A stretch of 64,000 nucleotides of DNA from Streptomyces sp. B1I3. Its GTDB lineage: Bacteria > Actinomycetota > Actinomycetes > Streptomycetales > Streptomycetaceae. Both the position numbers and the translations under genes were made by a program. This document shows positions 1 to 64,000 of the stretch, one piece after another (positions within the stretch are counted from its first letter, which is position 1; every line of letters begins with the position of its first letter). The stretch spans positions 6,780,501 to 6,844,500 of the forward strand of contig NZ_JAUSYD010000001.1 of the NCBI RefSeq assembly GCF_030816615.1, read 5' to 3'. The notes under the pieces were generated by a model that was given only the letters and a program-made list of their open reading frames with translations, did no database searches and had not been told where the DNA came from.

Positions 1-471
1 AACAAGCGGCTACCCGTCCCGGGCGGGCTCGCCAGGGCCGAACTGCTCGACGACGTACCGGACGTCGCTATGCCGGCCTGCCACCCCCTCGCGGACCGCA
101 CCGAGGTCGACCTCGCGGACTTCGCCGACGACGACTGGGTGTCCTGGCCGGCGGGTGAGTTCTGTCACGAGTGGCTGACGTCCACCCTCCGGTCCGAGGG
201 CATCGAGCCCCGCATCGCCCACCTCGCGGCCGAACACCACACACAACTCGCCCTGATCGCAGCCGGTTTCGGTGTCTGCGTGGCCCCACGCCTGGGGCGT
301 GGACCGGTGCCGGACGGCGTGCGGCTGGTGCCCGTACGGCAGTTGATGCGGCGGCACATCTACGCGGTCTGGCGCACGGACGCGGACCGCAGGCCGTCGA
401 TCCGGGCAGCTGTGGGAGCACTGCGCGAAGCGGGAAGGGCGCTGGACGGTCCCGTCCCGCAGAAGGGCTGA
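1..471 (+). CDS. LysR-type transcriptional regulator, C-terminal part (5' end outside window)
   Basis: The frame is open from base 1, so the start lies upstream and about 156 C-terminal residues are present. They match the effector-binding domain of LysR regulators. Seen are the hydrophobic stretch ending in GFGVCVAPRLG and the closing strand with VPVRQLMRRHIYAVWR, a usual way for the second subdomain to end. The helix-turn-helix is not in the window, so target and inducer cannot be judged. The stop is followed by a short spacer and a convergent Rieske gene. The family is fairly sure; the regulated pathway is unknown. Confidence 0.75.
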   Translation, partial: NKRLPVPGGLARAELLDDVPDVAMPACHPLADRTEVDLADFADDDWVSWPAGEFCHEWLTSTLRSEGIEPRIAHLAAEHHTQLALIAAGFGVCVAPRLGRGPVPDGVRLVPVRQLMRRHIYAVWRTDADRRPSIRAAVGALREAGRALDGPVPQKG

Positions 472-524
472 CGCCCTCGCCGCCGTACGGACCCCGAGCC
501 GGGGCCTCGGCGTGGCCCCGTCGG

Positions 525-959
525 TCAGGCGAGTGTGATGGAATCACCGGCCACCTGGATGGAGACCGCGGGCAGCGGTTGTGTCGCGGGGCCGCCGGTG
601 ACCTCGCCGGTCGTGGCGTCGAACGTACTGCCGTGACAGGGGCAGTTGATGGCGTTGTCGGCGACCCCCTTCACCGCGCAGCCCTGGTGGGTGCACTTCG
701 ACGAGAACGCCTTGAACTCCCCGGCCTTCGGTTGCGTCACCACGACACCCTGGTCACCGAAGACCACTCCGCCTCCCTCGGGGATGTCCGCCGTCCTCGT
801 GAGCACCGCGCCCCCGGCTGCCGGCTGGACGGCTTGCGCGCCGTCCGAGTCCTTCGAGCCGCCGCACGCGGTGAGAGCGGCGGCGACTCCCGCCGCACCG
901 ACGGCTGCGACGACGGTGCGGCGCCCGAAGCGGACCTGGCCCTCCTGCGATGCGCTCAT
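525..959 (-). CDS. Rieske [2Fe-2S] lipoprotein
   Basis: A 144-residue exported electron-transfer protein. The N-terminus has an RR motif (residues 13-14), a hydrophobic run and a lipobox LTAC ending at Cys32, so it is probably a membrane-anchored lipoprotein, perhaps exported by Tat. The Rieske boxes are CTHQGC (89-94) and CPCHGS (106-111). By family knowledge Cys89, His91, Cys106 and His109 bind the cluster and Cys94/Cys108 form the disulfide. It stands alone, without cytochrome b or oxygenase partners, so it is one of the small stand-alone Rieske proteins rather than part of a bc1 complex. The ATG was chosen for the GAAGGGA site upstream; the frame stays open further upstream through a 15-bp repeat. 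Confidence 0.9.
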   Translation of the reverse strand: MSASQEGQVRFGRRTVVAAVGAAGVAAALTACGGSKDSDGAQAVQPAAGGAVLTRTADIPEGGGVVFGDQGVVVTQPKAGEFKAFSSKCTHQGCAVKGVADNAINCPCHGSTFDATTGEVTGGPATQPLPAVSIQVAGDSITLA

Positions 960-974
960 GTCGGCTATCCCTTC

Positions 975-1019
975 GTCGGAGTACGAGACGTCGGAGTTCG
1001 AGACGTCGGAGGTGATTAC
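975..1019. repeat. Three tandem 15-bp repeats upstream of the Rieske gene
   Basis: Units at 975-989, 990-1004 and 1005-1019 all begin GTCGGAG; the first two differ at one base and the third is degenerate. They lie just upstream of the Rieske start, between it and the axeA terminator, where a direct-repeat operator could sit. Because the unit is five codons long, it could also be read in frame as an N-terminal extension of the Rieske protein. Confidence 0.6.
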
Positions 1020-1060
1020 GCGCGAGAGGTCCCGCGTGTTCAGTACCCCGCACGCCGAGA

Positions 1061-1088
1061 CCCGCCGGCCTCGTGCGAGGCCGGCGGG
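1061..1088 (-). terminator. Rho-independent-type terminator of xlnB-axeA
   Basis: A 13-bp perfect inverted repeat (1061-1073 with 1076-1088, arm CCCGCCGGCCTCG) sits 18 bp beyond the axeA stop. Such long GC hairpins without a strong U tract are usual as Streptomyces terminators. Confidence 0.75.
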
Positions 1089-1101
1089 CAGGGGGTGTGT
1101 C

Positions 1102-1381
1102 GGGGTCAGGAGGTCGAGCAGGAGACCGTGGGCCAGGTCCAGGTGCCGTTGGTCTGGATGGTGACGCCGAAGTTGTTGCCGCTGCCGTTGGGTTTGGCGG
1201 TCATGACCTGTGGGCTGGGGTAGGTGGCGGTGGTGTTCCAGGTCGAGAGGATCTTCTCGGGCGAGGGGACGTTCATGGTGACGGTCCAGTTGCTGGAGCC
1301 GGAGACCGCGACGTTGAGGTTGTAGCGGTCGCTCCACTTGTCGCCGGCGGACAGGGTGGCGGTGCAGCCACCGGTTCCGCC
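1102..1381 (-). repeat. 280-bp direct repeat, copy A (carbohydrate-binding module of axeA)
   Basis: This copy encodes the C-terminal CBM2-type domain and the start of the Gly linker of axeA. It pairs with 2194-2473 in xlnB at a constant offset of 1092 bp. By eye only four bases differ over 280 bp, including two at the penultimate codons. Both copies point the same way, so recombination between them would delete the axeA catalytic region. Confidence 0.85.
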
Positions 1382-2097
1382 GCCACCGCCACCGCCGGTG
1401 CCACCACCGTCGGGTGCCACGGCACGGCCGGTCTGCGGTGAGATCATGCCGGCGCACAGGCCCCGGGAGGCCAGCCCTTGGGCGATACGCGCGGGATCGC
1501 GGCGAGGGTGTTGGCCGGCCAGTCGTGCATGAGGATGATCTGGCCGTTGGTGAGCCGGGCGTTGGCCTGCACGATCGCGTCGGTGCTCGCACCGTTCCAG
1601 TCCTGCGAGTCCACGTCCCAGATGATCTGGGTGAGACCGTACTTGGCCGTGACCCCCTGCAGCGTCGCGTTGGTCTCGCCGTACGGAGGACGGAACAGCT
1701 TGGGTGTGCCGCCACCGGCGTTGGCGATGGCCTGCTGGGTCCGGGAGACCTCCGAGTCCATCTGCGACTGGCTCTGCTGGATCAGGTGGGGGTGGGTGTA
1801 GCTGTGGTTGCCGACCCACATGCCCGCGTCGACCTGGGCCCGGACCTGCGACGGATTGGAGGCGGCGTACTGGCCCTCGTTGAACATCGTGGCCCGCAGC
1901 CCGTTCTGCTTGAGCGCGTTGAGCAGGGCCTGCGTGCTGCTGGACGGGCCGTCGTCGAAGGTGAGGCCGACGTACCCGTTGCAGGCGGCGGCCTCGGCAG
2001 GGGTGTCGTTCACGGCGACGGTGCCGGTCACGGCCAGTGCGGCGGCAGCGAGTCCGGTGAGCAGGGAGCGTACCGGCAGATATGGCGTGGTTCGCAT
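1106..2097 (-). pseudogene. axeA: Acetylxylan esterase (CE4 + CBM2), frameshifted
   Basis: Secreted enzyme that removes acetyl groups from xylan, partner of the xylanase just upstream. Signal peptide about residues 1-37, then a CE4/NodB deacetylase domain: TFDDG (46-50), His98 and His102 of HSYTH (metal site), RPPYG (136-140) and ILMHD. After IPR (residue 203) the frame is lost. A one-base-shifted frame continues with the expected [17 protein letters not shown], the Gly linker and CBM2 ending CSTS. The break lies in the CGCGCG run at about 1488-1494 and equals two extra or one missing base. As read, translation stops at 1444 and yields an enzyme without its xylan-binding domain. Good GAGGAGG site before ATG 2097. 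S. lividans has the same xlnB-axeA order. Confidence 0.88.
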
Positions 2098-2142
2098 GCG
2101 GTGGGTCCTCCTCGTGCTGGGGGGCGACGGCGGGTGGGGGGT

Positions 2143-2176
2143 GTGGGGCGGCGACTGCGGGCGGTCGCCGCCCCAC
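2143..2176 (-). terminator. Intercistronic hairpin between xlnB and axeA
   Basis: A 13-bp perfect inverted repeat (2143-2155 with 2164-2176, arm GTGGGGCGGCGAC) with an 8-base loop occupies the xlnB-axeA gap. It could end or attenuate the xlnB message, or protect its 3' end, so that axeA is made at a lower level. Confidence 0.6.
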
Positions 2177-2193
2177 GGGTGTGTGTCCGTGTG

Positions 2194-2473
2194 GGGGTCA
2201 GGAGGCTGAGCAGGAGACCGTGGGCCAGGTCCAGGTGCCGTTGGTCTGGATGGTGACGCCGAAGTTGTTGCCGCTGCCGTTGGGTTTGGCGGTCATGACC
2301 TGTGAGCTGGGGTAGGTGGCGGTGGTGTTCCAGGTCGAGAGGATCTTCTCGGGCGAGGGGACGTTCATGGTGACGGTCCAGTTGCTGGCGCCGGAGACCG
2401 CGACGTTGAGGTTGTAGCGGTCGCTCCACTTGTCGCCGGCGGACAGGGTGGCGGTGCAGCCACCGGTTCCGCC
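2194..2473 (-). repeat. 280-bp direct repeat, copy B (carbohydrate-binding module of xlnB)
   Basis: Partner of 1102-1381. The DNA is almost identical although the catalytic domains attached to the two copies are unrelated, which points to recent duplication or continuing gene conversion between the two modules. Confidence 0.85.
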
Positions 2474-3253
2474 ACCACCACCGCCACCGCCGGTGCCACC
2501 GTCGCCGCCACCGCCGGAGGAACTGCCCAGCGTGATGTTGGAGCTACCGCTGCTCTGGTAGCCCTCCGTGGCCATGATCATGTAGTTGAACGTGCCCAGG
2601 TTCATGCCGTGTTGTGCCCACGCGTCGAAGTGGTTGCCGGTGGTGATGGTGCCGCCGGTCCTCTTGGACTGCCGGACGCTCCAGAACTGCTTGAACGTCT
2701 TCGTTCCCTCGATGGAGGGGGCGTTGGTGCGCGTCGTCTCGTAGATGTCGTACGTACCGCCGTCGCTGCTGACGGTGCCCTTGAACGTGCCCGTGGGCCG
2801 GTAGGTGCCCCAGTTGTCGACGATGTAGTACTCCACGAGCGGGTTCGTCGACCACCCGTAGAGCGTCAGGTACGCGTTGCCCGACGGGTTGAAGCTGCCC
2901 GAGTAGGTCACGCTCCGGCGCCCGCCGGTGCTCCAGCCCTTGCCGGCGACGAAGTTCCCGGTGTTGCTCCACGAGGTGCCGTAGGTGCCACCGGATCCCA
3001 GGTTCATCGAGACCGATCCCGGACTGTCGGTCCAGAACGAGTAGTAGTACCCGTTGTTGGTGCCGGTCTGGTTGGAGTTGACGACCGTGTCGGCGCTCGC
3101 GGCGCCGGGCAGGCCGATCACTGCCAGGGTGGCCATCGCCATGGCGAAGGCGCTTCGGACCAGCAGCCTGAGGCGGCCGACCGTTCTGAGGCGGCCGGCC
3201 GTTCTGAAGCGGTCGGGCGTGCGACTGGCCGGATGTGCGGGTGCATCGTTCAT
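2198..3253 (-). CDS. xlnB: Endo-1,4-beta-xylanase, GH11 with CBM2
   Basis: Secreted xylanase of 351 residues that cuts the xylan backbone outside the cell. The long N-terminus holds several Arg and a hydrophobic signal segment, with likely cleavage near ASA/DT (residue 54). The GH11 jelly roll covers about 57-243; Glu141 ([12 protein letters not shown]) and Glu230 (MIMATEGYQ) match the family's nucleophile and acid/base. A Gly-rich linker leads to a CBM2-type domain closed by Cys266 and Cys348. The start at ATG 3253 has AAGGAGGAAG seven bases upstream. The gene is followed by axeA in the same direction. A CGAAA-type palindrome lies in the long upstream region. Confidence 0.95.
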
Positions 3254-3916
3254 GTGCGTGCTTCCTCCTTGTCCTCGCGACGGTGCGGCCGGGCGGTGTG
3301 ACGCGGCTTGGTGAGGCTTCTTCCGGAAGGGCGATGGCGGCGCCTGCGCGTCGGTGTCGCGCACCCGGCCGAACCGGGCCGTTCGCCGTGCGCGCGGCGA
3401 ACGGCCGGAATGCCGGGTCATGGTGGGCCCGGATCGACAGTGGCTGATGTCTGTCGACGGCGAACAGTGTTGAACCGGCCTCATCGACTGTCAATAGTTT
3501 CGGCGTCAGTTACGAAAGAGTCGATGGTGGAGTAATTCGAGCTGTGCAGTGTATGTGCTGGTCAGTTGCACTGTGGGGGTGGCGGTGGTGGATGCATTCG
3601 CGAGTCCGTCGAGTAATCCGATCCATCGACATAGTTGAGATCTCGAAACTTTCGAGATTTCTTGGGTCGTTGCGAAAAGTGGTTGCCGGTCGGCGGGACC
3701 GTGAGGGCCGACCTGTCGCGCACGGAGGGTGATGGGAGTGCCGTGCACTGTCCGCTCCGGCCGTACCGCCCGCGCCGAGACCCGAACCGGGGTGCGCCCC
3801 ACTCCTGGCCGCTCCATGGCGACGGTCGTGCCCTTGCCGGTCGGGCGGGGAGGTGGTCTCGTGATCGGGTGCGGTCGCCCCGGCCCCCTCGACGGAGCGG
3901 TGGTCTTCCCCTCATC
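3254..3916. other. 663-bp non-coding region upstream of xlnB and of a small secreted protein
   Basis: No convincing gene on either strand. The 3480-3680 part is clearly richer in A+T than its surroundings. It holds TTTCG (3498-3502) and CGAAA (3513-3517) half sites and a perfect palindrome at 3640-3658. The region must hold the promoters for xlnB (leftward) and for the gene at 3917 (rightward). Confidence 0.6.
3640..3658. promoter_or_regulatory. CGAAA-C-TTTCG palindrome, candidate xylanase operator
   Basis: ATCTCGAAA-C-TTTCGAGAT is a perfect 9-bp inverted repeat around one base. Palindromes of the CGAAANTTTCG kind are described upstream of Streptomyces xylanase genes. It lies 387 bp upstream of the xlnB start, far for a classical operator, so it may also serve the rightward gene at 3917. 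Confidence 0.6.
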
Positions 3917-4243
3917 ATGAGTGTCATGTCCACTACATGGCGAACAGGTGTCGCCCTGGCCCTCACCGCTGCCTTCACCCTGATCCCCGCGGGGACCTCG
4001 CAGGCGGACCCGACCGTTCCTGAGCACGCGGTCATCGTCTGCGACAGTGCGAGTTTCTACGCGAACTACGACAGCTCCTCCGGTCCGGCCGGCCTCAAGC
4101 GGATCCTGTCGCGCGGCGACAAGGTCGGACACACCCGCGGCGCTCATCCGGTCTACAACGGCTGGGCTGCCACCTTCGACTTCGGCCCGAACGACTGGGG
4201 CTTCGTCAGGCAGGAATGCCTGGGCGGCTACGGATCCTGGTGA
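3917..4243 (+). CDS. Small secreted protein, SH3-like
   Basis: A 108-residue protein with a clear signal peptide (hydrophobic TGVALALTAAFTLIPAG, cleavage near SQA/DP). The mature part has two Cys and a Gly/Trp-rich C-terminal half (YNGWAATFDFGPNDWGFVRQEC) that reads like a short bacterial SH3-type beta barrel. Its layout parallels the next gene at 4276: early Cys, Gly-rich middle, W-G/V-x-x-x-C near the end. The two are probably tandem paralogues. There are two possible starts, ATG 3917 and ATG 3926. Function is unknown; the extracellular location is inferred from the signal peptide. Confidence 0.75.
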   Translation: MSVMSTTWRTGVALALTAAFTLIPAGTSQADPTVPEHAVIVCDSASFYANYDSSSGPAGLKRILSRGDKVGHTRGAHPVYNGWAATFDFGPNDWGFVRQECLGGYGSW

Positions 4244-4275
4244 TCCGCATGCGGTCACGACGGAAGGGACGAGAC

Positions 4276-4557
4276 ATGACCCCGACGAGCAAGCTCGCAG
4301 CCCTGGCTCTGGCCACCGCTGCCGTCCTGATGACGGCGAACCCCGCGGGCGCGGCCGACGGCACCGTGGGACAGCGCGAAACCGTCTGCGCCCAGGACCT
4401 GGCCGTACGGGTCACCGCTCCCCACGGAGCGTGGATGGGCACCTTGTACCGCGGGCAGACCTTCCTCGTCGAAGAGGGCGGCGGGGACTGGGTCTACGGC
4501 TTCGCCTACGGAGACATCAACCGCAGGGGGTGGGTGCAGAACGGCTGGTTCTGCTGA
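4276..4557 (+). CDS. Small secreted protein, SH3-like (paralogue of upstream gene)
   Basis: A 93-residue secreted protein: signal peptide to about residue 26 (NPAGA/AD), then a compact domain starting ETVCAQDLAVRV and ending GWVQNGWFC. The two Cys frame the domain and may pair. The spacing of Leu-Tyr-Arg-Gly, Asp-Trp-Val and Gly-Trp-Val fits an SH3-like fold. A GAAGGGACGAG site precedes the ATG. It lies 32 bp after its paralogue and is likely co-transcribed with it. It could bind cell wall or be secreted into the medium; nothing in the sequence decides between these. Confidence 0.8.
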   Translation: MTPTSKLAALALATAAVLMTANPAGAADGTVGQRETVCAQDLAVRVTAPHGAWMGTLYRGQTFLVEEGGGDWVYGFAYGDINRRGWVQNGWFC

Positions 4558-4566
4558 CGACGGCTC

Positions 4567-5403
4567 TCAGGTGGTGCCACGCCCTGGGAACCTGACAGCC
4601 CGCGACGACGCGGGGTCGGCGCACGGGCATCCGTCGGGACGTGCGGCTGATGCCGCATGCCCGACCGGATGCCGGCTCCCGTCCGGTGGGAGGTGGACCT
4701 TCACCGGCGGTCGGACCGGGGCGTCGCCGGTCGGCGAAGGGGCCGCGCACGGACGCAGGACCATGAGCGAGCCTTCCGGGGCCGCCACCATGGCGAAGGG
4801 GAACCGGTCGAGTTCGAGACAGAGGGCGACGTCATCAGGATGGACTCCTCGACGCACGCCCTGCGCCAGCTCGGCGGCGGCGCGCGACTCGGCGGCGCGG
4901 CGGAGGAACCCGGCAGCATCCGTCCCGGGCCCGGCGGCTCTGCGGGCGATGTACTGAGCGCACGCCAGATCCTCATCGGCGTGCCCGTCTTCGCCGGTGA
5001 CCACGAACGTCACGTCGTCATGCTTGCGTGTCCGCAAGAGCCGAGCCGTCGCCTCCGCCACCACGAAGCCGGCGCACAGCACCAGCGACGCCTCCTTGAC
5101 CGCGAGCGCGCCGACCGTCCCCGCCGTGGTCTTCTGCACGACGGTCCGTCCGCCAAGGTCCATGGCCCGCAGCAGCCCCGGCGAGTTGACGGCGTCGAAC
5201 CCGGGGGCGGGCGGACCGTCCTTGATCGTCATCCAATCCGGGTGGCGCGCCTTGAGTGTCAGGGCTTCGTCCAGCGACTCGGAAAGAACGATCCTTTCCG
5301 CGCCCCGGCCAAAGGCCCAGGCGGCCACCGTGAAGGCACGCATGACGTCGACCACGACCGCATCTCCACGGAGCCATGCCGTACAGCCTGGCGAAATGCT
5401 CAC
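4567..5403 (-). CDS. ComB-like 2-phosphosulfolactate phosphatase family protein
   Basis: About 278 residues. VVVDVMRAF near residue 16, [15 protein letters not shown] and the [11 protein letters not shown] stretch match ComB, the Mg-dependent 2-phosphosulfolactate phosphatase of coenzyme M synthesis in archaea. In actinomycetes, which lack coenzyme M, the substrate of such homologues is unknown. The C-terminal 40 residues are low-complexity and uncertain. The start is not certain: GTG 5403 and GTG 5412 are both possible and both overlap, on the other strand, the ATG of a HipA-like fragment. The gene converges with the secreted-protein pair. Confidence 0.75.
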
Positions 5404-5521
5404 AGAAGTCACCGCGACCCGGTATGTCACCCCCCTGCGGGAATGTGGATCGCTGCCCGGGATCGTCGAGGCCGACGACCTCGGCACGTACGTCGTGAAG
5501 TTGTCCACCTGGCGGCGCTGA
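5396..5521 (+). pseudogene. 5' fragment of a HipA-like kinase gene
   Basis: Forty-one codons that match the first ~38 of the intact gene at 7641. Residues TRYVTPLRE, then [15 protein letters not shown] and the following Lys are shared. A stretch of about 45 bases is identical, while the first codons differ more. After YVVKL the reading changes to STWRR and stops, so the kinase body is gone. It is a broken paralogue or the edge of an old insertion into the locus. The start overlaps that of the divergent ComB-like gene. Confidence 0.8.
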
Positions 5522-5581
5522 TCTGCGGATTCGTTTCGGGGAGTGTCACTGGAGCCGGAACTCGGCTATGGAGCCGCAGTC

Positions 5582-6421
5582 TCAGCGAAACGCGGCGACG
5601 TTGCGGGCGGCCCAGTCGGCGAAGGGGCGTGGGGCGCGGCCGAGGACCCGCTGGACGTCCGGGCTGACACGCAGTTCGGCCGGGCTCGGGGAGCCGAGGA
5701 TGTCCAGGGTGTCGTCGGCGAGCTCCGCCGGCATGCTCTGGGTCATGGCGGCCTTGGCCTCGTCGCGGGTGAGCTCGTGGAACCTCACCGGCGAGCCCAG
5801 GGCTGCGGCGATGGCCTCGGCCTGCCGGCGCGGAGAGACCACCTGAGGGCCGGTCAGCTCGTAGACGCCGCCGGTGTGCCGGTCGTCCAGCAGGCAGGCT
5901 GCCGCGACCGCGGCGATGTCCGCCGGGTCGATGATCGGTACCCCGACGTCGCCGAAGGGCGCGGCGACGACCTGTTGCGTCCGGACGGACTCGGCCCACC
6001 ACAGGGCATTGGAGGCGAAGCCGCCCGGCCGCAGGATGGCCCACTCCAGGCCGGACTCCCGCAGCATGTCCTCCAGCGCGCGCATCGCGATCCGCGTTCG
6101 GCCGGAGGGCCTGGTCACCACGCCCTGTGTGGAGAGCAGGACGACCCGGCGGACCCCGCCGGCCGCAGCTTCGCCGATGATGTCGGCAGGGTTGGCTCCT
6201 GTGGCGTGCAGGTCGCCGGACAGCAACAGGAACAGCGCCTTCGCCCCGGCCAGCGCGGGCTTGAGGCTGGTCGGCTCGGCCAGGTCGGCGACCACGTGGC
6301 GCACACCGTTGGGCACCGCCGCCGTGTGCCGTGACACCGCCGTCACCTGCTGGCCCGCCTCGGCCAGTACCTGCGTCAACGGCCGGCCGATATTCCCGGT
6401 GGCCCCGGTCACAACAATCAT
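5582..6421 (-). CDS. NmrA-type NAD(P)-binding protein
   Basis: A 279-residue atypical short-chain dehydrogenase. The N-terminal VTGATGNIGRPL is the NAD(P)-binding glycine motif of NmrA/SDR-a proteins. LSTQGVV, the LRPGGFASN stretch and DPADIAAVA are typical of the 'NAD(P)H azoreductase/NmrA' branch often found beside HxlR regulators. The usual YxxxK catalytic pair is not evident, so it may sense the nucleotide rather than catalyse. It is divergent from an HxlR regulator with a 92-bp shared control region containing an inverted repeat, and is probably repressed by it. Confidence 0.9.
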   Translation of the reverse strand: MIVVTGATGNIGRPLTQVLAEAGQQVTAVSRHTAAVPNGVRHVVADLAEPTSLKPALAGAKALFLLLSGDLHATGANPADIIGEAAAGGVRRVVLLSTQGVVTRPSGRTRIAMRALEDMLRESGLEWAILRPGGFASNALWWAESVRTQQVVAAPFGDVGVPIIDPADIAAVAAACLLDDRHTGGVYELTGPQVVSPRRQAEAIAAALGSPVRFHELTRDEAKAAMTQSMPAELADDTLDILGSPSPAELRVSPDVQRVLGRAPRPFADWAARNVAAFR

Positions 6422-6476
6422 GTTCAGCTCCTCGTCACATGCGCTCTGTGGCCTGGACGTTAGGAGCAGGGACTAA

Positions 6477-6500
6477 CTCTTGGTAAGGACGTACCCAGAG
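6477..6500. promoter_or_regulatory. Candidate HxlR operator
   Basis: CTCTTGGTA (6477-6485) and TACCCAGAG (6492-6500) form an inverted repeat with 8 of 9 bases paired and a 6-base spacer. It lies between the divergent NmrA-type and HxlR genes, 14 bp before the HxlR start, where a shared autoregulatory site is expected. Confidence 0.55.
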
Positions 6501-6513
6501 GTAAGCTCATGAC

Positions 6514-6885
6514 GTGACGGGAAGCGTGCAGGACAGCCAGGGCGAGGCGGGGGTGCGGTATGACGTGTTTCACACCGACTGCCCCGCGCGCGACGTGGTC
6601 GACCATGTGACGAGCAGGTGGGGCGTCTGGGTGCTGATCTCCTTGCGGAGCAACAGCCTCCGGTTCTACGAGCTGCGCGAGAGCATCCAGGGCATCAGCG
6701 AGAAGATGCTTGCTCAGACGCTGCGGGCGCTGGTCCAGGACGGCCTGGTCTGGCGGGAGGTCGAGCCGACGACGCCGCCGCAGGTCACCTACGGGCTGAC
6801 CGAGTTCGGCCGGGACGTCGGCGAGCCGTTGACGGAGATCTTCGACCGGATCACACGGCGACTGTCGCCGCAGAGCACGGGCTAG
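6514..6885 (+). CDS. HxlR-family transcriptional regulator
   Basis: A 123-residue MarR/HxlR winged-helix protein. CPARDVVDHVTSRWGVWVLI carries the family's N-terminal Cys followed by the W-x-x-x-I core. The LRFYELRESIQGISEKMLAQTL stretch is the recognition-helix motif, and LTEFGRDV closes the wing. HxlR proteins with this Cys often respond to electrophiles or redox stress. It starts with GTG and is divergent from the NmrA-type gene it most likely controls. Confidence 0.92.
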   Translation: MTGSVQDSQGEAGVRYDVFHTDCPARDVVDHVTSRWGVWVLISLRSNSLRFYELRESIQGISEKMLAQTLRALVQDGLVWREVEPTTPPQVTYGLTEFGRDVGEPLTEIFDRITRRLSPQSTG

Positions 6886-7023
6886 CGTGGTGCCGGCTGG
6901 TGCACATGCGCGACGCGATGGCGACCGACGTTTCCGGCCCTGTGCTCCCGAAGCTGCCATGAGGTGACAAGTCGCTTTCCGGGGTCGACCGATTGAGGCG
7001 GGATCGCCTCTCGGGACGGATGA

Positions 7024-7281
<258 letters not shown>

Positions 7282-7320
7282 GGTCCGGCTGCCCGGCCGC
7301 GTGTTCGCCGTCCGGGCAAC

Positions 7321-7356
7321 GATGCCGGAGCGCTTACGGATGCCGGAGCGCTTACG
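7321..7356 (+). repeat. Perfect 18-bp tandem duplication
   Basis: GATGCCGGAGCGCTTACG occurs twice without a gap (7321-7338, 7339-7356), at the junction between the beta-galactosidase and integrase remnants. It may be a recombination scar. Confidence 0.7.
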
Positions 7357-7548
7357 TACGCCTCGATCATGCTGGAAGCCGGAGAGCCGGTTGTGACCTC
7401 GGCGCGTGGCTCGGGCGCTCCTCGCCCGTGATCACCCTCGGTTACTATGCTCACTTCGTGCCGGAGGCCGGCAGCAAGGGGCGGGGCACCGTCGACGGAC
7501 TGCTCGGGGAGCGGGGAGAGCGGCACGCCAGTCGAAACTCCCCACATT
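7351..7548 (+). pseudogene. C-terminal remnant of a tyrosine recombinase (integrase)
   Basis: TYASIMLEAGEPVV in one frame is followed, after a one-base shift near 7397, by AWLGRSSPVITLGYYAHFVP, then EAGSKGRGTVDGLLGERGE. This is the end of an actinomycete plasmid or phage integrase. The catalytic Tyr of LGYYAHF is kept, but the usual His of the LGHSSP box is Arg here and the rest of the enzyme is missing. It runs in frame into the HipA-like gene, but that is accidental. Confidence 0.8.
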
Positions 7549-7640
7549 CTCCCCGGCATCGTCGACGCCGATTCTCGCCCCTGCGCCCCGGAGGAGCCGT
7601 CCGTGGATTGCAAGGCTGTAAAGATGGGTGGCCTGGAAAA

Positions 7641-8525
7641 ATGTTGGAAGAGGTTGTAGCGACCCGCTATGTCACGCCGTTGCGTGAGGGTGGCTCGCTG
7701 CCCGGGATCGTCGAGGCCGACGACCTCGGCACGTACGTCATGAAGTTCACCGGAGCGGGGCAGGGGCGCAAGACCCTCGTCGCGGAGATCATCTGCGGAG
7801 AGCTCGGCAGGAGGCTCGGCCTGCGGGTGCCCGAGCTGGTGACCATCCAGCTCGATCCGGTGATCGGGCTGGCCGAGCCGGACCAGGAGGTGCAGGAGCT
7901 CCTCAAGGCGAGTGGTGGACTCAACCTCGGGATGGACTACCTGCCAGGCTCTCTCGGGTTCGACCCGCTCGCCTACCAGGTGGACCCTGCGGAGGCCGGG
8001 CGGATCGTGTGGTTCGACGCGCTGATCAACAACGTCGACCGTTCCTGGCGCAACCCCAACATGCTCGTGTGGCACGGTGACCTCTGGCTCATCGACCACG
8101 GGGCGACCATGATCTGGCACCACAACTGGCCCGGCGCGCAGGCCTCGGCGGCGAAGCCGTACAACGCGTCCGACCACGTGCTGGCGTCCTTCGCGCCGGA
8201 CGTCGAGGCCGCGGCCGCACAGCTGGCCCCGCTCGTCACCGAGGAACTGCTCACCGAGGTGACCGCAGCCGTACCGGACGAGTGGCTGGCCGGCGAGCCC
8301 GGCTTCGACACCACGGATCTGCTGCGACGCGCCTACGTGGAACCGCTGCTGGCGCGTGCCGGAACGATCCACCAGCGGATCTCGCTGGGGGAGCCCACGG
8401 CGACAAGGCCCTCGCAGGCGCCGGGCTGGCTCACCGACCGCCTGGCCCCGCGGCCGCATCCCACCGAGAAGGACCGTGGCGCCCGGACGGGCGCAGTACG
8501 CGACAGCAAGGACGACGGCCGATGA
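7641..8525 (+). CDS. HipA-like kinase-fold protein
   Basis: A 294-residue protein with the HipA/PI3-kinase-like core: YVMKF (Lys35, nucleotide), INNVDRSWRNPN (129-140, catalytic Asp133 and Asn), and LIDHG (Asp152, metal). It lacks HipA's N-terminal domain and its length fits the short HipA-like family. Its last codon overlaps the DUF3037 start (ATGA), so the two proteins are translationally coupled. HipA itself phosphorylates glutamyl-tRNA synthetase; the substrate here is unknown. No HipB-type DNA-binding antitoxin is adjacent. A truncated copy of its 5' end lies 2.2 kb upstream. Confidence 0.85.
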   Translation: MLEEVVATRYVTPLREGGSLPGIVEADDLGTYVMKFTGAGQGRKTLVAEIICGELGRRLGLRVPELVTIQLDPVIGLAEPDQEVQELLKASGGLNLGMDYLPGSLGFDPLAYQVDPAEAGRIVWFDALINNVDRSWRNPNMLVWHGDLWLIDHGATMIWHHNWPGAQASAAKPYNASDHVLASFAPDVEAAAAQLAPLVTEELLTEVTAAVPDEWLAGEPGFDTTDLLRRAYVEPLLARAGTIHQRISLGEPTATRPSQAPGWLTDRLAPRPHPTEKDRGARTGAVRDSKDDGR

Positions 8526-8905
8526 GTCAGCGCGATGTCTTCGAGTACGCGGTGGTGCGCGTCGTCCCGCGGGTCGAGCGTGGTGAGTGCTTCAACGCGG
8601 GCGTGCTGGTGTACTGCCGGGCCAAGTCCTTCGTCGCCGCGCGGACGCACCTGGACGAGCGCAAGCTCATGGCGCTGGATCCGGACGCCGATGTGGCCGG
8701 TGTCCAGGCCGCGCTGCGTGCGGTCGAAGGGGTCTGCGGCGGCGGTGAGGCGGCGGGCCAGGCGGCCGGCGACGACGCGGGTCGGCGCTTTCGGTGGCTG
8801 ATCGCGCCGCGCTCCACGGTCGTCCAGCCCGGTGCGGTGCACAGCGGGCTCACCGCCGACCCGGCCGCCGAGGTGGAGCGGTTGCTGGACCTGCTGGTGC
8901 GCTGA
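8522..8905 (+). CDS. DUF3037 family protein
   Basis: A 127-residue protein. FEYAVVRVVPRVERGECFNAGVLVYC at the start and RFRWLIAPRSTVVQPGAVHSGL later are the signature of DUF3037, a family of unknown role that usually follows a short HipA-like gene exactly as here. The ATGA overlap with the kinase gene argues for a fixed ratio of the two products and possibly a complex. Whether this is an antitoxin, a substrate or a partner enzyme cannot be told from sequence. Confidence 0.88.
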   Translation: MSQRDVFEYAVVRVVPRVERGECFNAGVLVYCRAKSFVAARTHLDERKLMALDPDADVAGVQAALRAVEGVCGGGEAAGQAAGDDAGRRFRWLIAPRSTVVQPGAVHSGLTADPAAEVERLLDLLVR

Positions 8906-8985
8906 TTCCCCGCCGGAGGCGCCCGCCGTGATGCATCCGGTCGGGCGCCTTCCGGTGTGACATGCGTCCGTACGCCCGTGGCCCG

Positions 8986-9047
8986 TTGACACCGGGTGCC
9001 AGGGCTTCTAGCGTCTCGTCTGCTGAAGGTACTAAGCGGTTGCTCAG
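8986..9047 (+). promoter_or_regulatory. Promoter and inverted-repeat operator of the SDR pair
   Basis: TTGACA (8986-8991) and TAGCGT (9009-9014) are spaced by 17 bp, a good principal-sigma promoter. Just downstream CTAAGC-GGTT-GCTCAG (9032-9047) is a near-perfect inverted repeat of the kind bound by TetR-type repressors of lipid genes; a repressor there would block elongation or initiation. Confidence 0.6.
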
Positions 9048-9105
9048 TTATCGGGAACTTCCTGACGTCCGCTGAGCCGCGATCCAAGGGCGAGGAGAAC
9101 CAAGC

Positions 9106-9867
9106 ATGTCCACCACCGAGCAGCGCGTCGCCATCGTGACGGGAGCGGCACGGGGCATCGGCGCCGCCACGGCCATACGCCTGGCGGCCGAGGGCCGCGC
9201 CGTCGCCGTACTCGATCTCGACGAGGCGGCGTGCAAGGACACGGTCGAGAAGATCACCGCCGCGGGGGGTACCGCCCTGGCCGTCGGCTGTGACGTGTCG
9301 GACAGCGCCCAGGTGGAGGCCGCCGTCGCGCGGGTGGCCGCCGAACTCGGTGCCCCGACGATCCTCGTCAACAACGCGGGCGTGCTCCGCGACAACCTGC
9401 TCTTCAAGATGAGCGAGGCGGACTGGGACCTGGTCATGAACGTGCACCTCAAGGGCGCGTTCCTGATGGCGAAGGCCGTCCAGTCGCACATGGTCGAGGC
9501 CAAGTTCGGCCGTATCGTCTCGCTGTCCTCCTCCTCCGCGCTCGGCAACCGCGGGCAGGCCAACTACTCCGCCGTCAAGGCCGGGCTCCAGGGCTTCACC
9601 AAGACCCTGGCCAAGGAACTCGGCAAGTTCGGTGTCACCGCCAACGCCGTCGCGCCCGGTTTCATCGTCACCGAGATGACCGCGCAGACGGCGGCCCGGG
9701 TGGGCATGGGCTTCGAGGAGTTCCAGGCGGCGGCGGCCACCCAGATCCCCGTACAGCGAGTGGGCCGCCCCGAGGACATCGCCAACGCCATCGCCTTCTT
9801 CACGGGGGACGACGCCGGCTTCGTGTCCGGACAGGTCATGTACGTCGCCGGCGGACCGCTCAACTGA
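9106..9867 (+). CDS. SDR-family 3-oxoacyl-ACP reductase-like enzyme
   Basis: A 253-residue classical short-chain dehydrogenase: TGAARGIGAA (NADP motif), NNAGV, Ser of LSSSSALGN and catalytic YSAVK. The sequence is close to FabG of fatty-acid synthesis, but it is not in a fab operon. The pairing with a second SDR and a TetR-like operator suggests acyl or sterol-type catabolism, or redox of a secondary substrate. The pair forms an operon with a 22-bp gap. Confidence 0.9.
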   Translation: MSTTEQRVAIVTGAARGIGAATAIRLAAEGRAVAVLDLDEAACKDTVEKITAAGGTALAVGCDVSDSAQVEAAVARVAAELGAPTILVNNAGVLRDNLLFKMSEADWDLVMNVHLKGAFLMAKAVQSHMVEAKFGRIVSLSSSSALGNRGQANYSAVKAGLQGFTKTLAKELGKFGVTANAVAPGFIVTEMTAQTAARVGMGFEEFQAAAATQIPVQRVGRPEDIANAIAFFTGDDAGFVSGQVMYVAGGPLN

Positions 9868-9889
9868 CCCCGGAAGGGCAACGGACATC

Positions 9890-10645
9890 ATGACTGTGCA
9901 GGACAGTGGCAAGGTCGCGCTCATCACGGGTGCCAGCCGCGGCATCGGCTACGGCATCGCGGAGGCGCTGGTCGCCCGGGGCGACCGGGTCTGCATCACG
10001 GGCCGCGGCGAGGACGCGCTGAAGGAGGCCGTCGAAAAGCTCGGCGCCGACCGCGCCGTCGCGATCGCGGGCAAGGCGCACGACGAGGCGCACCAGGCGG
10101 CGGCCGTCGAGCGCGCGATGGAGGCCTTCGGCCGGGTCGACTTCCTGATCAACAACGCCGGTACCAATCCGGTGTTCGGGCCCATGGCGGAGCTCGACCT
10201 GGGTGTCGCGCGCAAGGTCTACGAGACCAACGTCATCTCGGCGCTCGGTTTCGCCCAGCAGACCTGGAAGGCCTGGCAGAAGGAGAACGGCGGGGCGATC
10301 GTCAACATCGCCTCCGTCGCCGGGGTCTCCGCGTCGCCGTTCATCGGCGCCTACGGCATGAGCAAGGCGGCCATGGTCAACCTGACCCTGCAGCTGGCGC
10401 ACGAGTTCGCGCCGGCCGTCCGGGTCAACGCGATCGCCCCCGCCGTGGTGAAGACGAAGTTCGCCGAGGCACTGTACGAAGGCCGGGAGGCCGAGGCCGC
10501 AGCGGCCTATCCGCTCGGCCGGCTCGGTGTGCCGCAGGACATCGGTGGCGCTGCCGCGTTCCTCACTTCGGCGCAATCCGACTGGATCACGGGGCAGACA
10601 CTCGTCGTCGACGGCGGTATCTTCCTGAATGCCGGCGTGGCCTGA
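9890..10645 (+). CDS. SDR-family oxidoreductase
   Basis: A 251-residue classical SDR with TGASRGIGYG (nucleotide site), NNAGTNPVFG, Ser in IVNIASVAGVS and YGMSKA (Tyr-x-x-x-Lys). It is clearly related to, but distinct from, the upstream reductase, so the two probably act on successive or alternative acyl substrates. It is followed by a strong terminator that ends the two-gene unit. Confidence 0.9.
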   Translation: MTVQDSGKVALITGASRGIGYGIAEALVARGDRVCITGRGEDALKEAVEKLGADRAVAIAGKAHDEAHQAAAVERAMEAFGRVDFLINNAGTNPVFGPMAELDLGVARKVYETNVISALGFAQQTWKAWQKENGGAIVNIASVAGVSASPFIGAYGMSKAAMVNLTLQLAHEFAPAVRVNAIAPAVVKTKFAEALYEGREAEAAAAYPLGRLGVPQDIGGAAAFLTSAQSDWITGQTLVVDGGIFLNAGVA

Positions 10646-10680
10646 GAGCGGGCTGAACCACTTTCGCCCTGATTGACACA

Positions 10681-10720
10681 AGTGCCCCGCCGGGCCATGG
10701 GATTGACCCGGCGGGGCACT
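10681..10720 (+). terminator. Terminator after the SDR operon
   Basis: A 14-bp perfect inverted repeat (10681-10694 with 10707-10720, arm AGTGCCCCGCCGGG) and a 12-base loop, 35 bp after the stop. Confidence 0.85.
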
Positions 10721-10764
10721 GCGGTATGGTCTGCCGACCCCAAGGCTGATCGAGGAGCGTGCAC

Positions 10765-12346
10765 GTGTTCTACCGGGCCGGTCTGCAGTCTGCTGCAGCC
10801 CTTGCTTCCCTCTCTTTGCTGGCCGGCTGCGGCCTCCTGTCCGACAGCAGTGCGGAAACGAACCAGCAGATATCGGTCGGAACGACGAGTTCGCCCTCGA
10901 CCCTCGATCCGGCGGCGGCCTGGGACGGTTCCTGGGAGCTGATGCGGAACGTCTTCCAGACCCTGGTGAGCTTTCCGACCGGCAGCATGAGCCCCCGAGC
11001 CCGACGCGGCGGAATCCTGCCAATTCACCGATGCCACGAGCATGGCCTACCGGTGCACCCTGCGTGAGGGGCTGAAGTTCTCCAACGGCGACAAGATCGA
11101 CGCCGAGGCCGTGAAGTACTCCATCGACCGGATCAAGAAGATCAAGGTGAAGGGCGGCCCCGTCGGACTGCTGGGCTCCCTCGACCGGGTGGAGACCAAG
11201 GGCGAGGACACGGTCGTCTTCCACCTGAGCAAGGCGGACGCGACCTTCCCGTTCATCCTCGCGACGCCCGCGATGTCGCTCGTCGCGCCCGGCGACTATC
11301 CCGCGGACAGCATCCGGGACGACGGCAAGGTCACCGGATCGGGGCCCTACGTCCTGGACTCGTACGAGCCGGGGAAGAAGGCCGAGCTGACCAAGAACCC
11401 CGACTACAAGGGCTTCGCCGACCGGAAGAACAGTGCGGTCACCATCCGCTACTTCGACGACTCCGCCCCCATGGTCGAGGCCCTGAAGAAGAAGCAGATC
11501 GACGCCACGTACCGCGGTCTGACCGCCGAGGAGGTCGTGAGCCTCGAGGACGACCAGCAGGACCACAACGGCCTGCAGCTCGTCGAGACGGTCGGAGCCG
11601 ACATCCGCTTCCTGGTCTTCAACCCCAGGGACCCGGCCGCCGGGAAGCTCGCCGTCCGGCGCGCCATCGCCCAGCTGGTCAACCGCGACGCCCTCGTCGC
11701 CAAGGTCTACCAGGGCACCGCCGAGCCGCTGTACTCCATGGTGCCCAAGGGCATCGCCGGCCATAGGACGAGCTTCTTCGACGCCTTCGGCGACCCGGAC
11801 AAGGCCAAGGCGAAGGCCATCCTCACCGACGCGGGGATCGACGAGCCGGTCGAGATGACCTTCTGGTACACCACGGACCGCTACGGCTCCTCCACCGCAC
11901 CCGAGTTCGAGGAGCTCAAGCGCCAGCTCGAAGCCTCCGGTCTGTTCAGGATCACCTTGAAGAGCGCGCCCTGGACGACCTTCCAGGAAGGCTTCACCAA
12001 GGGCGACTACCCGGTCTTCGGCCGCGGCTGGTTCCCCGACTTCCCGGACCCGGACAACTTCATCGCCCCGTTCGTCGGCAGGGAGAGCGTCACCGGGACG
12101 CCGTACCTGACCGACGAGATCACCCAGGACCTGCTGCCGTCCTCCCGCAAGGAGAGTGACCGCGGTGCCGTCTCCCAGCAGTTCAAACGGGCCCAGGAGA
12201 TCCTGGTCAGTGACGTCCGGCTGCTCCCGCTGTGGCAGGGCAAGCTCTACGTGGCGGCGGGCGAGGACATCGGCGGCGGCGAGCGCGCCCTGGACCCGCA
12301 GACGGTCATGCAGATGTGGGAGCTGTACCGCAAGACCAGCTGGTAG
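10765..12346 (+). pseudogene. Peptide ABC transporter substrate-binding lipoprotein (SBP_bac_5), frameshifted
   Basis: Extracellular solute-binding protein. The first ~78 residues hold a signal peptide with lipobox LAGC and the family opening VGTTSSPSTLDPA. After FPTGSM the frame breaks at the CCCCC run (10992-10996). With one C fewer it would read SPEPDAAESCQF and join the rest. The downstream 434-residue part is intact, with LREGLKFSNGDKIDAEAVKYS and GSGPYVLDSYEPG as in oligopeptide-binding proteins. GTG 10765 fits the GAGGAG site better than GTG 10759. No permease or ATPase genes adjoin it. The break may be a sequencing error. Confidence 0.85.
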
Positions 12347-12428
12347 GAGACCGGCGGCGGAGTCGTTGTCAGTGGCCCCCGGTAGGTTCTGTGGAGCAAG
12401 AACCGATTGCTTACCGGAGGTTGTGGAC

Positions 12429-13112
12429 GTGACCGACACCGACCTGCTGCCCGAACCCTGGCGCGGCGTCCTCGGCGAGGAGCTTCAGAAGCCGTACTTC
12501 AAGGAGCTCATGGAATTCGTCGAGGAGGAGCGGTCGCGAGGGCCGGTGTATCCGCCGCGCGAGCAGGTCTTCGCCGCCCTGGAGGCCACTCCGTACGACC
12601 GCGTGAAGGTCCTCGTCCTCGGCCAGGACCCGTACCACGGCGAGGGCCAGGGGCACGGACTCTGCTTCTCCGTCCGCCCCGGGGTGAAGACGCCCCCGTC
12701 GCTGCGCAACATCTACAAGGAGATGAACGACGAGCTGGGCCTGCCGGTCCCGGACAACGGCTACCTGATGCCCTGGGCCGAGCAGGGTGTCCTGCTGCTC
12801 AACGCGGTGCTGACGGTCCGGGGCGGCGAGGCCAACTCGCACAAGGCGAAGGGCTGGGAGAAGTTCACCGACGCGGTGATCCGCGCGGTGGCCGACCGGC
12901 CCGACCCGGCGGTCTTCGTCCTCTGGGGCAATTACGCGCAGAAGAAGATACCGCTGATCGACCAGGAGCGTCATGCCGTGGTGAAGGGCGCGCACCCCTC
13001 GCCGCTCTCCGCGAAGCGGTGGTTCGGCTCCCGTCCCTTCACCCAGATCAACGAGGCCGTCGCCGCACAGGGGCACCAGGCCATCGACTGGCGCATCCCG
13101 GACCTGGGCTGA
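12429..13112 (+). CDS. ung: Uracil-DNA glycosylase, family 1
   Basis: A 227-residue base-excision-repair enzyme that removes uracil from DNA. Motifs: GQDPYH (65-70) with the catalytic Asp, LLLNAVLTV, and the HPSPLS loop near residue 190 with the catalytic His. The length is standard for actinomycetes. The GTG at 12429 has GGAGG eight bases upstream; an in-frame GTG at 12423 is too close to that site. Confidence 0.97.
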   Translation: MTDTDLLPEPWRGVLGEELQKPYFKELMEFVEEERSRGPVYPPREQVFAALEATPYDRVKVLVLGQDPYHGEGQGHGLCFSVRPGVKTPPSLRNIYKEMNDELGLPVPDNGYLMPWAEQGVLLLNAVLTVRGGEANSHKAKGWEKFTDAVIRAVADRPDPAVFVLWGNYAQKKIPLIDQERHAVVKGAHPSPLSAKRWFGSRPFTQINEAVAAQGHQAIDWRIPDLG

Positions 13113-13222
13113 CGTGCGACCCGACGGTGGATCGGCCCGCGCCTGAGCGGGTTTCCCGACGGCTGCGGCTAGCGTCGGACCGACGGGAAGAGCCGGACGG
13201 TTATCTCAGGGAGACCTCTGTC

Positions 13223-13705
13223 GTGGAGCAGCGGGAAGCGTCGGCGGACGCTGTCATGACCAGGATCGGCCAGGCGGTCATGCTGCTGCACGGCGGGGAC
13301 CGGGAGGAGGCCCGCAACCGGTTCCGGAGCCTCTGGTCGGAGATCGGGGAGTGCGGCCAGGCCCTGCACCGCTGCACCCTCGCGCACTACATGGCCGACA
13401 CCCAGGACGATGCGGGGGACGAACTCGCCTGGGACCTGAGGGCCCTGGCGGCGGCCGAGGGGCTGACCGGCGAGCTTTCGGCGGACCGCCGCGACGCGTC
13501 CGCGGTGCGGGCCTTCTTCCCCTCGCTGCACCTCAACCTCGCGGCCGACTATCTGAAGCTGCAGCGTTTCGGGGCGGCCCGCACCCACCTGGACCGGGCG
13601 TGGGAAGCCGTCGGAGCACTCGAGGACGACGGGTACGGCGGCGGGGTCCGGGCGGCCATCGGACGGCTGGAGCAGCAACTCAGGGAGACCGGGACGGGGG
13701 AATAG
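13223..13705 (+). CDS. TPR-like helical protein of unknown function
   Basis: A 160-residue, mostly helical protein. It contains pairs of helices such as MTRIGQAVMLLHGGDREEARNRFRSLW and LHLNLAADYLKLQRFGAARTHLDRAW, which read as tetratricopeptide-type units. There is no signal or membrane segment. It is probably a cytosolic scaffold; no partner is suggested by the neighbours, which are DNA repair (ung) and an oxidoreductase. The GTG start with a GGGAG site is the best choice. Confidence 0.75.
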   Translation: MEQREASADAVMTRIGQAVMLLHGGDREEARNRFRSLWSEIGECGQALHRCTLAHYMADTQDDAGDELAWDLRALAAAEGLTGELSADRRDASAVRAFFPSLHLNLAADYLKLQRFGAARTHLDRAWEAVGALEDDGYGGGVRAAIGRLEQQLRETGTGE

Positions 13706-14046
13706 CGGGAGAGTGGCGAGGGGGCCGGTGGGAGAGCGGCGAATGGGCCGGCGGGACAGCGGCTCGGGGCTCACCGGAGACAGCGCGGCCCGGCAGCCCC
13801 GCACGACGGCGAGCGTCCGCAGCGCGGCCCAGGCCCTTCCGGTTGCTGCGGCTCCGGCGACCCGGCCGCCGCTGCCCGGAGCAGGCTGAAGCCCACCGTC
13901 ACCCGTCTCGGCCCCGGGCCTCGTCCTGCGCACGTCCGACGGCATCGCCGACGGGAAGTGGCCGCGGCGCACGTATGCTGCGGGACCAGGGACGGGCAAG
14001 TGACGCGGCCGTGAGGCGGCGCGGTCGTGGCGAGAGGGAGAACTCC
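13706..14046. other. 341-bp gap with 23-bp purine-rich tandem repeat
   Basis: No gene is supported here. Units of 23 bp beginning GGGAGAG/GGGACAG start at 13707, 13730 and 13753, the last one partial. The remainder is GC-rich spacer leading to the promoter and GAGAGGGAGAA site of the oxidoreductase at 14047. Confidence 0.6.
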
Positions 14047-14952
14047 GTGAAGGTCGGCTGTATCGGACTCGGCGACATCGCGCAGAAGGCGTATCTGCCG
14101 GTACTGACGACGGTGCCCGGGGCCGAACTGCATCTGCAGACCCGCACCCCCGCCACGCTGGCGGCCGTCGCGGGGACCCACCGCATCCCCGAGCGGCAGT
14201 GTCACGCGGATCTCGACTCCCTCCTGTCCGAGGGGCTGGACGCCGCGTTCGTGCACGCACCGACCTCGGCCCACCCGCAGATCGTCGAGCGGCTGATCGA
14301 AGCGGGCGTCCCGACGTACGTCGACAAGCCGATCGCCTACGAACTCGCCGAGTCCGAACGGCTGGTGGCCCTCGCCGAGGAGCGCGGCACCGCCCTCGCC
14401 GTCGGCTTCAACCGCAGGCTGGCCCCCTCCTACGCACAGTGTGCCGAGCACCCGCGCGAGCTGATCCTCATGCAGAAGAACCGGGTGGGGCTGCCCGAGG
14501 ACCCGCGCACCATGGTGCTCGACGACTTCATCCACGTCGTCGACACCCTGCGCTTCCTGGCTCCGGGCCCGGTCGGCAGCGTCGTTGTGCGGGCCCGGAT
14601 CGCCGACGGCCTCATGCACCACGTGGTCCTGCAGCTGTCCGGCGACGGGTTCACCGCCATCGGCATGATGAACCGGCTCAACGGATCCACCGAGGAGATC
14701 CTCGAGGTGTCCGGCCAGGACACGAAGCGGCAGGTCCTCAATCTCGCGGACGTCGTCGACCACAAGGGCCAGCCCACGCTCCGGCGCCGCGGCGACTGGG
14801 TACCGGTCGCCCGTCAGCGGGGCATCGAACAGAGCGTGCTCTCGTTCCTGGACGCGGTGCGGGACGGACGGGCGCTCAGTGCCCAGGACGCGTTGGAGAC
14901 CCATCGCCTGTGCGAGCGGGTGGTCCGGGACGCGCTGGAGCAGGCGACCTGA
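14047..14952 (+). CDS. Gfo/Idh/MocA family oxidoreductase
   Basis: A 301-residue NAD(P)-dependent dehydrogenase. GCIGLGDIAQ at the N-terminus is the Rossmann glycine motif. The stretch from YVDKPIAYEL carries the family's EKP-like lysine (here DKP), followed by GFNRRLAP. The C-terminal beta domain includes DDFIHVVDTLRFL with the catalytic-region His. Substrates in this family are sugars or sugar nucleotides; none can be named. The 3' end overlaps the convergent lnt gene by 77 bp. Confidence 0.92.
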   Translation: MKVGCIGLGDIAQKAYLPVLTTVPGAELHLQTRTPATLAAVAGTHRIPERQCHADLDSLLSEGLDAAFVHAPTSAHPQIVERLIEAGVPTYVDKPIAYELAESERLVALAEERGTALAVGFNRRLAPSYAQCAEHPRELILMQKNRVGLPEDPRTMVLDDFIHVVDTLRFLAPGPVGSVVVRARIADGLMHHVVLQLSGDGFTAIGMMNRLNGSTEEILEVSGQDTKRQVLNLADVVDHKGQPTLRRRGDWVPVARQRGIEQSVLSFLDAVRDGRALSAQDALETHRLCERVVRDALEQAT

Positions 14953-16522
14953 GCATCCGTATCCCCGTGGCTCCGAAGAAGGCGGCCAGCGCCGCCAGCG
15001 CGCCGTACACCGGCCAGGCACCCAGCCGGACGTAGAGGGTGGTGCCCCGGGCGAGCGGTACGTCGTACACGGCCGCCGCGCTCGCGTCCGTGCCGAGCAC
15101 CGGGCCCACCCGCTCGCCCCGCGGGCCGTACACCGCGCTCACGCCCGTCAGCGTGGCGTGCGCCATCGGGCGCCCCGTCTCGGCCGCCCGCAGAGCCCCC
15201 AGCGAGGCGTGCTGTTCGGGGGCCCAGCTGTTCTGGAATGTCGAGGTGGACGACTGGGCGACGAGCAGCTGCGCACCGTCCTCGGCCAGCCGCCTGCTCA
15301 TGTCGGGGAACGCGGACTCGAAGCAGACCAGCGGTCCCACACGCAGCCCGTCCGCGTCCGGCAGGTCCATGACCACGGGGCCCTCACCCCGCAGCCGGTC
15401 CTCTCCGGCCGCCTTGCCGACCGAGGTGGCCCAGCCGAGCACCGCGCGCGCCGGAACGTACTCGCCGAACGGCACGAGACGCATCTTGTCGTACCGGTCC
15501 CCGGTCGGCCCGTCCGCGCCGACCAGTACGGCCGACTTGAAGATTCCGGCGTGGTCCGCGCCGTCCGTACGCCGGGCGTCCATGTTGACCAGCACGTCGG
15601 CCCCGACCAGACGCGACAGCGCCGCGAGCCGCGATGCGGTCCCGCGGCTGCGCGAGAGGTCCACACCGACACTGCTCTCGCCCCACACCACCAGATCCAC
15701 ATCACGGCCCGCCAGGCCGCGGGTCAGCTCCTCGGCGCGGGCGAATCGGCGTTCGACGCTGCCGGGCCCCTCGACGACGCCCGGCTGCACCACGGCGACA
15801 CGGGTGGTACCCGTGCCCTGTGGCTGCGGTGCCCAGGCCACGACGGCGCCCGTGAACAGAGCGCACGCCACCAGGGCCGCCGCCGCGGCCGTGCGGGCCG
15901 GCGGTGCGACGAACAGCAGCACCACCGCCGTGTTCACGACGAGGACGAGCAGGCTGATCAGCCATACGCCCCCGACCGACGCGACCCGCAGAGCGGGCCG
16001 GACATCCCACTGGCTGGCCCCCAGCAGGCCCCAAGGGCCTCCGAGCCCCTCCCAGGAGCGGACCAGTTCGATCATCAGCCAGCCGGAAGGCACTACGACC
16101 ACGGCGGTCAGGGAGCGCCCGACGGACGGTGATCCGCCGAGCAGCCGGGCCACCAGCAGACCCCAGGGCGCCCACAGCAGTCCGATCAGGGCTGTGAGTA
16201 CCACGATGAAGACGTGCAGACTCGGCATCAGCCAGTGGTGTACGGCGAGCATGAAACCCGCACCCCCGAGCCAGCCGTCCACGGCCGCGCGGCGCCCGGT
16301 CTCCGCCGACCTGATCAGCAGCATCCAGGGAACCAGCGCGACGTAGGCGAACCACCAGAGCGACGGGGCGGGAAACGCCAGGGCGGGCAGGGCGCCGGCG
16401 AGCACGGCGACGGCTCCACGCCCCAGGCGCGAGCGGAGCACCCGTTCGTGCGGCCGGACACCGCCGACGGCCGGCCCGGCCGGGGCCGGACCCGCCGGAA
16501 TCCCTGCGCCCCGCGTCGGCAT
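14876..16522 (-). CDS. lnt: Apolipoprotein N-acyltransferase
   Basis: A 548-residue inner-membrane enzyme that adds the third acyl chain to lipoproteins. About seven to eight membrane segments in the first 230 residues and a last one near 510 frame a nitrilase-type domain. That domain carries the Glu (VVWGESSVG), Lys (YDKMRLVPFGEY) and Cys (GPLVCFESAF) triad. Start ATG 16522 has GAGGAGG nine bases upstream. The GC-rich repeat upstream keeps the frame open but is not coding. Many Streptomyces carry more than one Lnt homologue. Confidence 0.93.
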   Translation of the reverse strand: MPTRGAGIPAGPAPAGPAVGGVRPHERVLRSRLGRGAVAVLAGALPALAFPAPSLWWFAYVALVPWMLLIRSAETGRRAAVDGWLGGAGFMLAVHHWLMPSLHVFIVVLTALIGLLWAPWGLLVARLLGGSPSVGRSLTAVVVVPSGWLMIELVRSWEGLGGPWGLLGASQWDVRPALRVASVGGVWLISLLVLVVNTAVVLLFVAPPARTAAAAALVACALFTGAVVAWAPQPQGTGTTRVAVVQPGVVEGPGSVERRFARAEELTRGLAGRDVDLVVWGESSVGVDLSRSRGTASRLAALSRLVGADVLVNMDARRTDGADHAGIFKSAVLVGADGPTGDRYDKMRLVPFGEYVPARAVLGWATSVGKAAGEDRLRGEGPVVMDLPDADGLRVGPLVCFESAFPDMSRRLAEDGAQLLVAQSSTSTFQNSWAPEQHASLGALRAAETGRPMAHATLTGVSAVYGPRGERVGPVLGTDASAAAVYDVPLARGTTLYVRLGAWPVYGALAALAAFFGATGIRMLRSPAPARPGPPARTGDGSPTRPGH

Positions 16523-16841
16523 GCAGTGCCTCCTCGCCGGTCCTCCGCCTGATCCCAGTGTTTCCCGTCTTCCCAGTGTGGGGCAGAAGATCGGCGGCGC
16601 CCAGGGGACGTGCCGCGGACAGGCGCCAGGCCGAGTGCCGGGGACAGGAGCCCAGCGCACAGGGGAGGCACTGTGGGCAGGCACCCCGGGGCGGGGCGCT
16701 GCGCGGGCAGGCGCCCCGGGCACAGGGGGCGCGCTGCGTGGGCAGGCGCCCCGGGCACAGGGGGCGCGCCGCGTGGGCAGGCGCCCAGCGCGCCAGGGAC
16801 GTGCCGGGGGCAGGCGGCCCGTGCGCCGCCACCGCTCGTGG
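16523..16841. repeat. Degenerate 35-bp minisatellite between lnt and an NTF2-like gene
   Basis: The gap holds imperfect tandem copies of a 35-bp unit beginning GGGCAGGCGCC. The clearest copies start at 16705, 16740 and 16775, with weaker ones from about 16615 (30-35 bp apart). The 16705 and 16740 units are nearly identical. There is no spacer/repeat alternation, so it is not CRISPR. It creates spurious long open frames on the minus strand. Confidence 0.75.
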
Positions 16842-17315
16842 TCAGCCGCCGACGGCGCGTCCGGGGACGCACCGCCACTTCTCGTGCGCCGTGAGGGTAC
16901 GGATCCGCCAGCCCTGCTCCGTGCGCAGCAGGTCGAAGGCATATCGGCCGCCGGAGAGCAGGGACGGCTCCGCTCCACGCCCGTCGGTCCGCGGGCACCC
17001 CGTACTGAGGTAGTCCGCCCGCACCTGCGCGTGGTCCCCGGGATAGCCGCCCAGGTCCTGGAGGTCGAGGCGCCGGTTGACGATCAGGTGCTGGCGGACC
17101 GGGTAGAGCCGCAGATCCTCGGCGAGCCACTGCCCACTCTCGGCGGCAGGACCCTCGGTGCCGCCCGCGTCCCGGTAGTCGGCGCGGCCGTCCGCGGTGA
17201 AAAGACCGGCGTGGTCCTCCCAGACTCCGTCGTCCACCGCCACGGCGTAGTCGGTGATCACTGCATCGATGGAGAGCCGGTCCATCACCGTCGCCAGAGC
17301 CACGCGCTGTGTCAT
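16842..17315 (-). CDS. SnoaL/NTF2-like protein
   Basis: A 157-residue cone-shaped alpha+beta protein of the SnoaL-like group. The N-terminal MDRLSIDAVITDYAVAVDDGVWEDHAGLFTADGRADY is the hallmark opening, and RWRIRTLTAHEKW-type residues close the fold. Such proteins act as small isomerases, hydratases or dehydratases, or have no known role. The start at ATG 17315 agrees with family lengths but has a weak ribosome site. Confidence 0.8.
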   Translation of the reverse strand: MTQRVALATVMDRLSIDAVITDYAVAVDDGVWEDHAGLFTADGRADYRDAGGTEGPAAESGQWLAEDLRLYPVRQHLIVNRRLDLQDLGGYPGDHAQVRADYLSTGCPRTDGRGAEPSLLSGGRYAFDLLRTEQGWRIRTLTAHEKWRCVPGRAVGG

Positions 17316-17429
17316 CGTCCAAGTGTCGGCCAGGGACGGCTGCAGGCCAAGAGGCCCGCACCGCCGGTGGCGGGGTGGAGCCCGGTGGCCCACGGCCCGG
17401 CCCCGCCTGTCCCACCGTGGTGACCGGCC

Positions 17430-18293
17430 TCAGCAGGGCACGACGGCCACCGGACCGAGGGCATGGGTCACCGTGGTCTGCGCGACCGGGGAGAGCCCGA
17501 GGCCCAGGGACTCCCCGCCCTTGCGCCGCCCGACCACGGTCAGGGCCGCGGTGGCGGACGCCGTGACCAGCGTCCGCGAGGCGGAGCCGCTGACCGGTTC
17601 ACACACGACCTCCACCTGCGGGTACGTGTCGAACCAGCCGGAGGTGAGTTCGGCCAGGGTGCGCTCCGCCGCGTCCGCCGCGGCCTCCCGGTCGAAGACC
17701 GGGCCGCCGGAGAGCATGGAGGAGAACATGGTCCAGCCGTGTACCAACCGCAACCGCGCCCCCGGCCTGGAGGCGACGGCCGCGAAGGCGAACTCCAGGA
17801 CCGCCTCGCTGCTCTCGTCCGCGGCGACCCCCGCGACGACGTCCGGGAACGCCGCCGCCGCTCCCTCCTCCCCCTCCTCGGCCCGCCCGCTGTTGACGAC
17901 CACGACGGGGCACCGGGCCATCGACGCGGTGGCCAGGCTGTTCGAGCCGATCATGAGGGAGCGGAAACCTCCGAGTCCGCGCGAGCCGACGACCACCATC
18001 GACGCGTCACGGCTCAGTGACGTCAGGGCGGCCGAGGGGAAGTCCAGAGGCGTCAGCGTCGAGGCCGGCAGGTCAGGGGCGCGCCGGGAGGTCCGGCGCG
18101 GCGCCTGCTCGAGCAACTCCTCCGCCTCCCGCAACTGGATCTCCTCACTCCCACGCCGGGCGAGCGGCCTGACGTGCACGAGCAGCAACGGCCACCCGCG
18201 GCGCAGGGCCTCCTGAGTGGCCCACTCGAGCGCCTCCCAGCTGTGCGAGGAGCCGTCGACCGCGGCGATCACGGGAAGGGCGTCGGCACTCAT
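17430..18293 (-). CDS. Universal stress protein, two UspA domains
   Basis: A 287-residue tandem UspA protein. Domain 1 runs from VIAAVDGSSHSWEALEWA to VVVGSRGLGGFRSLMIGSNS...CPVVVV with the ATP-binding G-2x-G-9x-G(S/T) pattern. Domain 2 begins VVAGVAADESSEAVLEFAFA and ends at GPVAVVPC, with a less typical VVGRRKGG loop. Such proteins are usually induced by oxygen limitation or stress in actinomycetes. It is divergent from the nitrate reductase gene across a 293-bp gap. Confidence 0.92.
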   Translation of the reverse strand: MSADALPVIAAVDGSSHSWEALEWATQEALRRGWPLLLVHVRPLARRGSEEIQLREAEELLEQAPRRTSRRAPDLPASTLTPLDFPSAALTSLSRDASMVVVGSRGLGGFRSLMIGSNSLATASMARCPVVVVNSGRAEEGEEGAAAAFPDVVAGVAADESSEAVLEFAFAAVASRPGARLRLVHGWTMFSSMLSGGPVFDREAAADAAERTLAELTSGWFDTYPQVEVVCEPVSGSASRTLVTASATAALTVVGRRKGGESLGLGLSPVAQTTVTHALGPVAVVPC

Positions 18294-18586
18294 GAACGCC
18301 TCCAGGAACGAGGGAGATCTTCCGGGCCACTCCCGGCCCCACCGCGCGAGCGGCTACCGGGCGCCTCCCTTCCGAGTATCGCCCGGGCAGCGCGCCGTGG
18401 AGCGGAGGAGCCCGCCGGCTGCGGGGCACCCCCACCGACCCGTGCCGCCGGCTGCTGGGCGCCCTCACCTGCCGGTGCCGCCGGCTGTGCAGGGGACGTA
18501 ACCGTGCTTGATCGTTCGGCGTGACACACGGGAAACGGGCGTTTCGTACCCTCGCGGGACCAGCGTCCCCCCATGAGAGGCCGTAC

Positions 18587-21500
18587 ATGACCCCGCCGAA
18601 TACGCAGCCGGACACCCCCACCCAGGTGCGGACGGTCTGCTCGTACTGCGGTGTCGGCTGCGGAATCGTCCTCGACGTCGCCATGGGGCCTGACGGTCGG
18701 CGCACCGTCCTCAAGGCCGCCGGTGACAGGACGCACCCGGCGAACCGCGGCCGCCTCTGCACCAAAGGCGCGACGAGTGCCGACATGCTCGCCGCCCCCG
18801 GGCGGCTGACGACCGCGATGGTCCGGGCCGGGCGCGACGGGGAACCAACGCCGCTGCCCATGGAGGCCGCCGTCCGGGAGACCGCCCGGCGGCTGCGTGC
18901 GATCGTCGACGAGCACGGTCCCGACGCGCTCGCGCTCTACGTCTCGGGGCAGATGACGCTGGAGGCGCAGTACCTGGCCAACAAGCTTGCCAAGGGCTTC
19001 GTCCGCACGAGCTGGATCGAGTCGAACTCCCGGCTCTGCATGGCCGGAGCGGGCACCGGCTACACCCTCTCCCTGGGCGCGGACGGGCCGCCCGGTTCCT
19101 ACGAGGACTTCGAGCACGCCGACGTGTTCCTCGTCATCGGCGCGAACATGGCCGACTGCCACCCCGTGCTGTTCCTGCGCCTCATGGACCGGATGAAGGC
19201 CGGTGCGAAGCTCATCGTCGTCGACCCCCGGCGCAACGCCACCGCGGAGAAGGCCGACCTCTTCCTGCAGATACGACCCGGCACGGACCTGGCCCTGCTG
19301 AACGGGCTGATGCGCCTCCTCGTCGAGAACGGGCACACCGACCCCGAGTTCATCGCCGAACACACCGAGGGCTGGGAGGCCATGCCCGCCTTCCTCCAGG
19401 ACTACCCGGCCGCGACGGTCGCCGAGACCACCGGCATACCGGAGGAGGACATCCGCCGGGCCGCTCGCTGGATCGGCGAGGCCGGCGAGTGGATGAGCTG
19501 CTGGACCATGGGCCTCAACCAGAGCACCCACGGCACCTGGAACACCAACGCCCTGGTCAATCTGCACCTGGCCACCGGTGCCATCTGCCGCCCCGGCAGC
19601 GGCCCCTTCTCGCTCACCGGCCAGCCCAACGCCATGGGCGGCCGGGAGATGGGGTACATGGGCCCCGGTCTGCCCGGCCAGCGCAGCACCCGGTCCGACG
19701 AGGACCGGCACTTCGTCGAGAAGCTGTGGGACCTCGCCCCCGGGACGCTGCGCACGGACGCGGCAGGCGCCGGGACCATCGACATGTTCCGGCGCATGGC
19801 GGACGGCGAGATAAAGGCCTGCTGGATCATCTGCACCAACCCGGTGGCATCCGTGGCCAATCGCAGAACCGTGATCGAGGGGCTCGAAGCCGCCGAGTTC
19901 GTCGTCACCCAGGACGTGTTCGCGGACACCGAGACCAACGCCTACGCCGATGTGGCCCTGCCCGCGGCCCTGTGGGGCGAGGCGGAAGGCGTCATGATCA
20001 ATTCCGAGCGCGACCTCACGCTCGCCAGGCCCGCCGCCGATCCGCCGGGGGAGGCCTGGCCGGACTGGCGGATCATCGCGCGGATCGCCTGCGAGATGGG
20101 GTACGAGGACGCCTTCGGCTACAGCGACGCCGAGGAGATCTTCGAGGAGATCAGGCGGGCGCACAACCCGCGAACGGGCTACGACCTGCGCGGTGTCACC
20201 TACGAGCGGCTGAGCAGGACCCCCGTCCAGTGGCCGAGCGCCACCCCGGAAGGCCCCGACCGCAACCCCGTCCGCTACGTCAACGACGGAGTCAGCCAGA
20301 CCCTGTCGGTGCGACCGGACGGAACCGTGCCCCGGCTGGCCTTCCCCACGCCGAGCGGCCGCGCGGTGTTCCACGCCCGCCCGCACATGCCGGCGGCCGA
20401 GATGCCCGACGGGGACTTCCCGTACGTGCTCAACACGGGCCGTCTGCAGCACCAGTGGCACACCCTCACGAAGACGGGAAAGGTCGCCAAGCTCAACAGG
20501 CTGAACCCGGGGCCTTTCGTGGAGGTCAATCCGCAGGACGCGCGGACTCTCGCCATCACGGAAGGCGACTCGGTCGAGGTCGCCTCGCGGCGTGGCCGCG
20601 CCGTCCTGCCGGCCGTCGTCACCGACCGGGTGCGGCCGGGGGACTGCTTCGCCCCCTTCCACTGGAACGACCTCTTCGGTGAGTACCTCAGCGTCAACGC
20701 GGTGACCAACGACGCGGTCGACCCCCTGTCCCTGCAACCCGAGTTCAAGGTGTGCGCGGTGACACTGGCGAAGGTCGCCGCAGTCACCCCACCCGCCCCC
20801 GCGGTGGTGGACGCACCCGTTGCCGCGCTCGCCGGTGTCTTCGGGATCGCCGACGCCGCACCGCCCGTGCTGACGGACGCCGAGCGCCGCTACCTGTCCG
20901 GGTTCCTCGCGGGACTCGATGCGCAGGTCGTCGGCACGCCGGTCCTGCCGGCGCACGCGCCGTTCGCACCGGATCACGCCTTGTGGGTCGACGGAGTGCT
21001 GGCGGGCATGTTCTCCAGGGCGCCGGGCGGCGCCTCTCCGGATCAGGAGACCGCGGTCGTCGCGCCGGACACCCCGCCCGGGAGGCAGGTCGTGGTCCTG
21101 TGGGCATCGCAGACCGGGAACGCCGAGGAGGTCGCCGCGGCCGCCGCGCGGCGCCTGGCCGACGGGGGACGGGCCGCGACGCTCCTCGGCATGGACGACA
21201 GCCCGTTGGAGAACCTGCCGCGGGCAGCCGATCTGCTGGTCGTCACCAGTACCTTCGGCGACGGCGACGCGCCTGACAACGGCTCCGGGTTCTGGGAGTC
21301 GCTCAACCGGCCCGACGCGCCCCGCCTGGACGGGGTGCGCTACGCCGTACTCGCCCTCGGGGACTCCTCGTACGACGACTTCTGCGGGCACGGCAGGCGG
21401 CTCGACGAGCGGTTCGACGCGCTGGGCGCCGTACGGCTCCTCCCGCGCACGGAGTGCGAACCCGATTACGAGGAGCCGGCCGGACAGTGGCTCGACGATG

Positions 21501-22729
21501 TGTTCGCCGCGCTGGGCACCTCCGCCGGTCCCGCCGCGCTGGGCACCTCCGCCGGTCCCGCCCCGGCAGCACCGTCCCTCGCGGCCGCACCCGCTCCCGG
21601 CCGCCCTGCCAAGCCGGCGCCCGTACCGGCCCGCCTCACCGGCAACAGGCTGCTCAGCCTCCCCGGCGCGACCAAGGAAGTGCGTCAGTTCACCTTCGAC
21701 ACACGGGACAGTCCCGTCCCGCTGGTCTACGAGGCCGGTGACGCGCTCGGAGTGGTGCCGCGCAACTGCCCCGACCTCGTCGCCGAATGGCTCGCCGTCA
21801 CCGGCCTGGACCCTGCGGCCCCGGTCGACGTGCCCGACGGGGGCGCCGTCCCGTTGGGCGAGGCGCTCCACCGCCACCTGGACATCGCCCGGATCACCCC
21901 CGACCTCCTGCGCCTGGTCGCCGACCGCACGCACGACCGCACCCTCAAGAAGCTGCTCCGGCCCGACAACAAGGGCGAACTCGCCCAGTGGACCTGGGGC
22001 CGGCAGGCGATCGACGTCGTCGCCGAGCACTCCGCCCGCGCGACGGCTGCCGAATGGACCGCCGCCCTCGCACGCCTGAGGCCGAGGCTCTACTCCATAT
22101 CGTCCAGCCCGCTCACCGACCCCGGCCTCGTCCGCCTCACCGTCTCCGTCGTGCGCTACGAGAACCGCCACGGACGCCCTCGCAAGGGCGTGGCGTCCGC
22201 CTTCCTCGCCGACGCCGCGGCCGACGGCCCCGTACCGGTCTTCGTGCAGCGGGCCCCGCACTTCCGCCCGCCTGCCGACCCGGCCACCCCCATGGTGATG
22301 GTCGGACCCGGCACCGGGGTCGCCCCCTTCGTCGGCTTCCTCGACGAACGGCGCGCCCTCGGCCACCGGGCCGCCAACTGGCTGTTCTTCGGCGAGCAGC
22401 GCCGGGCCACCGACTTCTACTACCGGGAGGAACTCGGGGCCCTGCTCGCGGACGGCACGCTGACCCGGCTGGACACGGCCTTCTCCCGCGACCAGCGGAC
22501 CAAGGTCTACGTGCAGGACCGGATGCGCGAGCACGGCGCCCAGCTGTGGTCCTGGCTGCAGGAAGGCGCCCACTTCTACGTCTGCGGCGACGCCTCCCGG
22601 ATGGCGAAGGACGTGGACCGGGCCCTGCGGGACATCGCGGCGGCCCACGGTGGACTCCAGGAGGAGGCGGCCGCCGCGTACGTCAAGCAACTCGCCGCAG
22701 ACAAACGGTACGTGCGCGACGTCTACTGA
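18587..22729 (+). CDS. Nitrate reductase-flavoreductase fusion (molybdopterin oxidoreductase + CysJ-like diflavin domain)
   Basis: A 1380-residue cytosolic enzyme. Residues 18-58 hold a [4Fe-4S] motif (Cys18, 21, 25, 58), followed by a bis-MGD molybdopterin domain of the NarB/NasA assimilatory type and the dinucleotide-binding domain to about 730. From 836 ([15 protein letters not shown]) comes a flavodoxin FMN domain. An Ala/Pro-rich linker with a duplicated ALGTSAGP leads to a ferredoxin-reductase-like part: RLYSIS near 1165 (FAD) and [12 protein letters not shown] near 1240 (NADPH). The enzyme should take electrons from NADPH through FAD and FMN to reduce nitrate in one chain. No nitrite reductase or transporter is nearby. 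Confidence 0.93.
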
Positions 22730-23514
22730 GGCCGGCCCGCCGCGACAGCCGCGGTGAGGGCGGGCAGATATCCCGACTCGTGGCCCTCCGCGGTCGGATG
22801 GACGGTCGATCCGCTGATCCACTCGTCGGCGGTGCAGATCTCGTGCCCGGCGAACGCGGTCCGGCCGTCCACGAACGGGAATCCGGCGGCCTCGGCGCGC
22901 TCCGCGATCGTCTCGTTGAGCAGATCCGAACCCTGGTTCACGGCGGTGCGCTTGGCGGAGGTGAGGCCGCCGATGCAGAGTCCGCCCTCCTTGTAGAGGT
23001 GCGGGTAGCCCATGACGACGACCTGGGCGTGGGGTGCCCGGGCGCGCACGGTGGCGTACAGGCTGTCCAGCTCGTCGGGGAGCTCGTTCACGACGTACTC
23101 CCCGGCCTCGGACAGGGCCCGTTCGCAGGCCGCGAGCGTGGAGTACCGGCAGCTGAGCATGGTCGAGGCGAAACCGGAGTCGTTGCCCCCGATGCTGAGG
23201 CTCACCAGCGTGGTGTCCGCGTCCAGCTCGTCGACCTGGTCGCTCAGTACGTCAGGGATCTGCGCACCGCCGCAGGCGGCGAAGGTGAACGAGGCGGGCT
23301 CGCCGGCGGCCGCCCAGAGGGCGGGGTAGGCGTTGCGGCTCCGCGTGCACAGGGCGTCGGAGTAATCGCCGGCGCCGGTACCGGAGGCGTACGAATCGCC
23401 CAGGGCCACGTAGTTCACCCCGGCCCCGAGCGGCGCCCCGGACGCGGGCGCCGGGAACGTGACCGACGTGAGGGCGGCCAGCAGGGCGAAACCGGCCGTA
23501 CGAGAAGCGAGCAT
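22723..23514 (-). CDS. Secreted SGNH/GDSL lipase-esterase
   Basis: A 263-residue secreted hydrolase. The signal peptide reaches about residue 27 (ASGAPL). Block I GDSYASG gives the nucleophile Ser41; SIGGND holds the oxyanion residues, and [10 protein letters not shown] near the C-terminus gives the His. The residue three before that His is Ser rather than Asp, as in Ser-His dyad members of the Streptomyces lipase group. Six Cys in the mature part suggest three disulfides. It converges with the nitrate reductase gene with a 7-bp overlap. Confidence 0.9.
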
Positions 23515-23597
23515 GGGGACTCCCGTGGTGTGCGGACGAGACGGCACGTGCGCGGCCACCGCCTTCGGTCCCGGCAGCCGTCCCCCAACCTCTCGTC

Positions 23598-23776
23598 GCA
23601 CCCGCCCGCACGTCATCGGCGAAATGGCCCGTGGCGGAGCCGGCTCAGCCCGCAGACTCTCCCGCGTGCGGGCTCAGCACACCGGCCGCGATCAACGCGA
23701 ACAACACCACGCCCAGGATCACGCGGTAGATGACGAACGGCATGAAGCTCTTGGTCGTGATGAACTTCATGAACCA
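23598..23776. repeat. 179-bp direct repeat, left copy (flank of integrated element)
   Basis: Identical base for base, by eye, to 30375-30553 at an offset of 6777. The copy contains the last 132 bp of uppP plus 47 bp of downstream sequence. It marks the left edge of the element; removing 23599-30375 would join the lipase gene to uppP in a normal spacer. Confidence 0.93.
23645..23776 (-). pseudogene. Displaced 3' end of uppP
   Basis: Forty-four codons including the stop, identical to the end of the intact uppP at 30422-30553, but cut off at 23776 where TraSA-like sequence begins. It is a by-product of element integration. Confidence 0.9.
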
Positions 23777-23784
23777 GAAGGTCA

Positions 23785-24339
23785 GTCACCATCTCCGACT
23801 ACAGCCTCCTTGCCGGCGGCACCACCCGCTCCGGTAAGGGCATGGCTGTCGCGAACGTCCTCGTCGGCGCGATGCTCGACCCCCCGGATCCGGGTACGGC
23901 TCTTCGACGGGAAGGGCACCGGCGAGTACGTCGGCATTGCCGAGTCCCTCGACACGTTTGTTCGCCGCAACCCCGAACGGCTCCTGCAGTTCCTGAAGGC
24001 GCTTGCCATCGAGCTCGAGCGGCGCACTGAAGTCCTCGTTGACCTCGGCGTGTCCAAGGCGACCGAGGAACTTCTCGAACAGCTGGGCGGCATCGAGCTC
24101 GTCATCGTCGACGAGCTGGCCACCTACACCGTCAAGGGCGGACTCAACGGTCAGCACGCAGAGGAGATCGTGGAGCTCCTCGCGCAGATCGCCTCCGTAG
24201 GGTGCAGCGGTCGGCATTGTGCTGGTGCTGGCCACCCAGTCCCCGAAGGTCGACGTCGTACCCTCCCGGCCGCGCGGCAACTGCGCTGCCAGGTGGGCGA
24301 TGCGTGTGGATTCCACGACTGCGTCCGGAGCAGGCCCCG
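23785..24339 (+). pseudogene. FtsK/SpoIIIE-type DNA translocase (TraSA/TraB-like), fragment with frameshifts
   Basis: Conjugal DNA pump of mycelial plasmids, now broken. VTISDYSLLAGGTTRSGKG carries Walker A. One extra C in the C run at about 23879-23885 shifts the frame to RIRVRLFDGKGTGEY, which runs through GGIELVIVDELATYTV (Walker B, VIVDE). A second shift near 24200-24215 leads to LVLATQSPKVDVVPS and RVDSTTAS. The N-terminus is missing at the element border and the C-terminus is joined by deletion to the next remnant. In intact elements the ring moves double-stranded DNA between hyphae. Confidence 0.85.
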
Positions 24340-24557
24340 CAGGTGCAGGACTCGGCTGGGGAATCGGGCAGGCCTTCGCGGGCATCGCCACCATGGGAGG
24401 CGCTGCAGGTGCCGCAGGCATCGCCCTGTTGCTCCTCGCCACGAAGGTCCTTGCGTTCGGGAAGCCCACATCCACAACGAGACCCACAACCACAACCGCA
24501 GCTTTGGGCGATCTACGACAACCCTGCGACGCGACCCGCCCGGCCCCGGCAGGATGA
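24340..24557 (+). pseudogene. Remnant of a plasmid-spread (Spd-like) membrane protein
   Basis: GWGIGQAFAGIATMGGAAGAAGIALLLLATKVLAF is one hydrophobic segment. It is followed, in another frame, by HIHNETHNHN and FGRS, a His/Asn-rich tail common in small transfer proteins beside tra genes. The switch of frame near the tail and the fusion to the TraSA remnant show it is not functional. Confidence 0.55.
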
Positions 24558-24561
24558 CCTG

Positions 24562-24738
24562 ATGGCTCTCAACTTGAAGTACAGCGGCGAAGGCAAAGAC
24601 ATGACGTTCGAGGAGCTCGAGGCGTTCGTGAAGCAAGCCAAGGCGAGCGGCGTCCAGAACGACCGCAACGTCTACGCCGAACTCAGCACCAGCGGCAAAA
24701 TCAAGGAGCTCAGCGTCAAGGTCGACGACGGCGACTAG
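24562..24738 (+). CDS. Small element protein, 58 residues
   Basis: MALNLKYSGEGKDMTFEELEAF begins a charged alpha/beta peptide that ends LSVKVDDGD. No family is recognised; similar short acidic proteins follow tra/spd genes in integrative elements. An AGGATG stretch precedes the ATG. Its TAG stop lies inside the CTAG target of IS element 1, so the insertion left the coding sequence whole. Confidence 0.65.
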   Translation: MALNLKYSGEGKDMTFEELEAFVKQAKASGVQNDRNVYAELSTSGKIKELSVKVDDGD

Positions 24739-24799
24739 GGCCTGTATCGAAAGTGCGCTGCTGGGCAGTTGAGTCCTGTGGGTCGGTACAGTCGCGTGC

Positions 24800-25159
24800 A
24801 TGCTGAAGCCAGTGCTGCGTGTAGTCGAAGCGGGCGGTCGTACCGTGGACGATCCGACCGAGGAGGCTCTGCACGACCTGCTGTCTGAGATGAACCTGTC
24901 GCACCGGTTTGTGATCCTGGAAAGACTCGATTTGGAGCCTGTGGATCAGCACTACATTCAGGTGTGCCTGAACGATGACCTCAGCTACCAGGTCGAGTAC
25001 CGCGAAGGCAGTGCAGACAAGCACTACCAGGCCCACGTTCCAAGACTCCATGAAGTGTTCGGCCCGGAAGAGTCGACCGCCAAGGTGATGATGGACTGGG
25101 CTCACGATCGGCAGGGATGGCGGGAGGCGTTGCCGTGGACCTCCATGCCTTTTCAGTGA
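24800..25159 (+). CDS. Cargo protein of insertion sequence 1, unknown function
   Basis: A 119-residue soluble protein, acidic in its second half: RVVEAGGRTVDDPTEEALHDLLSEMN, HRFVILERLD, then YQVEYREGSADKHYQAH and WREALPW. The alternation of short strands and helices resembles small immunity-type or Imm1-like proteins, but this is only an impression. It lies inside the IS and converges on the transposase with a 4-bp gap between stops. The ribosome site is weak. It is not needed for transposition as the family is known. Confidence 0.7.
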   Translation: MLKPVLRVVEAGGRTVDDPTEEALHDLLSEMNLSHRFVILERLDLEPVDQHYIQVCLNDDLSYQVEYREGSADKHYQAHVPRLHEVFGPEESTAKVMMDWAHDRQGWREALPWTSMPFQ

Positions 25160-25163
25160 AGGA

Positions 25164-26039
25164 TTACAGCCACTCGTTGATCGCCGCGACCAGGACTGTC
25201 GCCTCGTAGCGGACGGCGAGCTTGTCGTAGCGCGTGGCAACCGCGCGGTTCCTCTTGAGGCGGTTGATCCCGCACTCGACCGCATGGCGCTCGCGGTAGT
25301 CGGCTGGGTAGAAGCGCGGCGGCCGGCCGCCGCGGGAACCGAGCCTTCGGCGGTTGCGCGCCTGGTCGGCCTTGTCAGGGATGGTGCAGCAAATCCCGCG
25401 GCGACGCAGGTAGGCGCGGTTCCTGCGGGAGGCGTACGCCTTGTCCGCGCGGACCCGATCGGGGCGGACGCGTGGCCGGCCCGGCCCGATGCGGGGCACA
25501 CGCACTTTCTCCAGTACGGGTTCGAACTGCGGCGAGTCGCCGCGCTGCCCGGCCGTGATGACGATCGACAGGGGCTTCTGGCCCTGCTCGACGGCCAGGT
25601 GCAGCTTGGTGGTGAACCCGCCGCGCGAGCGCCCAAGTCCGTGATCACCAGGTTCGCTGAGGACACCGCCCGGCGGTTCCTTCTGTAGATCACCCTGCTT
25701 GCGGGCCCCGGCCGCATGCTGATGGGCACGGCAGACTGTGGAGTCGACGCTCAAGTCCCACGTGATCGCACCTTCCGCGTCGGCCAGGGACTGCAGCCGG
25801 GTAAGTATCCGGTGCCAGGTGCCGTGCCGCTGCCATCGGCGGAACAGGTCGTAGATCCGGCCCCACGGTCCCTACTCGACGGGCACGTCCCGCCACGGCA
25901 CACCGGCCCGGACCCTAAACCGTATGCCGCCGATCACCCGCCGCCGGGACCAGACAGATGGCCGGCCTGCCTTCGTGCCCTTCGGCAGCAACGGTTCCAG
26001 CATCGCCCACTGCTCGTCCGTGAGATCTCCCCGACCCAT
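25164..26039 (-). pseudogene. IS5-family transposase with an in-frame TAG
   Basis: One frame of 292 codons from MGRGDLTDEQWAMLEPLLP to AAINEWL. The DDE residues are visible: Asp in LSVDST, Asp in ADKAY and Glu in [12 protein letters not shown]. Codon 56 (bases 25874-25872) is TAG inside VPVE[12 protein letters not shown], where the family has Tyr, so a single-base change broke it. The DNA-binding N-terminus would be cut from the catalytic core. Unlike many relatives it needs no programmed frameshift. Confidence 0.88.
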
Positions 26040-26200
26040 GAACCGTGATCATCCACAGCCCAAGATCCACTTTCGACACACGGCCTAGCCGACATCACCG
26101 CACAGCGTGGCCCGCGACCTAACGGTCGGGGGGCCTTTGTCGTGGTTACAGCCCGTGCGATCCACCGCGGCCCCGCCAACTGCGCCGTCACCGCACAACA

Positions 26201-26228
26201 AGGCCCCGGACCGTCTGGTCCGGGGCCT
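26201..26228. terminator. Bidirectional terminator
   Basis: AGGCCCCGGACC (26201-26212) and its exact complement at 26217-26228 with a 4-base loop. It lies just past the stop of the small zinc-ribbon gene and ends the minus-strand unit. Confidence 0.85.
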
Positions 26229-26253
26229 CTGTGTTCCCTGGGCTGAGGGACCT

Positions 26254-26379
26254 CTAGTCGTCGAGGTCGGGCTCTGTCTGCCCTCGCTTCTTCGCGCAGT
26301 CCGGGCAGTAGTTCTTGCTCCAGCTCCCGGTGTGGCGCGTCCCGCACTCCTTGCACTTCAGCTCGTTCGGCCTGACCAT
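26254..26379 (-). CDS. 41-residue zinc-ribbon protein
   Basis: MVRPNELKCKECGTRH starts a peptide with two C-x-x-C knuckles (CKEC and CPDC, Cys 9, 12, 25, 28), spaced as in a zinc ribbon. It is basic in the middle and acidic at the end. A clear GGAGGA site stands five bases before the ATG and a terminator follows, so it is a real gene despite its size. It probably binds DNA, RNA or a protein partner of the element. Confidence 0.8.
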   Translation of the reverse strand: MVRPNELKCKECGTRHTGSWSKNYCPDCAKKRGQTEPDLDD

Positions 26380-26410
26380 GATTCCTCCGGATTTGTGCTG
26401 GCGATGGCGA

Positions 26411-26698
26411 CTACTCCGGCGACTTCTCCAGAATTTCGCCGGTCTCCTTCAGGAACTCCAGCCATGGCCCGGACTCGGCGTCACCGCCGCGCTGATAGGC
26501 GGCCGCCCACTCCTGCATGATCCACATGCGGAAGTCGTCCCAGATGTGCCCATTGCCGGGCGGCAGGAGAATGCTCGCCTCCAGGAGCCGGTCATAAAGG
26601 TCGGACTTGACCTCGACGAACGGCCGGCCGCCGTCAATGGCTCGCTGGTAGTTGCCGATCTCTTCGAACAGCACTTTCAACCGGTCCATGGCTGTCAC
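26411..26698 (-). CDS. Hypothetical element protein, 95 residues
   Basis: MDRLKVLFEEIGNYQRAIDGG opens a helical, acidic protein with several Trp near the C-terminus (IWDDFRMWIMQEWAAAY, GPWLEFLKE). There is no signal or motif. GTG 26698 has a GGGGG site at good distance; ATG 26689 is an alternative. It lies upstream of the zinc-ribbon gene in the same direction and is likely co-transcribed with it. No function can be proposed. Confidence 0.7.
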   Translation of the reverse strand: MTAMDRLKVLFEEIGNYQRAIDGGRPFVEVKSDLYDRLLEASILLPPGNGHIWDDFRMWIMQEWAAAYQRGGDAESGPWLEFLKETGEILEKSPE

Positions 26699-26724
26699 CA
26701 GTTACCCCCTGTTGTGACTGAACC

Positions 26725-27000
26725 TCACCGTATGGGGGGAGCGGCCCGCGGGAGCGAGGTGTGTAACGGGGGATCGCCGCGCTCGGCACGGAATCGTCTA
26801 CGCCGAAGCGGTCTGGCCGGTAGACGGGATGGCGCAGTCCGGGGCGAGGTGGGCCGTAGCACCGCCCGTGCCACCCACCCGCGGCCGACGGGGTTCGCCG
26901 ACGGGTTCGTCGGGGTCGCCCCCGACCGCCGGCACAGGTCGTCCCACACCTGCTGGCACTCCGCCCGGCTCACGCCCCGCACCGTGTAACTCACGCCCAT
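26725..27000 (-). CDS. Doubtful small gene in the element
   Basis: The first half, MGVSYTVRGVSRAECQQVWDDLCRRSG, looks like real protein, but the second half (RLPARPLRRRRFRAERG) is Arg/Pro-rich as in shadow frames. It may be a gene with a frameshifted end. The ATG at 27000 was chosen because the protein-like part begins there. Confidence 0.3.
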   Translation of the reverse strand: MGVSYTVRGVSRAECQQVWDDLCRRSGATPTNPSANPVGRGWVARAVLRPTSPRTAPSRLPARPLRRRRFRAERGDPPLHTSLPRAAPPIR

Positions 27001-27139
27001 GACAGCAGCATGACGGGGATAGCAGGCCACCGGGCCGGAACGGTCACGAAGGACACGGATTCACCCACTGCTGCATGCACTCTGGCGACGCACCCCGTCT
27101 CGGATTACGCTCAACGTCCAACTCGGGGGAGGGGGCAAC

Positions 27140-27328
27140 ATGGCGAAAAAGAAGCCCAAGAAGCCTAAAGGCTGGTGGGTGGAACAGCGGATCGCGAAAG
27201 CGGAGCTTGCCAAGCGTGTGATCGCCGCGCAGGCGCGGCGGGAGAGGGTCTACGGCCGCGTCGGTGTAACGCCACCACGCCAGTCTTCGAACTCTGTGTA
27301 CGCCATGTCGAGCGGGGCTTACAGGTGA
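27140..27328 (+). CDS. Small basic element protein, 62 residues
   Basis: MAKKKPKKPKGWWVEQRIAK begins a very basic peptide with a helical middle (ELAKRVIAAQARRERVYG). The strong GGGGGAGGGGGC site before the ATG and the perfect terminator 29 bp after the stop support a real transcript. It could bind nucleic acid. It runs opposite to the neighbouring small genes and towards IS element 2. Confidence 0.7.
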   Translation: MAKKKPKKPKGWWVEQRIAKAELAKRVIAAQARRERVYGRVGVTPPRQSSNSVYAMSSGAYR

Positions 27329-27356
27329 GCGATCTTGCCCTTGGCCGATGTGTGAC

Positions 27357-27389
27357 GAAGCCCCCGCACCATCCCGGTGCGGGGGCTTC
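27357..27389. terminator. Bidirectional terminator
   Basis: GAAGCCCCCGCACC (27357-27370) with its exact complement at 27376-27389 and a 5-base loop. It serves both the small basic gene (plus) and the DUF6221 gene ending at 27400 (minus). Confidence 0.88.
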
Positions 27390-27578
27390 GCCGTGGGCGC
27401 TACGGCTTCCACTCGGTCCGGTAGCCGGGGTGGTCGGCGTACACGGCGGCTAGGTCTTGTCTGATAAATGATCACCCGTGGGCTCAGAATGCCGGATGCT
27501 TGTTGACGGAGGGTGGCCACCGTCACGGGGCATCACGTCTCCCCCCGTGGCGGGCCATGAAGACGAGGAGTGTCAGCG

Positions 27579-28151
27579 GTGTTGGAGACCTACCTGTCCT
27601 GGTACCGCGAGGGCCGGATGGACGAGTCCGAGTTCCGCACGGTCACCGACAACTTGGCCCAGTCCGGGCTGACCGTCGAGCACCCGATGCTGGGCTGCGG
27701 GATGCTGTTGGACGTCGTAGGGGAACAGGTGAAGCTGCCTGTCGGGCCCATTCTGGAGCTTGTTGGCCTGTCGGTCGGGCCGCTCTGCATGCAGTTCTGG
27801 CTGTCGGCAGACACGGACGTGGTGTGCGATGTCAGGTACGTGGCGCCGGACACCCAGGTCCTCACCTTCGTGCTCGGCGGGTTGACCGAGATCGAGCGTG
27901 AGCAGGCCACTAATGCCGTTCAGCGGCTGATCCAACGAGAGTTGGACAGGACTGTCGCGCTACTCGTCGATCTGGGCGGCGAAACAGCGGACGAGGACGA
28001 TGACGCGCTGGTCCTGTATGGCCGACTGCCGATGGGCCCGCGCCCGGACCGAGTGCACTTCCGGACGGACCGGCTCAGCATCATCCCGGCTGTTCTTGCT
28101 GGAGCAGAGGTGACGGATCTCGGCAACGGGCTGAGTACAGTCCGCTGGTAA
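27579..28151 (+). CDS. Cargo protein of insertion sequence 2, unknown function
   Basis: A 190-residue protein beginning VLETYLSWYREGRMDESEF. The N-terminal half is hydrophobic and Gly/Val-rich without a clear signal peptide; the second half contains LTEIEREQATNAVQRLIQRELDRTVALLVDL and ends in alternating strands. No family is recognised. The GTG at 27579 sits eight bases after GAGGAG, better than GTG 27570. Its TAA stop is 3 bp from the transposase stop on the other strand, the same arrangement as in insertion sequence 1, though the two cargo proteins look unrelated. Confidence 0.75.
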   Translation: MLETYLSWYREGRMDESEFRTVTDNLAQSGLTVEHPMLGCGMLLDVVGEQVKLPVGPILELVGLSVGPLCMQFWLSADTDVVCDVRYVAPDTQVLTFVLGGLTEIEREQATNAVQRLIQRELDRTVALLVDLGGETADEDDDALVLYGRLPMGPRPDRVHFRTDRLSIIPAVLAGAEVTDLGNGLSTVRW

Positions 28152-28154
28152 TGA

Positions 28155-29041
28155 TCATCGGGCAGGTTCGCGGAGCCAGAGGACGAGCGCTGCGAGGTGG
28201 AGTCCAGCCCGGTATCGGGCGGCGAGTTTGTCGAACCGTGTCGCGACGGCGCGGAACTGCTTGAGTCGGCTGAAGCAGCGTTCGACCACGTTGCAAGCTT
28301 TGTAGAGCTCGCGGTCGAAGGCTGGCGGCCTGCCACCGGCCCGCTCGCGCCGAACACGGTTGGCCTTCTGGTCGACCCTTTCCGGAATTACCGCTCGGAT
28401 GCCCCGGCGACGCAGGGTCTGGCGGATCACCCGTGACGAGTACGCCTTGTCGGCGATGACCGCGTCGGGCCTGCGGCGCGGCCGCCCGACGCCGGTCCTG
28501 GGTACTCGCAGCGCGTCCAGGACCGCATCGAAGGCGGTGGAGTCGTTGACGTTGCCCGGCGTGACGAGGATGGCCAGAGGCAGGCCCCGGCCGTCGCACG
28601 CCAGGTGAACCTTGGTGGTCAGCCCGCCGCGGGACCGGCCGAGCGCCTGGTCAGCCGCCGCGCGTGCCGGATCTTCTAGTTCATCCCCCGCCGGTGCCCC
28701 TTTTTGCGGGCGCCGGCGGCGTGCTGGTGAGCACGGTTAACCGTGGAGTCGACCGACACGGCCCATTCCACCGCTCCGATTGAGTCGTCGTGGACCTGGA
28801 CCTCCTCGAGTAGACGGGCCCAGGTCCCGTCCACCTCCCAGCGGGCGAACCTCTCATAGATCGTCTGCCACGGCCCGAAGCGTTCTGGCAGGTCACGCCA
28901 CGGAGCACCCGTGCGCAATCGCCACAGCACCCCGTTGATCACCTGTCGGTGATTCCGCCACGGACGACCCCGCCCGTCAACACCTGGCAGCAGCGGCGAT
29001 ATCCGCTCCCACGCCGCATCCGTCAGCTCTCCGCGACCCAT
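28155..29041 (-). CDS. IS5-family transposase, two overlapping frames (programmed -1 frameshift)
   Basis: OrfA (29041 to 28676, 121 residues) starts MGRGELTDAAWERISPLLPG and contains the first Asp (SVDSTV); it ends soon after GARKKGH. OrfB, in the -1 frame, supplies ALGRSRGGLTTKVHLA, the second Asp (IADKAYSS) and Glu in VVERCFSRLKQFRAVATR, ending REPAR. The switch fits slippage on the A run at 28705-28701 (codons AAA AAG). Both halves look intact, so this IS may still be active. Confidence 0.88.
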
Positions 29042-29435
29042 CACAAGATCAATTATCAGACAGGTCCTAGGTCGCGGAGGTCGGGGCACGGCGCCGTGCG
29101 TTCACAGTGGTCGCAGACCTGCATGCCCCAGTGCGACCGTTCGCAGGTGCGGCAGCCGCCAATTGAGTGCGGCGCATGCCGGGCGACGAGCTGTCGCTTC
29201 GCCTCGACCTCGCGCAGGGCGCGGGCCGGGTCGTGGCGGGCGATGTGCTCGGCCTCAGCAATCCCGAGCTCCCGAGCGATGAGGAACCGTCGGTTGGCGA
29301 CGACCTTCGCGAGGGGTTCCGCGTCCGGGTGCGCAACCCAATCCCGCTGCGGGCTGCCCATCGTCTCGTCCGTCGCCAGCGCCGCCCGCTCATCTTCATC
29401 GAGACGGGCCCGAAGAAAGCCCACTAGGTCGGCGA

Positions 29436-29744
29436 TCATGCCGGGCGCCCGAGCTCATGCGGGTAGTCCTTGTGCTCGACGTAGGGCGCGGCGAGGAGCC
29501 GCAGCTGGTACTCGGCGGTCTCGCCGACCAGCCCACCCGCTCCCAGGTGTCGCACCACGGTGTCCTCTAGCAGTGCGATGCGCGCCTCGGCCGTGGCGAT
29601 GGTGAACCGGGCATGCGCGGAGGCATCCTCGGGCTCAACGCCGAAGCGGGCGGGGTCTGTGACCACCACGTTGCTGGCGTAGCGGGCCTTCTCCAACTCC
29701 TCGCTGTACCGGGCCCGCAGAAAGGCGACGAGGGCGGCGGTCAC
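29436..29744 (-). CDS. DUF6221 family protein (intact paralogue)
   Basis: A 102-residue protein: VTAALVAFLRARYSEELEKARYA, RFTIATAEARIALLEDTVVRHL, then YQLRLLAAPYVEHKDYPHELG. The opening and the closing YxEHxxY stretch match DUF6221. It overlaps the preceding regulator-like gene by GTGA and the next DUF6221 gene by ATGA, so the three form a tightly coupled operon. The GTG start has a GGGGGG site. Function unknown. Confidence 0.82.
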   Translation of the reverse strand: MTAALVAFLRARYSEELEKARYASNVVVTDPARFGVEPEDASAHARFTIATAEARIALLEDTVVRHLGAGGLVGETAEYQLRLLAAPYVEHKDYPHELGRPA

Positions 29745-30070
29745 TTGCTGCCCCCCGAGTCGGGCTGGGCGGTGGATCGTTCCAGGTCTACCCGGTCGGC
29801 GATGCGGCGGGCCCATTCGCGACTGTAAGGCGTGTGCTTGGCGATGGTCATGAGTGGGACGCCGGCGGCTCGGGCGTCCGCAATGAGTCCGTCGAGGTTC
29901 ATCCGGGCTTTCTCGTGAGCCGAGGTCGCGCGGTCGAGACGGCGCAGCCAGGAGGCTTCGGCCTCGGGGTGGGGTCGTGGCGTCATGTCGCTGATGATCT
30001 CATGCGAACCTGCCAAGTCGGTGGGCAGTTCACTGCCAACCTTGTGGGCGCCCGCTCTTGGCTCAGTCAT
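29741..30070 (-). CDS. Putative helix-turn-helix protein of the element
   Basis: A 109-residue protein. The C-terminal half, LIADARAAGVPLMTIAKHTPYSREWARRIADRV, reads as helix-turn-helix with the turn at AAGVPLMTIAKHT. The first half is Glu/Ala-rich. ATG 30070 overlaps a TGCCAA repeat and has no ribosome site, so the message may be leaderless; ATG 29986 is an alternative. It heads the operon with the two DUF6221 genes and is the best candidate for the element's own repressor. Confidence 0.65.
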   Translation of the reverse strand: MTEPRAGAHKVGSELPTDLAGSHEIISDMTPRPHPEAEASWLRRLDRATSAHEKARMNLDGLIADARAAGVPLMTIAKHTPYSREWARRIADRVDLERSTAQPDSGGSK

Positions 30071-30131
30071 GCCAACTATGTTGCACCACGGCTGCTGCTG
30101 TGCCAATATCACAATGCCAAGAAAGTTGGCA
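30070..30131. promoter_or_regulatory. TGCCAA/TTGGCA repeat cluster, candidate operator of the element
   Basis: TGCCAA occurs at 30070-30075, 30101-30106 and 30115-30120, and TTGGCA at 30126-30131; the last two form an inverted repeat with a 5-base spacer. The cluster fills the gap between the divergent helix-turn-helix gene and the small gene at 30154, where a switch between maintenance and transfer would be controlled. Confidence 0.6.
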
Positions 30132-30153
30132 CCTGGGTCAAAGGGGGACCCGC

Positions 30154-30345
30154 ATGAACGCCGCCCGCCACATCGCCCGCACCCACCGCGCCGCCCGAAC
30201 CATGTCGAAGCCGCTCAAGTACCGGTGCCTCTCCGGAAATATCGCCGTCGCCGTCGACGAGGGCGCCCTCATCCACCGGCGACCTGCTGGACCGGCTCGG
30301 CGCCGACGACCAGCGAAGACGGGCGCGATATCACGGCCGCCCTAA
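30154..30345 (+). CDS. Small element protein, probably damaged at its end
   Basis: A 63-residue peptide starting MNAARHIARTHRAARTMSKP with a good AAGGGGGA site eight bases ahead. After EGALIH the sequence turns Arg/Pro-rich, while another frame reads TGDLLDRLGADDQRRR, so a base may be missing near 30275 and the gene may once have run into the right repeat. No family is recognised. Confidence 0.45.
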   Translation: MNAARHIARTHRAARTMSKPLKYRCLSGNIAVAVDEGALIHRRPAGPARRRRPAKTGAISRPP

Positions 30346-30374
30346 CCCCCGTCTTCACCGGCATCAGACTAAGG

Positions 30375-30553
30375 GCACCCGCCCGCACGTCATCGGCGAA
30401 ATGGCCCGTGGCGGAGCCGGCTCAGCCCGCAGACTCTCCCGCGTGCGGGCTCAGCACACCGGCCGCGATCAACGCGAACAACACCACGCCCAGGATCACG
30501 CGGTAGATGACGAACGGCATGAAGCTCTTGGTCGTGATGAACTTCATGAACCA
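30375..30553. repeat. 179-bp direct repeat, right copy (3' end of uppP)
   Basis: Identical to 23598-23776. It covers the final 44 codons of uppP and 47 bp of downstream DNA. This copy belongs to the intact gene, so the gene was kept whole on integration. Confidence 0.93.
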
Positions 30554-31294
30554 TGCGATGACCGCGTATCCCACCGCGAAGGCGATGACCGTCGCGAAGA
30601 TCGTCGGCCCCCAGGAGACGTGTCCCTCGCCCGCGTCCTTCAGCTCGAACACGCCCGAGGCCAGCACCGCCGGTACCGCCAGCAGGAACGAGTAACGCGC
30701 CGCCGCCTCACGGGTGTAGCCCATCAGGAGGCCACCACTGATCGTGGCGCCCGAGCGCGAGACGCCGGGGATCAGCGCCATCGCCTGACAGAAGCCGAAG
30801 ATCAGGCCGTCCCTGACGCCCAGCTCCTGGAGGGACTTGCGCTCCCTGATCGCCCGGTGCTTGCCGCCGGTCTCGTCGCGCGCCGCGAGACGGTCCGCGA
30901 CACCCAGGACGATGCCCATGCCGATCAACGTGGTCGCGATCAGGCGCAGATCACGGAACGGCCCTTCGATCTGGTCCTTGAACGTCACACCGAGCACGCC
31001 GATCGGAATCGAGCCGATGATGACCAGCCAACCCATCTTGGCGTCGTGGTCGCCGCGCATCGAGGCATTGGTCAGCGACCGGAACCACGCCGAGACGATC
31101 CGGGCGATGTCCTTGCGGAAGTAGATGAGGACCGCCGCCTCCGTACCGATCTGGGTGATGGCGGTGAACGCCGCACCCGGGTCGTGCCAGCCCGCGAACG
31201 CCGCGGTCAGTCGCAGATGCGCGCTGGAGGAGATCGGCAGGAACTCGGTCAGTCCCTGAACGAGTCCCAGGACGAATGATTCGAACCAGCTCAT
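30422..31294 (-). CDS. uppP: Undecaprenyl-diphosphatase
   Basis: A 290-residue membrane enzyme (BacA type) that recycles undecaprenyl diphosphate for wall synthesis; extra copies give bacitracin resistance. Motif 1 is GLVQGLTEFLPISSSAHL at the N-terminus, and motif 2 (PGVSRSGATISGGLL) near residue 175 carries the catalytic Ser/Arg. About eight membrane segments. Its 3' end doubles as the right border of the integrated element. It follows the TVP38-type gene in the same direction, separated by a terminator. Confidence 0.96.
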   Translation of the reverse strand: MSWFESFVLGLVQGLTEFLPISSSAHLRLTAAFAGWHDPGAAFTAITQIGTEAAVLIYFRKDIARIVSAWFRSLTNASMRGDHDAKMGWLVIIGSIPIGVLGVTFKDQIEGPFRDLRLIATTLIGMGIVLGVADRLAARDETGGKHRAIRERKSLQELGVRDGLIFGFCQAMALIPGVSRSGATISGGLLMGYTREAAARYSFLLAVPAVLASGVFELKDAGEGHVSWGPTIFATVIAFAVGYAVIAWFMKFITTKSFMPFVIYRVILGVVLFALIAAGVLSPHAGESAG

Positions 31295-31329
31295 GGAGCT
31301 CAGGCCATCCCGGAGGTGTTCATGCGACG

Positions 31330-31354
31330 GCCGACGGCCTCGACGGCCGTCGGC
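31330..31354 (-). terminator. Hairpin between the TVP38-type gene and uppP
   Basis: GCCGACGGCC (31330-31339) and its exact complement at 31345-31354 with a 5-base loop, upstream of uppP and downstream of the membrane-protein gene. Confidence 0.7.
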
Positions 31355-31466
31355 AACGTGCGGGTGTGGTCAAAAAGGGGGACGGGGCACCACGGCCCCG
31401 GACATCCTCTGTCGGTCGCGCGCAGCGTATCGCCTGCAGATGAACGGCCTCCCGGCTGCCCCCGCA

Positions 31467-32207
31467 TCATTCGGAGGAGGGACCGTGAGCGGCGCCGCCC
31501 GCCCTGCCCAGCCTGTGGTGCTTGCGCCAGGCGACCAGCGCCGCACCCGCGCCCGAGAGCACGATGAAGCCCATCGCCGCCAGGAACACCGGGGAGGTCG
31601 GCGAGGAGGCCTCGCTGCCCGCGATGACGTACGCCGCCGTGTTGGGGATCGAGCCGAGCCCGGTGGCCAGCAGGAACGGCGGATATCCCATCCGGGAGGT
31701 CGCCGCGCAGTAGTTGGCCGCCGCGAACGGCACGCCCGGGAAGAGCCGTATCGCCAGCATGGAGCGGAAGCCGTGCCGGCTCAGCAGCCCGTCCGCGGCC
31801 TTGAGCCACTTGCCGCGGAGCAGCGTACGGAGCGCGTCCTGGCCCAGTACCCGGCCGAGGAGGAAGGAGACGCCCGCGCCGAGGACGGTTCCGGCCAGCG
31901 CCGCCGCCAGACCGGCCTGAGCGCCGAACAAGGCGCCGGCGGCGAGGTTGAGCAGCGGACGCGGCACGAAGGCCACCGTGCACACGCCGTACGCCAGGCC
32001 GAACACCATGGCCGCCCCCGAACCCGTGAGCTGGGGTGGCCAGCCGGACGCCAGCAGCCGCTGTGGTTCGAACAGCAGCATGGTGGTGGCCGCGGCCAGG
32101 AGCACCGCGACCAGGAGGGAGAAACGGGACCAGGGGGAGAGCAGCAGCTTCGCGCAACGCGCTGCGAGACCGCCGGCGGGCCGGGCGGCGGGGACGGGCT
32201 CGAACAT
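31467..32207 (-). CDS. TVP38/TMEM64-family membrane protein
   Basis: A 246-residue integral membrane protein of the VTT/DedA-like superfamily. The central FVPRPLLNLAAGALFG and RLFPGVPFAAANYCAA are its family landmarks (re-entrant loop with a Pro after the Arg). Five to six membrane segments. Such proteins are thought to move lipids or lipid-linked carriers across the membrane, which suits a place next to uppP. There is no clear ribosome site before ATG 32207, so the message may be leaderless. Confidence 0.88.
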   Translation of the reverse strand: MFEPVPAARPAGGLAARCAKLLLSPWSRFSLLVAVLLAAATTMLLFEPQRLLASGWPPQLTGSGAAMVFGLAYGVCTVAFVPRPLLNLAAGALFGAQAGLAAALAGTVLGAGVSFLLGRVLGQDALRTLLRGKWLKAADGLLSRHGFRSMLAIRLFPGVPFAAANYCAATSRMGYPPFLLATGLGSIPNTAAYVIAGSEASSPTSPVFLAAMGFIVLSGAGAALVAWRKHHRLGRAGGAAHGPSSE

Positions 32208-32256
32208 CTGGGGAGCGTAACCGAAACAGGTGTGTGATCGCCGTAATGTGCGTCCC

Positions 32257-32976
32257 ATGAGTCCGTCGGAGCAATCCGTCCCCGACGTGCCGGACAGTGC
32301 CCTGGCCGACACGGTGCTGCGCCGCCTCACCCAGGTGTATCCCGAGGCGGCCGACCCCGGACGGGCGGTTGCGGCGGCTGCGTACATGAGGAACGTGGCC
32401 CCTTTCCTGGGCATCGCCACCCCGCGACGCCGGGACCTGTCCCGGACCGTCCTTGCAGACACCCGCCGGCCGGCCGAAGCGGACTGCACCGCCGTCGCCC
32501 TGCGCTGCTGGGAGTTGCCCGAACGCGAATACCAGTACTTTGCCGCCGACTACCTGCGCCGTCATGTCGGCCGTTGCTCCTCCGGCTTCCTGCCCGTCCT
32601 GCGGCATCTGGTGACGACACGCCCCTGGTGGGACACCGTCGACGTACTCGCCGCCCATGTCGCCGGACCGCTCGTGTCGGCGGACCCGGTGCTGAGGGGA
32701 GTGATGGACCGGTGGGCCGGGGACGAGGACCTCTGGCTCGCCCGTACCGCCCTGCTCCACCAACTCCGCTTCCGCGAAAACACCGACACCGACCGGCTGT
32801 TCGGGTACTGCCTGCTCCGCGCGGACCACCCGGACTTCTTCATCCGCAAGGCGATCGGCTGGTGCCTGCGCGAGTACGCCAAGACCGACGCGGAGGCCGT
32901 CCGCGAGTTCGTCGACACGGCTCGTGACCGTCTGTCACCGCTCTCCGTGCGTGAGGCGCTCAGGCACATCGGCTGA
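32257..32976 (+). CDS. DNA alkylation repair protein, AlkD-like HEAT repeats
   Basis: A 239-residue all-helical protein. MRNVAPFLGIATPRRRDL near the start, REYQYFAADYLRRH, WWDTVDVLAAHVAGPL and FFIRKAIGWCLREYAKTD are the repeats of the AlkC/AlkD DNA-glycosylase group, which removes bulky alkylated bases without flipping them. The Trp-Asp pair of WWDTVD is the usual active-site element. It is divergent from the TVP38-type gene. Confidence 0.92.
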   Translation: MSPSEQSVPDVPDSALADTVLRRLTQVYPEAADPGRAVAAAAYMRNVAPFLGIATPRRRDLSRTVLADTRRPAEADCTAVALRCWELPEREYQYFAADYLRRHVGRCSSGFLPVLRHLVTTRPWWDTVDVLAAHVAGPLVSADPVLRGVMDRWAGDEDLWLARTALLHQLRFRENTDTDRLFGYCLLRADHPDFFIRKAIGWCLREYAKTDAEAVREFVDTARDRLSPLSVREALRHIG

Positions 32977-33028
32977 GTCACCGTCCACAGCCGCCGAAAA
33001 GCATTCGACGGCCGTGCGCGGTTCCGCC

Positions 33029-33199
33029 ATGATCAGGGGCATGTTCCGGTACGCCTTCCTCGCAGCGCAGTCCGCAGTCGCGGACACGCCGAAGGCTGCC
33101 GTGAGCCCCGCGACCGCGTTCGCGGCAGCAGCAGCAGCAGCAGCAGCCGCAGCAGCGTGCACCGCTGCCGCAGCGCCCATCGGCGGCGCCCGAAGCTGA
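33029..33199 (+). CDS. Possible small Ala-rich protein
   Basis: A 56-codon frame: MIRGMFRYAFLAAQSAVADT, then a long Ala tract coded by GCA/GCC triplets and a short tail. It lies alone between the AlkD-like gene and tuf3. There is no clear ribosome site. The GCA triplet run (33129-33152) makes chance coding likely, so it is listed mainly to describe the gap. Confidence 0.2.
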   Translation: MIRGMFRYAFLAAQSAVADTPKAAVSPATAFAAAAAAAAAAAACTAAAAPIGGARS

Positions 33200-33240
33200 C
33201 CCTCCCCCGACAGTCCGGCGGACCCCGTAAGGGGAGGGTC
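33198..33240 (+). promoter_or_regulatory. Hairpin in the leader of tuf3
   Basis: GACCCTCCCC (33198-33207) pairs exactly with GGGGAGGGTC (33231-33240) around a 23-base loop, 52 bp before the tuf3 start. It could be the end of upstream transcription or a leader structure. Confidence 0.45.
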
Positions 33241-33292
33241 GGCGGGGCCCTGGGGTCTTCTCGTCTCAGCTTCGAACACCAAGGAACGAGCC

Positions 33293-34480
33293 ATGCCCAA
33301 GACGGCATACGTGCGCACCAAGCCGCACCTGAACATCGGCACCATGGGCCACGTCGACCACGGCAAGACCACCCTGACCGCGGCCATCACCAAGGTCCTC
33401 AGCGACCGGGGCAGCGGTACCTTCGTGCCGTTCGACCGGATCGACCGGGCGCCCGAGGAGGCGCAGCGCGGCATCACCATCAACATCTCGCACGTCGAGT
33501 ACGAGACGGACACCCGGCACTACGCGCACGTCGACATGCCCGGACACGCCGACTACATCAAGAACATGGTCACCGGAGCGGCGCAGCTCGACGGCGCGAT
33601 CCTGGTCGTCTCCGCGCTCGACGGCATCATGCCGCAGACCGCGGAGCACGTCCTGCTGGCCCGTCAGGTCGGTGTCGACCACATCGTCGTCGCCCTCAAC
33701 AAGGCCGACGCCGCCGGCGACGGCGAGGACTCGGTGCTGACCGACCTGGTCGAGCTCGAGGTCCGCGAGCTGCTCTCCGCACACGGATACGGAGGGGAGA
33801 CGCTGCCCGTCGTCCGGGTGTCCGGCCTCAAGGCCCTGGAGGGCGACCCGCAGTGGACGGCCTCCATCGAGAGCCTGCTGGACGCCGTCGACACGTACGT
33901 ACCGATGCCGGTGCGCTACACCGACGCGCCGTTCCTGCTCTCGGTGGAGAACGTCCTGACCATCACGGGCCGCGGCACGGTCGTCACCGGCGCCGTCGAG
34001 CGCGGCACGGTGCGCGTGGGGGACCGGGTGTCGGTGCTCGGCGCGGACGTCGAGACGGTCGTCACCGGCCTGGAGACCTTCGGGAAGCCGATGGAGTCCG
34101 CGGAGGCGGGGGACAACGTCGCGCTGCTGCTGCGCGGGGTCGAGCGCGACCGGGTCCGCCGCGGCCACGTGGTGGCGGCGCCCGGCAGCGTCACACCCAG
34201 GCGGCGCTTCACCGCTCAGGTGTACGTCCTGTCGGCGCGCGAGGGCGGCCGCAGTACCCCGGTCACCACGGGATACCGGCCGCAGTTCTACATCCGCACG
34301 GCGGACGTCGTCGGAGACGTCGACCTGGGGGAGGCGGCGGTGGCACGGCCCGGTGACACCGTCACCATGACGATCGAGCTCGGCCGCGACGTCCCGCTGG
34401 AGCCGGGACTGGGCTTCGCGATCCGTGAGGGCGGCAGGACGGTCGGCGCCGGCACGGTGACCGGCCTCCTCGACGGCTGA
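33293..34480 (+). CDS. tuf3: Elongation factor Tu, divergent second copy
   Basis: A 395-residue EF-Tu. G1 GHVDHGKT (19-26), effector RGITIN (59-64), G3 DMPGH (81-85, with Cys of the usual DCPGH replaced by Met), G4 NKAD (136-139). Domains II and III are complete ([10 protein letters not shown], then [17 protein letters not shown]). It is not in a str operon and is clearly diverged, as is known for tuf3 of Streptomyces, which is transcribed under starvation and differs in response to EF-Tu inhibitors. It stands alone, with its own terminator. Confidence 0.93.
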
Positions 34481-34490
34481 GGCCGGCACG

Positions 34491-34528
34491 GTGGGCCCGC
34501 CCCTCTCTTCGCCGAGGGGCGGGCCCAC
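34491..34528 (+). terminator. Terminator of tuf3
   Basis: A 15-bp perfect inverted repeat (34491-34505 with 34514-34528, arm GTGGGCCCGCCCCTC) and an 8-base loop, 10 bp after the stop. Confidence 0.92.
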
Positions 34529-34567
34529 CCGGTCCGGGCCGCCCGGGGGACAGGGAACAATGGGGGC

Positions 34568-35413
34568 GTGAACGAGCCCATACCCGTCCTCCGCGCCACC
34601 GACTTCGGGACCGCCCGCCTGATGCCCGACGTGGACCGCGAACGGGCCTGGCTGCTCACGGTCGACGGGGCCCCGCAGTCGTACGTCGACCTCGACGAGC
34701 CGGAGTACCTGGAGTTCGAGTACGTACGGCGGCTCGCCCACGTCGTGGACGGGGCGGCGGACCCGGGCGCGCCCGTGGACGCCGTACACCTCGGCGGCGG
34801 GGCGCTCACCCTGCCCCGTTACGTCGCGGCGACCCGCCCTGGTTCACGGCAGGAGGTCGCCGAGGCGGACCGGGGACTCGTCCGCCTGGTCGGCGAGCAC
34901 CTGCCGCTGCCCGAAGGGTCCGGGATCACCGTGCACGGCGCCGACGCCCGGGCCTGGCTCGAGCACGCGCCCGCCGGTTCCGCGGACCTCCTGATCGCGG
35001 ACGTCTTCGGCGGAGCACGGGTACCGGCTCACCTGACGTCCGTCGAGTACGCGCGCGCCGCCGGGCGGGTCCTGCGGGCCGGAGGGACGTATGCGGCGAA
35101 CCTGGCCGACGGTGCTCCCTTCGGCTTCCTGCGCTCGCAGCTGGCCAACTTCGCGTCGGTCTTCGGCGAACTCGCGCTGATCGCCGAACCGGCGGTCCTG
35201 CGCGGCCGAAGGTTCGGCAACACCGTGCTCGTCGCCTCGCGCGAGCCCTTGGACATCGCCACGCTGACCAGGCTCTGCGCCGCCGACGCGTTCCCCGCGA
35301 GGGTGGAGTGCGGTGCGGCGCTCGCCCGGCTCATGGGCGGCGCGCAGCCCGTACGGGACACCGAGGCGGTCGGCTCACCCGAGCCCCCCGACGGTGCCTT
35401 CGGCATCGGCTGA
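34568..35413 (+). CDS. Spermidine synthase-like methyltransferase-fold protein
   Basis: A 281-residue protein with the polyamine-synthase form of the Rossmann methyltransferase fold. DAVHLGGGALTLPRYVAA is the nucleotide-binding GGG motif, and ADLLIADVFGGARVPAHLTS replaces the usual catalytic DxxDP region with DVFGG. This is common in actinomycete 'spermidine synthase-like' proteins that probably do not make spermidine. It starts at GTG 34568. The 3' end overlaps the convergent exporter by 39 bp. The true substrate is unknown. Confidence 0.85.
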   Translation: MNEPIPVLRATDFGTARLMPDVDRERAWLLTVDGAPQSYVDLDEPEYLEFEYVRRLAHVVDGAADPGAPVDAVHLGGGALTLPRYVAATRPGSRQEVAEADRGLVRLVGEHLPLPEGSGITVHGADARAWLEHAPAGSADLLIADVFGGARVPAHLTSVEYARAAGRVLRAGGTYAANLADGAPFGFLRSQLANFASVFGELALIAEPAVLRGRRFGNTVLVASREPLDIATLTRLCAADAFPARVECGAALARLMGGAQPVRDTEAVGSPEPPDGAFGIG

Positions 35414-36697
35414 GACCTTGGCCGCCTGACCGGGCACCGCGCCGCCGCCACCCTGCACGCCGGCGGTGCGGCGCGTCAGGTTCCGTACGTCCGGGACGAG
35501 CAGCACCCCCGCCGTCACGAGCACGATCAGTGCGGCGCAGCCCCACAGTGCCTGGCTGCGGCCGGCCAGCGTCTCCACCGGACCGGCCGCCGCCGTGGCC
35601 AGCGGCACCATCGCCACCGAGCCGAACCAGTCGTACGCCGAGACCCGGGACAGCTTCTCCTCGGGGATCTCCTGATGCAGGGCCGTCATCCAGGAGACGC
35701 CGAACACCTCGATGGCGATGCCGGTCACGAACATCACGCCGCAGAGCGCGCCCACCGGCAGCGGGACCGCCAGCCCCGCCGACGGCAGGGCCAGCGGGAA
35801 CACGCAGAGCGTCCCGGCCAGCAGCAGCCGGCGTGGCTTCCAGCGCGTCATCAGCAACGCCCCGCCCAGGGTGCCGACCCCGAACGCGGCGAGCGCGAAC
35901 CCCCACGGGCGCGCCCCGCCCAACTCGTCGCGGGCCACCAGCGGCCCGTACACCGCCTCGGCGGCCCCGACGACGGCCACGACCACGGAGAACTGCAGGA
36001 CGATGGCCCAGAGCCAGGGGCGGCTCGCGACCTCCCGCCAGCCGTCGCGCATGTCGGCGAGCAGCCCGCCGCCCGGCGCGCGGCCGGGGATGTGGCTGAC
36101 GTCGAGGAAGGCGCGCAGCGTACCGGCGACGGCGAACGCCGCCGCGTCGACCGCCAGCACCCAGCCCGGGTCCATCGCCGCGATCATGGCGCCGCCGAGT
36201 GCCGCGCCGCCGATCGCGGCACCGTGCATGGACATCCGGAAGAAGGCGAAGGCGCGGGCGGCGTGCTCGCCGGTGACGCTGGACAGCAGCATGCCCTCGG
36301 CCGCCGGATTGAAGAAGGCCTGGCCGGTGCCGCACAGGGCGGTCAGCAGCATCATCTGCCACAGCCGTGCGTCGCCGGTCAGGACCAGCCAGGCGAACAC
36401 CGCCTGGGAGGCGCAGTTGAGGGCATTCGCCGCAACCATCACCCGATGACGCGGCAGCCGGTCCGCGATCGCACCGCCGATCAGCAGGAAGAGCACGAGC
36501 GGAGCGGTGCGGGCGGCGGCGACCAGCCCCACGTCGCCCGCGTCGCCGCCCGACTCCAGAACCGCGAAGGCCGCCGCGATCAACGCGCCGTGGGTACCCA
36601 GGCTCGTGATGATCGCGGCGGCGGTCAGCAGACCGTAGTTGCGGCCCGCCCGCGGGGTGCGGGAAGCGGCGGGCGGGGCGAAGTCGGCGGAAGTCAC
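35375..36697 (-). CDS. Major facilitator superfamily transporter
   Basis: A 440-residue permease with 12 predicted segments. The cytoplasmic loop after TM2 reads GGAIADRLPRHRVMVAANAL, the GxxxDRxxRRxxM signature of the H+ antiporter group, and PAAEGMLLSSV and a second-half GTLGGALLMTRWKPRRLL mirror it. It is of the EntS/MFS_3 drug-exporter type. GTG 36697 is preferred; the TTG further up lacks support. No regulator is adjacent and the substrate is unknown. Confidence 0.9.
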   Translation of the reverse strand: MTSADFAPPAASRTPRAGRNYGLLTAAAIITSLGTHGALIAAAFAVLESGGDAGDVGLVAAARTAPLVLFLLIGGAIADRLPRHRVMVAANALNCASQAVFAWLVLTGDARLWQMMLLTALCGTGQAFFNPAAEGMLLSSVTGEHAARAFAFFRMSMHGAAIGGAALGGAMIAAMDPGWVLAVDAAAFAVAGTLRAFLDVSHIPGRAPGGGLLADMRDGWREVASRPWLWAIVLQFSVVVAVVGAAEAVYGPLVARDELGGARPWGFALAAFGVGTLGGALLMTRWKPRRLLLAGTLCVFPLALPSAGLAVPLPVGALCGVMFVTGIAIEVFGVSWMTALHQEIPEEKLSRVSAYDWFGSVAMVPLATAAAGPVETLAGRSQALWGCAALIVLVTAGVLLVPDVRNLTRRTAGVQGGGGAVPGQAAKVSADAEGTVGGLG

Positions 36698-36765
36698 CAG
36701 GGGACTATCCCCGCCCGCACCCCGGTCCGCCAAATGGCACGGACCGGCCCAGGACCGTCAGGGGG

Positions 36766-37800
36766 TCAGGAGGTGCTCTTCGCGAGGCGTACCGTGCTGA
36801 GGATCTTCTGGATCGTGGCGTCCGGGAGCTCGTCGTCCACACCGGCGTTGGCGTAGAGGACCCAGGTCGAGTACTCGCCCTTGGCGTTCTTGAAGCTGAA
36901 CGCGGTCGACTTGCCGTCCGTGTCGCACTTGTTCTTCTTGGCCAGACCCGTGGCGGTGGCCGTCACGACACTGCCGGTCAGCCCCGACTCGGTCGTGTAC
37001 GGCGCGGCCTTGCCGATCTTGACCTTCTCCTTGGGGTCCTCCTGGGCGTAGGCGGCCCACACCCAGTTGGCAGCCTCGTTGGTGGCGGCCTCGTCGGTAC
37101 TCTTGGCGCCCTGGGCGCCCTTGGTGCCGACGCCCGCGAGGCCGGTGTCCTCCTTGGAGCCGTCCTTGTCGACGTCGTCGACGCACCACTTGCTCTTGTA
37201 GTAGGCCGGTGCGGAGAAGCCGGCGGCCGGCGGCCCGGTCGGGTCCTTCACGTCCTCGAAACCGGAGAACACACCGGTTCCGGCGACCTCCCAGTCACCG
37301 GGCACGTCGAACTGGGTGCCCCACTTCGGGTTGGTCACCACCTTCCAGCCGGGGACCGAGGGCGCGGCGTCCTCCCCGCCACGCGGGTTCGCCGCGGGGG
37401 AGGAAGGGGTGTCGGAGGCCTTCGCCGACGGCGAGGTCTTCTTGCCGTCCGCGACCTTCGAGCCGCCCTTGTCGTCGTCCTTCTTGTTCATGACGACGAC
37501 TCCGGTGACGACGGCCGCCACCACGACCGCGGTGGCGGCGACGATCGCGACGATCGTCGTCTTCTTCCTGTCGTCCGGCTGCGGCCCGCCGGGCTGACCC
37601 GGCACGGCGTACTGCGGCACGGTGGGCTGCTGGTACGGGTTCGGCTGCGGATACCCCTGCTGATAACCCGGCTGCTGCTGTCCCGGCTGCTGGTATCCCG
37701 GCTGCTGATAGGGATTCGGCTGCTGGTACCCCGGCTGCTGGTACGGATTCTGGTCCTGCGGGTTCTGCTCGCCCCCGGGCGGCTGCTGTCCTGGCCACAT
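36766..37800 (-). CDS. Membrane-anchored secreted protein with Gln/Pro/Tyr-rich N-terminus (DUF8017-like)
   Basis: A 344-residue protein in three parts. Residues 1-75 are repeats of the type NPYQQPGYQQP, a disordered cytoplasmic tail. One membrane helix (TTIVAIVAATAVVVAAVVTGVVV) follows, then a Ser/Lys-rich linker and a globular extracellular domain from GWKVVTNPKWGTQFDVPGDWEV to the end with two Cys (KWCVDD, NKCDTD). Many actinomycetes have several such proteins of unknown role, perhaps wall or signalling related. It is divergent from the thioesterase gene. Confidence 0.85.
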   Translation of the reverse strand: MWPGQQPPGGEQNPQDQNPYQQPGYQQPNPYQQPGYQQPGQQQPGYQQGYPQPNPYQQPTVPQYAVPGQPGGPQPDDRKKTTIVAIVAATAVVVAAVVTGVVVMNKKDDDKGGSKVADGKKTSPSAKASDTPSSPAANPRGGEDAAPSVPGWKVVTNPKWGTQFDVPGDWEVAGTGVFSGFEDVKDPTGPPAAGFSAPAYYKSKWCVDDVDKDGSKEDTGLAGVGTKGAQGAKSTDEAATNEAANWVWAAYAQEDPKEKVKIGKAAPYTTESGLTGSVVTATATGLAKKNKCDTDGKSTAFSFKNAKGEYSTWVLYANAGVDDELPDATIQKILSTVRLAKSTS

Positions 37801-37895
37801 GGCCAGTAACCATAGAGGGACCGGGCACCCACTGCCACGGCCGCCCCTGTGAGGGGATGGTCAAGGCCTGCTACTGACTAGTAACATCCCGGCCC

Positions 37896-38348
37896 ATGAG
37901 CACTGAAGAGATGACGGTCGGCGAGATGCTGTCCGCGAGCGTTCCGATGGTCCGCACCCTCAACCTCGAATACCTGGAGACCACCGCCGAGCGCGCTGTC
38001 CTCTCGTTCCCGGACCAGGCCGAATACCACAACCACCTCGGCGGACCGCACGCCGGAGCGATGTTCACGCTGGCCGAGTCCGCGAGCGGCGCCGTCGTCG
38101 TCGCCGCCTTCGGTGACCAGATGGCGCGTGCCGTGCCGCTGCCGGTGACCACCGAGATGGCCTTCAAGAAGGTGGCCATGGGCGCGCTCACCGCCACCGC
38201 CACCCTGGGCCGCCCGGCCGCCGAGGTCATCGCCGAACTCGACGAGGGCAAGCGCCCCGAATTCCCCGTGCGGGTGGAGATCCGGCGGGCCGACGGGGCC
38301 GTGACGAGCGAGATGAGCGTGGTCTGGACGCTGCGCCCCAACCGCTGA
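37896..38348 (+). CDS. Hotdog-fold thioesterase (DUF4442/PaaI-like)
   Basis: A 150-residue hotdog protein. NHLGGPHAGAMFTLAESASGAVV is the central helix with the HxG-like active-site element, and VPLPVTTEMAFKKVAMGALTATA the long second strand. It probably hydrolyses acyl-CoA thioesters. An ATG start with an AGTGAAGAG stretch overlaps the coding start; the CTACTGACTAGTAAC region upstream may be its promoter. Confidence 0.88.
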   Translation: MSTEEMTVGEMLSASVPMVRTLNLEYLETTAERAVLSFPDQAEYHNHLGGPHAGAMFTLAESASGAVVVAAFGDQMARAVPLPVTTEMAFKKVAMGALTATATLGRPAAEVIAELDEGKRPEFPVRVEIRRADGAVTSEMSVVWTLRPNR

Positions 38349-38491
38349 CCCCCGGCCGGGCGGCGCGCTCCCACCGCCGGCCCAGCCGGCCGGTCGGTGC
38401 ACCACCACCGCCGAACCCGTCGGCCGGGTAGGCTGCCCGCCGTGCACCACCGTGGTGCGCGGCGGCAGATTCTTCACGGGAGGAACCGGCG

Positions 38492-39157
38492 TTGCACGTC
38501 CAGGAGTGGCTCGAGACCGTCCCCGCGGTCAGCATCTACCTGCTGGTGGGGGTCGTCATCGGGCTGGAGAGCCTGGGCATTCCGCTGCCCGGCGAGATCA
38601 TCCTCGTGAGTTCGGCGCTGCTCGCCTCCCAGCACGGCGACATCGATCCCGTGGTGCTCGGCGCCTGCGCGTCGGCCGGAGCGATCATCGGTGACTCGAT
38701 CGGCTACGCCATCGGCCGCAAGGGCGGGCGGCCCCTGCTCGCCTGGCTCGGCGGCAGGTTCCCCAAGCATTTCGGGGAAGCGCAGATCGCCATGGCCGAG
38801 CGGTCCTTCGAGAAGTGGGGCATGTGGGCGGTCTTCTTCGGCCGCTTCGTCGCGCTGCTGCGGATCTTCGCCGGGCCGCTGGCGGGTGTCCTGCGCATGC
38901 CCTACTGGAAGTTCCTCATCGCCAACGTGCTCGGCGGCATCGTCTGGGCGGGCGGCACCACGGCCGTCGTCTACTCGGTGGGAGTGGTCGCCGAGGCGTG
39001 GCTCAAGCGCTTCTCCTGGCTCGGCCTGGTCGTCGCCGTCCTGATCGGCCTGACCTCGATGCTGGTGCTGAAGAACCGTGCCAAGAAGGCCGCGGAGCAA
39101 TCGGCCGGCCGGCCGGTGGCGACGCCCGAGTCCGACTCCGTGCCCGCCGCCGACTGA
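38492..39157 (+). CDS. DedA-family membrane protein
   Basis: A 221-residue protein of the DedA/SNARE-associated family. ESLGIPLPGEIILVSSALLA is the first re-entrant loop with the conserved Glu and Pro-Gly. GRFVALLRIFAGPLAGVLRMPYWKF contains the R-x-x-P-type membrane Arg needed in DedA proteins. Four to five membrane segments and a basic tail. DedA proteins help flip phospholipids or undecaprenyl phosphate. TTG start with a GGGAGGAA site. Confidence 0.92.
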   Translation: MHVQEWLETVPAVSIYLLVGVVIGLESLGIPLPGEIILVSSALLASQHGDIDPVVLGACASAGAIIGDSIGYAIGRKGGRPLLAWLGGRFPKHFGEAQIAMAERSFEKWGMWAVFFGRFVALLRIFAGPLAGVLRMPYWKFLIANVLGGIVWAGGTTAVVYSVGVVAEAWLKRFSWLGLVVAVLIGLTSMLVLKNRAKKAAEQSAGRPVATPESDSVPAAD

Positions 39158-39226
39158 CCCGGCATGGCCGGCCGTGGGTTCGCCCGGCGCCGCGGGACCG
39201 GGCCCGCGACGAGCATGTGCGCGAGG

Positions 39227-39757
39227 TCAGCCCTCGTGTGCCTGCCGGTGCGCTTTCGCCAGCTCCACATAGCCGGCCGCGTTGAAGGCGATGCCCTCGC
39301 GCTCCTCGGCGGTCAGCTGCCGCTTGACCTTGGCGGGTACACCGGCGACGAGCGAGCCCGGGGGCACCCGCATCCCCTGCGGTACGAGGGCCTGTGCGGC
39401 GACCAGTGAACCCGCACCGATGTGGGCCCCGTTCAGCACCGTGGCGCCCATGCCGACCAGTACGTCGTCCTCGATGACACAGCCGTGCAGGACGGCGTTG
39501 TGGCCGACGGAGACCCGGGCGCCCACGGTCAGCGGGAACCCGGGGTCGGTGTGCACGCTGCAGTTGTCCTGGATGTTGCTGTCCGGGCCGAGCGAGATCG
39601 GGCCGCAGTCGGCGCGCAGTACCGCCTGGTACCAGACGCTGGAGCCGGGGGCCAGCGAGACCTCGCCGACGAGAACGGACGTCGGCGCCACGAAGGCGTC
39701 CGGGTCGATGTGCGGCTCCTTGCCGCCGATGCCGGTGACCAACGCCTTTTCTGCCAT
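39227..39757 (-). CDS. Gamma-carbonic anhydrase family protein (left-handed beta helix)
   Basis: A 176-residue hexapeptide-repeat protein. IDPDAFVAPTSVLVGEVSLAPGSSVWYQAVLRAD opens the coil. The metal His residues are in NCSVHTDPG, SVGHNAVLHGC and the interface, as in gamma-carbonic anhydrases such as YrdA/CaiE relatives. Trimeric zinc or iron enzyme; carbonic anhydrase activity of this subgroup is not certain. ATG 39757 follows a GGAGGAG site. Confidence 0.93.
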   Translation of the reverse strand: MAEKALVTGIGGKEPHIDPDAFVAPTSVLVGEVSLAPGSSVWYQAVLRADCGPISLGPDSNIQDNCSVHTDPGFPLTVGARVSVGHNAVLHGCVIEDDVLVGMGATVLNGAHIGAGSLVAAQALVPQGMRVPPGSLVAGVPAKVKRQLTAEEREGIAFNAAGYVELAKAHRQAHEG

Positions 39758-39912
39758 CGCCTGCTCCTCCGCCGCGGGTGTGGTGCGGTCGCGCTCGCGC
39801 GCCGGTCGCGCCAGAGGAACCGTAATGGACGGTCCCACCGCCCTTGCGGGGTGGGGTGAACATCACAGGTGGTGGGCGGACCGGCGCCGCCCCGGCCGAC
39901 TACCGTGAGCGC

Positions 39913-40731
39913 GTGGCGAAGAACCGTGAGCGGGTGCCGAAGAACGGAGACACGGTCTCCTCCCTGGCGCGCTGGCGTCGTCGTGTCCTGGCCGGTGCGG
40001 TCCACCGGGGCTGGGCCTGGCTGCAGGAGACCGGAGCGGTCACCGCGCAGCGTCCGGGGAAACTGCGGTTCGGCCGCATCGGACCGGGCACGCGGCTCGC
40101 CTTCCCGCAGGGCACCGTGTTCGGCGAGCGGTGGATCGAGCTCGGTGACCACTGCATCATCGCCGAACAGGTGACGCTCACCGCCGGGCTGATGCCCGAT
40201 CTGGACCTGGGCCCGCAGACCGTGCTGACGCTCGGCAACGGCGTGGTGCTGGGCCGCGGCAGCCACGTCGTCGCCGACACCACCGTGTCGATCGGATCGG
40301 ACACGTACTGCGGCCCGTACGTCTACATCACGTCGACCAACCACAGTTACGACAATCCCGACGAGCCGGTCGGCAGGCAGTGGCCGCGCATGGAGCCGGT
40401 CGTCATCGGCCCGGGCTGCTGGATCGGCACGGGCGCGGTCATCCTCCCGGGTGCCAGGCTCGGCCGCAACGTCGTGGTCGCGGCGGGCGCCGTCGTACGC
40501 GGGGAGGTCCCGGACCACGCGGTGGTCGCCGGGGCACCCGCCCGCGTCGTCAGGCGCTGGGACCCCGACAACGGCTGGCAGCCGCCGTTGCGGACGCCCG
40601 CGCCGGTACCGATCCCCGAGGGGGTCACGTCCGAGCAACTGCAGGCCGTGGCGGATCTGCTGGAGGACACGGGACCGGGTGCCCGGCCCGCGGACGCCGA
40701 CGGGGTGCCGGTGCGCCGGGGGAACGGCTAG
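39913..40731 (+). CDS. Left-handed beta-helix acyltransferase
   Basis: A 272-residue transferase. The middle (LTLGNGVVLGRGSHVVADTTVSIGSDTYCGPYVYITSTNHSYDNP) is a LbH acetyltransferase coil with the catalytic His in TNHSY. It continues VIGPGCWIGTGAVILPGARLGRNVVVAAGAVVRGEVP and GAPARVVRRW, as in maltose or serine O-acetyltransferases. The flanks are Arg-rich and of low order. The acceptor is unknown, perhaps a sugar or glycopeptide. GTG 39913 was chosen; it is divergent from the carbonic-anhydrase gene. Confidence 0.9.
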   Translation: MAKNRERVPKNGDTVSSLARWRRRVLAGAVHRGWAWLQETGAVTAQRPGKLRFGRIGPGTRLAFPQGTVFGERWIELGDHCIIAEQVTLTAGLMPDLDLGPQTVLTLGNGVVLGRGSHVVADTTVSIGSDTYCGPYVYITSTNHSYDNPDEPVGRQWPRMEPVVIGPGCWIGTGAVILPGARLGRNVVVAAGAVVRGEVPDHAVVAGAPARVVRRWDPDNGWQPPLRTPAPVPIPEGVTSEQLQAVADLLEDTGPGARPADADGVPVRRGNG

Positions 40732-40843
40732 GTGTGTTGTCCCGGGAGGTTGGTTACGCGGCTGGCGGGGGTGCGGACACGGCATCGGCCTCCTCCCGCG
40801 GACCGCGCGGGGCCGGCCCGCGGGCGAAGGCCCCGACCCGTCG

Positions 40844-41710
40844 CTAACCCGTCGCCAGGAGAACCGTCCCGAGCAGGGCGAGGCCGGCTCCGGCCGCCTG
40901 GACGCCCCGCAGCCGCTCGCCCAGCAGGCCGCGTGCCGCCAGTGCCGTGACCACCGGGTACAGCGAGGCCAGCACGGCGGCCACGGTGACCGGGCCGTGC
41001 TGGGCGGCGACGGAGTACGTGCCGTTGGCCGCGACATCGGCGAGGCCGACGAAGGCGAGGGCGGGCAGCGCGCCCACGACGACCGCCCGGCCGCCCTCCT
41101 CGGGGAGGGCGCGGCCTCCACGGCGCACCGAGACGTACAAGGCCGTGCCTCCGACGGCGATGTTCGTGACGCGCTGGACGAAGAGCGCCAGGAACAGGCC
41201 GGTCACGGTGGTGGACGCCTCCGCGATCAGTGCCATCACCGCGCCGAAACCGAACGCGGCGACGAGTGTCAGCACGACCGCGCGACGCTGCACCGGGGCT
41301 CCTCGGAGCTGCGGTCCGCCGGCCAGGACGACCCCCGCCACGGCCACGCCCACCCCGGCGAGCTGCAGCGGTCCCGGGTGTTCGCCCATGGTCAGACCGG
41401 CCGCGACGGGGACGGCCACCCCGAGCGATCCGAGTGGGGAGACCACGCCCATCGGGCCCAGGGCCAGCGCCTTGTAGAAGCTCAGCATCGCGACCGGGCC
41501 CACCGCGCCGGCCGCGACCGCGAACCAGAGCCTGCCCCCGGCCTCGCTCCAGCCGCCCGTCGCCACGACGACGCAGCCGAGGACCACGGCGGCGATGCAC
41601 TGGGACACCACCACCACGGTCAGTGCGGGCGTACGCCGGGTGAGCAGCCCGCCGCCGAAATCGGCCAGGCCCCACAGAAGGCTCGTGGCCAGGGCGAACA
41701 GTGCTGTCAT
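40844..41710 (-). CDS. DMT-superfamily (EamA) exporter
   Basis: A 288-residue protein with ten membrane segments in two EamA repeats: LATSLLWGLADFGGGLLTRR in the first and GALPALAFVGLADVAANGTYSVAAQHGPVTVAAVLASLYPVVTALAARGLLGERL in the second, with the usual Glu near the end. It is divergent from an XRE-cupin regulator with a 93-bp gap, a pairing typical of amino-acid or drug efflux controlled by its substrate. Confidence 0.92.
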   Translation of the reverse strand: MTALFALATSLLWGLADFGGGLLTRRTPALTVVVVSQCIAAVVLGCVVVATGGWSEAGGRLWFAVAAGAVGPVAMLSFYKALALGPMGVVSPLGSLGVAVPVAAGLTMGEHPGPLQLAGVGVAVAGVVLAGGPQLRGAPVQRRAVVLTLVAAFGFGAVMALIAEASTTVTGLFLALFVQRVTNIAVGGTALYVSVRRGGRALPEEGGRAVVVGALPALAFVGLADVAANGTYSVAAQHGPVTVAAVLASLYPVVTALAARGLLGERLRGVQAAGAGLALLGTVLLATG

Positions 41711-41803
41711 CACATGCCTCGCAGTACAGTGCGGTCGTCGGTTCGGTGCACCACACCGTAGTGCAGTATTTTCGACCCTGTCATCCAGAATATTGGACGG
41801 AAT

Positions 41804-42388
41804 GTGTCTGACCTCGATCAGCTCACGCAGTCGCTCGCGCGGAATCTCAAGCGCTGGAGGGGCGAGCGCGGCTTCACTCTGGACGCCCTCGCCGCCCGCG
41901 CCGGAGTCAGCCGGGGGATGATCATCCAGATCGAGCAGGCACGCACGAATCCGAGCGTCGGCACCACCGTGAAGCTCGCCGACGCGCTGGGCGTCAGCAT
42001 CACCACGCTCCTCGACTACGAGCAGGGCTCGCAGGTGCGCCTCGTACCCGAGAGCCAGGCCGTGCGCATGTGGTCCACGGAGGCGGGCAGCTCCACCACG
42101 CTCCTGGTGGGCACGGAGGCCAGGGGGCCCATCGAGCTCTGGGCCTGGCACCTGATGCCCGGCGACAGCAGCGCCTCCGACCCGCATCCCGAGGGGACGG
42201 TCGAACTCCTGCACGTCACCGCGGGCGAACTGACCCTGGTCGTCGACGGCGAGGCGCACGCGGTGTCGGCCGGCACCTCGGCGACCTTCGAGGCGCATGT
42301 ACCCCACAGCTACCGCAACGACGGTGCCGAGCCCGTCGAGCTGACCATGGCGGTCTCCATCCCGCCGGTACGCGGACAGGCCAAGTGA
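41804..42388 (+). CDS. XRE-family regulator with cupin domain
   Basis: A 194-residue two-domain regulator. Residues 5-65 form a helix-turn-helix (LKRWRGERGFTLDALAARAGVSRGMIIQIEQARTNPSVGTTVKLADALGV), and 90-190 form a cupin_2 fold (ASDPHPEGTVELLHVTAGELTLVVDGEAHAVSAGTSATFEAHVPHSY). Such regulators sense small ligands or metals through the cupin and control a neighbouring transporter, here the divergent EamA exporter. Imperfect inverted sites of the TACAGTGCGGT type flank the gap. GTG start. Confidence 0.95.
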   Translation: MSDLDQLTQSLARNLKRWRGERGFTLDALAARAGVSRGMIIQIEQARTNPSVGTTVKLADALGVSITTLLDYEQGSQVRLVPESQAVRMWSTEAGSSTTLLVGTEARGPIELWAWHLMPGDSSASDPHPEGTVELLHVTAGELTLVVDGEAHAVSAGTSATFEAHVPHSYRNDGAEPVELTMAVSIPPVRGQAK

Positions 42389-42410
42389 CCACCCCGCGGG
42401 GACTGTTAGC

Positions 42411-42974
42411 GTGACCGGTATGCGCGCACCCCTGGGCACGTTCGACGACGCCTCCCCCGCGACCGACCGGCTCGACCTGCTCACCCCGCCCGTGGCGGAA
42501 GCGGTGGCGGCGGGCTGGGGCGGCGTCCCCGCCGAGCAGATCGTCTACATCGACACCGACCCGGCCATCGCCGACACCGCCGTCTTCGCCGAGCACTACG
42601 GCCGGGAACTGCTGGACGAGTCGGCCAACTGCGTGGTCGTGGCAGGGAAGCGGGGCGGGGAGGTCATGCTCGCCGCGTGCGTGGTCCTCTCCAGCTCGCG
42701 CGTCGACGTCAACGGCGTGGTGCGCAAACACCTCGGAGCACGTAAGGCGTCCTTCGCGTCGATGGACCTGGCGGTGGGGGAGACGGGCATGGAGTACGGG
42801 GGAATCACCCCGGTCGGCCTCCCCGCGGCCTGGCCCCTCCTGCTCGACCCCGCCGTGGTCGACCGGGAGTGGGTGCTGATCGGCAGCGGCCGCCGCCGCG
42901 GCAAGCTGATCGTCCCCGGCAAGGCGCTGGCCGCACTGCCGGCAGCGGTGCTGGTCGAGGGCCTGGGCGTCTGA
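42411..42974 (+). CDS. YbaK/ProX-like aminoacyl-tRNA deacylase domain protein
   Basis: A 187-residue member of the YbaK family, which clears mischarged tRNA. The core begins SANCVVVAGKRGGEVMLAACVVLSSSRVD and continues with VVRKHLGARKASFASMD, with the conserved Lys, and MEYGGITPVGLP, the Gly-x-x-P loop. Proteins of this length in actinomycetes often lack a tested tRNA specificity. GTG 42411 has a GGGGA site; an internal ATG at 42420 is possible. It follows the regulator with a 22-bp gap. Confidence 0.9.
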   Translation: MTGMRAPLGTFDDASPATDRLDLLTPPVAEAVAAGWGGVPAEQIVYIDTDPAIADTAVFAEHYGRELLDESANCVVVAGKRGGEVMLAACVVLSSSRVDVNGVVRKHLGARKASFASMDLAVGETGMEYGGITPVGLPAAWPLLLDPAVVDREWVLIGSGRRRGKLIVPGKALAALPAAVLVEGLGV

Positions 42975-42979
42975 GCCAC

Positions 42980-43792
42980 TCACCGCGCCCGGACGCGGTG
43001 CTCCACCAGCCAGCCGGTGGCGAAGTCCACGGCCGCGCGGAGGGGGAAGAGGCGGCATGGTGCCGCCCCCACCCGGCCCCTCCGCACGGCCCCGGTCACA
43101 TCCGCCCGCTCGAAGTCGCCGCCCAGGGCCGCGAAGTCGCTGTCGTCCAGCTCGACGTCCTCGTACTCCCACCATCGGCGTCCGCCGTCCGGTGCGATCA
43201 CGCAGCGGTAGAGACGGCGGGGCGCCGCCGGAAGGCGGTACTCGGCGAGGTGGAAGGCGCTGCAGGTGGCGAAGCCCGTCCCCAGCAGCAGGACCTGGGC
43301 GTCGGCCTCGTACAGGCGGGCGAGGGGGGAGTCCTCGCCGAGGTGACAGTCCGGGCGGTGCCGTGCGAGCAGCGTCGCCGCCGCCGGTCCCACCGCGGCG
43401 AACGACGTCTGCGGATGCCCGCTGCGGACCGCTTCCGGGGCCAGCCTGACCGTCTCGGCGAGCCGCCCCATGGAGGGCGACGCGGGAGTGGTGGCCCGGT
43501 CGAAGGGCGGCATCGCTGCCCGCAGGGCCGCGCGCGCCTCTGCGCCCAGCCCTCGGACGCGGCTCAGGTAGAAGGGTGACGTGTCCGAATTCTCCGGCGT
43601 GAAGGAGGGGACGACCAGGGTTCCCTGCGGACCCAGCGACCGTCGCAGGGCGTGCGCCATCGCCTCGGCGTCCTCTCCCGCGGAACGCATGGAGGCATGC
43701 ACCAGCAGGACGCCTCCCCGCTCCACGCCGAGCCCGTGAAGCTGAGCCGCTACCCGGTCACCGCCGTCGGGATGCTGTGTCACGGCACGCAT
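42980..43792 (-). CDS. AAC(3)-type aminoglycoside N-acetyltransferase family protein
   Basis: A 270-residue Antibiotic_NAT fold protein. GVERGGVLLVHASMRSAG, LGPQGTLVVPSFTPENSDTSPF, SPSMGRLAETVRLAPEAVRSGHPQTSFAAVG (His and the S-x-h-P loop) and EDSPLARLYEADAQVLLLGTGF are the family blocks; acetyl-CoA is the donor. Relatives include real resistance enzymes and chromosomal proteins with other acceptors. No antibiotic cluster is adjacent, so it may be a housekeeping member. Confidence 0.9.
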   Translation of the reverse strand: MRAVTQHPDGGDRVAAQLHGLGVERGGVLLVHASMRSAGEDAEAMAHALRRSLGPQGTLVVPSFTPENSDTSPFYLSRVRGLGAEARAALRAAMPPFDRATTPASPSMGRLAETVRLAPEAVRSGHPQTSFAAVGPAAATLLARHRPDCHLGEDSPLARLYEADAQVLLLGTGFATCSAFHLAEYRLPAAPRRLYRCVIAPDGGRRWWEYEDVELDDSDFAALGGDFERADVTGAVRRGRVGAAPCRLFPLRAAVDFATGWLVEHRVRAR

Positions 43793-43829
43793 TGTTCCCG
43801 CCGGAGGCCGGGCGTGGCACCACGCCTCC

Positions 43830-44246
43830 TCAGGCCCGGCGGCTCAGGCGGGGTATCTCGATCGCGGGGCAGCGGTCCATCACCATGTCCAGACCGGCCG
43901 AGCGGGTGCGCTCGTACGCCTTCTCGTCGATCACCCCGAGCTGGAACCAGACCGCTTTCGCGCCTGCGGCAACCGCCTCGTCGGCGACCGCGCCGGCCAG
44001 GGCGCTGTTGACGAAGACGTCCACCACGTCGACGGGGAAGGGGATGTCCGCCAGCGACGCGTATCCCTGCTCGCCGTGGACACTCTCGGCCCCGGGATGG
44101 ACCGGAACCACCCTCTTGCCGAAACGCTGGAGGACCTCGGCCACCCCGTAGGCCGCCCGGGAACGGTTGGAGGACAGGCCGACCACCGCCCAGGTGTCGC
44201 CCGAGTCCTGAAGGATCCTGCGGACCGTCTCATCGTCTGCGTACAT
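43830..44246 (-). CDS. CoA-binding domain protein (YccU-like)
   Basis: A 138-residue Rossmann-type protein: TWAVVGLSSNRSRAAYGVAEVLQRFGKRVVPVHPGAESVHG gives the nucleotide loop, VDVVDVFVNSALAGAVADEAVAAGAKAVWFQLGV the second half. It matches the stand-alone CoA-binding family, whose role is unclear. It precedes the AAC(3)-like gene, same direction, 37-bp gap. Divergent from the YigZ gene. Confidence 0.92.
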   Translation of the reverse strand: MYADDETVRRILQDSGDTWAVVGLSSNRSRAAYGVAEVLQRFGKRVVPVHPGAESVHGEQGYASLADIPFPVDVVDVFVNSALAGAVADEAVAAGAKAVWFQLGVIDEKAYERTRSAGLDMVMDRCPAIEIPRLSRRA

Positions 44247-44361
44247 GCCCGGACAACGGACGGTCCCGCCCGGCCATTCCCCACGAACGGGTGAACGGCC
44301 CGGTGGATCGTCGACCCGGGAGAGTTAACGGCCTCGGCGAACGGGCGCATAGGGTGGGCTG

Positions 44362-44997
44362 ATGCAGGAGCAGTACCGGACCGTCGCCCGCACGGGCGTG
44401 CACGAGACCGAGGTGAACCGGTCGCGCTTCCTCTGCGCGCTCGCCCCCGCCGCCACGGAGGAGGAAGCGCAGGAGTTCGTCGCCCGCGTGCGCAAGGAGC
44501 ACCCCACCGCCACGCACAACTGCTTTGCGTACGTGATCGGCGCCGACGCCTCGGTGCAGAAGGCCAGTGACGACGGGGAGCCCGGCGGCACCGCGGGTGT
44601 CCCCATGCTCCAGATGCTCATGCGCCGCGAGGTGCGCTACGCCGCCGCCGTCGTCACCCGCTACTACGGCGGCGTGAAGCTCGGCGCCGGCGGGCTGATC
44701 CGGGCCTACGGGGGAGCGGTGGGAGAGGCGCTGGACGCGCTGGGCACGGTCACCCGGCGGCGGTACCGGCTCGCCACCGTCACCGTCGACCACCAGCGGG
44801 CGGGCAAGCTGGAGAACGACCTGCGCGCCACCGGCCGTGGCGTGCACGACGTCCGGTACGCGGAGGCGGTGACCATCGGCGTCGGGCTGCCGGACGCCGA
44901 CGTCGAAGGCTTCACGGCCTGGCTGGCCGATGTCACGGCCGGATCCGCCACGCTCGAACTGGGCGGCGAAGCGTACGGCGACGTCCGACCCGGATGA
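44362..44997 (+). CDS. YigZ/IMPACT family protein
   Basis: A 211-residue protein with an IMPACT N-domain (GVHETEVNRSRFLCALAPAATEEEAQEFV, HPTATHNCFAYVIG, SDDGEPGGTAGVPML, TRYYGGVKLGAGGLIRAYGGAV) and a DUF1949 tail. The family affects translation or stress signalling in eukaryotes, and its bacterial role is not settled. It starts at ATG 44362 with little leader. Confidence 0.95.
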   Translation: MQEQYRTVARTGVHETEVNRSRFLCALAPAATEEEAQEFVARVRKEHPTATHNCFAYVIGADASVQKASDDGEPGGTAGVPMLQMLMRREVRYAAAVVTRYYGGVKLGAGGLIRAYGGAVGEALDALGTVTRRRYRLATVTVDHQRAGKLENDLRATGRGVHDVRYAEAVTIGVGLPDADVEGFTAWLADVTAGSATLELGGEAYGDVRPG

Positions 44998-45006
44998 CAG
45001 GTCACG

Positions 45007-45029
45007 GACCACGCGGCATTAGCGTGGTC
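45007..45029. terminator. Short inverted repeat after the YigZ gene
   Basis: GACCACGC (45007-45014) and GCGTGGTC (45022-45029) around 7 bases, ten bases past the stop and about 100 bp ahead of sbcD. It is a weak terminator or an operator of sbcD. Confidence 0.45.
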
Positions 45030-45130
45030 GGGCCCGCCGCGGGGAAACGCGCGCGGGCGGGGTCCGGGCCGGCGCGGCCCCGGGGGACGAGGAGACGGAA
45101 CATGCGGGTCGGAGCGGTCGGAGTGATGGC

Positions 45131-46297
45131 ATGAGGATCCTGCACACCTCGGACTGGCACCTGGGCCGGTCGTTCCACCGCGTCCCGATGCTCGACGCCC
45201 AGGCCACCCTGCTCGACCACCTCGTGCGGACCGTACAGGAGCGGGAGGTCGACGTGGTCGTCGTGGCGGGCGACGTCTACGACCGGGCGGTACCACCGCT
45301 CTCCGCCGTGCAGATCTTCGACGACGCGCTGCACCGGCTGGCCGCCGTCGGCGTGCCCACGATCATGATCTCCGGCAACCACGACTCGGCCCGCAGGCTC
45401 GGCGTGGGTGCGGGTCTGATCGCCCGGGCAGGCATCCACCTGCGCACCGACCCCCGCGAGTGCGCCGTCCCCGTCGTGCTGGCCGACGCGCACGGCGACG
45501 TGGCGTTCTACGGGCTGCCCTACCTGGAACCCGCCCTCGTGCGCGACACGCTCGGCGCCACGAAGGCGAGCCACGAAGCCGTCCTCACGGCCGCCATGGA
45601 CCGGGTGCGCGCCGACCTGGCCACCCGCCCGGACACCACCCGGTCCGTCGTCCTCGCGCACGCGTTCGTCGCGGGTGGTGAACCCAGTGACAGCGAGCGC
45701 GACATCACCGTCGGCGGTGTCGCGGCCGTCCCGGCCGGTGTCTTCGGCGGCGTCGACTACGTCGCCCTCGGACACCTGCACGGCTGCCAGACCGTCACGG
45801 AGCGCGTCCGCTACTCGGGCTCGCCGCTCGCGTACTCCTTCTCCGAGCACGCCCACCGCAAGACGATGTGGCTGACGGACCTCGGCGCCGACGGGGAGAT
45901 CACCGCCGAACGCGTCGACTGCCCGGTGCCGCGCCCGCTGGCCCGCCTCCGGGGGCGTCTGGACACGCTGCTCGGCGATCCGGCGCTCGAACGGCACGAG
46001 ACGTCCTGGGTGGAGGCCACGCTCACCGACCCGGTACGCCCGGACGAGCCGATGGCCCGCCTCCTGGAGCGCTTCCCGCACACACTCAGCCTCGTCCTCG
46101 AACCGGAGCGGCCGCCCGAGGATCCGCTCGCCTCCTACGCGCAGCGGCTCGAAGGGCGCGACGACCAGCAGATCGCGGAGGACTTCGTGGCGCACGTACG
46201 GGGCGGCAACGGACCCACCGGGCCGGAGCGTGCGGTGCTGAGGACCGTTCTCGACGACGTACGGGTGAACGACGTCGTGAACGAGGTGCCGCGTTGA
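45131..46297 (+). CDS. sbcD: DNA repair exonuclease SbcD (Mre11-type nuclease)
   Basis: A 388-residue phosphoesterase that trims DNA ends and hairpins together with SbcC. Metal motifs: HTSDWHLG (6-13), VVAGDVYDR, SGNHD, HAFVAGGEPSDSER and GHLHG near residue 217. The capping domain and C-terminal helix are complete. Its stop overlaps the sbcC start (TTGA), so the two subunits are coupled. Confidence 0.97.
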   Translation: MRILHTSDWHLGRSFHRVPMLDAQATLLDHLVRTVQEREVDVVVVAGDVYDRAVPPLSAVQIFDDALHRLAAVGVPTIMISGNHDSARRLGVGAGLIARAGIHLRTDPRECAVPVVLADAHGDVAFYGLPYLEPALVRDTLGATKASHEAVLTAAMDRVRADLATRPDTTRSVVLAHAFVAGGEPSDSERDITVGGVAAVPAGVFGGVDYVALGHLHGCQTVTERVRYSGSPLAYSFSEHAHRKTMWLTDLGADGEITAERVDCPVPRPLARLRGRLDTLLGDPALERHETSWVEATLTDPVRPDEPMARLLERFPHTLSLVLEPERPPEDPLASYAQRLEGRDDQQIAEDFVAHVRGGNGPTGPERAVLRTVLDDVRVNDVVNEVPR

Positions 46298-49200
46298 GAC
46301 TCCACAAGCTCGGCCTCACCGCCTTCGGCCCCTTCGGCACCACTCAGGTGATCGACTTCGACGCGCTGTCGTCGGCAGGCATCTTCCTGCTGCACGGGCC
46401 GACGGGCGCGGGGAAGACCTCGATCCTGGACGCGGTCTGCTACGCGCTGTACGGAGCGGTGCCCGGCGCCCGGCAGAGCCCCGGCACCTCACTGCGCAGC
46501 GACCACGCGCCGGTGGACCTCCCGACCGAGGTCCGCCTGGAGCTGACCGTCGGCGGGCGCCGGCTGGAGGTCACCAGATCACCCGCCCAGCTCCGTCCCA
46601 AGCGCAGGGGTGGCGGTTTCACCACGGAGAAGGCGCAGAGCGGGCTGCGCGAATACGACCCCGACAGGGGATGGCAGGCACTCAGCCGCTCCCACCAGGA
46701 GATCGGTGAGGAGATCGGCGGGCTCATCGGAATGAGCCGGGACCAGTTCTGCCAGGTGGTACTGCTGCCCCAGGGCGACTTCGCCCGCTTCCTGCGCGCG
46801 GACGCGGAGGCGCGCGGCAAGCTGCTCGGCAGGCTCTTCGACACCCGCCGGTTCGCCGCCGTGGAGGAGCGACTGGCCGAGCTGCGACGCGCCGCCGAGG
46901 CCAAGGTCCGGTCAGGCGACGAACAGGTCCTCGCCCTCGCCCAGCGGATCGCCCAGGCGGCCGGGCCCGCGGCGGACGAAGCCGCACTGCCCGAGACCGG
47001 ACCCGGCGAGCCCGGTCTCGCCGAAGGCGTACTGGAATGGGCCGCGATCGCACGCAGCGGGGCCCGTGAACGGCTCGACATCGCCCGGTCGGTCCTGTCC
47101 CGGGCGGAGAGCCGGAACGCCGCCGCCCGCGCCGCGCTCGAGTCGGAGCGCGAGCTCGCCCGGCTCCAGCAGCGGTACGAGGAGACGCGCCGCCGCTCCG
47201 CGGCACTCGAGGAACGCCGGCCGGAGCACGACCGCTGCCTCGAACAGCTGGCACGTGCGCGCAAGGCGGACCTGGTCGCCCCCGCGCTCGAACTGCGCGA
47301 CGAGGCCGAGCGGGCCCATCGCGTCGCCGGCGCGGCCCGGGAGCGCACACGTGCCGAACTGCCCCACGCCCTGGCCGACGCGGGAGCCGAGCAGCTGGCC
47401 GGCACGGAGCGCCGGCTCAGGGCGGAGCTCGGCGCACTCGACGCCGCCCGCCGCGCCGAACGGCGCAGCGGTGAGATCGATGCCGAACTCGCGGGCCTCG
47501 AACGGCAGTCCCGCGCCGACGACGAACTGATCCAGGAGGCGGCGGACTGGCTGGCCGGGTGGGACACCACCCGTCGGGAACTGAGTGGGCGCGTCCAGAC
47601 GGCCCAGGAGGCCGCTACCCGCACGGAACAGCTGGCGGGAAGGCTCGGCCCCGCGCGCCGGAGGCTGGAGGCGGCACGCCGGCGCGACGCCCTCGCCGTG
47701 CAGGAGGAGAGGGCCGGGGCCGGCCTGACAGCGGCTCGTGAGCGTGCCGTGACGGCACACGAGACCTGGCTGGGGCTGCGCGAGCAGCGGCTTCGGGGCA
47801 TCGCGGCGGAGCTGGCCGCCCAGCTGGTCGACGGCGTGGCCTGCGCGGTGTGCGGGTCGGCCGACCATCCGGAGCCGGCCCGTGCGGGCGACGGCCATGT
47901 GGACCGGGCGACTGAGGAAGCCGCTCTCGAGGACCACCGGCGCGCCGACCGGGCCAGGGCGGAAGCCGAGCGCGAACTCGAGCGCCTCCGCGAACGCCTC
48001 GCCGCGGCGCGGACGGAGGCGGCGGGCGCCGGGGACGCCTCCGACGGGACCCGGTCCTCCGGCGGGGACCAGGCTTTTGACGGTGAGCGATCCTCCGCCG
48101 GGGCGGACGTGCCGCTCCCGGAAGGACCCGTCGGGCAGGCCTCCGGCCACCCGGGGGCCGACGCCCCGGTGGCCGCTCTCGAGACGGTCGTCGCCGCGCT
48201 GACGCGGGAGCACGCGGACGCGCATCGCCTGGCCTCCGGGATGCACGCGGCCAGGGAGGCGCTCGCCGCGGCCGAGCGTGAGTATCTCGGAAGGCTCGAC
48301 GACCGGCAGCAGGCCGAGCGGCGTGCCGCTGCCCGCACCTCGCAACGGGAAGCTCTCGAACGCGAACGGTCCGCACTGGAAGCCGAACTGCTGCACACCC
48401 GCGGCTCCGCGGGCTCCGTCGCCGCGCACGCGGCCGTGCTCGAGCGGCAGGTCGCGCTGCTCGCCGGCGCGACGGAAGCGCTCCGGGCGGAACAGCGAGC
48501 CGCCGAGCGGCGCAAGGAAGCGGACGGGCGCCTCGCCGACGCCGCCTTCCGGGCCGGATTCGACACCCCGCAGGCCGCAGCGGCGAAACTCCTGAGCGAC
48601 ACCGCCCAGCGGGAACTGCAGCACCGGATCGACGCCTGGCAGGCGGAGGCCGCGGCCGTCGCCGACCGGCTCGCCGAGGAGGACGCGCGGTCCGCAGCCG
48701 GCCGCCCGGCCGCGAGCCCGGATGCCGCGCAGGCGGCGTACGACGTGTCGGCGCGGCTGCTGCGCGACAGTGCGGCCGCACTCGCCGCCGCGCAGGAGCG
48801 CTGTGCGCAGCTCGACCGGCTCTCGGCGCGCGCTGCTGACGAGGTGCGCGCACTGGGGCCGCTGCGCCTGGAGTACGGCCGGGTGGCCCGCCTCGCCGGG
48901 CTGGCCGCGGGCACCTCGGCCGACAACGAGCGCAGGATGCGGCTGGAGGCGTACGTACTCGCGGCCCGACTCGAACAGGTCGCCGCCGCGGCGACGGCGC
49001 GTCTTCGGCGGATGTCGTCGGGCCGCTACACCCTGGTCCACTCCGACGCGCGCAGCGGAGGCCGCAGGGCAGGCCTCGGCCTGCACGTCGTCGACGCGTG
49101 GACGGGCCGGGAGCGTGACACCGCCACCCTGTCCGGCGGAGAGACCTTCTTCGCCTCACTGGCCCTGGCGCTCGGCCTCGCCGACGTCGTGACCGACGAG

Positions 49201-49437
49201 GCCGGCGGCGTACGGCTGGACACGCTCTTCATCGACGAGGGCTTCGGCAGCCTGGACGACCAGACCCTGGACGAGGTGCTCGACGTCCTGGACTCGCTGC
49301 GGGAACGGGACCGCAGCGTCGGGATCGTCAGCCACGTGGCCGACCTGCGCCGCCGGATCCCGACGCAGCTCGAAGTGGTGAAGGAGAGGCACGGATCGAC
49401 GGTCCGCCACCGGGCTGCCGGCACACCTAACGCCTGA
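46294..49437 (+). CDS. sbcC: DNA repair ATPase SbcC (Rad50-type)
   Basis: A 1047-residue SMC-like ATPase. Walker A GPTGAGKTS (35-43) and the Q-loop VVLLPQGDFARFLRA lead into long Ala/Glu/Arg-rich coiled coils. The zinc hook CAVC is near residue 515, with a Gly/Ser-rich insert after it. Signature TLSGGETFFASLALALG is near 944 and Walker B TLFIDEGFGSLD near 976. It opens and holds DNA ends for SbcD. TTG 46294 was chosen because LRLHKLGLTAFGPF is the usual start and it overlaps sbcD by four bases. Confidence 0.96.
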   Translation: MRLHKLGLTAFGPFGTTQVIDFDALSSAGIFLLHGPTGAGKTSILDAVCYALYGAVPGARQSPGTSLRSDHAPVDLPTEVRLELTVGGRRLEVTRSPAQLRPKRRGGGFTTEKAQSGLREYDPDRGWQALSRSHQEIGEEIGGLIGMSRDQFCQVVLLPQGDFARFLRADAEARGKLLGRLFDTRRFAAVEERLAELRRAAEAKVRSGDEQVLALAQRIAQAAGPAADEAALPETGPGEPGLAEGVLEWAAIARSGARERLDIARSVLSRAESRNAAARAALESERELARLQQRYEETRRRSAALEERRPEHDRCLEQLARARKADLVAPALELRDEAERAHRVAGAARERTRAELPHALADAGAEQLAGTERRLRAELGALDAARRAERRSGEIDAELAGLERQSRADDELIQEAADWLAGWDTTRRELSGRVQTAQEAATRTEQLAGRLGPARRRLEAARRRDALAVQEERAGAGLTAARERAVTAHETWLGLREQRLRGIAAELAAQLVDGVACAVCGSADHPEPARAGDGHVDRATEEAALEDHRRADRARAEAERELERLRERLAAARTEAAGAGDASDGTRSSGGDQAFDGERSSAGADVPLPEGPVGQASGHPGADAPVAALETVVAALTREHADAHRLASGMHAAREALAAAEREYLGRLDDRQQAERRAAARTSQREALERERSALEAELLHTRGSAGSVAAHAAVLERQVALLAGATEALRAEQRAAERRKEADGRLADAAFRAGFDTPQAAAAKLLSDTAQRELQHRIDAWQAEAAAVADRLAEEDARSAAGRPAASPDAAQAAYDVSARLLRDSAAALAAAQERCAQLDRLSARAADEVRALGPLRLEYGRVARLAGLAAGTSADNERRMRLEAYVLAARLEQVAAAATARLRRMSSGRYTLVHSDARSGGRRAGLGLHVVDAWTGRERDTATLSGGETFFASLALALGLADVVTDEAGGVRLDTLFIDEGFGSLDDQTLDEVLDVLDSLRERDRSVGIVSHVADLRRRIPTQLEVVKERHGSTVRHRAAGTPNA

Positions 49438-49447
49438 TTCCGCCGGC

Positions 49448-49792
49448 GGTGATTCCGGCTTCGTCGTCCTGGACTCGCGGTCGGCCGCTGCCTGGGACCA
49501 GGGTCACCTGCCGGGAGCCGTTCACCTGCCGACGGCCCTCGTCACCGAGCAGGCGGCCGGTCTGCTCGACCCGGCCGTCCCGGTGGTCACGTACTGCTGG
49601 GGGCCGGGCTGCAACGGCGCCACCCGTGCCGCGCTCGCCCTCGCCGAGCCCGGCTACCAGGTCAAGGAGATGCTCGGCGGCTACGAGTACCGGGTGCGGG
49701 AGGGGGTCACCTTCGAGACCGCGGAGGGGCAGGAGCGGCGCACGGCCGACCAGCTCACGGCTCCGGTCGACGCCGAGGACTGCGGCTGCTGA
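49448..49792 (+). pseudogene. Rhodanese-like protein, 5' truncated
   Basis: From DSGFVVLDSRSAAAWDQGHLPGAVHLPTALV the reading is a full rhodanese domain through YCWGPGCNGATRAALALAE (active-site Cys in the C-W-G-P-G-C loop) to an AEDCGC end. The frame has no ATG, GTG or TTG before GTG 49583, which lies inside the domain, and the usual ~48 N-terminal residues are missing. The sbcC stop lies just upstream, so a deletion probably removed the 5' end. A start at GTG 49583 would give 69 residues with the Cys loop but no first strand. Confidence 0.75.
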
Positions 49793-49817
49793 GCCGGAAG
49801 ACGGCGCGCTGCGCGGC

Positions 49818-50690
49818 TCAGGCGCCCAGGAGGGCGGTGAACAGGCTTGCGCCGCTCTCACCGGCGGGCAGCCCGCTGACCTGACCGTCCCCCACCTCCA
49901 CCACCCGCCACACGCCGTCCTCGCGCAGGGCCAGGTCGGTCGTCACCCAACGGCAGCCGAGACGGCGCACGGCCTCGCCGACGGCGTCGAGCGCGGGTGT
50001 TCCGACCCGGCCGGGCGTGTCCGGGTGGGCGGTCACCAGTACCGGTGATCCGTCCACCCACCACACGCGAGCCTCACCGCCCGCCACGAACGGCTCGTAG
50101 GCACGCAGCCCCACGCCACCGGCCAGGTACTCGCCCTGCAGTCCGACGAACCGGCCGACGACGGAGGCGAGCTGCCCCGTGTCGGACAGCTCCGGGACGA
50201 AGCACGCCTCCAGCCACTCGTGCTTGCGGGACTTCACGAAGTCCTTCACGATGCCGGGCCCGGGGCCCAGCCGCCCGGCGAGCCGGGACCAGGCGGCGGC
50301 TTCGGGCAGGGTGGCGCCGGCCGGCAGCGCGCACCAGACGCTGCGCGGAGTCAGGGACTCGAACGTGTCGTACCAGCCCGGGAGTTCGTGGGCGGTGCGG
50401 TAGGCGGCGGTACTCGTGAGGAGGGAGCACCCACGTGCGGCGAGCGCCTGCTCCAGGTCCTCGTAACGGCCTGCCGGGATCATCCAGCCCCGGTACCAGT
50501 ACGGCCCCGGGTCCCGCCGTCCGGCCCGGCCCAGGGCCTCGTCCACGTCCCCGGAGAGCAGCGCGTCGTGATCGACCAGGGTGACCTGGGCGCCGGCCTC
50601 GCGCGCCGCGACGGCCTCATGGGCGAACGCGGGGTCCGGGCGACCCGGGTGCAGAGGGTCGCGGCAGAACAGGAAGGCGGGCGGCACCAT
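49818..50690 (-). CDS. ATP-grasp domain protein (DUF4343-like)
   Basis: A 290-residue protein whose C-terminal two thirds read as an ATP-grasp ligase: GPGIVKDFVKSRKHEWLEACFVPE (Lys that binds ATP), LRAYEPFVAGGEARVWWVDGSPVLVTAHPD and WVTTDLALREDGVWRVVEVGDGQVSGLP (metal Asp/Glu). The N-terminal part is a small alpha/beta lobe. Such proteins join a carboxylate to an amine or thiol; many lie in peptide-product clusters, but there is no precursor gene here. ATG 50690 has a GAGGAA site. Confidence 0.85.
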   Translation of the reverse strand: MVPPAFLFCRDPLHPGRPDPAFAHEAVAAREAGAQVTLVDHDALLSGDVDEALGRAGRRDPGPYWYRGWMIPAGRYEDLEQALAARGCSLLTSTAAYRTAHELPGWYDTFESLTPRSVWCALPAGATLPEAAAWSRLAGRLGPGPGIVKDFVKSRKHEWLEACFVPELSDTGQLASVVGRFVGLQGEYLAGGVGLRAYEPFVAGGEARVWWVDGSPVLVTAHPDTPGRVGTPALDAVGEAVRRLGCRWVTTDLALREDGVWRVVEVGDGQVSGLPAGESGASLFTALLGA

Positions 50691-50798
50691 GAGGGACTCG
50701 TTCCTCGATCCGTCGGGGACGCGGGAAGAAGGGGCGGGCTGACGGGCAGGCGGGCCCGGCCCGGGCCCGCGCACCCGACCGGACCCGCCACCCCGTGA

Positions 50799-52484
50799 TC
50801 AGAGCCGGGACAGTTCCTCCACCAGGTCGTCCAGCCCGAGCGACCCCTGCGAGAGGGCTGCCATGTGCCAGGCCTTGAGGTCGAACGCGTCGCCGTGCGC
50901 CTTGCGGGCGTTCTCGCGTCCCAGCAGCCAGGCCCGCTCGCCCAGCTTGTACCCGATGGCTTGCCCGGGCATCGACAGGTAGCGGGTCAGCTCGCTCTCC
51001 ACGAAATCGGCCGGGCGGCCGCTGTGGCTGCCGAAGAACTCCTGGGCCAGGTCCGGTGTCCACCGCTCACCCGGGTGGAACGGCGAGTCTGCGGGGATCT
51101 CCAGCTCCAGGTGCATGCCGATGTCCACGATCACCCGGCAGGCCCGCATCATCTGGGCGTCCAGATAGCCGAGCCGGCGCTCGGCGTCGGGCAGGAAGCC
51201 CAACTCGTCCATCAGGCGCTCCGCGTACAGCGCCCAGCCCTCGGCGTTCGCGCTGACCTGGCCGATCGACGCCTGGTACCGCGAAAGGCTCTCGGCGACG
51301 TGCGTCCACTGCGCGATCTGCAGGTGGTGGCCCGGCACGCCCTCGTGGTACCAGGTGGACACCAGGTCGTACACCGGGAAACGGGTCTCACCCATGGTGG
51401 GCAGCCAGGTGCGGCCGGGGCGCGAGAAGTCCTCGGACGGGCCGGTGTAGTACGGGGCGGCGGCCCCTCCCGCAGGGGCGATCCGGGACTCCACCTTGCG
51501 TACCCGCTCGGCGAGCTCGAAATGCGTGCCGTCCAGGGCCTCGATCGCCTCGTCCATGAGGCCCTGCAGCCAGGCCCTGACCTCCTCCACGCCCTCGATG
51601 TGCTTGCCGTGCACGTCGAGGTGGGCGAGTGCCTCCCAGGGCCCCGCGCCCGGGAGGATCTTGCCTGCCTCCGTCTTCATCTCGGCCAGCAGACGGTGGT
51701 ACTCGGACCAGCCGTACGCGTACGCCTCGTCCAGATCCAGGTCCGTGCCGTTGAACGAGCGCGCCCAGCGGGCGTAGCGCTCACGGCCCACGGTGTCGGG
51801 AGCGCCCTCGATCGCGGGGGCGTACACCTCGCGCATCCAGTCGCGCAGAGCGATGAGCCCCCCGGCGGCCTGACCGGCGGCCTCGTCCAGCTCCGCCCGC
51901 AGCGCGTCCGGTCCCTGGGAGACGATGTCCTGGAAGAACCCGGGGCCGTCTTCCCCGGCCCAGGCGCCCAGCTGTCCGATGAAGGTGGCGGTGGGACGCG
52001 GGCCCGCGTACAGCTTGCGCTCCAGGCCGAGCGCCAGCGAGGCACGGTACCCCTCCAGCGCGCCGGGGACCGCCCGCAGGCGTGCCACGACGTCCGCCCA
52101 GTCCTCGTCGGTGGCGGTCGGGGTGGAGGTGAACACCTCACGGAGGCTGTGCACCGGTGAGTGGATGTTGGAGACGGCCCGCAGGCCCTCCTCCGAGTCG
52201 AGGATGGCGAGTTCGGCCGTCAGCCGCTCCCGCAGCAGCCGGGCGCAGCGCCGCTCCGCCTCGGCCTCGGCGCCGGGGACCCGCTCGGCCGCATCGAGCT
52301 CCGTCAGGGTGCTCCGGATGAGCCCGGCCATGGCGGCCTGGCCGGCGGGCGAGAAATCGGGCAGCCGGCGAGAGCTTTCTGCGACACCGAGGTACGTACC
52401 GGTGATCGGGTCGAGTTCGATGAACGCGTCGACGTAGGCGTCGGCGACCTGGCGCGGCAGCGCGCTGCTCGGTGTATCTGACAT
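50799..52484 (-). CDS. DUF885 family putative zinc metallopeptidase
   Basis: A 561-residue soluble, mainly helical protein. The YHEGVPGHHLQIAQ stretch near residue 379 is the HExxH-like metal motif of the DUF885 family, distantly related to M3 and M32 carboxypeptidases. AEGWALYAERLMDELGF, with the third metal Glu, follows, then the YLDAQMMRACRVIVDIGMH region. There is no signal peptide. It probably degrades peptides in the cytoplasm. It starts at ATG 52484. Confidence 0.93.
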   Translation of the reverse strand: MSDTPSSALPRQVADAYVDAFIELDPITGTYLGVAESSRRLPDFSPAGQAAMAGLIRSTLTELDAAERVPGAEAEAERRCARLLRERLTAELAILDSEEGLRAVSNIHSPVHSLREVFTSTPTATDEDWADVVARLRAVPGALEGYRASLALGLERKLYAGPRPTATFIGQLGAWAGEDGPGFFQDIVSQGPDALRAELDEAAGQAAGGLIALRDWMREVYAPAIEGAPDTVGRERYARWARSFNGTDLDLDEAYAYGWSEYHRLLAEMKTEAGKILPGAGPWEALAHLDVHGKHIEGVEEVRAWLQGLMDEAIEALDGTHFELAERVRKVESRIAPAGGAAAPYYTGPSEDFSRPGRTWLPTMGETRFPVYDLVSTWYHEGVPGHHLQIAQWTHVAESLSRYQASIGQVSANAEGWALYAERLMDELGFLPDAERRLGYLDAQMMRACRVIVDIGMHLELEIPADSPFHPGERWTPDLAQEFFGSHSGRPADFVESELTRYLSMPGQAIGYKLGERAWLLGRENARKAHGDAFDLKAWHMAALSQGSLGLDDLVEELSRL

Positions 52485-52634
52485 GAAGACATTCCTCGTA
52501 CGGCGGAGGCCTCTGCGTCACGGGTATGGAAATGAGGCCCGGGAAGATTCCTTCGGCGTATCGGGGCTCCTGCAGGAAAGAGCGCAGGAGGACCCTTGCG
52601 GCGACGGAGGGTCCCGCGCCGCCCGCGGGGTTCT

Positions 52635-53162
52635 CTACGATGCCGAGGCGTCGGGCTGTGAGGGCGCCCCCGCCGGGCCCTGCGCATCCCCTGCCGGCGG
52701 CAGCAGGGGGCCGCACTCCCACTGCTGGAAGATCAGCCGGGTCTCCACCCGTGCCACCTCGCGGCGCGAGGTGAACTCGTCCAGCACCAGCCGTTGCAGA
52801 TCCGCCGTGCCGGCGACGGCCACGTGGACCAGGTAGTCGTCCGGACCGGTGAGGTGGAAGAGCGCGCGGGACTCCGGAAGCGCCCGGATCCGTTCGACGA
52901 ACGGACCGATGAGTTCCCGGCGGTGCGGACGGACCTGGACGAGGAGCAACGCCTCCAGGCCACGGCCGAGCCGCGCCGGGTCCAGCCGCAGTTGGTGCCC
53001 CAGGATCACCCCGGCGCGGCGCAGCCGGGCCACCCGGTCCAGACAGGTCGACGGAGCCACCCCCACCTCGGCGGCGAGCTCCCGGTACGTCGTCCGTGCA
53101 TCGTTTTGCAGGAGTCGCAGAATGTGGAGATCCACCGGGTCCAGAGCGACAGATTCGGACAT
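52635..53162 (-). CDS. Lrp/AsnC-family transcriptional regulator
   Basis: A 175-residue feast/famine regulator. Helix-turn-helix: LDPVDLHILRLLQNDARTTYRELAAEVGVAPSTCLDRVARLRRAGVI. RAM/AsnC ligand domain: LGRGLEALLLVQVRPHRRELI to FTSRREVARVETRLIFQQWECGPL. Low-complexity tail. It is divergent from a PLP-dependent lyase with a 59-bp shared promoter, so it most likely activates or represses that gene in response to an amino acid such as methionine or cysteine. Confidence 0.95.
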   Translation of the reverse strand: MSESVALDPVDLHILRLLQNDARTTYRELAAEVGVAPSTCLDRVARLRRAGVILGHQLRLDPARLGRGLEALLLVQVRPHRRELIGPFVERIRALPESRALFHLTGPDDYLVHVAVAGTADLQRLVLDEFTSRREVARVETRLIFQQWECGPLLPPAGDAQGPAGAPSQPDASAS

Positions 53163-53221
53163 CTGTCGAACGTAGCACGGGCTACGCCCCCCAATGGCCG
53201 GTTCTTGTTCAAAGTAGTGAC

Positions 53222-54472
53222 ATGGACACCGAAGCCTCCTCGCTGACATCCTCGGCCCCCCTCCGGTCCAGGGCGCTCGCCACCGAAGCCGTGCACGCCG
53301 GACGCGACGATCTCGCCTCTCTCGGTCTGCACGCCGCGCCGATCGATCTGTCCACCACCTACCCGTCGTACGACTCCCGCGGCGAGGCGGAGCGCATCGA
53401 CGCGTTCGCCTCCACCGGAGCGAGGCCGGACGGACCGCCTGTCTACGCCCGTCTGGACAACCCGACGACGGCACGCTTCGAAACGGCACTGGCCCGGCTG
53501 GAGGGTGCCGCGAGCGCCGTCGCGTTCGCCAGCGGAATGGCGGCGCTGACCGCCGTACTGCTGGCCCGTGCGAGTGTGGGCCTGCGCCACGTCGTGGCGG
53601 TGCGCCCCCTGTACGGCTGCAGCGACCATCTGCTGAGCGCGGGGCTGCTCGGCACCGAGGTCACCTGGACGGACCCGGCGGGGATCGCCGAGGCGATCCG
53701 CCCGGACACGGGTCTGGTGATGGTGGAGACGCCCGCCAATCCGACGCTCGCCGAGATCGACATCCGGGCCGTGGCCCACTCCTGCGGCTCCGTGCCCCTG
53801 CTCGTCGACAACACCTTCGCCACGCCCGTACTGCAGCGGCCGGTCGAACACGGTGCCCGGATCGTGCTGCACAGCGCCACGAAGTACCTCGGCGGTCACG
53901 GTGACGTGATGGGCGGTGCCGTCGCCTGCGACGAGGAGTTCGCGGCGACGCTGAGGCAGATACGGTTCGCCACCGGTGGTGTCCTGCATCCGCTGGCCGG
54001 CTACCTGCTGCTGCGTGGCCTGTCCACGCTGCCGGTGCGCGTCCGCGCCGCGTCGGCGGGCGCGGCCGAACTCGCCCGCAGGCTCTCGGCCGACCCCCGC
54101 GTCGCCCGGGTGCACTATCCGGAACTGGGCGGGGCGATGGTGTCCTTCGAGGTGTACGGCGATCCGCACCGGGTGATCGCGGGGGTCCGGCTCATCACTC
54201 CGGCCGTCAGCCTCGGCAGCGTCGACACGCTGATCCAGCATCCGGCCTCCATCAGCCACCGCATCGTGGACGAGGGAGACCGGCAGGCCGCGGGCGTCGG
54301 GGACCGTCTGCTGCGCATGTCGGTCGGTCTCGAGGACGTGGAGGATCTCTGGGCCGACCTCTGTCAGGCGCTCAGCGAGGGAGCCGAGGGGCCTGTTCCG
54401 CCGGCTCGTGAGGGGAAAGCGGCCGTGCGGGAGAGGGAGCCGGGACGGGCGACGCGGCCAGCCTGGCGGTGA
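53222..54472 (+). CDS. Trans-sulfuration-type PLP enzyme (cystathionine gamma-synthase / methionine gamma-lyase family)
   Basis: A 416-residue fold-type I PLP enzyme. [72 protein letters not shown] and the Lys221 Schiff base in [12 protein letters not shown] are all present. The end, [20 protein letters not shown] and [18 protein letters not shown], is typical. The sequence alone does not separate synthase from lyase; the divergent Lrp regulator favours catabolism. About 40 extra C-terminal residues overlap the next convergent gene by 101 bp. Confidence 0.93.
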
Positions 54473-55805
54473 TGACCAGGGTGCCCTCCTCGATCTGGTA
54501 GTCGAGCGGCAGCGAGAGCGCGCGCATGGCCGCGACCATTCCCGTGTTGCGGGCCTGGGTGACGGCGTACACGCTCTCGCAGCCGGCCTCGACGGCCAGG
54601 GCCACCAGCCGGCCGAGGAGTTCGGAACCGATGCCGCGGCGCTGCCAGTCGTCCTCGACGAGGAGGGCGACCTCCGTCTCGTCGCCGTCCCACAGCAGGT
54701 GGCCGAGCCCCACCAGCCTGCCGGAGGCCGTCTGCACGGCCAGCGTGCGGCCGAAGCGGGGGCTCAGCAGGTGGTCCAGGTAGCGGTCGGCGTCACCGAC
54801 CGGGCCGTGGTACCGCAGACCGAGGGTCTGCTCCGAGCAGCGGTCGTGCATCGCGCGGGCTGCGGCGAGGTCGCTGCGGTCCGCGCGCCGCACGGTGATC
54901 TCGTTGCCCTCGGGGAGGGTGAGGACGTGCTCACTGCGCGGCACCCGCGGGCCGAGTCGCGCGTCGAGCTCGACCAGGGCACGCGCGCGGGCGAATTCGG
55001 TCGGCGTGAAGGGGAGGTACGGGCGCTCCACGGTGATGACCCCGCCCGAGGGGTCGCGCAGCCGCATCACGGTCTCCTCCAGGACACCTTCCACGGGTGC
55101 ACTCTCTCCCGTGGCACGGCCGGTGATCGACAGGGCAGGCAGCGAGTGGATGGTGCAGCGGCCGAGGAGCTGACGCAACGCAAGTGGCAGCTCGGCCGCG
55201 TCCAGGGCCGTGCGGGTGGCCAGGCCCAGCACCCGGGTGGGCGTGTCCACCAGGTCGTGCGCGTCCGCCCGCTCGATCCAGGTGGAGGAGCCGCCGGCTG
55301 CGGAGATCTCCCGGGTGAGCTGCTGGGCCGGCAGCGCCGCGGGCGCCCGCAGCAGGAATTCGTCCACCGTCCCCTGGGCGAGCGGGTGGGTCTGCAGGGT
55401 GAGGATGTCGATCCGGTGCCGGGCGAGAGCGATGCAGAGGGCGGCCAGGGCCCCGGGGGTGTCCCGCACCGTGGTCCGCATCCGCCACAGCACCGTCTCG
55501 GCCGGCTCTCCGGCCTCGGAGTGCGCGTCCGCGCCGGCGGGCCCCGGATCCCACCCGGTGCCCGTACCGGCGGCCGGGGGCGGGGCGTGGCTGTGCCGCC
55601 GTGCCCACCACGTGTGGAACGCCGTCGTGGCGACCAGGGCCGCCGCCGAGGCCATGAGCAGGTACGGGCCGTCGGGCTGGTGGCCGATCAGGTTGGCGAT
55701 CGCGTCTGCCACGGCAACCGCCGTGAAGAGGGCGGCGAGTTCGATCAGATCCCGCCGCCAGTGGTGCGGACGGCGGGTGCTCTTCGCGGATGTCACATCA
55801 GTCAT
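54372..55805 (-). CDS. Membrane-anchored ACT-GNAT fusion protein
   Basis: A 477-residue protein of unusual make-up. Two membrane helices are near the N-terminus (LIELAALFTAVAVADAIANLIG and YLLMASAAALVATTAF). An ACT-like domain follows (about 115-185, LWRMRTTVRDTPGALAALCIALARHRIDILTLQTHPL), then a spacer and a GNAT acetyltransferase (ITVRRADRSDLAAARAMHDRC to VALLVEDDWQRRGIGSELLGRLVALA, acetyl-CoA loop QRRGIG). It may acetylate a protein in response to an amino acid. The C-terminal 30 residues overlap the lyase gene. Confidence 0.88.
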   Translation of the reverse strand: MTDVTSAKSTRRPHHWRRDLIELAALFTAVAVADAIANLIGHQPDGPYLLMASAAALVATTAFHTWWARRHSHAPPPAAGTGTGWDPGPAGADAHSEAGEPAETVLWRMRTTVRDTPGALAALCIALARHRIDILTLQTHPLAQGTVDEFLLRAPAALPAQQLTREISAAGGSSTWIERADAHDLVDTPTRVLGLATRTALDAAELPLALRQLLGRCTIHSLPALSITGRATGESAPVEGVLEETVMRLRDPSGGVITVERPYLPFTPTEFARARALVELDARLGPRVPRSEHVLTLPEGNEITVRRADRSDLAAARAMHDRCSEQTLGLRYHGPVGDADRYLDHLLSPRFGRTLAVQTASGRLVGLGHLLWDGDETEVALLVEDDWQRRGIGSELLGRLVALAVEAGCESVYAVTQARNTGMVAAMRALSLPLDYQIEEGTLVITARLAASPVPAPSPARPLSPHEPAEQAPRLPR

Positions 55806-56068
55806 GGCCCCACTGTGACCGAACGGTGTTGCCTGATCACGAACGCGTTGTGACTGATGGGTTACGCGTCGATCCGGTCGCCTTCCGGCGCCTTTCGCGC
55901 GTCCCCGGAAGGGGTCCGGCGTCCCGGGCCCCTGCCGGGGACGCGGCCGGCACAGCGGCCTGCCGCACCAGCGGGGGGCCGTCGTCGGCGGCGTACACCG
56001 AGAGAAGGCATCGGCCTGGCCGCGGTCCTCCCGCCGTCCTGGGGGACAATCACGACCCACGTCCCGGC

Positions 56069-57673
56069 TCACTGGCCCGTGCGACCCGGCTGCAGCACCT
56101 TGCTGAACAGGACCGTGCCACCCTGCGCCCGCAGCCGGACCGTCAACTCCCCGCTGCCGCCGTCGATGTCGACCTCGCCGAAGAACTGCGGCGACTCCAT
56201 CGGTGAGACGTTCGCGCGGTCGGGCGCCCGGACGAAGACCCGCTCGGGGCCGAAGGTGCCGTCGAGCGCGTTGGCCGGAAAGCCGCCCGCGGCCAGAGGC
56301 CCGGACACGAACTCCCAGAACGGTGCGAAGTCCTTGAAGGCCGCCCGCTCCGGCGCGTAGTGCTGAGCGGAGGTGTGGTGCACGTCGGCCGTCAGCCAGA
56401 CGGTGCCGGTGATCCGCCGGTGCTTGATGTGCCGCAGCAGCTCGGCGATCTGCAGCTCCCGGCCCAGCGGCGCTCCCGGGTCCCCCTGGGCGACAGCCTC
56501 GAAATCCATGGCACCGTCCGGAACGACCAGTCCCAGGGGCATGTCGGCGGCGATCACCTTCCACACCGCACGCGACCGCGACAGTTCGCGCTTGAGCCAG
56601 TTCAGCTGCTCGGCGCCGAGGATGCCCGTCGTGTCGTCGGCCTGCCTGCCGGGGGAGTTGGCGTTGCGGAACGACCGCATGTCCAGGACGAACACATCGA
56701 GCAGCGGGCCGTGGCGCACGACGCGGTGCATGCGTCCGAGCCGTGAGGAGCCCGGCGACAGCGGGGGGCGCGGGGCCGACAGCCCCGAGACGGGGAAGTA
56801 CTCACGGAACGCCCGCATCGATCGTCCGGCAAGGACGTCCACATCCTTCTCGGCGTAGCGGTCGTCGTCGAGGATCTGCCCCGGGTACCAGTTGTTGCGC
56901 ACCTCGTGGTCGTCCCACTGGATGACCGAGGGCACCTGTGCGTTGAAGGCCCGCAGGTTGCCGTCGAGAAGGTTGTACCGGAAGTTCCCGCGGTACTCGT
57001 CGAGGGATTCGGCGACCTTGGACTTCTCGGGGGTCGTGATGTTCCGCCAGGTCCGCCCGTCGGGCAGCGTCACGCTGGGCTCGAGCACGCCGTCCGCGTA
57101 GATGTTGTCGCCGCTGCACAGGAAGAAGTCCGGGTCGCGCCGCCGCATCTCGTCGTACACCCGGTAACCGCCGATGTCGGGGTTGATGCCCCAGCCCTGG
57201 CCCGCGATGTCGCCGGACCACAGGAAGCGCACCCCGTCCCGGCGCCTGGCGGGGGCGGTACGGAAGGTTCCGTACACCGGCCTGCCGGTGCGGCGCGGGT
57301 CGTGCGGGTCGGCGAGCGTCACGCGGTAGTGCACCTGCTCGCCGGCCGGCAGGCCGTACAGCGGTGTCGTCCCGGTGAAGTCCGTGCCGGCGCCGATGAG
57401 GGGGCCGTGCCATGTGCGGGCCCGCCGGAAGGACTCGGTCGCGGACGTCTCGACCAGCATCCGGGCCGGACGGTCAGAGCGCACCCATACCAGCGCGGAC
57501 GACGCCGTCACGTCGCCCACCTGGACGCCCCAGTCCGCGCTCGGTCGGCCCGAGAGTGCGAAAGCGGGCGCCGCGGTGAGAGCGGCGGGGAGAGCGGCCG
57601 CGGCCGGGACGAGGAGTGAGCCACGCAGTACGGTGCGGCGGCCGGGGACCGGTGTACGAGGTCCGTGTGACAT
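56069..57673 (-). CDS. phoD: Secreted alkaline phosphatase D
   Basis: A 534-residue phosphodiesterase/phosphatase exported by Tat (PGRRTVLRGSLLVPAAAALPA, signal to about residue 40). It has a Fn3-like N-domain (WGVQVGDVTASSALVWVRSDRPARMLVE) and the PhoD metal motifs: CSGDNIYADG, WDDHEVRNNWYPG, DMRSF, WLTADVHH. It uses Ca and Fe to release phosphate from esters and teichoic acid. PhoP boxes were not recognised in the short upstream region. Confidence 0.95.
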   Translation of the reverse strand: MSHGPRTPVPGRRTVLRGSLLVPAAAALPAALTAAPAFALSGRPSADWGVQVGDVTASSALVWVRSDRPARMLVETSATESFRRARTWHGPLIGAGTDFTGTTPLYGLPAGEQVHYRVTLADPHDPRRTGRPVYGTFRTAPARRRDGVRFLWSGDIAGQGWGINPDIGGYRVYDEMRRRDPDFFLCSGDNIYADGVLEPSVTLPDGRTWRNITTPEKSKVAESLDEYRGNFRYNLLDGNLRAFNAQVPSVIQWDDHEVRNNWYPGQILDDDRYAEKDVDVLAGRSMRAFREYFPVSGLSAPRPPLSPGSSRLGRMHRVVRHGPLLDVFVLDMRSFRNANSPGRQADDTTGILGAEQLNWLKRELSRSRAVWKVIAADMPLGLVVPDGAMDFEAVAQGDPGAPLGRELQIAELLRHIKHRRITGTVWLTADVHHTSAQHYAPERAAFKDFAPFWEFVSGPLAAGGFPANALDGTFGPERVFVRAPDRANVSPMESPQFFGEVDIDGGSGELTVRLRAQGGTVLFSKVLQPGRTGQ

Positions 57674-57807
57674 CGGGTACGCCTCCAGAGGCGACAGAAC
57701 TGGCGGGCCGCCGGAACGGCGGGGCAGTCGGTGCTGGTTGCCGGTACATGCCTAGTCCCCTCCGGCGGCCGGCACGCCAACCCCGGGTGAACAGCGGGGC
57801 CGCGCCC

Positions 57808-59265
57808 TCAGCCCGCAGTGACAGCCGCGGACAGCAGTGCGAGGCCCTGCCGGATGACGGCCGGGGTGAGATGCGCGTAGCCGAGGACCAGCGGGATCGT
57901 GTCGTCCTCGGGGCCGGCCGATCCGTAGTCGCTCAGCGGGCGCAACGCGATCCCGGCCCCGGCAGCCTTGCGCAGGAAGTCCGGCCGGGGACCGAACCGT
58001 CCCGGCAGGCGGGCGATGATGTGCAGGCCCGCCGCGATGCCGCTGACCTCCGCCCCGGGGAAGTGCTCGGTGAGCGCCGCCGTCATGGCGTCCCGGCGCT
58101 CCCGGTAGGCGCGCTGGCACCGCCGCAACTGGCGGTCGTACGCGCCCCGGGCGACGAAGTCCGCGAGCACGGCCTGATCGATGGAGGGGTTGCCGAGGTC
58201 CATCGTGCGCTTGCGCGCGACGAGGTCGTCCGTCATCGACGCCGGGGCGACCAGCCAGCCCAGCCGCAGACCGGGGGCGAGTGACTTGCTGACCGACCCG
58301 GTGTACACGACGTGCTCCGGGTCCAGCCCCTGCAGCGCTCCGACCGGGGCCCTGTCGTAGCGGAAGTCGCCGTCGTAGTCGTCCTCCAGGATCACACCCG
58401 AGGTGCTGCGGGCCCAGTCGAGCAGCGCTCCGCGCCGCTCGGCGGAGTAGGCGATACCGGTGGGGAACTGATGTGCGGGGGTCGTGACCGCGGCGCACGC
58501 GCCGGAGCGCAGCAGCGGCGCGACGGCCAGCCCCTCGTCGTCGAGCGGCAGTGGCGTCGTCGTCAGTCCCGTGGAGGCGAAGAGCGACGCGTGTTCGGGG
58601 CTGCCGGGGTCCTCCACGCCGACCACCGAACCACCACGACCCCGTAGGACGAAGCCGAGCAGCGTCGTCGCCTGCGCCACGCCCGAACACACCACCAGGC
58701 GCTCCGGATCGGCGACCACCCCGCGTCGCCTGGCCAGCAGAGCGGCCAGCGCTTCGCGGAGCTCCGGCAGACCGCGTGGATCCGGGTAGCCGAGTGAGCT
58801 GTGCGGAAGCCGGTCCAGGACCGCACGCTGGGTGGCCGACCAGGCGCTCCGCGGGAAGAGGGAGAGGTCCGGGGTGCCGGGCCGGAAGTCCACCCGCGCG
58901 CCGGGCGCGCGGGGTGCGAGGTCTCGCGCCCCCTGGGCGGCGGGCCGCACGGCACCGCTGACCCAGGTGCCCGAACCGCGGCCGGAGCGCAGGTAGCTCT
59001 CCGCCGTCAGCTGCTCGTACGCCTCGGTCACCAGGCCGCGCGAGACCCCCAGGTCGGCGGCGAGCTCGCGGCTGGCCGGAAGACGGGTCCCCGCCCGCAA
59101 CCGGCCCGAGCGCACCGCGTCACGCAGCGCGGACTGCAGTGCCCGCCCACGCTGACGCGCCGGGACGGAGACGGAGGGCAGGAGCAGCTCCCAGGCTGCG
59201 GAGACGGGCGGGCGGTGCGCGTCCTCATTCCCGGCGTGCGGTGGATTGGTCCCCGAAGAGGTCAT
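57808..59265 (-). CDS. MocR/PdxR-type GntR regulator with aminotransferase domain
   Basis: A 485-residue regulator: winged helix at residues 32-100 (LQSALRDAVRSGRLRAGTRLPASRELAADLGVSRGLVTEAYEQLTAESYL) joined to an aminotransferase-like PLP domain (SLGYPDPRGLPELREALA, EDDYDGDFRYDR, the PLP Lys in YTGSVSKSLAPGLRLGW). MocR proteins sense PLP or an amino acid adduct. It is divergent from an EamA exporter, with a perfect inverted repeat in the 47-bp gap, and so probably controls export of an amino acid or vitamer. Confidence 0.95.
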   Translation of the reverse strand: MTSSGTNPPHAGNEDAHRPPVSAAWELLLPSVSVPARQRGRALQSALRDAVRSGRLRAGTRLPASRELAADLGVSRGLVTEAYEQLTAESYLRSGRGSGTWVSGAVRPAAQGARDLAPRAPGARVDFRPGTPDLSLFPRSAWSATQRAVLDRLPHSSLGYPDPRGLPELREALAALLARRRGVVADPERLVVCSGVAQATTLLGFVLRGRGGSVVGVEDPGSPEHASLFASTGLTTTPLPLDDEGLAVAPLLRSGACAAVTTPAHQFPTGIAYSAERRGALLDWARSTSGVILEDDYDGDFRYDRAPVGALQGLDPEHVVYTGSVSKSLAPGLRLGWLVAPASMTDDLVARKRTMDLGNPSIDQAVLADFVARGAYDRQLRRCQRAYRERRDAMTAALTEHFPGAEVSGIAAGLHIIARLPGRFGPRPDFLRKAAGAGIALRPLSDYGSAGPEDDTIPLVLGYAHLTPAVIRQGLALLSAAVTAG

Positions 59266-59269
59266 GGAA

Positions 59270-59290
59270 GTGGACCTTAATCCGGTCCAC
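59270..59290. promoter_or_regulatory. MocR operator, GTGGACC-N7-GGTCCAC
   Basis: Perfect 7-bp inverted repeat (59270-59276 and 59284-59290) between the divergent MocR and exporter genes. A further half site TGGATTGGTCC lies at 59242-59252 inside the MocR start region. CCTAGCGTC just downstream may hold the -10 of the exporter. Confidence 0.7.
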
Positions 59291-59312
59291 GCACCTGCCT
59301 AGCGTCGTTTCC

Positions 59313-60584
59313 ATGAACGCCACCTCGCTCCGCGGAGCACTCCTCGCCGCCTTCGCCTGCATCCTGGTGGGCGCGTCCTTCACAGCGAACAGCGTCCTCG
59401 GCGACTATCCGTACGCGGGCGGCCAGGCGCTGAGGTACGGCCTCGCCGCACTGCTGCTCCTGCCGGTCCTCCGTCGGGGAGGCGGCCCGGGCCTGACTCC
59501 GCTGCGCACGTTGACGGGTGGGCAGTGGGGCCGCCTGGGCGCTCTCGCCGCCATCGGCATGCTGGGCTTCAACCTCGCCGTACTGGCGGCAGAGCGCTCG
59601 GCGGAACCGGCTGTCCCCGGGGTGTTCGTGGGCTGTGCGCCCATCGTGGTGAGCGTCGTCCTCCCCGTCATGGAGGGACGCCGTCCCTCCCGGGCGGTCC
59701 TGTACGCCGCCTGTCTCGTCGCCGCCGGTGCCTTCACCGTGCAGGGCTGGGGCCGGACCGATCCGGCGGGCATCCTCTTCTCCGTGGGAGCGCTCGCCGG
59801 CGAGGTCGGCTTCGCGGTACTGGCCGTGCCGGTGCTGCGCCCGCTCGGCCCGGCGCTGCTCTCGGCGACCGTCTGTGTGATCGCCGCGGTGGAGTCGGCA
59901 CTGCTCGGCCTGATGGCCGACGGGGCGGGCTTCCTGCCGGCTCCCACCACGGAGGAGGCGCTGGCCCTGCTGTGGCAGGCAGCCGTGGTGACGGTGGTCG
60001 GCTTCGTCTGCTGGTACAGCGGGATGCGACGCATCGGTGCCGAGCGCGCCACACTCTTCTCCGGGCTGATCCCCGTCTCGGCCGCGCTCACGGCCCCCCT
60101 GGTCGGGGCCGGGACGTACGGAGTGGGGCAGGGTGCCGGGAGTCTTATGGTCGGGGCGGGGGTGGCCCTGGGCTCAGGCGTCCTGGGACGACGCGCGGGC
60201 GGCGCCGCCGGCCGCGTGCCCCGGAGGAAGGGGAGGAACGCCGCGGTCCTCGGAAGCGTGCCGGGTGAGCGGGAGCGGTGTGCTGCGGGCCGCGGCGCCT
60301 CAGCGACTGGTGTCGAGAATGATCCGCGCCACCGCCGCGGGGTCGTCGTTCATGGGGACGTGGCCGCAGCCGGGCAGACGCACGAGCCGGGCGTGCCGGA
60401 TGACGCGCCCGGCCCGCAGGCCCTGCCGGCGCGGGAGCAGGCGGTCCTGGCTGCCCCAGGCGATGGTGACGGGAACACCCGGCACATCGTCGGTGAAGGC
60501 GGCCCCTCGACCGGCCGTCAGGGTCTGGTGGAAGCCGGTGGCTCCGCGCAGAGCAACGGTTTCCGCCACGACGGCCTCAGGTGA
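59313..60584 (+). CDS. DMT-superfamily (EamA) exporter with C-terminal run-on
   Basis: The first ~300 residues are a normal ten-segment EamA transporter (LLAAFACILVGASFTANSVLG, TEEALALLWQAAVVTVVGFVCWYSGMRRIGAERATLFSGLIPVSAALTAPLVG). After the last helix the frame runs on for about 120 charged residues (RRKGRNAAVLG onward), entirely opposite the hydrolase gene at 60300. Either the stop is lost by a frameshift near 60220-60290 or the tail is a neutral extension. It is controlled by the divergent MocR regulator. Reliable coding ends near 60240. Confidence 0.8.
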   Translation: MNATSLRGALLAAFACILVGASFTANSVLGDYPYAGGQALRYGLAALLLLPVLRRGGGPGLTPLRTLTGGQWGRLGALAAIGMLGFNLAVLAAERSAEPAVPGVFVGCAPIVVSVVLPVMEGRRPSRAVLYAACLVAAGAFTVQGWGRTDPAGILFSVGALAGEVGFAVLAVPVLRPLGPALLSATVCVIAAVESALLGLMADGAGFLPAPTTEEALALLWQAAVVTVVGFVCWYSGMRRIGAERATLFSGLIPVSAALTAPLVGAGTYGVGQGAGSLMVGAGVALGSGVLGRRAGGAAGRVPRRKGRNAAVLGSVPGERERCAAGRGASATGVENDPRHRRGVVVHGDVAAAGQTHEPGVPDDAPGPQALPAREQAVLAAPGDGDGNTRHIVGEGGPSTGRQGLVEAGGSAQSNGFRHDGLR

Positions 60585-61130
60585 GCGCCGTCCGGGCCGT
60601 GTGTAGATGGTGCCGGTCAGCGCGGCCCGGCCGGGGGCGCTGCGCGCCAGCCGCTCGATCAGGGGCATCGGCAGGGTGAGCGCGGCCCCGCGCATCGCAC
60701 GCAGCACTCCGAAGGCGTAACGGCGTTCGTGTCCGGTCCAGAAACCGGCGGGCGACAGCGCGGTGACGGAGCGTACGAGCCTGCCGCGGCCCAGCACCAG
60801 GGCGAGCAGGCCCCCGAGCGAATTCCCCGCCACGTGCGGGCGCACCACGCCGAGTGCGTCACAGAACGAGGCGAGCACCCGGGCCACGGCCGCCACGTCG
60901 TACGAGAGACCGCCCGACAGCCCCGGCGACGCACCGAATCCGGGCAGGTCCACGGCTATGACATCCCGCTCGGCGGCCAGGATCCCGAGCACGGGCCCCC
61001 ACGCCTGGTGGTGGTGGCCGATGCCATGGAGCAGCAGCAACGGAGCGCCGGTGCCGCTCCGTTCGTACGCCAGGGAAACCGTGCGCCGGCCGACGGCCGA
61101 GTCGACCGCGAACGAGACCGTGGTGGCCAT
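60300..61130 (-). CDS. Alpha/beta-hydrolase
   Basis: A 276-residue alpha/beta hydrolase. LLLLHGIGHHHQAW gives the oxyanion loop, VAGNSLGGLLALVLG the nucleophile elbow (Ser of GNSLGG), AWGSQDRLLP the acid and GCGHVPMND the His. ATG 61130 has a GAGGAG site. Substrate not known. It is divergent from the sigma factor at 61276; its C-terminal third is overlapped by the exporter run-on on the other strand. Confidence 0.92.
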   Translation of the reverse strand: MATTVSFAVDSAVGRRTVSLAYERSGTGAPLLLLHGIGHHHQAWGPVLGILAAERDVIAVDLPGFGASPGLSGGLSYDVAAVARVLASFCDALGVVRPHVAGNSLGGLLALVLGRGRLVRSVTALSPAGFWTGHERRYAFGVLRAMRGAALTLPMPLIERLARSAPGRAALTGTIYTRPGRRSPEAVVAETVALRGATGFHQTLTAGRGAAFTDDVPGVPVTIAWGSQDRLLPRRQGLRAGRVIRHARLVRLPGCGHVPMNDDPAAVARIILDTSR

Positions 61131-61275
61131 GCTGCTCCTCAGGACGAACCGGCCACCTCTACGGAGCCGGGTAGTAGACACTCCGTCAGCAATACCTACC
61201 GCCGGGTAGCCCGGAGTTCAAGGGGTGGGGTGATACCTGCTGGACATCGCACGGTGTCTCGGCTGGGATGGGGGA

Positions 61276-62160
61276 GTGACCGCCGACACCCTGACGGAAC
61301 TCTTCGAGGAGCACCGACCCGTCCTCACCGGAGTTGCCTACCGCATGCTCGGGCGCGTCGCCGATGCCGAGGACGTGGTGCAGGAGGCGTGGTTGCGCTG
61401 GTCCACGGCGGATCGCGACGCCGTGCGCGAGCCCCGCGCGTTCCTGGTCCGGATCACCACCCGGCTGGCCATCGACCGTCTGCGCCATCTGCGGTCCAGG
61501 CATGAGACCTATGTGGGGCCCTGGCTGCCCGAGCCGGTGATCACCGATTTCGGGCCCTCCGTCCCCGACACCGCGGAACAGGCACTTCTGGCCGACTCCG
61601 TGTCCCTCGCCGTGCTGGTCGTCCTGGAATCCCTCTCCCCGCTGGAACGCGCGGTCTTCGTGCTGCGCGAGGCCTTCGGCTTCCCGTACGCGGAGATCGC
61701 CGCCACCCTGGATCGTTCCGAGGCGGCGGTACGGCAGCTCGCGGGCCGGGCCAAGCGGCATGTGGAAGAACGCAGGCCCCGGTTCGACGTGGATCCGGAC
61801 GTACGCCGCAACCTCACCGAACGGTTCCTCGCTGCCTCGTCCGGCGGGGACCTCGGTGCGCTCCTCTCCCTCTTGGCCCCGGACGTGCGGCTGGTCAGCG
61901 ACAGCGGCGGCAAGTCGAAGGCACCCCGCCGGATCATCGAGACCGCCGACAAGGTCGGCCGCTTCCTTCACGCCGTGGGAGGGAACCGGCACCCGGACAT
62001 GGAATTCTCGATCGTGGAGCTCAACGGTGCTCCGGCCCTCCTGACGGTCGTCGGCGGGAAGCCCGACACGGTCTTCCAGCTGGAAGTCAGGGGAGGGCGC
62101 ATTCAATGCGCCTATATCATCCGAAATCCTGACAAGTTCGCTGGACTGTCCCGAGGCTGA
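61276..62160 (+). CDS. ECF sigma factor with SnoaL-like C-terminus (SigJ/ECF41 type)
   Basis: A 294-residue sigma factor. Region 2 is AYRMLGRVADAEDVVQEAWLRW, region 4 LSPLERAVFVLREAFGFPYAEIAATLDRSEAAVRQLAGRAKRHVE. The added C-terminal domain of about 110 residues is SnoaL-like with DSGGKSKAPRR, close to the D-G-G-G-R/K loop of ECF41 factors, in which this domain replaces an anti-sigma factor. ECF41 genes usually adjoin the enzyme gene they control, here possibly the divergent hydrolase. GTG start. Confidence 0.94.
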   Translation: MTADTLTELFEEHRPVLTGVAYRMLGRVADAEDVVQEAWLRWSTADRDAVREPRAFLVRITTRLAIDRLRHLRSRHETYVGPWLPEPVITDFGPSVPDTAEQALLADSVSLAVLVVLESLSPLERAVFVLREAFGFPYAEIAATLDRSEAAVRQLAGRAKRHVEERRPRFDVDPDVRRNLTERFLAASSGGDLGALLSLLAPDVRLVSDSGGKSKAPRRIIETADKVGRFLHAVGGNRHPDMEFSIVELNGAPALLTVVGGKPDTVFQLEVRGGRIQCAYIIRNPDKFAGLSRG

Positions 62161-62532
62161 GGCACGGGCTGCCCTGAGCGGCGGCTCGAGGGCGGCGTGC
62201 AGGGCGCGACGCGGCGAGATGCTGCGGTCGTCGTCGGCGCACCTCGGTCCGTTTCCGGCCCGTTTCCCCCGGTGGTCCTCGAGGCCCTCACGATGCCGTC
62301 GGCTGCGCACGCCCGGGCAAGCCCGGCCGGACATGGGGCTTTCCGCTGTCGAGGGCCACCGCCATGCGAACGCCCTGTGAACGCTCTGCGCCAACGGCCC
62401 GTTCCCCTCCGTTACCGCGCGACGATTGGTCTTGACCAAGGTGGTACGCCGTCCTAAAGTCTGAGCGTTAAGGCAAGAACCTTTAATAAATAACGTGGCG
62501 GAAAAGCCGCTGGGCGATTGCGGAGGACAAGG
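62161..62532. other. 372-bp control region before the GntR/UTRA gene
   Basis: No gene is supported. From 62400 it holds a DasR-type palindrome, then AAGGCAAGAACCTT (62470-62483, inverted arms AAGG/CCTT) and a run TAATAAATAAC unusual for this genome, which may be the -10 region, followed by the GGAGG site at 62522. Confidence 0.6.
62426..62439. promoter_or_regulatory. dre-like palindrome (DasR-type site)
   Basis: TTGGTC-TT-GACCAA is a perfect inverted repeat and close to the DasR-responsive element ACTGGTCTAGACCAGT. It lies about 100 bp before a GntR/UTRA gene of the same subfamily, so it is either an autoregulatory site or a target of DasR proper. Confidence 0.7.
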
Positions 62533-63306
62533 GTGGGGACCACGCAGCTGGAATCGGTACAGGAGCCGAAGTACTGGCACCTCAAGACCGTGCTCAGTGA
62601 GGCGCTCGACTCGGACTTCGCGGTGGGCGAGGTCCTGCCCAACGAGCGGGACCTCGCGGCGCGTTTCGGTGTCGCAAGGGCCACGCTCCGCCAGGCGCTG
62701 GAGCAGCTCGAGCTCGAAGGCAGGCTGCAGCGGCGCCGCGGGGTGGGCACGACCGTCGCCCCGCCCCGTGTCGGGGTGGCCGTCTCCACGGCGCAGCAGG
62801 ACTGGGCGGGCGGCGGAACGGACGAGGCATGGCAGCCCGTCGAGTGCACGACCGCGACCGCTCCTGCCTCGGTTTGCGCCGTCCTCGACGTCGACGCCGA
62901 GGAAGCGGTGCACGTGGTGCGCCGCATCCGGGTGAGCCACGGCCAGGCGGTGGCAGCCGAACTGCTCTACGTCCCGAAGTCGTCCGTGCCCGAGCTCTCG
63001 GCGATCGACGCCCCCTCCGGCTCGGCCCGGGCCCGAAGCGTCCTGCGCGAACTGCACCGGCTCGGTCTGGACGGGCAGGACCGTTCGGTCGAGCTCGGCT
63101 CCGCCCGAGCGGACGACGCGAAGGAGCTGGACCGCCTCCCGGGGGCGCCGGTGCTCGTGGTCACGACGCGGTACTTCGCCGCCTCGGGAACTGCGGCGGT
63201 ATCCGTGGCCACATACCGGGCCGACACCTGCCGACTGACATTCGGGGACTCAGGGGACCTCGAGATCAGCCACGAGAGCCAGGAACAGCAGCGGCAGGCC
63301 TCCTGA
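62533..63306 (+). CDS. GntR-family regulator, HutC/UTRA subfamily (DasR-like)
   Basis: A 257-residue regulator. Winged helix: VGEVLPNERDLAARFGVARATLRQALEQLELEGRLQRRRGVGTTVAPPR. UTRA ligand domain: DVDAEEAVHVVRRIRVSHGQAVAAELLYVPKSSVPEL to VLVVTTRYFAASG and VATYRADTCRLTF. It is a paralogue rather than DasR itself, judged by the N-terminus. UTRA proteins bind phosphosugars such as GlcN-6-P. GTG 62533 has GGAGG six bases upstream. The neighbouring ROK gene supports an amino-sugar role. Confidence 0.94.
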   Translation: MGTTQLESVQEPKYWHLKTVLSEALDSDFAVGEVLPNERDLAARFGVARATLRQALEQLELEGRLQRRRGVGTTVAPPRVGVAVSTAQQDWAGGGTDEAWQPVECTTATAPASVCAVLDVDAEEAVHVVRRIRVSHGQAVAAELLYVPKSSVPELSAIDAPSGSARARSVLRELHRLGLDGQDRSVELGSARADDAKELDRLPGAPVLVVTTRYFAASGTAAVSVATYRADTCRLTFGDSGDLEISHESQEQQRQAS

Positions 63307-63458
63307 CCCGCCTCCGCGCCGGGACCGGAACGCAGGCCCGGAACGCGGGTCCGAAGCTCAGGCCCGGAGCGTGCCTGCGCCCTGAGTTCCCGGGCCCGGA
63401 CCTCCCACTCCCGGGCCGGGGGCTCGGAACAGGACCTGGTGGGTGCGGTGTGCCGCCG

Positions 63459-64000
63459 TCACCGGCGGGCCGTCACCGTCCCGTCCACGGCGAAGAGCTG
63501 CTCCTCGACGTGGTCCAGCGCCAGGCGCAGGGCTCCGGTGGCGACGGCTGCCTCGCCCAACAGCGAGAGAGCCACCCGGGGCGGCCGCAGACAGTAGCGG
63601 GCCAGTTCGTCGCGGAGCGGACCGAGTACGCCGTCCAGGCCGGCGGCCCAGCCACCGATCACCACGAGTTCGGGATCAAGTGCAAGGACCAGAGCCGCGA
63701 CATCGTGGACGAGCCGCTGGATGAACCGCTCGACCGCGGCCTGCGCCCCGGCATCACCGTGACGAGCCTTGGCGAACACGGCAGCGACGGCGCGCTCGTC
63801 CAGCGGGTCCAGCGGGGTGTCCGTCGTGGAGAGCAGGTGCTCCGGAGTGACATCGCGGCCGAGCAGGTGCAGGGCGCCGATCTCGCCCGCCGCACCGCCG
63901 AACCCCCGGTGCAGCCGCCCGCCGATGAGCGATCCCGCCCCCGGGCTCAGGCCTGCCAGGACGAAGACGATGTCATCGGACTCGGTCGCCGCCCCCTTCC
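63459..64000 (-). CDS. ROK-family protein, C-terminal part (5' end outside window)
   Basis: The frame runs past the window edge. About 180 residues are present: DIVFVLAGLSPGAGSLIGGRLHRGFGGAAGEIGALHL contains the ROK signature G-x-x-G-x-A-G-E-I-G, then LVLALDPELVVIGGWAAGLDG. ROK proteins are sugar kinases or NagC/XylR-type repressors. The zinc Cys box of ROK kinases would follow the GEIG stretch but is absent here, favouring a repressor. It is convergent with the GntR/UTRA gene. Confidence 0.85.
   Translation of the reverse strand, partial: KGAATESDDIVFVLAGLSPGAGSLIGGRLHRGFGGAAGEIGALHLLGRDVTPEHLLSTTDTPLDPLDERAVAAVFAKARHGDAGAQAAVERFIQRLVHDVAALVLALDPELVVIGGWAAGLDGVLGPLRDELARYCLRPPRVALSLLGEAAVATGALRLALDHVEEQLFAVDGTVTARR

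Follow-up and report, generated by a model that had tools for sequence, protein, structure and literature searches.

We asked what the two adjoining genes at 7641-8905 of a 64,000-nucleotide stretch of the Streptomyces sp. B1I3 chromosome (the whole stretch is called the window here) could do for their host. The original prediction had described them as a HipA-like kinase coupled to a DUF3037 gene, and as a toxin-antitoxin-like or signalling pair for which no function was established. The pair is made up as follows:

7641..8525, + strand: HipA_2 (HipA-like) atypical kinase gene, 294 aa, with PF20613 and PDC-M66A matches
7680..7703, + strand: Gly-rich loop LREGGSLP of the kinase, residues 14-21, with conserved Ser19 (columns 97-100% conserved except L20, 103 sequences)
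8016..8102, + strand: catalytic segment DALINNVDRSWRNPN...IDHG of the kinase, residues 126-154 (alignment of 103 sequences)
8522..8525, + strand: ATGA start-stop overlap of the kinase and DUF3037 genes, seen in the sequence
8522..8905, + strand: DUF3037 gene, short form without C-terminal extension, 127 aa, with PF11236 match

Both ORFs proved to be real, as had been predicted: the 294-aa product scored 55.6 bits against Pfam PF20613 (HipA_2, cut-off 27) and the 127-aa product 148.5 bits over residues 9-126 against PF11236 (cut-off 22.6). The ATGA overlap is predicted to couple the two genes. The PADLOC models identified the proteins as PDC-M66A (72.5 bits for the kinase) and PDC-M66B, the DUF3037 protein covering the latter profile only to position 128 of 281. 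In the whole source genome there is one HipA_2 place above threshold.

Is the kinase likely to be active? Across 103 aligned pairs, K35, E49, D126, D133, R134, N138, N140, D152 and H153 were invariant, and S19 and G154 were conserved at 99%. Since the catalytic columns are invariant or conserved at 99%, the kinase motifs are complete, which agrees with the prediction. Ser19 may be a site of autophosphorylation, as Ser150 is in HipA. A sequence search of solved structures found nothing usable. The AlphaFold2 model (pLDDT 85.6) gave its best VIA match with CtkA (3akk_A, Z 15.9, rmsd 3.1, 208 aligned) and also matched HipA (4pu4_B, Z 12.0, rmsd 4.3, 195 aligned) and HipT (8ezr_B, Z 11.9, rmsd 3.6, 186 aligned), with PI4KII, CotH and Fam20 among the near folds (VIA Z 15.9 to 11.9). 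The HipA_2 protein would thus be an active protein kinase of the HipA/CtkA type. Its modelled fold likens the pair to HipBA and HipBST (4pu4_B, 8ezr_B), from which the window pair differs in that the kinase has no Pfam match to HipA_C, that a HipB gene is missing and that DUF3037 is unlike any solved fold found. No HipB-type antitoxin adjoins the kinase, as had been claimed; the nearest gene with an HTH is HxlR-like (6514-6885).

The model of the DUF3037 protein (pLDDT 89.7) had no convincing match in the PDB (best Foldseek E 1.6; best VIA Z 3.5). A HipS-like fold, or that of the HipS-HipA N-subdomain, was considered for it and was not adopted; no solved structure exceeded Z 3.5, an absence that decides neither way. 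By analogy with published relatives, we propose DUF3037 as the restrainer of the kinase.

These relatives also mean that the statement that no function is established for the pair is out of date, because their defence activity and toxicity have been published; as far as the accessible parts of two reports go, phage defence is in print (PMC12548924, PMC13092281). According to the available text on retron-Sda1, deletion of the kinase abolished defence against Bas51, deletion of DUF3037 was toxic and the retron parts were immaterial to defence (PMC12548924). In the E. coli system DS-6, renamed HipAD, defence was lost upon mutation of the kinase, and the second protein, DS-6B, consists of DUF3037 and DUF1829, again by the part of the report available (PMC13092281). 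The toxin-antitoxin-like character is thus supported for the relatives within the text accessible to us (the kinase is needed for defence and loss of DUF3037 is toxic), and by analogy such action is likely for the window pair.

How closely does the window pair resemble these systems? With HipAD, as described in the accessible text, it shares a HipA-type kinase, DUF3037, the two-gene layout and the lack of HipB, whereas DS-6B carries DUF1829 and the window DUF3037 (127 aa) stands alone, in a pair that is core and syntenic. With PDC-M66/retron-Sda1 it shares a kinase and DUF3037 encoded together, and its proteins match both PDC-M66 models; in contrast to that pair, which acts in phage defence, it lacks a retron and a C-terminal DNA-binding-like part. 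Of the traits of HipAD/PDC-M66, the window therefore has the intact HipA_2-type kinase with DUF3037 directly beside it, and lacks the patchy distribution, the mobile context and the C-terminal extension of DUF3037, the last of which may not be required for membership. One reading of this resemblance is that the pair is simply another HipAD/PDC-M66-type toxin-antitoxin serving in phage defence, which happens to be widely kept and whose kinase is freed by infection to stop growth. The matches to PDC-M66A and PDC-M66B, the intact motifs and the published behaviour of the relatives would fit it, but its distribution does not, and we consider it unlikely.

We surveyed 150 genomes of the same genus, source genome included. 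Exactly one DUF3037 match was found in 145 of them and HipA_2 in 149, while canonical HipA_C was present in 4/150. Among the five genomes without DUF3037, G010 (locus L051) has a run of N at the DUF3037 place, G050 and G079 reach a completeness of 82% and 78%, and G008 lacks both genes; G017 (L197) has an intact kinase of an orphan type, and DUF3037 was not found. L051 and L197 were considered as natural DUF3037 knock-outs and rejected, the former because of the run of N and the latter because its kinase falls among the orphan paralogues and outside the core copies. In L197 an ORF directly follows the kinase in the place of DUF3037; presumably it encodes a small Rdx/selenoprotein-W-like protein. 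Two HipA_2 matches were counted by hand in 66 genomes, one of which (G090, L196) has a single frameshifted kinase gene beside an intact DUF3037 gene, where sequencing error and kinase loss are both possible. A second HipA_2 paralogue (RSGGSVPG type; L198-L200, L202-L205) is 56-59% identical, has no neighbouring DUF3037 and appears in the tree as a duplication within the family; the ORF adjoining it looks, we presume, like malate synthase.

The position of the pair is equally constant. Besides the HxlR-like gene, the Pfam scan identified SDR genes as its neighbours, and downstream lie:

9106..9867, + strand: SDR 1 (adh_short), same order in 19/19 genus loci
9890..10645, + strand: SDR 2, order kept in 19/19 genus loci
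12438..13112, + strand: uracil-DNA glycosylase (UDG, PF03167), present in 19/19 genus loci

The order HipA-DUF3037-SDR-SDR-UDG was kept in all 19 genus loci compared (20 kb around 19 pairs, picked from long contigs), and in L001-L031 kinase and DUF3037 always stood side by side. DUF3037 was found in 59/61 genomes of the wider family and in 135/296 of the class. In a tree of HipA and DUF3037 (70 rows) 18 labels needed 17 changes, the minimum possible; most families and Bacteroidota formed one branch each, f17 and f28 being the families that did not. In ten comparisons dN/dS was 0.09-0.25, so that selection on the pair is purifying. The pair in this genus is therefore a core chromosomal possession that is inherited vertically, with its motifs intact and its two genes strictly paired, and the window copy belongs to a known kind of toxin-antitoxin as a short and core variant.

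Outside the class, an alignment scan of genome contigs led by a Bacteroides sequence gave at least 594 relatives. The 80 examined were all Bacteroidota by title, with kinases 63-75% identical to the Bacteroides kinase, and DUF3037 followed the kinase in 79 of them; at the remaining locus (L159) too little sequence was available on the side in question. No relative was found in viral contigs with the Bacteroides-led kinase query, and phage records gave no DUF3037 match. Plasmid records gave 7 kinase matches; the Photobacterium plasmid pair adjoins integrases, its DUF3037 protein (278 aa) matches the PDC-M66B profile to 259, and it is a mobile, long form, the C-terminal half of which the window DUF3037 does not have. 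All this speaks against phage defence by the window copy: DUF3037 occurs once per genome in 145/150 genomes, and the pair in a fixed place, against 4/150 for HipA_C, and no match was found in phage records or viral contigs. The gain and loss that the original prediction had read into the locus is not borne out by these same figures, and phage defence is a possible but poorer account of the window copy than an EF-Tu-directed module. Relatives of the pair are filed as phage defence; should there be a form that is core and passed on vertically, catalogues in which each HipA-DUF3037 pair counts as a defence system would miscount it.

Such constancy would also fit a kinase that regulated another process (metabolism, development or, as E. 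coli HipA, a tRNA synthetase), with DUF3037 as a regulatory subunit and no role in elongation. The pair is core and slowly evolving, fixed in the genus beside two SDR genes and UDG, and its near folds include CtkA, PI4KII, CotH and Fam20 beside HipA. Conserved placement in a metabolic operon had been named as an observation that would count against a toxin-antitoxin or defence role; this was half borne out, as placement is indeed kept within the genus, whereas 20 loci from across the class have nothing but the pair in common. The neighbours thus do not travel with the pair beyond the genus, and regulation of another process leaves unexplained the association with elfamycin clusters and the EF-Tu pattern described below. 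We regard it as unlikely, though slightly less so than phage defence.

The surroundings of the window pair had further been taken for mobile-element debris with a truncated second copy of the kinase gene. The copy exists:

5386..5502, + strand: truncated second copy of the kinase gene (5' end), 97/117 nt identical to 7631-7747

It is, however, a 5' fragment of 117 nt and not a gene. As 101/117 nt are identical to alleles of two other species, the fragment is about equally close to those alleles and to the intact gene, and for this reason it may mark a replacement event and not the loss of a second system. The debris is partly borne out: a fragment of a glycosyl hydrolase family 2 gene does lie just upstream of the kinase (7063-7278), whereas 7212-7637, considered as an integrase tail, was rejected as such, having no Pfam or NCBIfam match. 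A 2-phosphosulpholactate phosphatase-like gene (4567-5508, - strand) adjoins the truncated copy; neither it nor NmrA had a match in the loci of 20 relatives.

We then asked which process the kinase might act upon. A separate clade of the pair, new here, lies directly upstream of ccrA in most of the elfamycin (EF-Tu inhibitor) clusters found. On a plasmid of S. globosus, which the accessible text of PMC9290621 gives as a factumycin strain, the pair is flanked by a phosphopantetheinyl transferase gene and ccrA, and the cluster also contains facT, panD and P450 genes. A search for FacT in 392 genus genomes gave 7 matches, 4 of them with the cluster genes. For panD, 365 family genomes were searched and ten high-ranking places inspected, of which 3 had the cluster in addition to that of G931, the S. 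globosus genome. The eight cluster genomes include six with the pair (G931, G914, G895, G806, G645, G558) and two without (G571, G060); ccrA directly follows in 5/6, and in G806 it was not found in the stretches read. Three cluster kinases tested formed one clade apart from the core copies, and G645 and G558 have two DUF3037 genes each, i.e. the cluster copy is extra to the core one. The window copy, 53% identical to the cluster copy, is the core copy and is not inside an elfamycin cluster; because of this distance its target may differ from that of the cluster copy.

The cluster pair appears to have been described under other names. In the accessible text on the kirromycin cluster, kirHIV (783 nt) and kirHV (396 nt) count as uncharacterised, and deletion of either in S. 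collinus left kirromycin production unchanged, with the product as in wild type (PMC5818483); the aurodox homologues aurHIV-aurHV are reported at 92% and 98% (PMC9361827). In G645 and G558 the order is a 261-aa HipA_2, an approximately 130-aa DUF3037, ccrA and a hydroxylase-like ORF. Judged by size and by an order that matches kirHIV, kirHV, kirN, kirHVI, the cluster pair would be kirHIV-kirHV, the place before kirN being read from the naming order. The size and order of kirHIV-kirHV and aurHIV-aurHV fit HipA_2 and DUF3037; in print they differ from such an assignment in being uncharacterised or a 'magnesium ATPase', and the cluster clade stands apart from the window core copy. No published link of HipA or DUF3037 with elfamycins was found in the open-access literature, and a published phosphoproteome of S. 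rimosus has HipA in the reference list only.

Why would such a pair be kept in these clusters? It could phosphorylate the elfamycin itself and inactivate it, or serve biosynthesis, with no bearing on EF-Tu; its placement like an operon member before ccrA and the non-protein kinases among its related folds would agree with this. The kirHIV and kirHV deletions, in the portion of the report available, speak against it, as does the same pair being core in bacteria that, judged by the rarity of the clusters, make no elfamycin; the toxicity of a relative without DUF3037 points to a host target, and we find this explanation quite improbable. Still less probable is that the cluster copy is an addiction module stabilising the gene cluster, with no role in resistance. 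Its relatives are toxin-antitoxin systems and one copy is on a plasmid, but the others are partly on contigs that are not plasmid-sized, in two cases the main chromosome contig; the ccrA neighbour in the 5/6 loci where ccrA was in view, and the absence of the pair only where EF-Tu1 has Thr375, also speak against addiction.

This last observation concerns a site of drug resistance in EF-Tu. The A375-equivalent site, in E. coli numbering, was placed by its motif. EF-Tu1 had Ala there in 6/6 cluster genomes with the pair and read RFTIREGGRT (Thr375) in both cluster genomes without it (G571, G060); among 28 other genomes Thr occurred in one (G051, L302). The substitution A375T in EF-Tu causes kirromycin resistance (PMC5485169). 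Fisher's test gave p = 0.036 for pair versus residue 375 in the 8 genomes, a test that ignores relatedness where there is one independent event, the Thr375 genomes, G051 included, forming one EF-Tu clade. (For G051 no FacT match was listed, and its inclusion in the 392 genomes searched is uncertain.) A tree of the clusters puts both pairless ones inside the pair-bearing group, which makes loss likelier than late gain; probably a single loss took place, in the lineage with Thr375 EF-Tu. In G645 and G806 one EF-Tu was found at the thresholds used, which leaves these strains without a spare EF-Tu that would pass them. EF-Tu is reported to be kirromycin-sensitive in S. collinus and S. ramocissimus and resistant in S. 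cinnamoneus and N. lactamdurans (PMC6804068), and in S. collinus it is phosphorylated, which inhibits kirromycin binding (review PMC6822514).

The extra copies in clusters for EF-Tu inhibitors suggest that EF-Tu is the target of the kinase, and on these comparisons of sequence we propose it as the favoured one. DUF3037, co-translated with the kinase, would hold it in check, as has been shown for the published relative; once released, the kinase would phosphorylate a translation factor, of which EF-Tu is the likeliest, and thereby slow growth. In this genus the pair would be core equipment and probably a reversible brake on translation, set in stress or development. A separate clade would have been taken into elfamycin clusters, where modification of EF-Tu would protect the producer because kirromycin is reported to bind less well to its phosphorylated form. 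The proposed action is that of Doc and YabT, which, by the sources available in part, phosphorylate EF-Tu and stop translation; Doc has the Fic fold, and the window kinase is not claimed as a member of either family. The proposal as a whole, a vertically inherited kinase-restrainer module with EF-Tu as its most likely target and an elfamycin-cluster offshoot, is tentative, and we put it slightly short of an even chance.

Several observations count against it or limit it. G017 has an intact orphan-type kinase without DUF3037, and orphan HipA_2 without DUF3037 recurs. As the kirHIV and kirHV deletions left production unchanged in the text accessible, the kinase is dispensable for self-protection in S. 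collinus, and deletion of DUF3037 is not lethal there with the kinase gene present. The core DUF3037 may act in trans when kirHV is deleted, and efflux or EF-Tu3 may mask the effect of either deletion. A wider claim is rather doubtful, namely that HipA_2-DUF3037 is an ancient EF-Tu kinase module, a general elongation brake in Streptomyces, many actinobacteria and Bacteroidota and the source of EF-Tu phosphorylation in kirromycin producers, with kirHIV-kirHV as reversible, target-modifying self-resistance and HipAD as a mobile branch with the same action. If the target is EF-Tu, two questions become accessible to experiment: the identity of the kinase behind EF-Tu phosphorylation in Streptomyces, and the means by which kirromycin producers whose EF-Tu is sensitive to the drug survive their own product.

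Finally, two minor observations were made. In some relatives a TAnnnT-like element lies a few bases before the kinase ATG and suggests leaderless transcription there; in the upstream alignment with these relatives it is missing before the ATG of the window kinase. A divergent second EF-Tu gene (tuf3 type, 395 aa) lies at 33293-34480 (+ strand), ~24 kb from the pair, and a tuf3-type gene and the pair were at most 40 kb apart in 21 of the 26 genomes in which both places are known (hand count).

Follow-up and report, generated by a model that had tools for sequence, protein, structure and literature searches.

Two insertion sequences, E1 and E2, lie in the window (the whole 64-kb stretch analysed here) of a host genome of 7.52 Mb in a single contig, and both are very probably transporter IS: single-transposase IS5-family elements that insert at CTAG, hold their one passenger gene in a slot bounded by the transposase stop and the outer 3′ terminal repeat, and would take up a new passenger by capturing an outer 3′ end. 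The two represent different situations, an always-filled lineage (E1) and a normally empty one (E2), as judged from their relatives.

Two IS5-family elements with cargo in the window

The original prediction placed two CTAG-targeting elements at 24739–29066. Both are real, but that span left out the outer CTAGs, which belong to the elements (24735–26088 and 27450–29070). E1 comprises:

24735..26088, no strand assigned: element E1, 1354 bp, CTAG at both ends, slot to the left of the transposase (based on inverted ends and complete copies elsewhere)
24735..24755, + strand: outer 3′ terminal repeat, cargo side, CTAGGGCCTGTATCGAAAGTG
24800..25159, + strand: passenger gene, 119 aa (dN/dS 0.20; chromosomal homologues)
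25164..26039, − strand: IS5-family transposase, interrupted by TAG at 25872–25874 (intact relative, L018)
26068..26088, − strand: 5′ terminal repeat, transposase side, CTAGGCCGTGTGTCGAAAGTG as read on the − strand

E2 comprises:

27450..29070, no strand assigned: element E2, 1621 bp, CTAG at both ends (based on inverted ends and complete copies on two plasmids)
27450..27473, + strand: outer 3′ terminal repeat, cargo side (from end comparison and empty relatives)
27570..28151, + strand: passenger gene, 193 aa (open reading frame)
28150..28157, − strand: inner-repeat remnant TGATCATT, the transposase stop and next bases (from comparison with empty copies)
28155..29041, − strand: IS5-family transposase in two frames (NF033580 match; one CDS in the plasmid homologue)
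29047..29070, − strand: 5′ terminal repeat, transposase side (from end comparison)

CTAG, predicted to flank both IS, was seen at all four ends, and its scarcity in the 64-kb window (15 observed vs ~75 expected) means that this is not due to chance; its presence on both sides of an element is compatible with duplication of either TA or CTAG. The inverted ends are imperfect, with 79% identity over 29 nt in E1 (I1) and 88% over 24 nt in E2 (I3), and terminal inverted repeats with CTAG at both ends are common to E1, E2 and most of the 60 relatives described below. Also as predicted, a gene other than the transposase lies opposite and tail-to-tail with it in both elements, with stop-to-stop gaps of 4 bp in E1 (cargo stop 25157–25159, transposase stop 25164–25166) and 3 bp in E2 (28149–28151 and 28155–28157). 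Of the cargo sizes originally given, 119 residues holds for E1, but the second, put at 190, is 193 aa, or 191 aa with the start used in a plasmid homologue.

Both transposases match the IS5-family model NCBIfam NF033580 (cut-off 110), at 146.9 bits for the E1 transposase part and 136 bits for the N-terminal part of that of E2. Codon 56 of the E1 gene is an in-frame TAG (25872–25874) where intact copies have Tyr. The E2 gene is split across two frames at an A5G4 run and, since its plasmid homologue is annotated as a single 887-nt CDS, the split probably reflects programmed frameshifting near 28700. At 1354 and 1621 bp, E1 and E2 fall outside the usual description of the IS427 group (< ~1 kb, transposase only), which the empty relatives of E2 do fit.

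As to the setting, a perfect 179-bp direct repeat (window 23598–23776 and 30375–30553) encloses 6.8 kb containing E1 and E2, probably an integrated island; its second copy overlaps a uppP-like gene (ORF 30422–31294, − strand) in the 3′ part of that gene. The host genome has a diverged relative of this island at 486800–490800 (L275), ~70% identical in pieces and without E1/E2, whose divergence is too high for a clean E1/E2 junction. Empty E1/E2 sites were sought in relatives and not found, because both elements sit in a strain-specific island.

Passengers move together with their elements

A congeneric genome (L278) has full-length E1 at a different site (91% identity over 1–1354), and S. anulatus and S. 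microflavus have it on plasmids (88%), which makes three further unrelated sites. Full-length E2 (1–1621, 96.7%) occurs on two Streptomyces plasmids whose right flank is common to both, and these hence count as one further site; the remaining E2 copies in the sampled genomes are incomplete, the complete ones coming from plasmids. At all these loci the element ends coincide, and the 500 bp of window flank on each side lack similarity to them (E2 compared with L282). Moreover, two loaded E1 relatives in the host genome itself, at 1.07 and 7.43 Mb, match each other at 100% identity over 1494 bp. At another locus (L020), a loaded element lies between two CTAGs at the stop codon of a gene that looks like disA, and a single CTAG is present there in about half of the 19 relatives inspected.

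A cargo that was an ordinary host gene, with an IS on one side and the end of a neighbouring IS on the other in a unit that is itself immobile, would agree with the empty relatives of E2, in which a repeat lies 24–25 bp past the transposase stop, and with the chromosomal homologues of the E1 cargo that have no transposase. Complete units with cargo and exact ends at unrelated sites, and two identical loaded copies in one genome, make such trapping highly improbable, and we rejected it on the strength of the former. Cargo-less copies with nearby repeats, which the original prediction had named as the finding that would speak for a trapped host gene, do exist for the E2 type, but E2 with its cargo is complete on plasmids and no gene is trapped there. 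The comparisons thus indicate that the cargo belongs to the mobile unit and that the passenger moves with the element.

Two observations concern other element surroundings. A long flanking frame with high GC3 terminates at the TAG of an end CTAG in 16 of 60 E1-lineage (group-A) elements (a raw count over 98 CTAG ends), and insertion at CTAG would preserve such a stop. In L017:206–4597, three CTAG-bounded elements are arranged end to end, with adjacent ones sharing one CTAG.

The slot of the E1 lineage is filled and variable

Elements were sampled from 80 loci of named genomes, the host genome and the window, the 80 being the best of 347 ranked by transposase similarity with cargo not considered. 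Both ends were recovered for 60 elements, whose transposases are ~70–100% identical to the intact reference. The slot beside the transposase stop is filled in all 60 of these E1-type elements (354–2877 bp; best 80 of 347 loci plus host genome and window), with ~30 unrelated types of cargo gene. These cluster into eight groups of at least three loci, seven pairs and ~20 singles, a few of the latter being doubtful reading frames, and their Pfam names include GNAT, Glyoxalase_6, alpha/beta hydrolases, LANC_like, DUF5713, DUF1877 and ankyrin, as well as mycothiol-S-transferase, AAA_33, MarR and MFS. In host-genome copies that are 84–89% identical over the transposase arm, homology ends at the E1 cargo stop and other genes lie beyond: one for a 183-aa protein with a zinc-ribbon-like end, one for a DUF4288 protein, and a zinc-binding dehydrogenase together with a TetR regulator. 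The class of cargo-bearing IS with a variable slot that had been proposed is thus largely borne out by ~30 gene types in 60 extracted elements and by the recurrence of whole units.

Nine additional elements came from plasmids, eight of them having the 3′ end and a filled slot. Each unit has one transposase, with no two IS copies flanking the cargo. A search for terminal repeats independent of the transposase yielded five facing pairs 1.2–3.2 kb apart (read off the table) and none at the length of an empty element, apart from one pair within 66 bp (G125:C19:76159–76224), composed of two facing E1-lineage terminal repeats and possibly a miniature element or a scar. Empty slots in the E1 lineage were seen only in Micromonospora and Dactylosporangium relatives (70–77% identity) and in a single diverged element next to L031.

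The original prediction proposed a fixed slot and described both cargo genes as tail-to-tail with the transposase. The place beside the transposase stop stands, with variable content, but the orientation is only biased, being convergent (tail-to-tail) in 23 of 30 cargo types by hand count (binomial p = 0.005). Tail-to-tail arrangement as a rule was rejected, the other 7 types being co-directional with the transposase.

E2 belongs to a normally empty lineage

The nearest relatives of the E2 transposase (~80–90%) are mostly empty, with the 3′ repeat 24–25 bp past the stop, and hence E2 represents a sporadic loading event. E2 retains TGATCATT of the inner 3′ repeat, after which the cargo starts, and a complete repeat lies beyond the cargo. 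A single genome was also found to have one IS, with the same terminal repeats, in both loaded and empty form: L022:1021–2858 is 1838 bp long and its 220-aa gene is co-directional with the transposase, and L023:1367–2376 is 1010 bp and empty.

How a new passenger may be acquired

In the mechanism we propose, the transposase, its action being that expected for its family, would work on both outer repeats and mobilise the unit as a whole, in the case of E1 probably through an intact relative's enzyme working in trans. Decay or bypass of the former 3′ end could let a repeat farther out be used instead, often one belonging to another copy of the element or to a nearby related IS; the intervening DNA would become the new slot, older cargo next to the transposase would decay, and a passenger whose product helps the host would probably be kept.

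That capture takes place in this way, by exchange of the outer 3′ end, is suggested by remnants of former cargo. The slots of L019 and L087 start next to the transposase with pieces of the 183-aa cargo (72 and 260 bp, respectively), followed by a new gene. In L070, the E1 cargo has a deletion and its own outer end is destroyed, with another end ~0.7 kb farther out, and in L088 a truncated GNAT cargo precedes pieces of MarR and MFS. A decayed inner repeat is retained in L031, L032 and L054. Over all elements, the excess of terminal-repeat similarity beside the transposase stop is small (mean 10.5 vs 9.5 of 20 positions), and capture of the outer end is hence still something that we infer. LanC is bracketed by 177-bp partial direct repeats from an earlier cargo of 139 aa (L090 vs L066), as would be expected if two copies had formerly flanked it; both LanC and L063 look like insertions in mid-slot, which argues against outer-end replacement in these cases.

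Slot exchange could instead depend mostly on homologous recombination among resident copies, with cassettes swapped through the shared transposase and end sequences and no new outer ends involved. Between elements that differ in cargo, left-arm identity reaches 91–93%, as high as or higher than in many pairs with the same cargo, the E1 cargo occurs on at least two supported transposase lineages, and direct repeats of old cargo surround LanC, all of which would fit; yet swapping alone explains neither the entry of a wholly new gene nor old-cargo remnants with a new 3′ end outside them, and as the main route we consider it rather unlikely. That the E1 cargo is found on at least two supported transposase lineages does suggest that recombination between copies contributes to cargo exchange, alongside outer-end capture.

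Cargo is under constraint and of mixed function

Mean Nei–Gojobori dN/dS ranges from 0.18 to 0.40 in eleven cargo families and is 0.20 for the E1 cargo (five element-borne copies); the cargo families lack internal stops, whereas some transposases of the same elements have them. The cargo is thus under constraint at the sequence level. Chromosomal homologues of the E1 cargo (56–76% identity), without a transposase, are present in many genomes of the genus, which makes the host chromosome its likely source.

The cargos of E1 and E2 matched no Pfam, NCBIfam or PADLOC family, and profile searches of cargos against PDB and Pfam returned nothing credible. The structure predicted for the E1 cargo (pLDDT 69) had no fold match, and that for the E2 cargo (pLDDT 46) was unusable. 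The immunity or regulatory roles suggested originally did not find support, the window cargos matching no family and the catalogue being mixed, with many small-molecule enzymes and small uncharacterised proteins.

A cargo might also serve the element rather than the host, whether by regulation, by assisting transposition, or as an addiction or immunity gene that could be lost only at a cost. In most elements the transposase is met by a short convergent gene, the catalogue includes several small uncharacterised proteins, and the 127-aa cargo of the third of the three chained elements (L017 3271–4597) has a sub-threshold match to Imm1. Against this, the cargos are too diverse (they include enzymes, transporters and regulators), no toxin partner was seen inside the elements nor, by eye, was a neighbouring toxin gene recognised for cargo homologues outside IS, and no defence model matched the small cargos; we therefore regard a role in service of the element as improbable. 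A host-benefit function of the cargos is our guess from the accompanying genes, and passengers are probably kept because their products help the host.

Relation to known systems and significance

Transporter IS (tIS) have been reported from two families, IS1 and IS1595, in PMC8496243 (citing Siguier et al. 2009), PMC3129680 and PMC9330008. E1 and E2 resemble them in IS organisation, with one transposase, terminal repeats and passengers unrelated to transposition that lie inside the repeats, and comparison of whole units at unrelated sites indicates that the passenger moves with the element; they differ in their IS5 transposase and CTAG target and, in the E1 lineage, in being always filled, with ~30 gene types. 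Members of the IS427 group of the IS5 family are 832–865 bp long in Paracoccus (PMC3281130). Our elements share with this group the IS5-family transposase, the two overlapping frames of some members and the short terminal repeats, but the loaded ones are 1.27–3.8 kb and only empty relatives have the normal length. As in composite transposons, a host gene is moved between two terminal repeats, and the LanC elements resemble collapsed two-copy remains, but an E1/E2-type unit has only one transposase and one pair of ends.

Integron gene cassettes fill one place with interchangeable single accessory genes of mixed function. The E1-lineage slot would be similar in outcome only: here each gene has its own DDE transposase and ends, with one gene or operon per element and no array. 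Tentatively, and with the balance slightly against it, Streptomyces and neighbouring actinomycetes may have in this IS5-type lineage an integron-like reservoir, no longer found empty in the genus, that holds one exchangeable selected gene replaced via new outer 3′ repeats. Elements of this type would in effect be one-gene shuttles. We found no description of cargo-bearing IS5-family elements in Streptomyces in the open-access literature searched, and an earlier description elsewhere is possible; the kind is already known as tIS, and its occurrence in IS5-family elements is a variant for which no description was found.

Annotation pipelines give the cargo as a stand-alone protein and so miss its link to an IS. 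The layered slots are natural fossils for direct tests of the transition from IS to gene carrier. If our interpretation is true, very small IS would be able to serve as routine carriers of single accessory genes in a natural-product genus, with cargo types (acetyltransferase, glyoxalase-like, hydrolase, transporter, kinase) of the sort able to modify or export small molecules.
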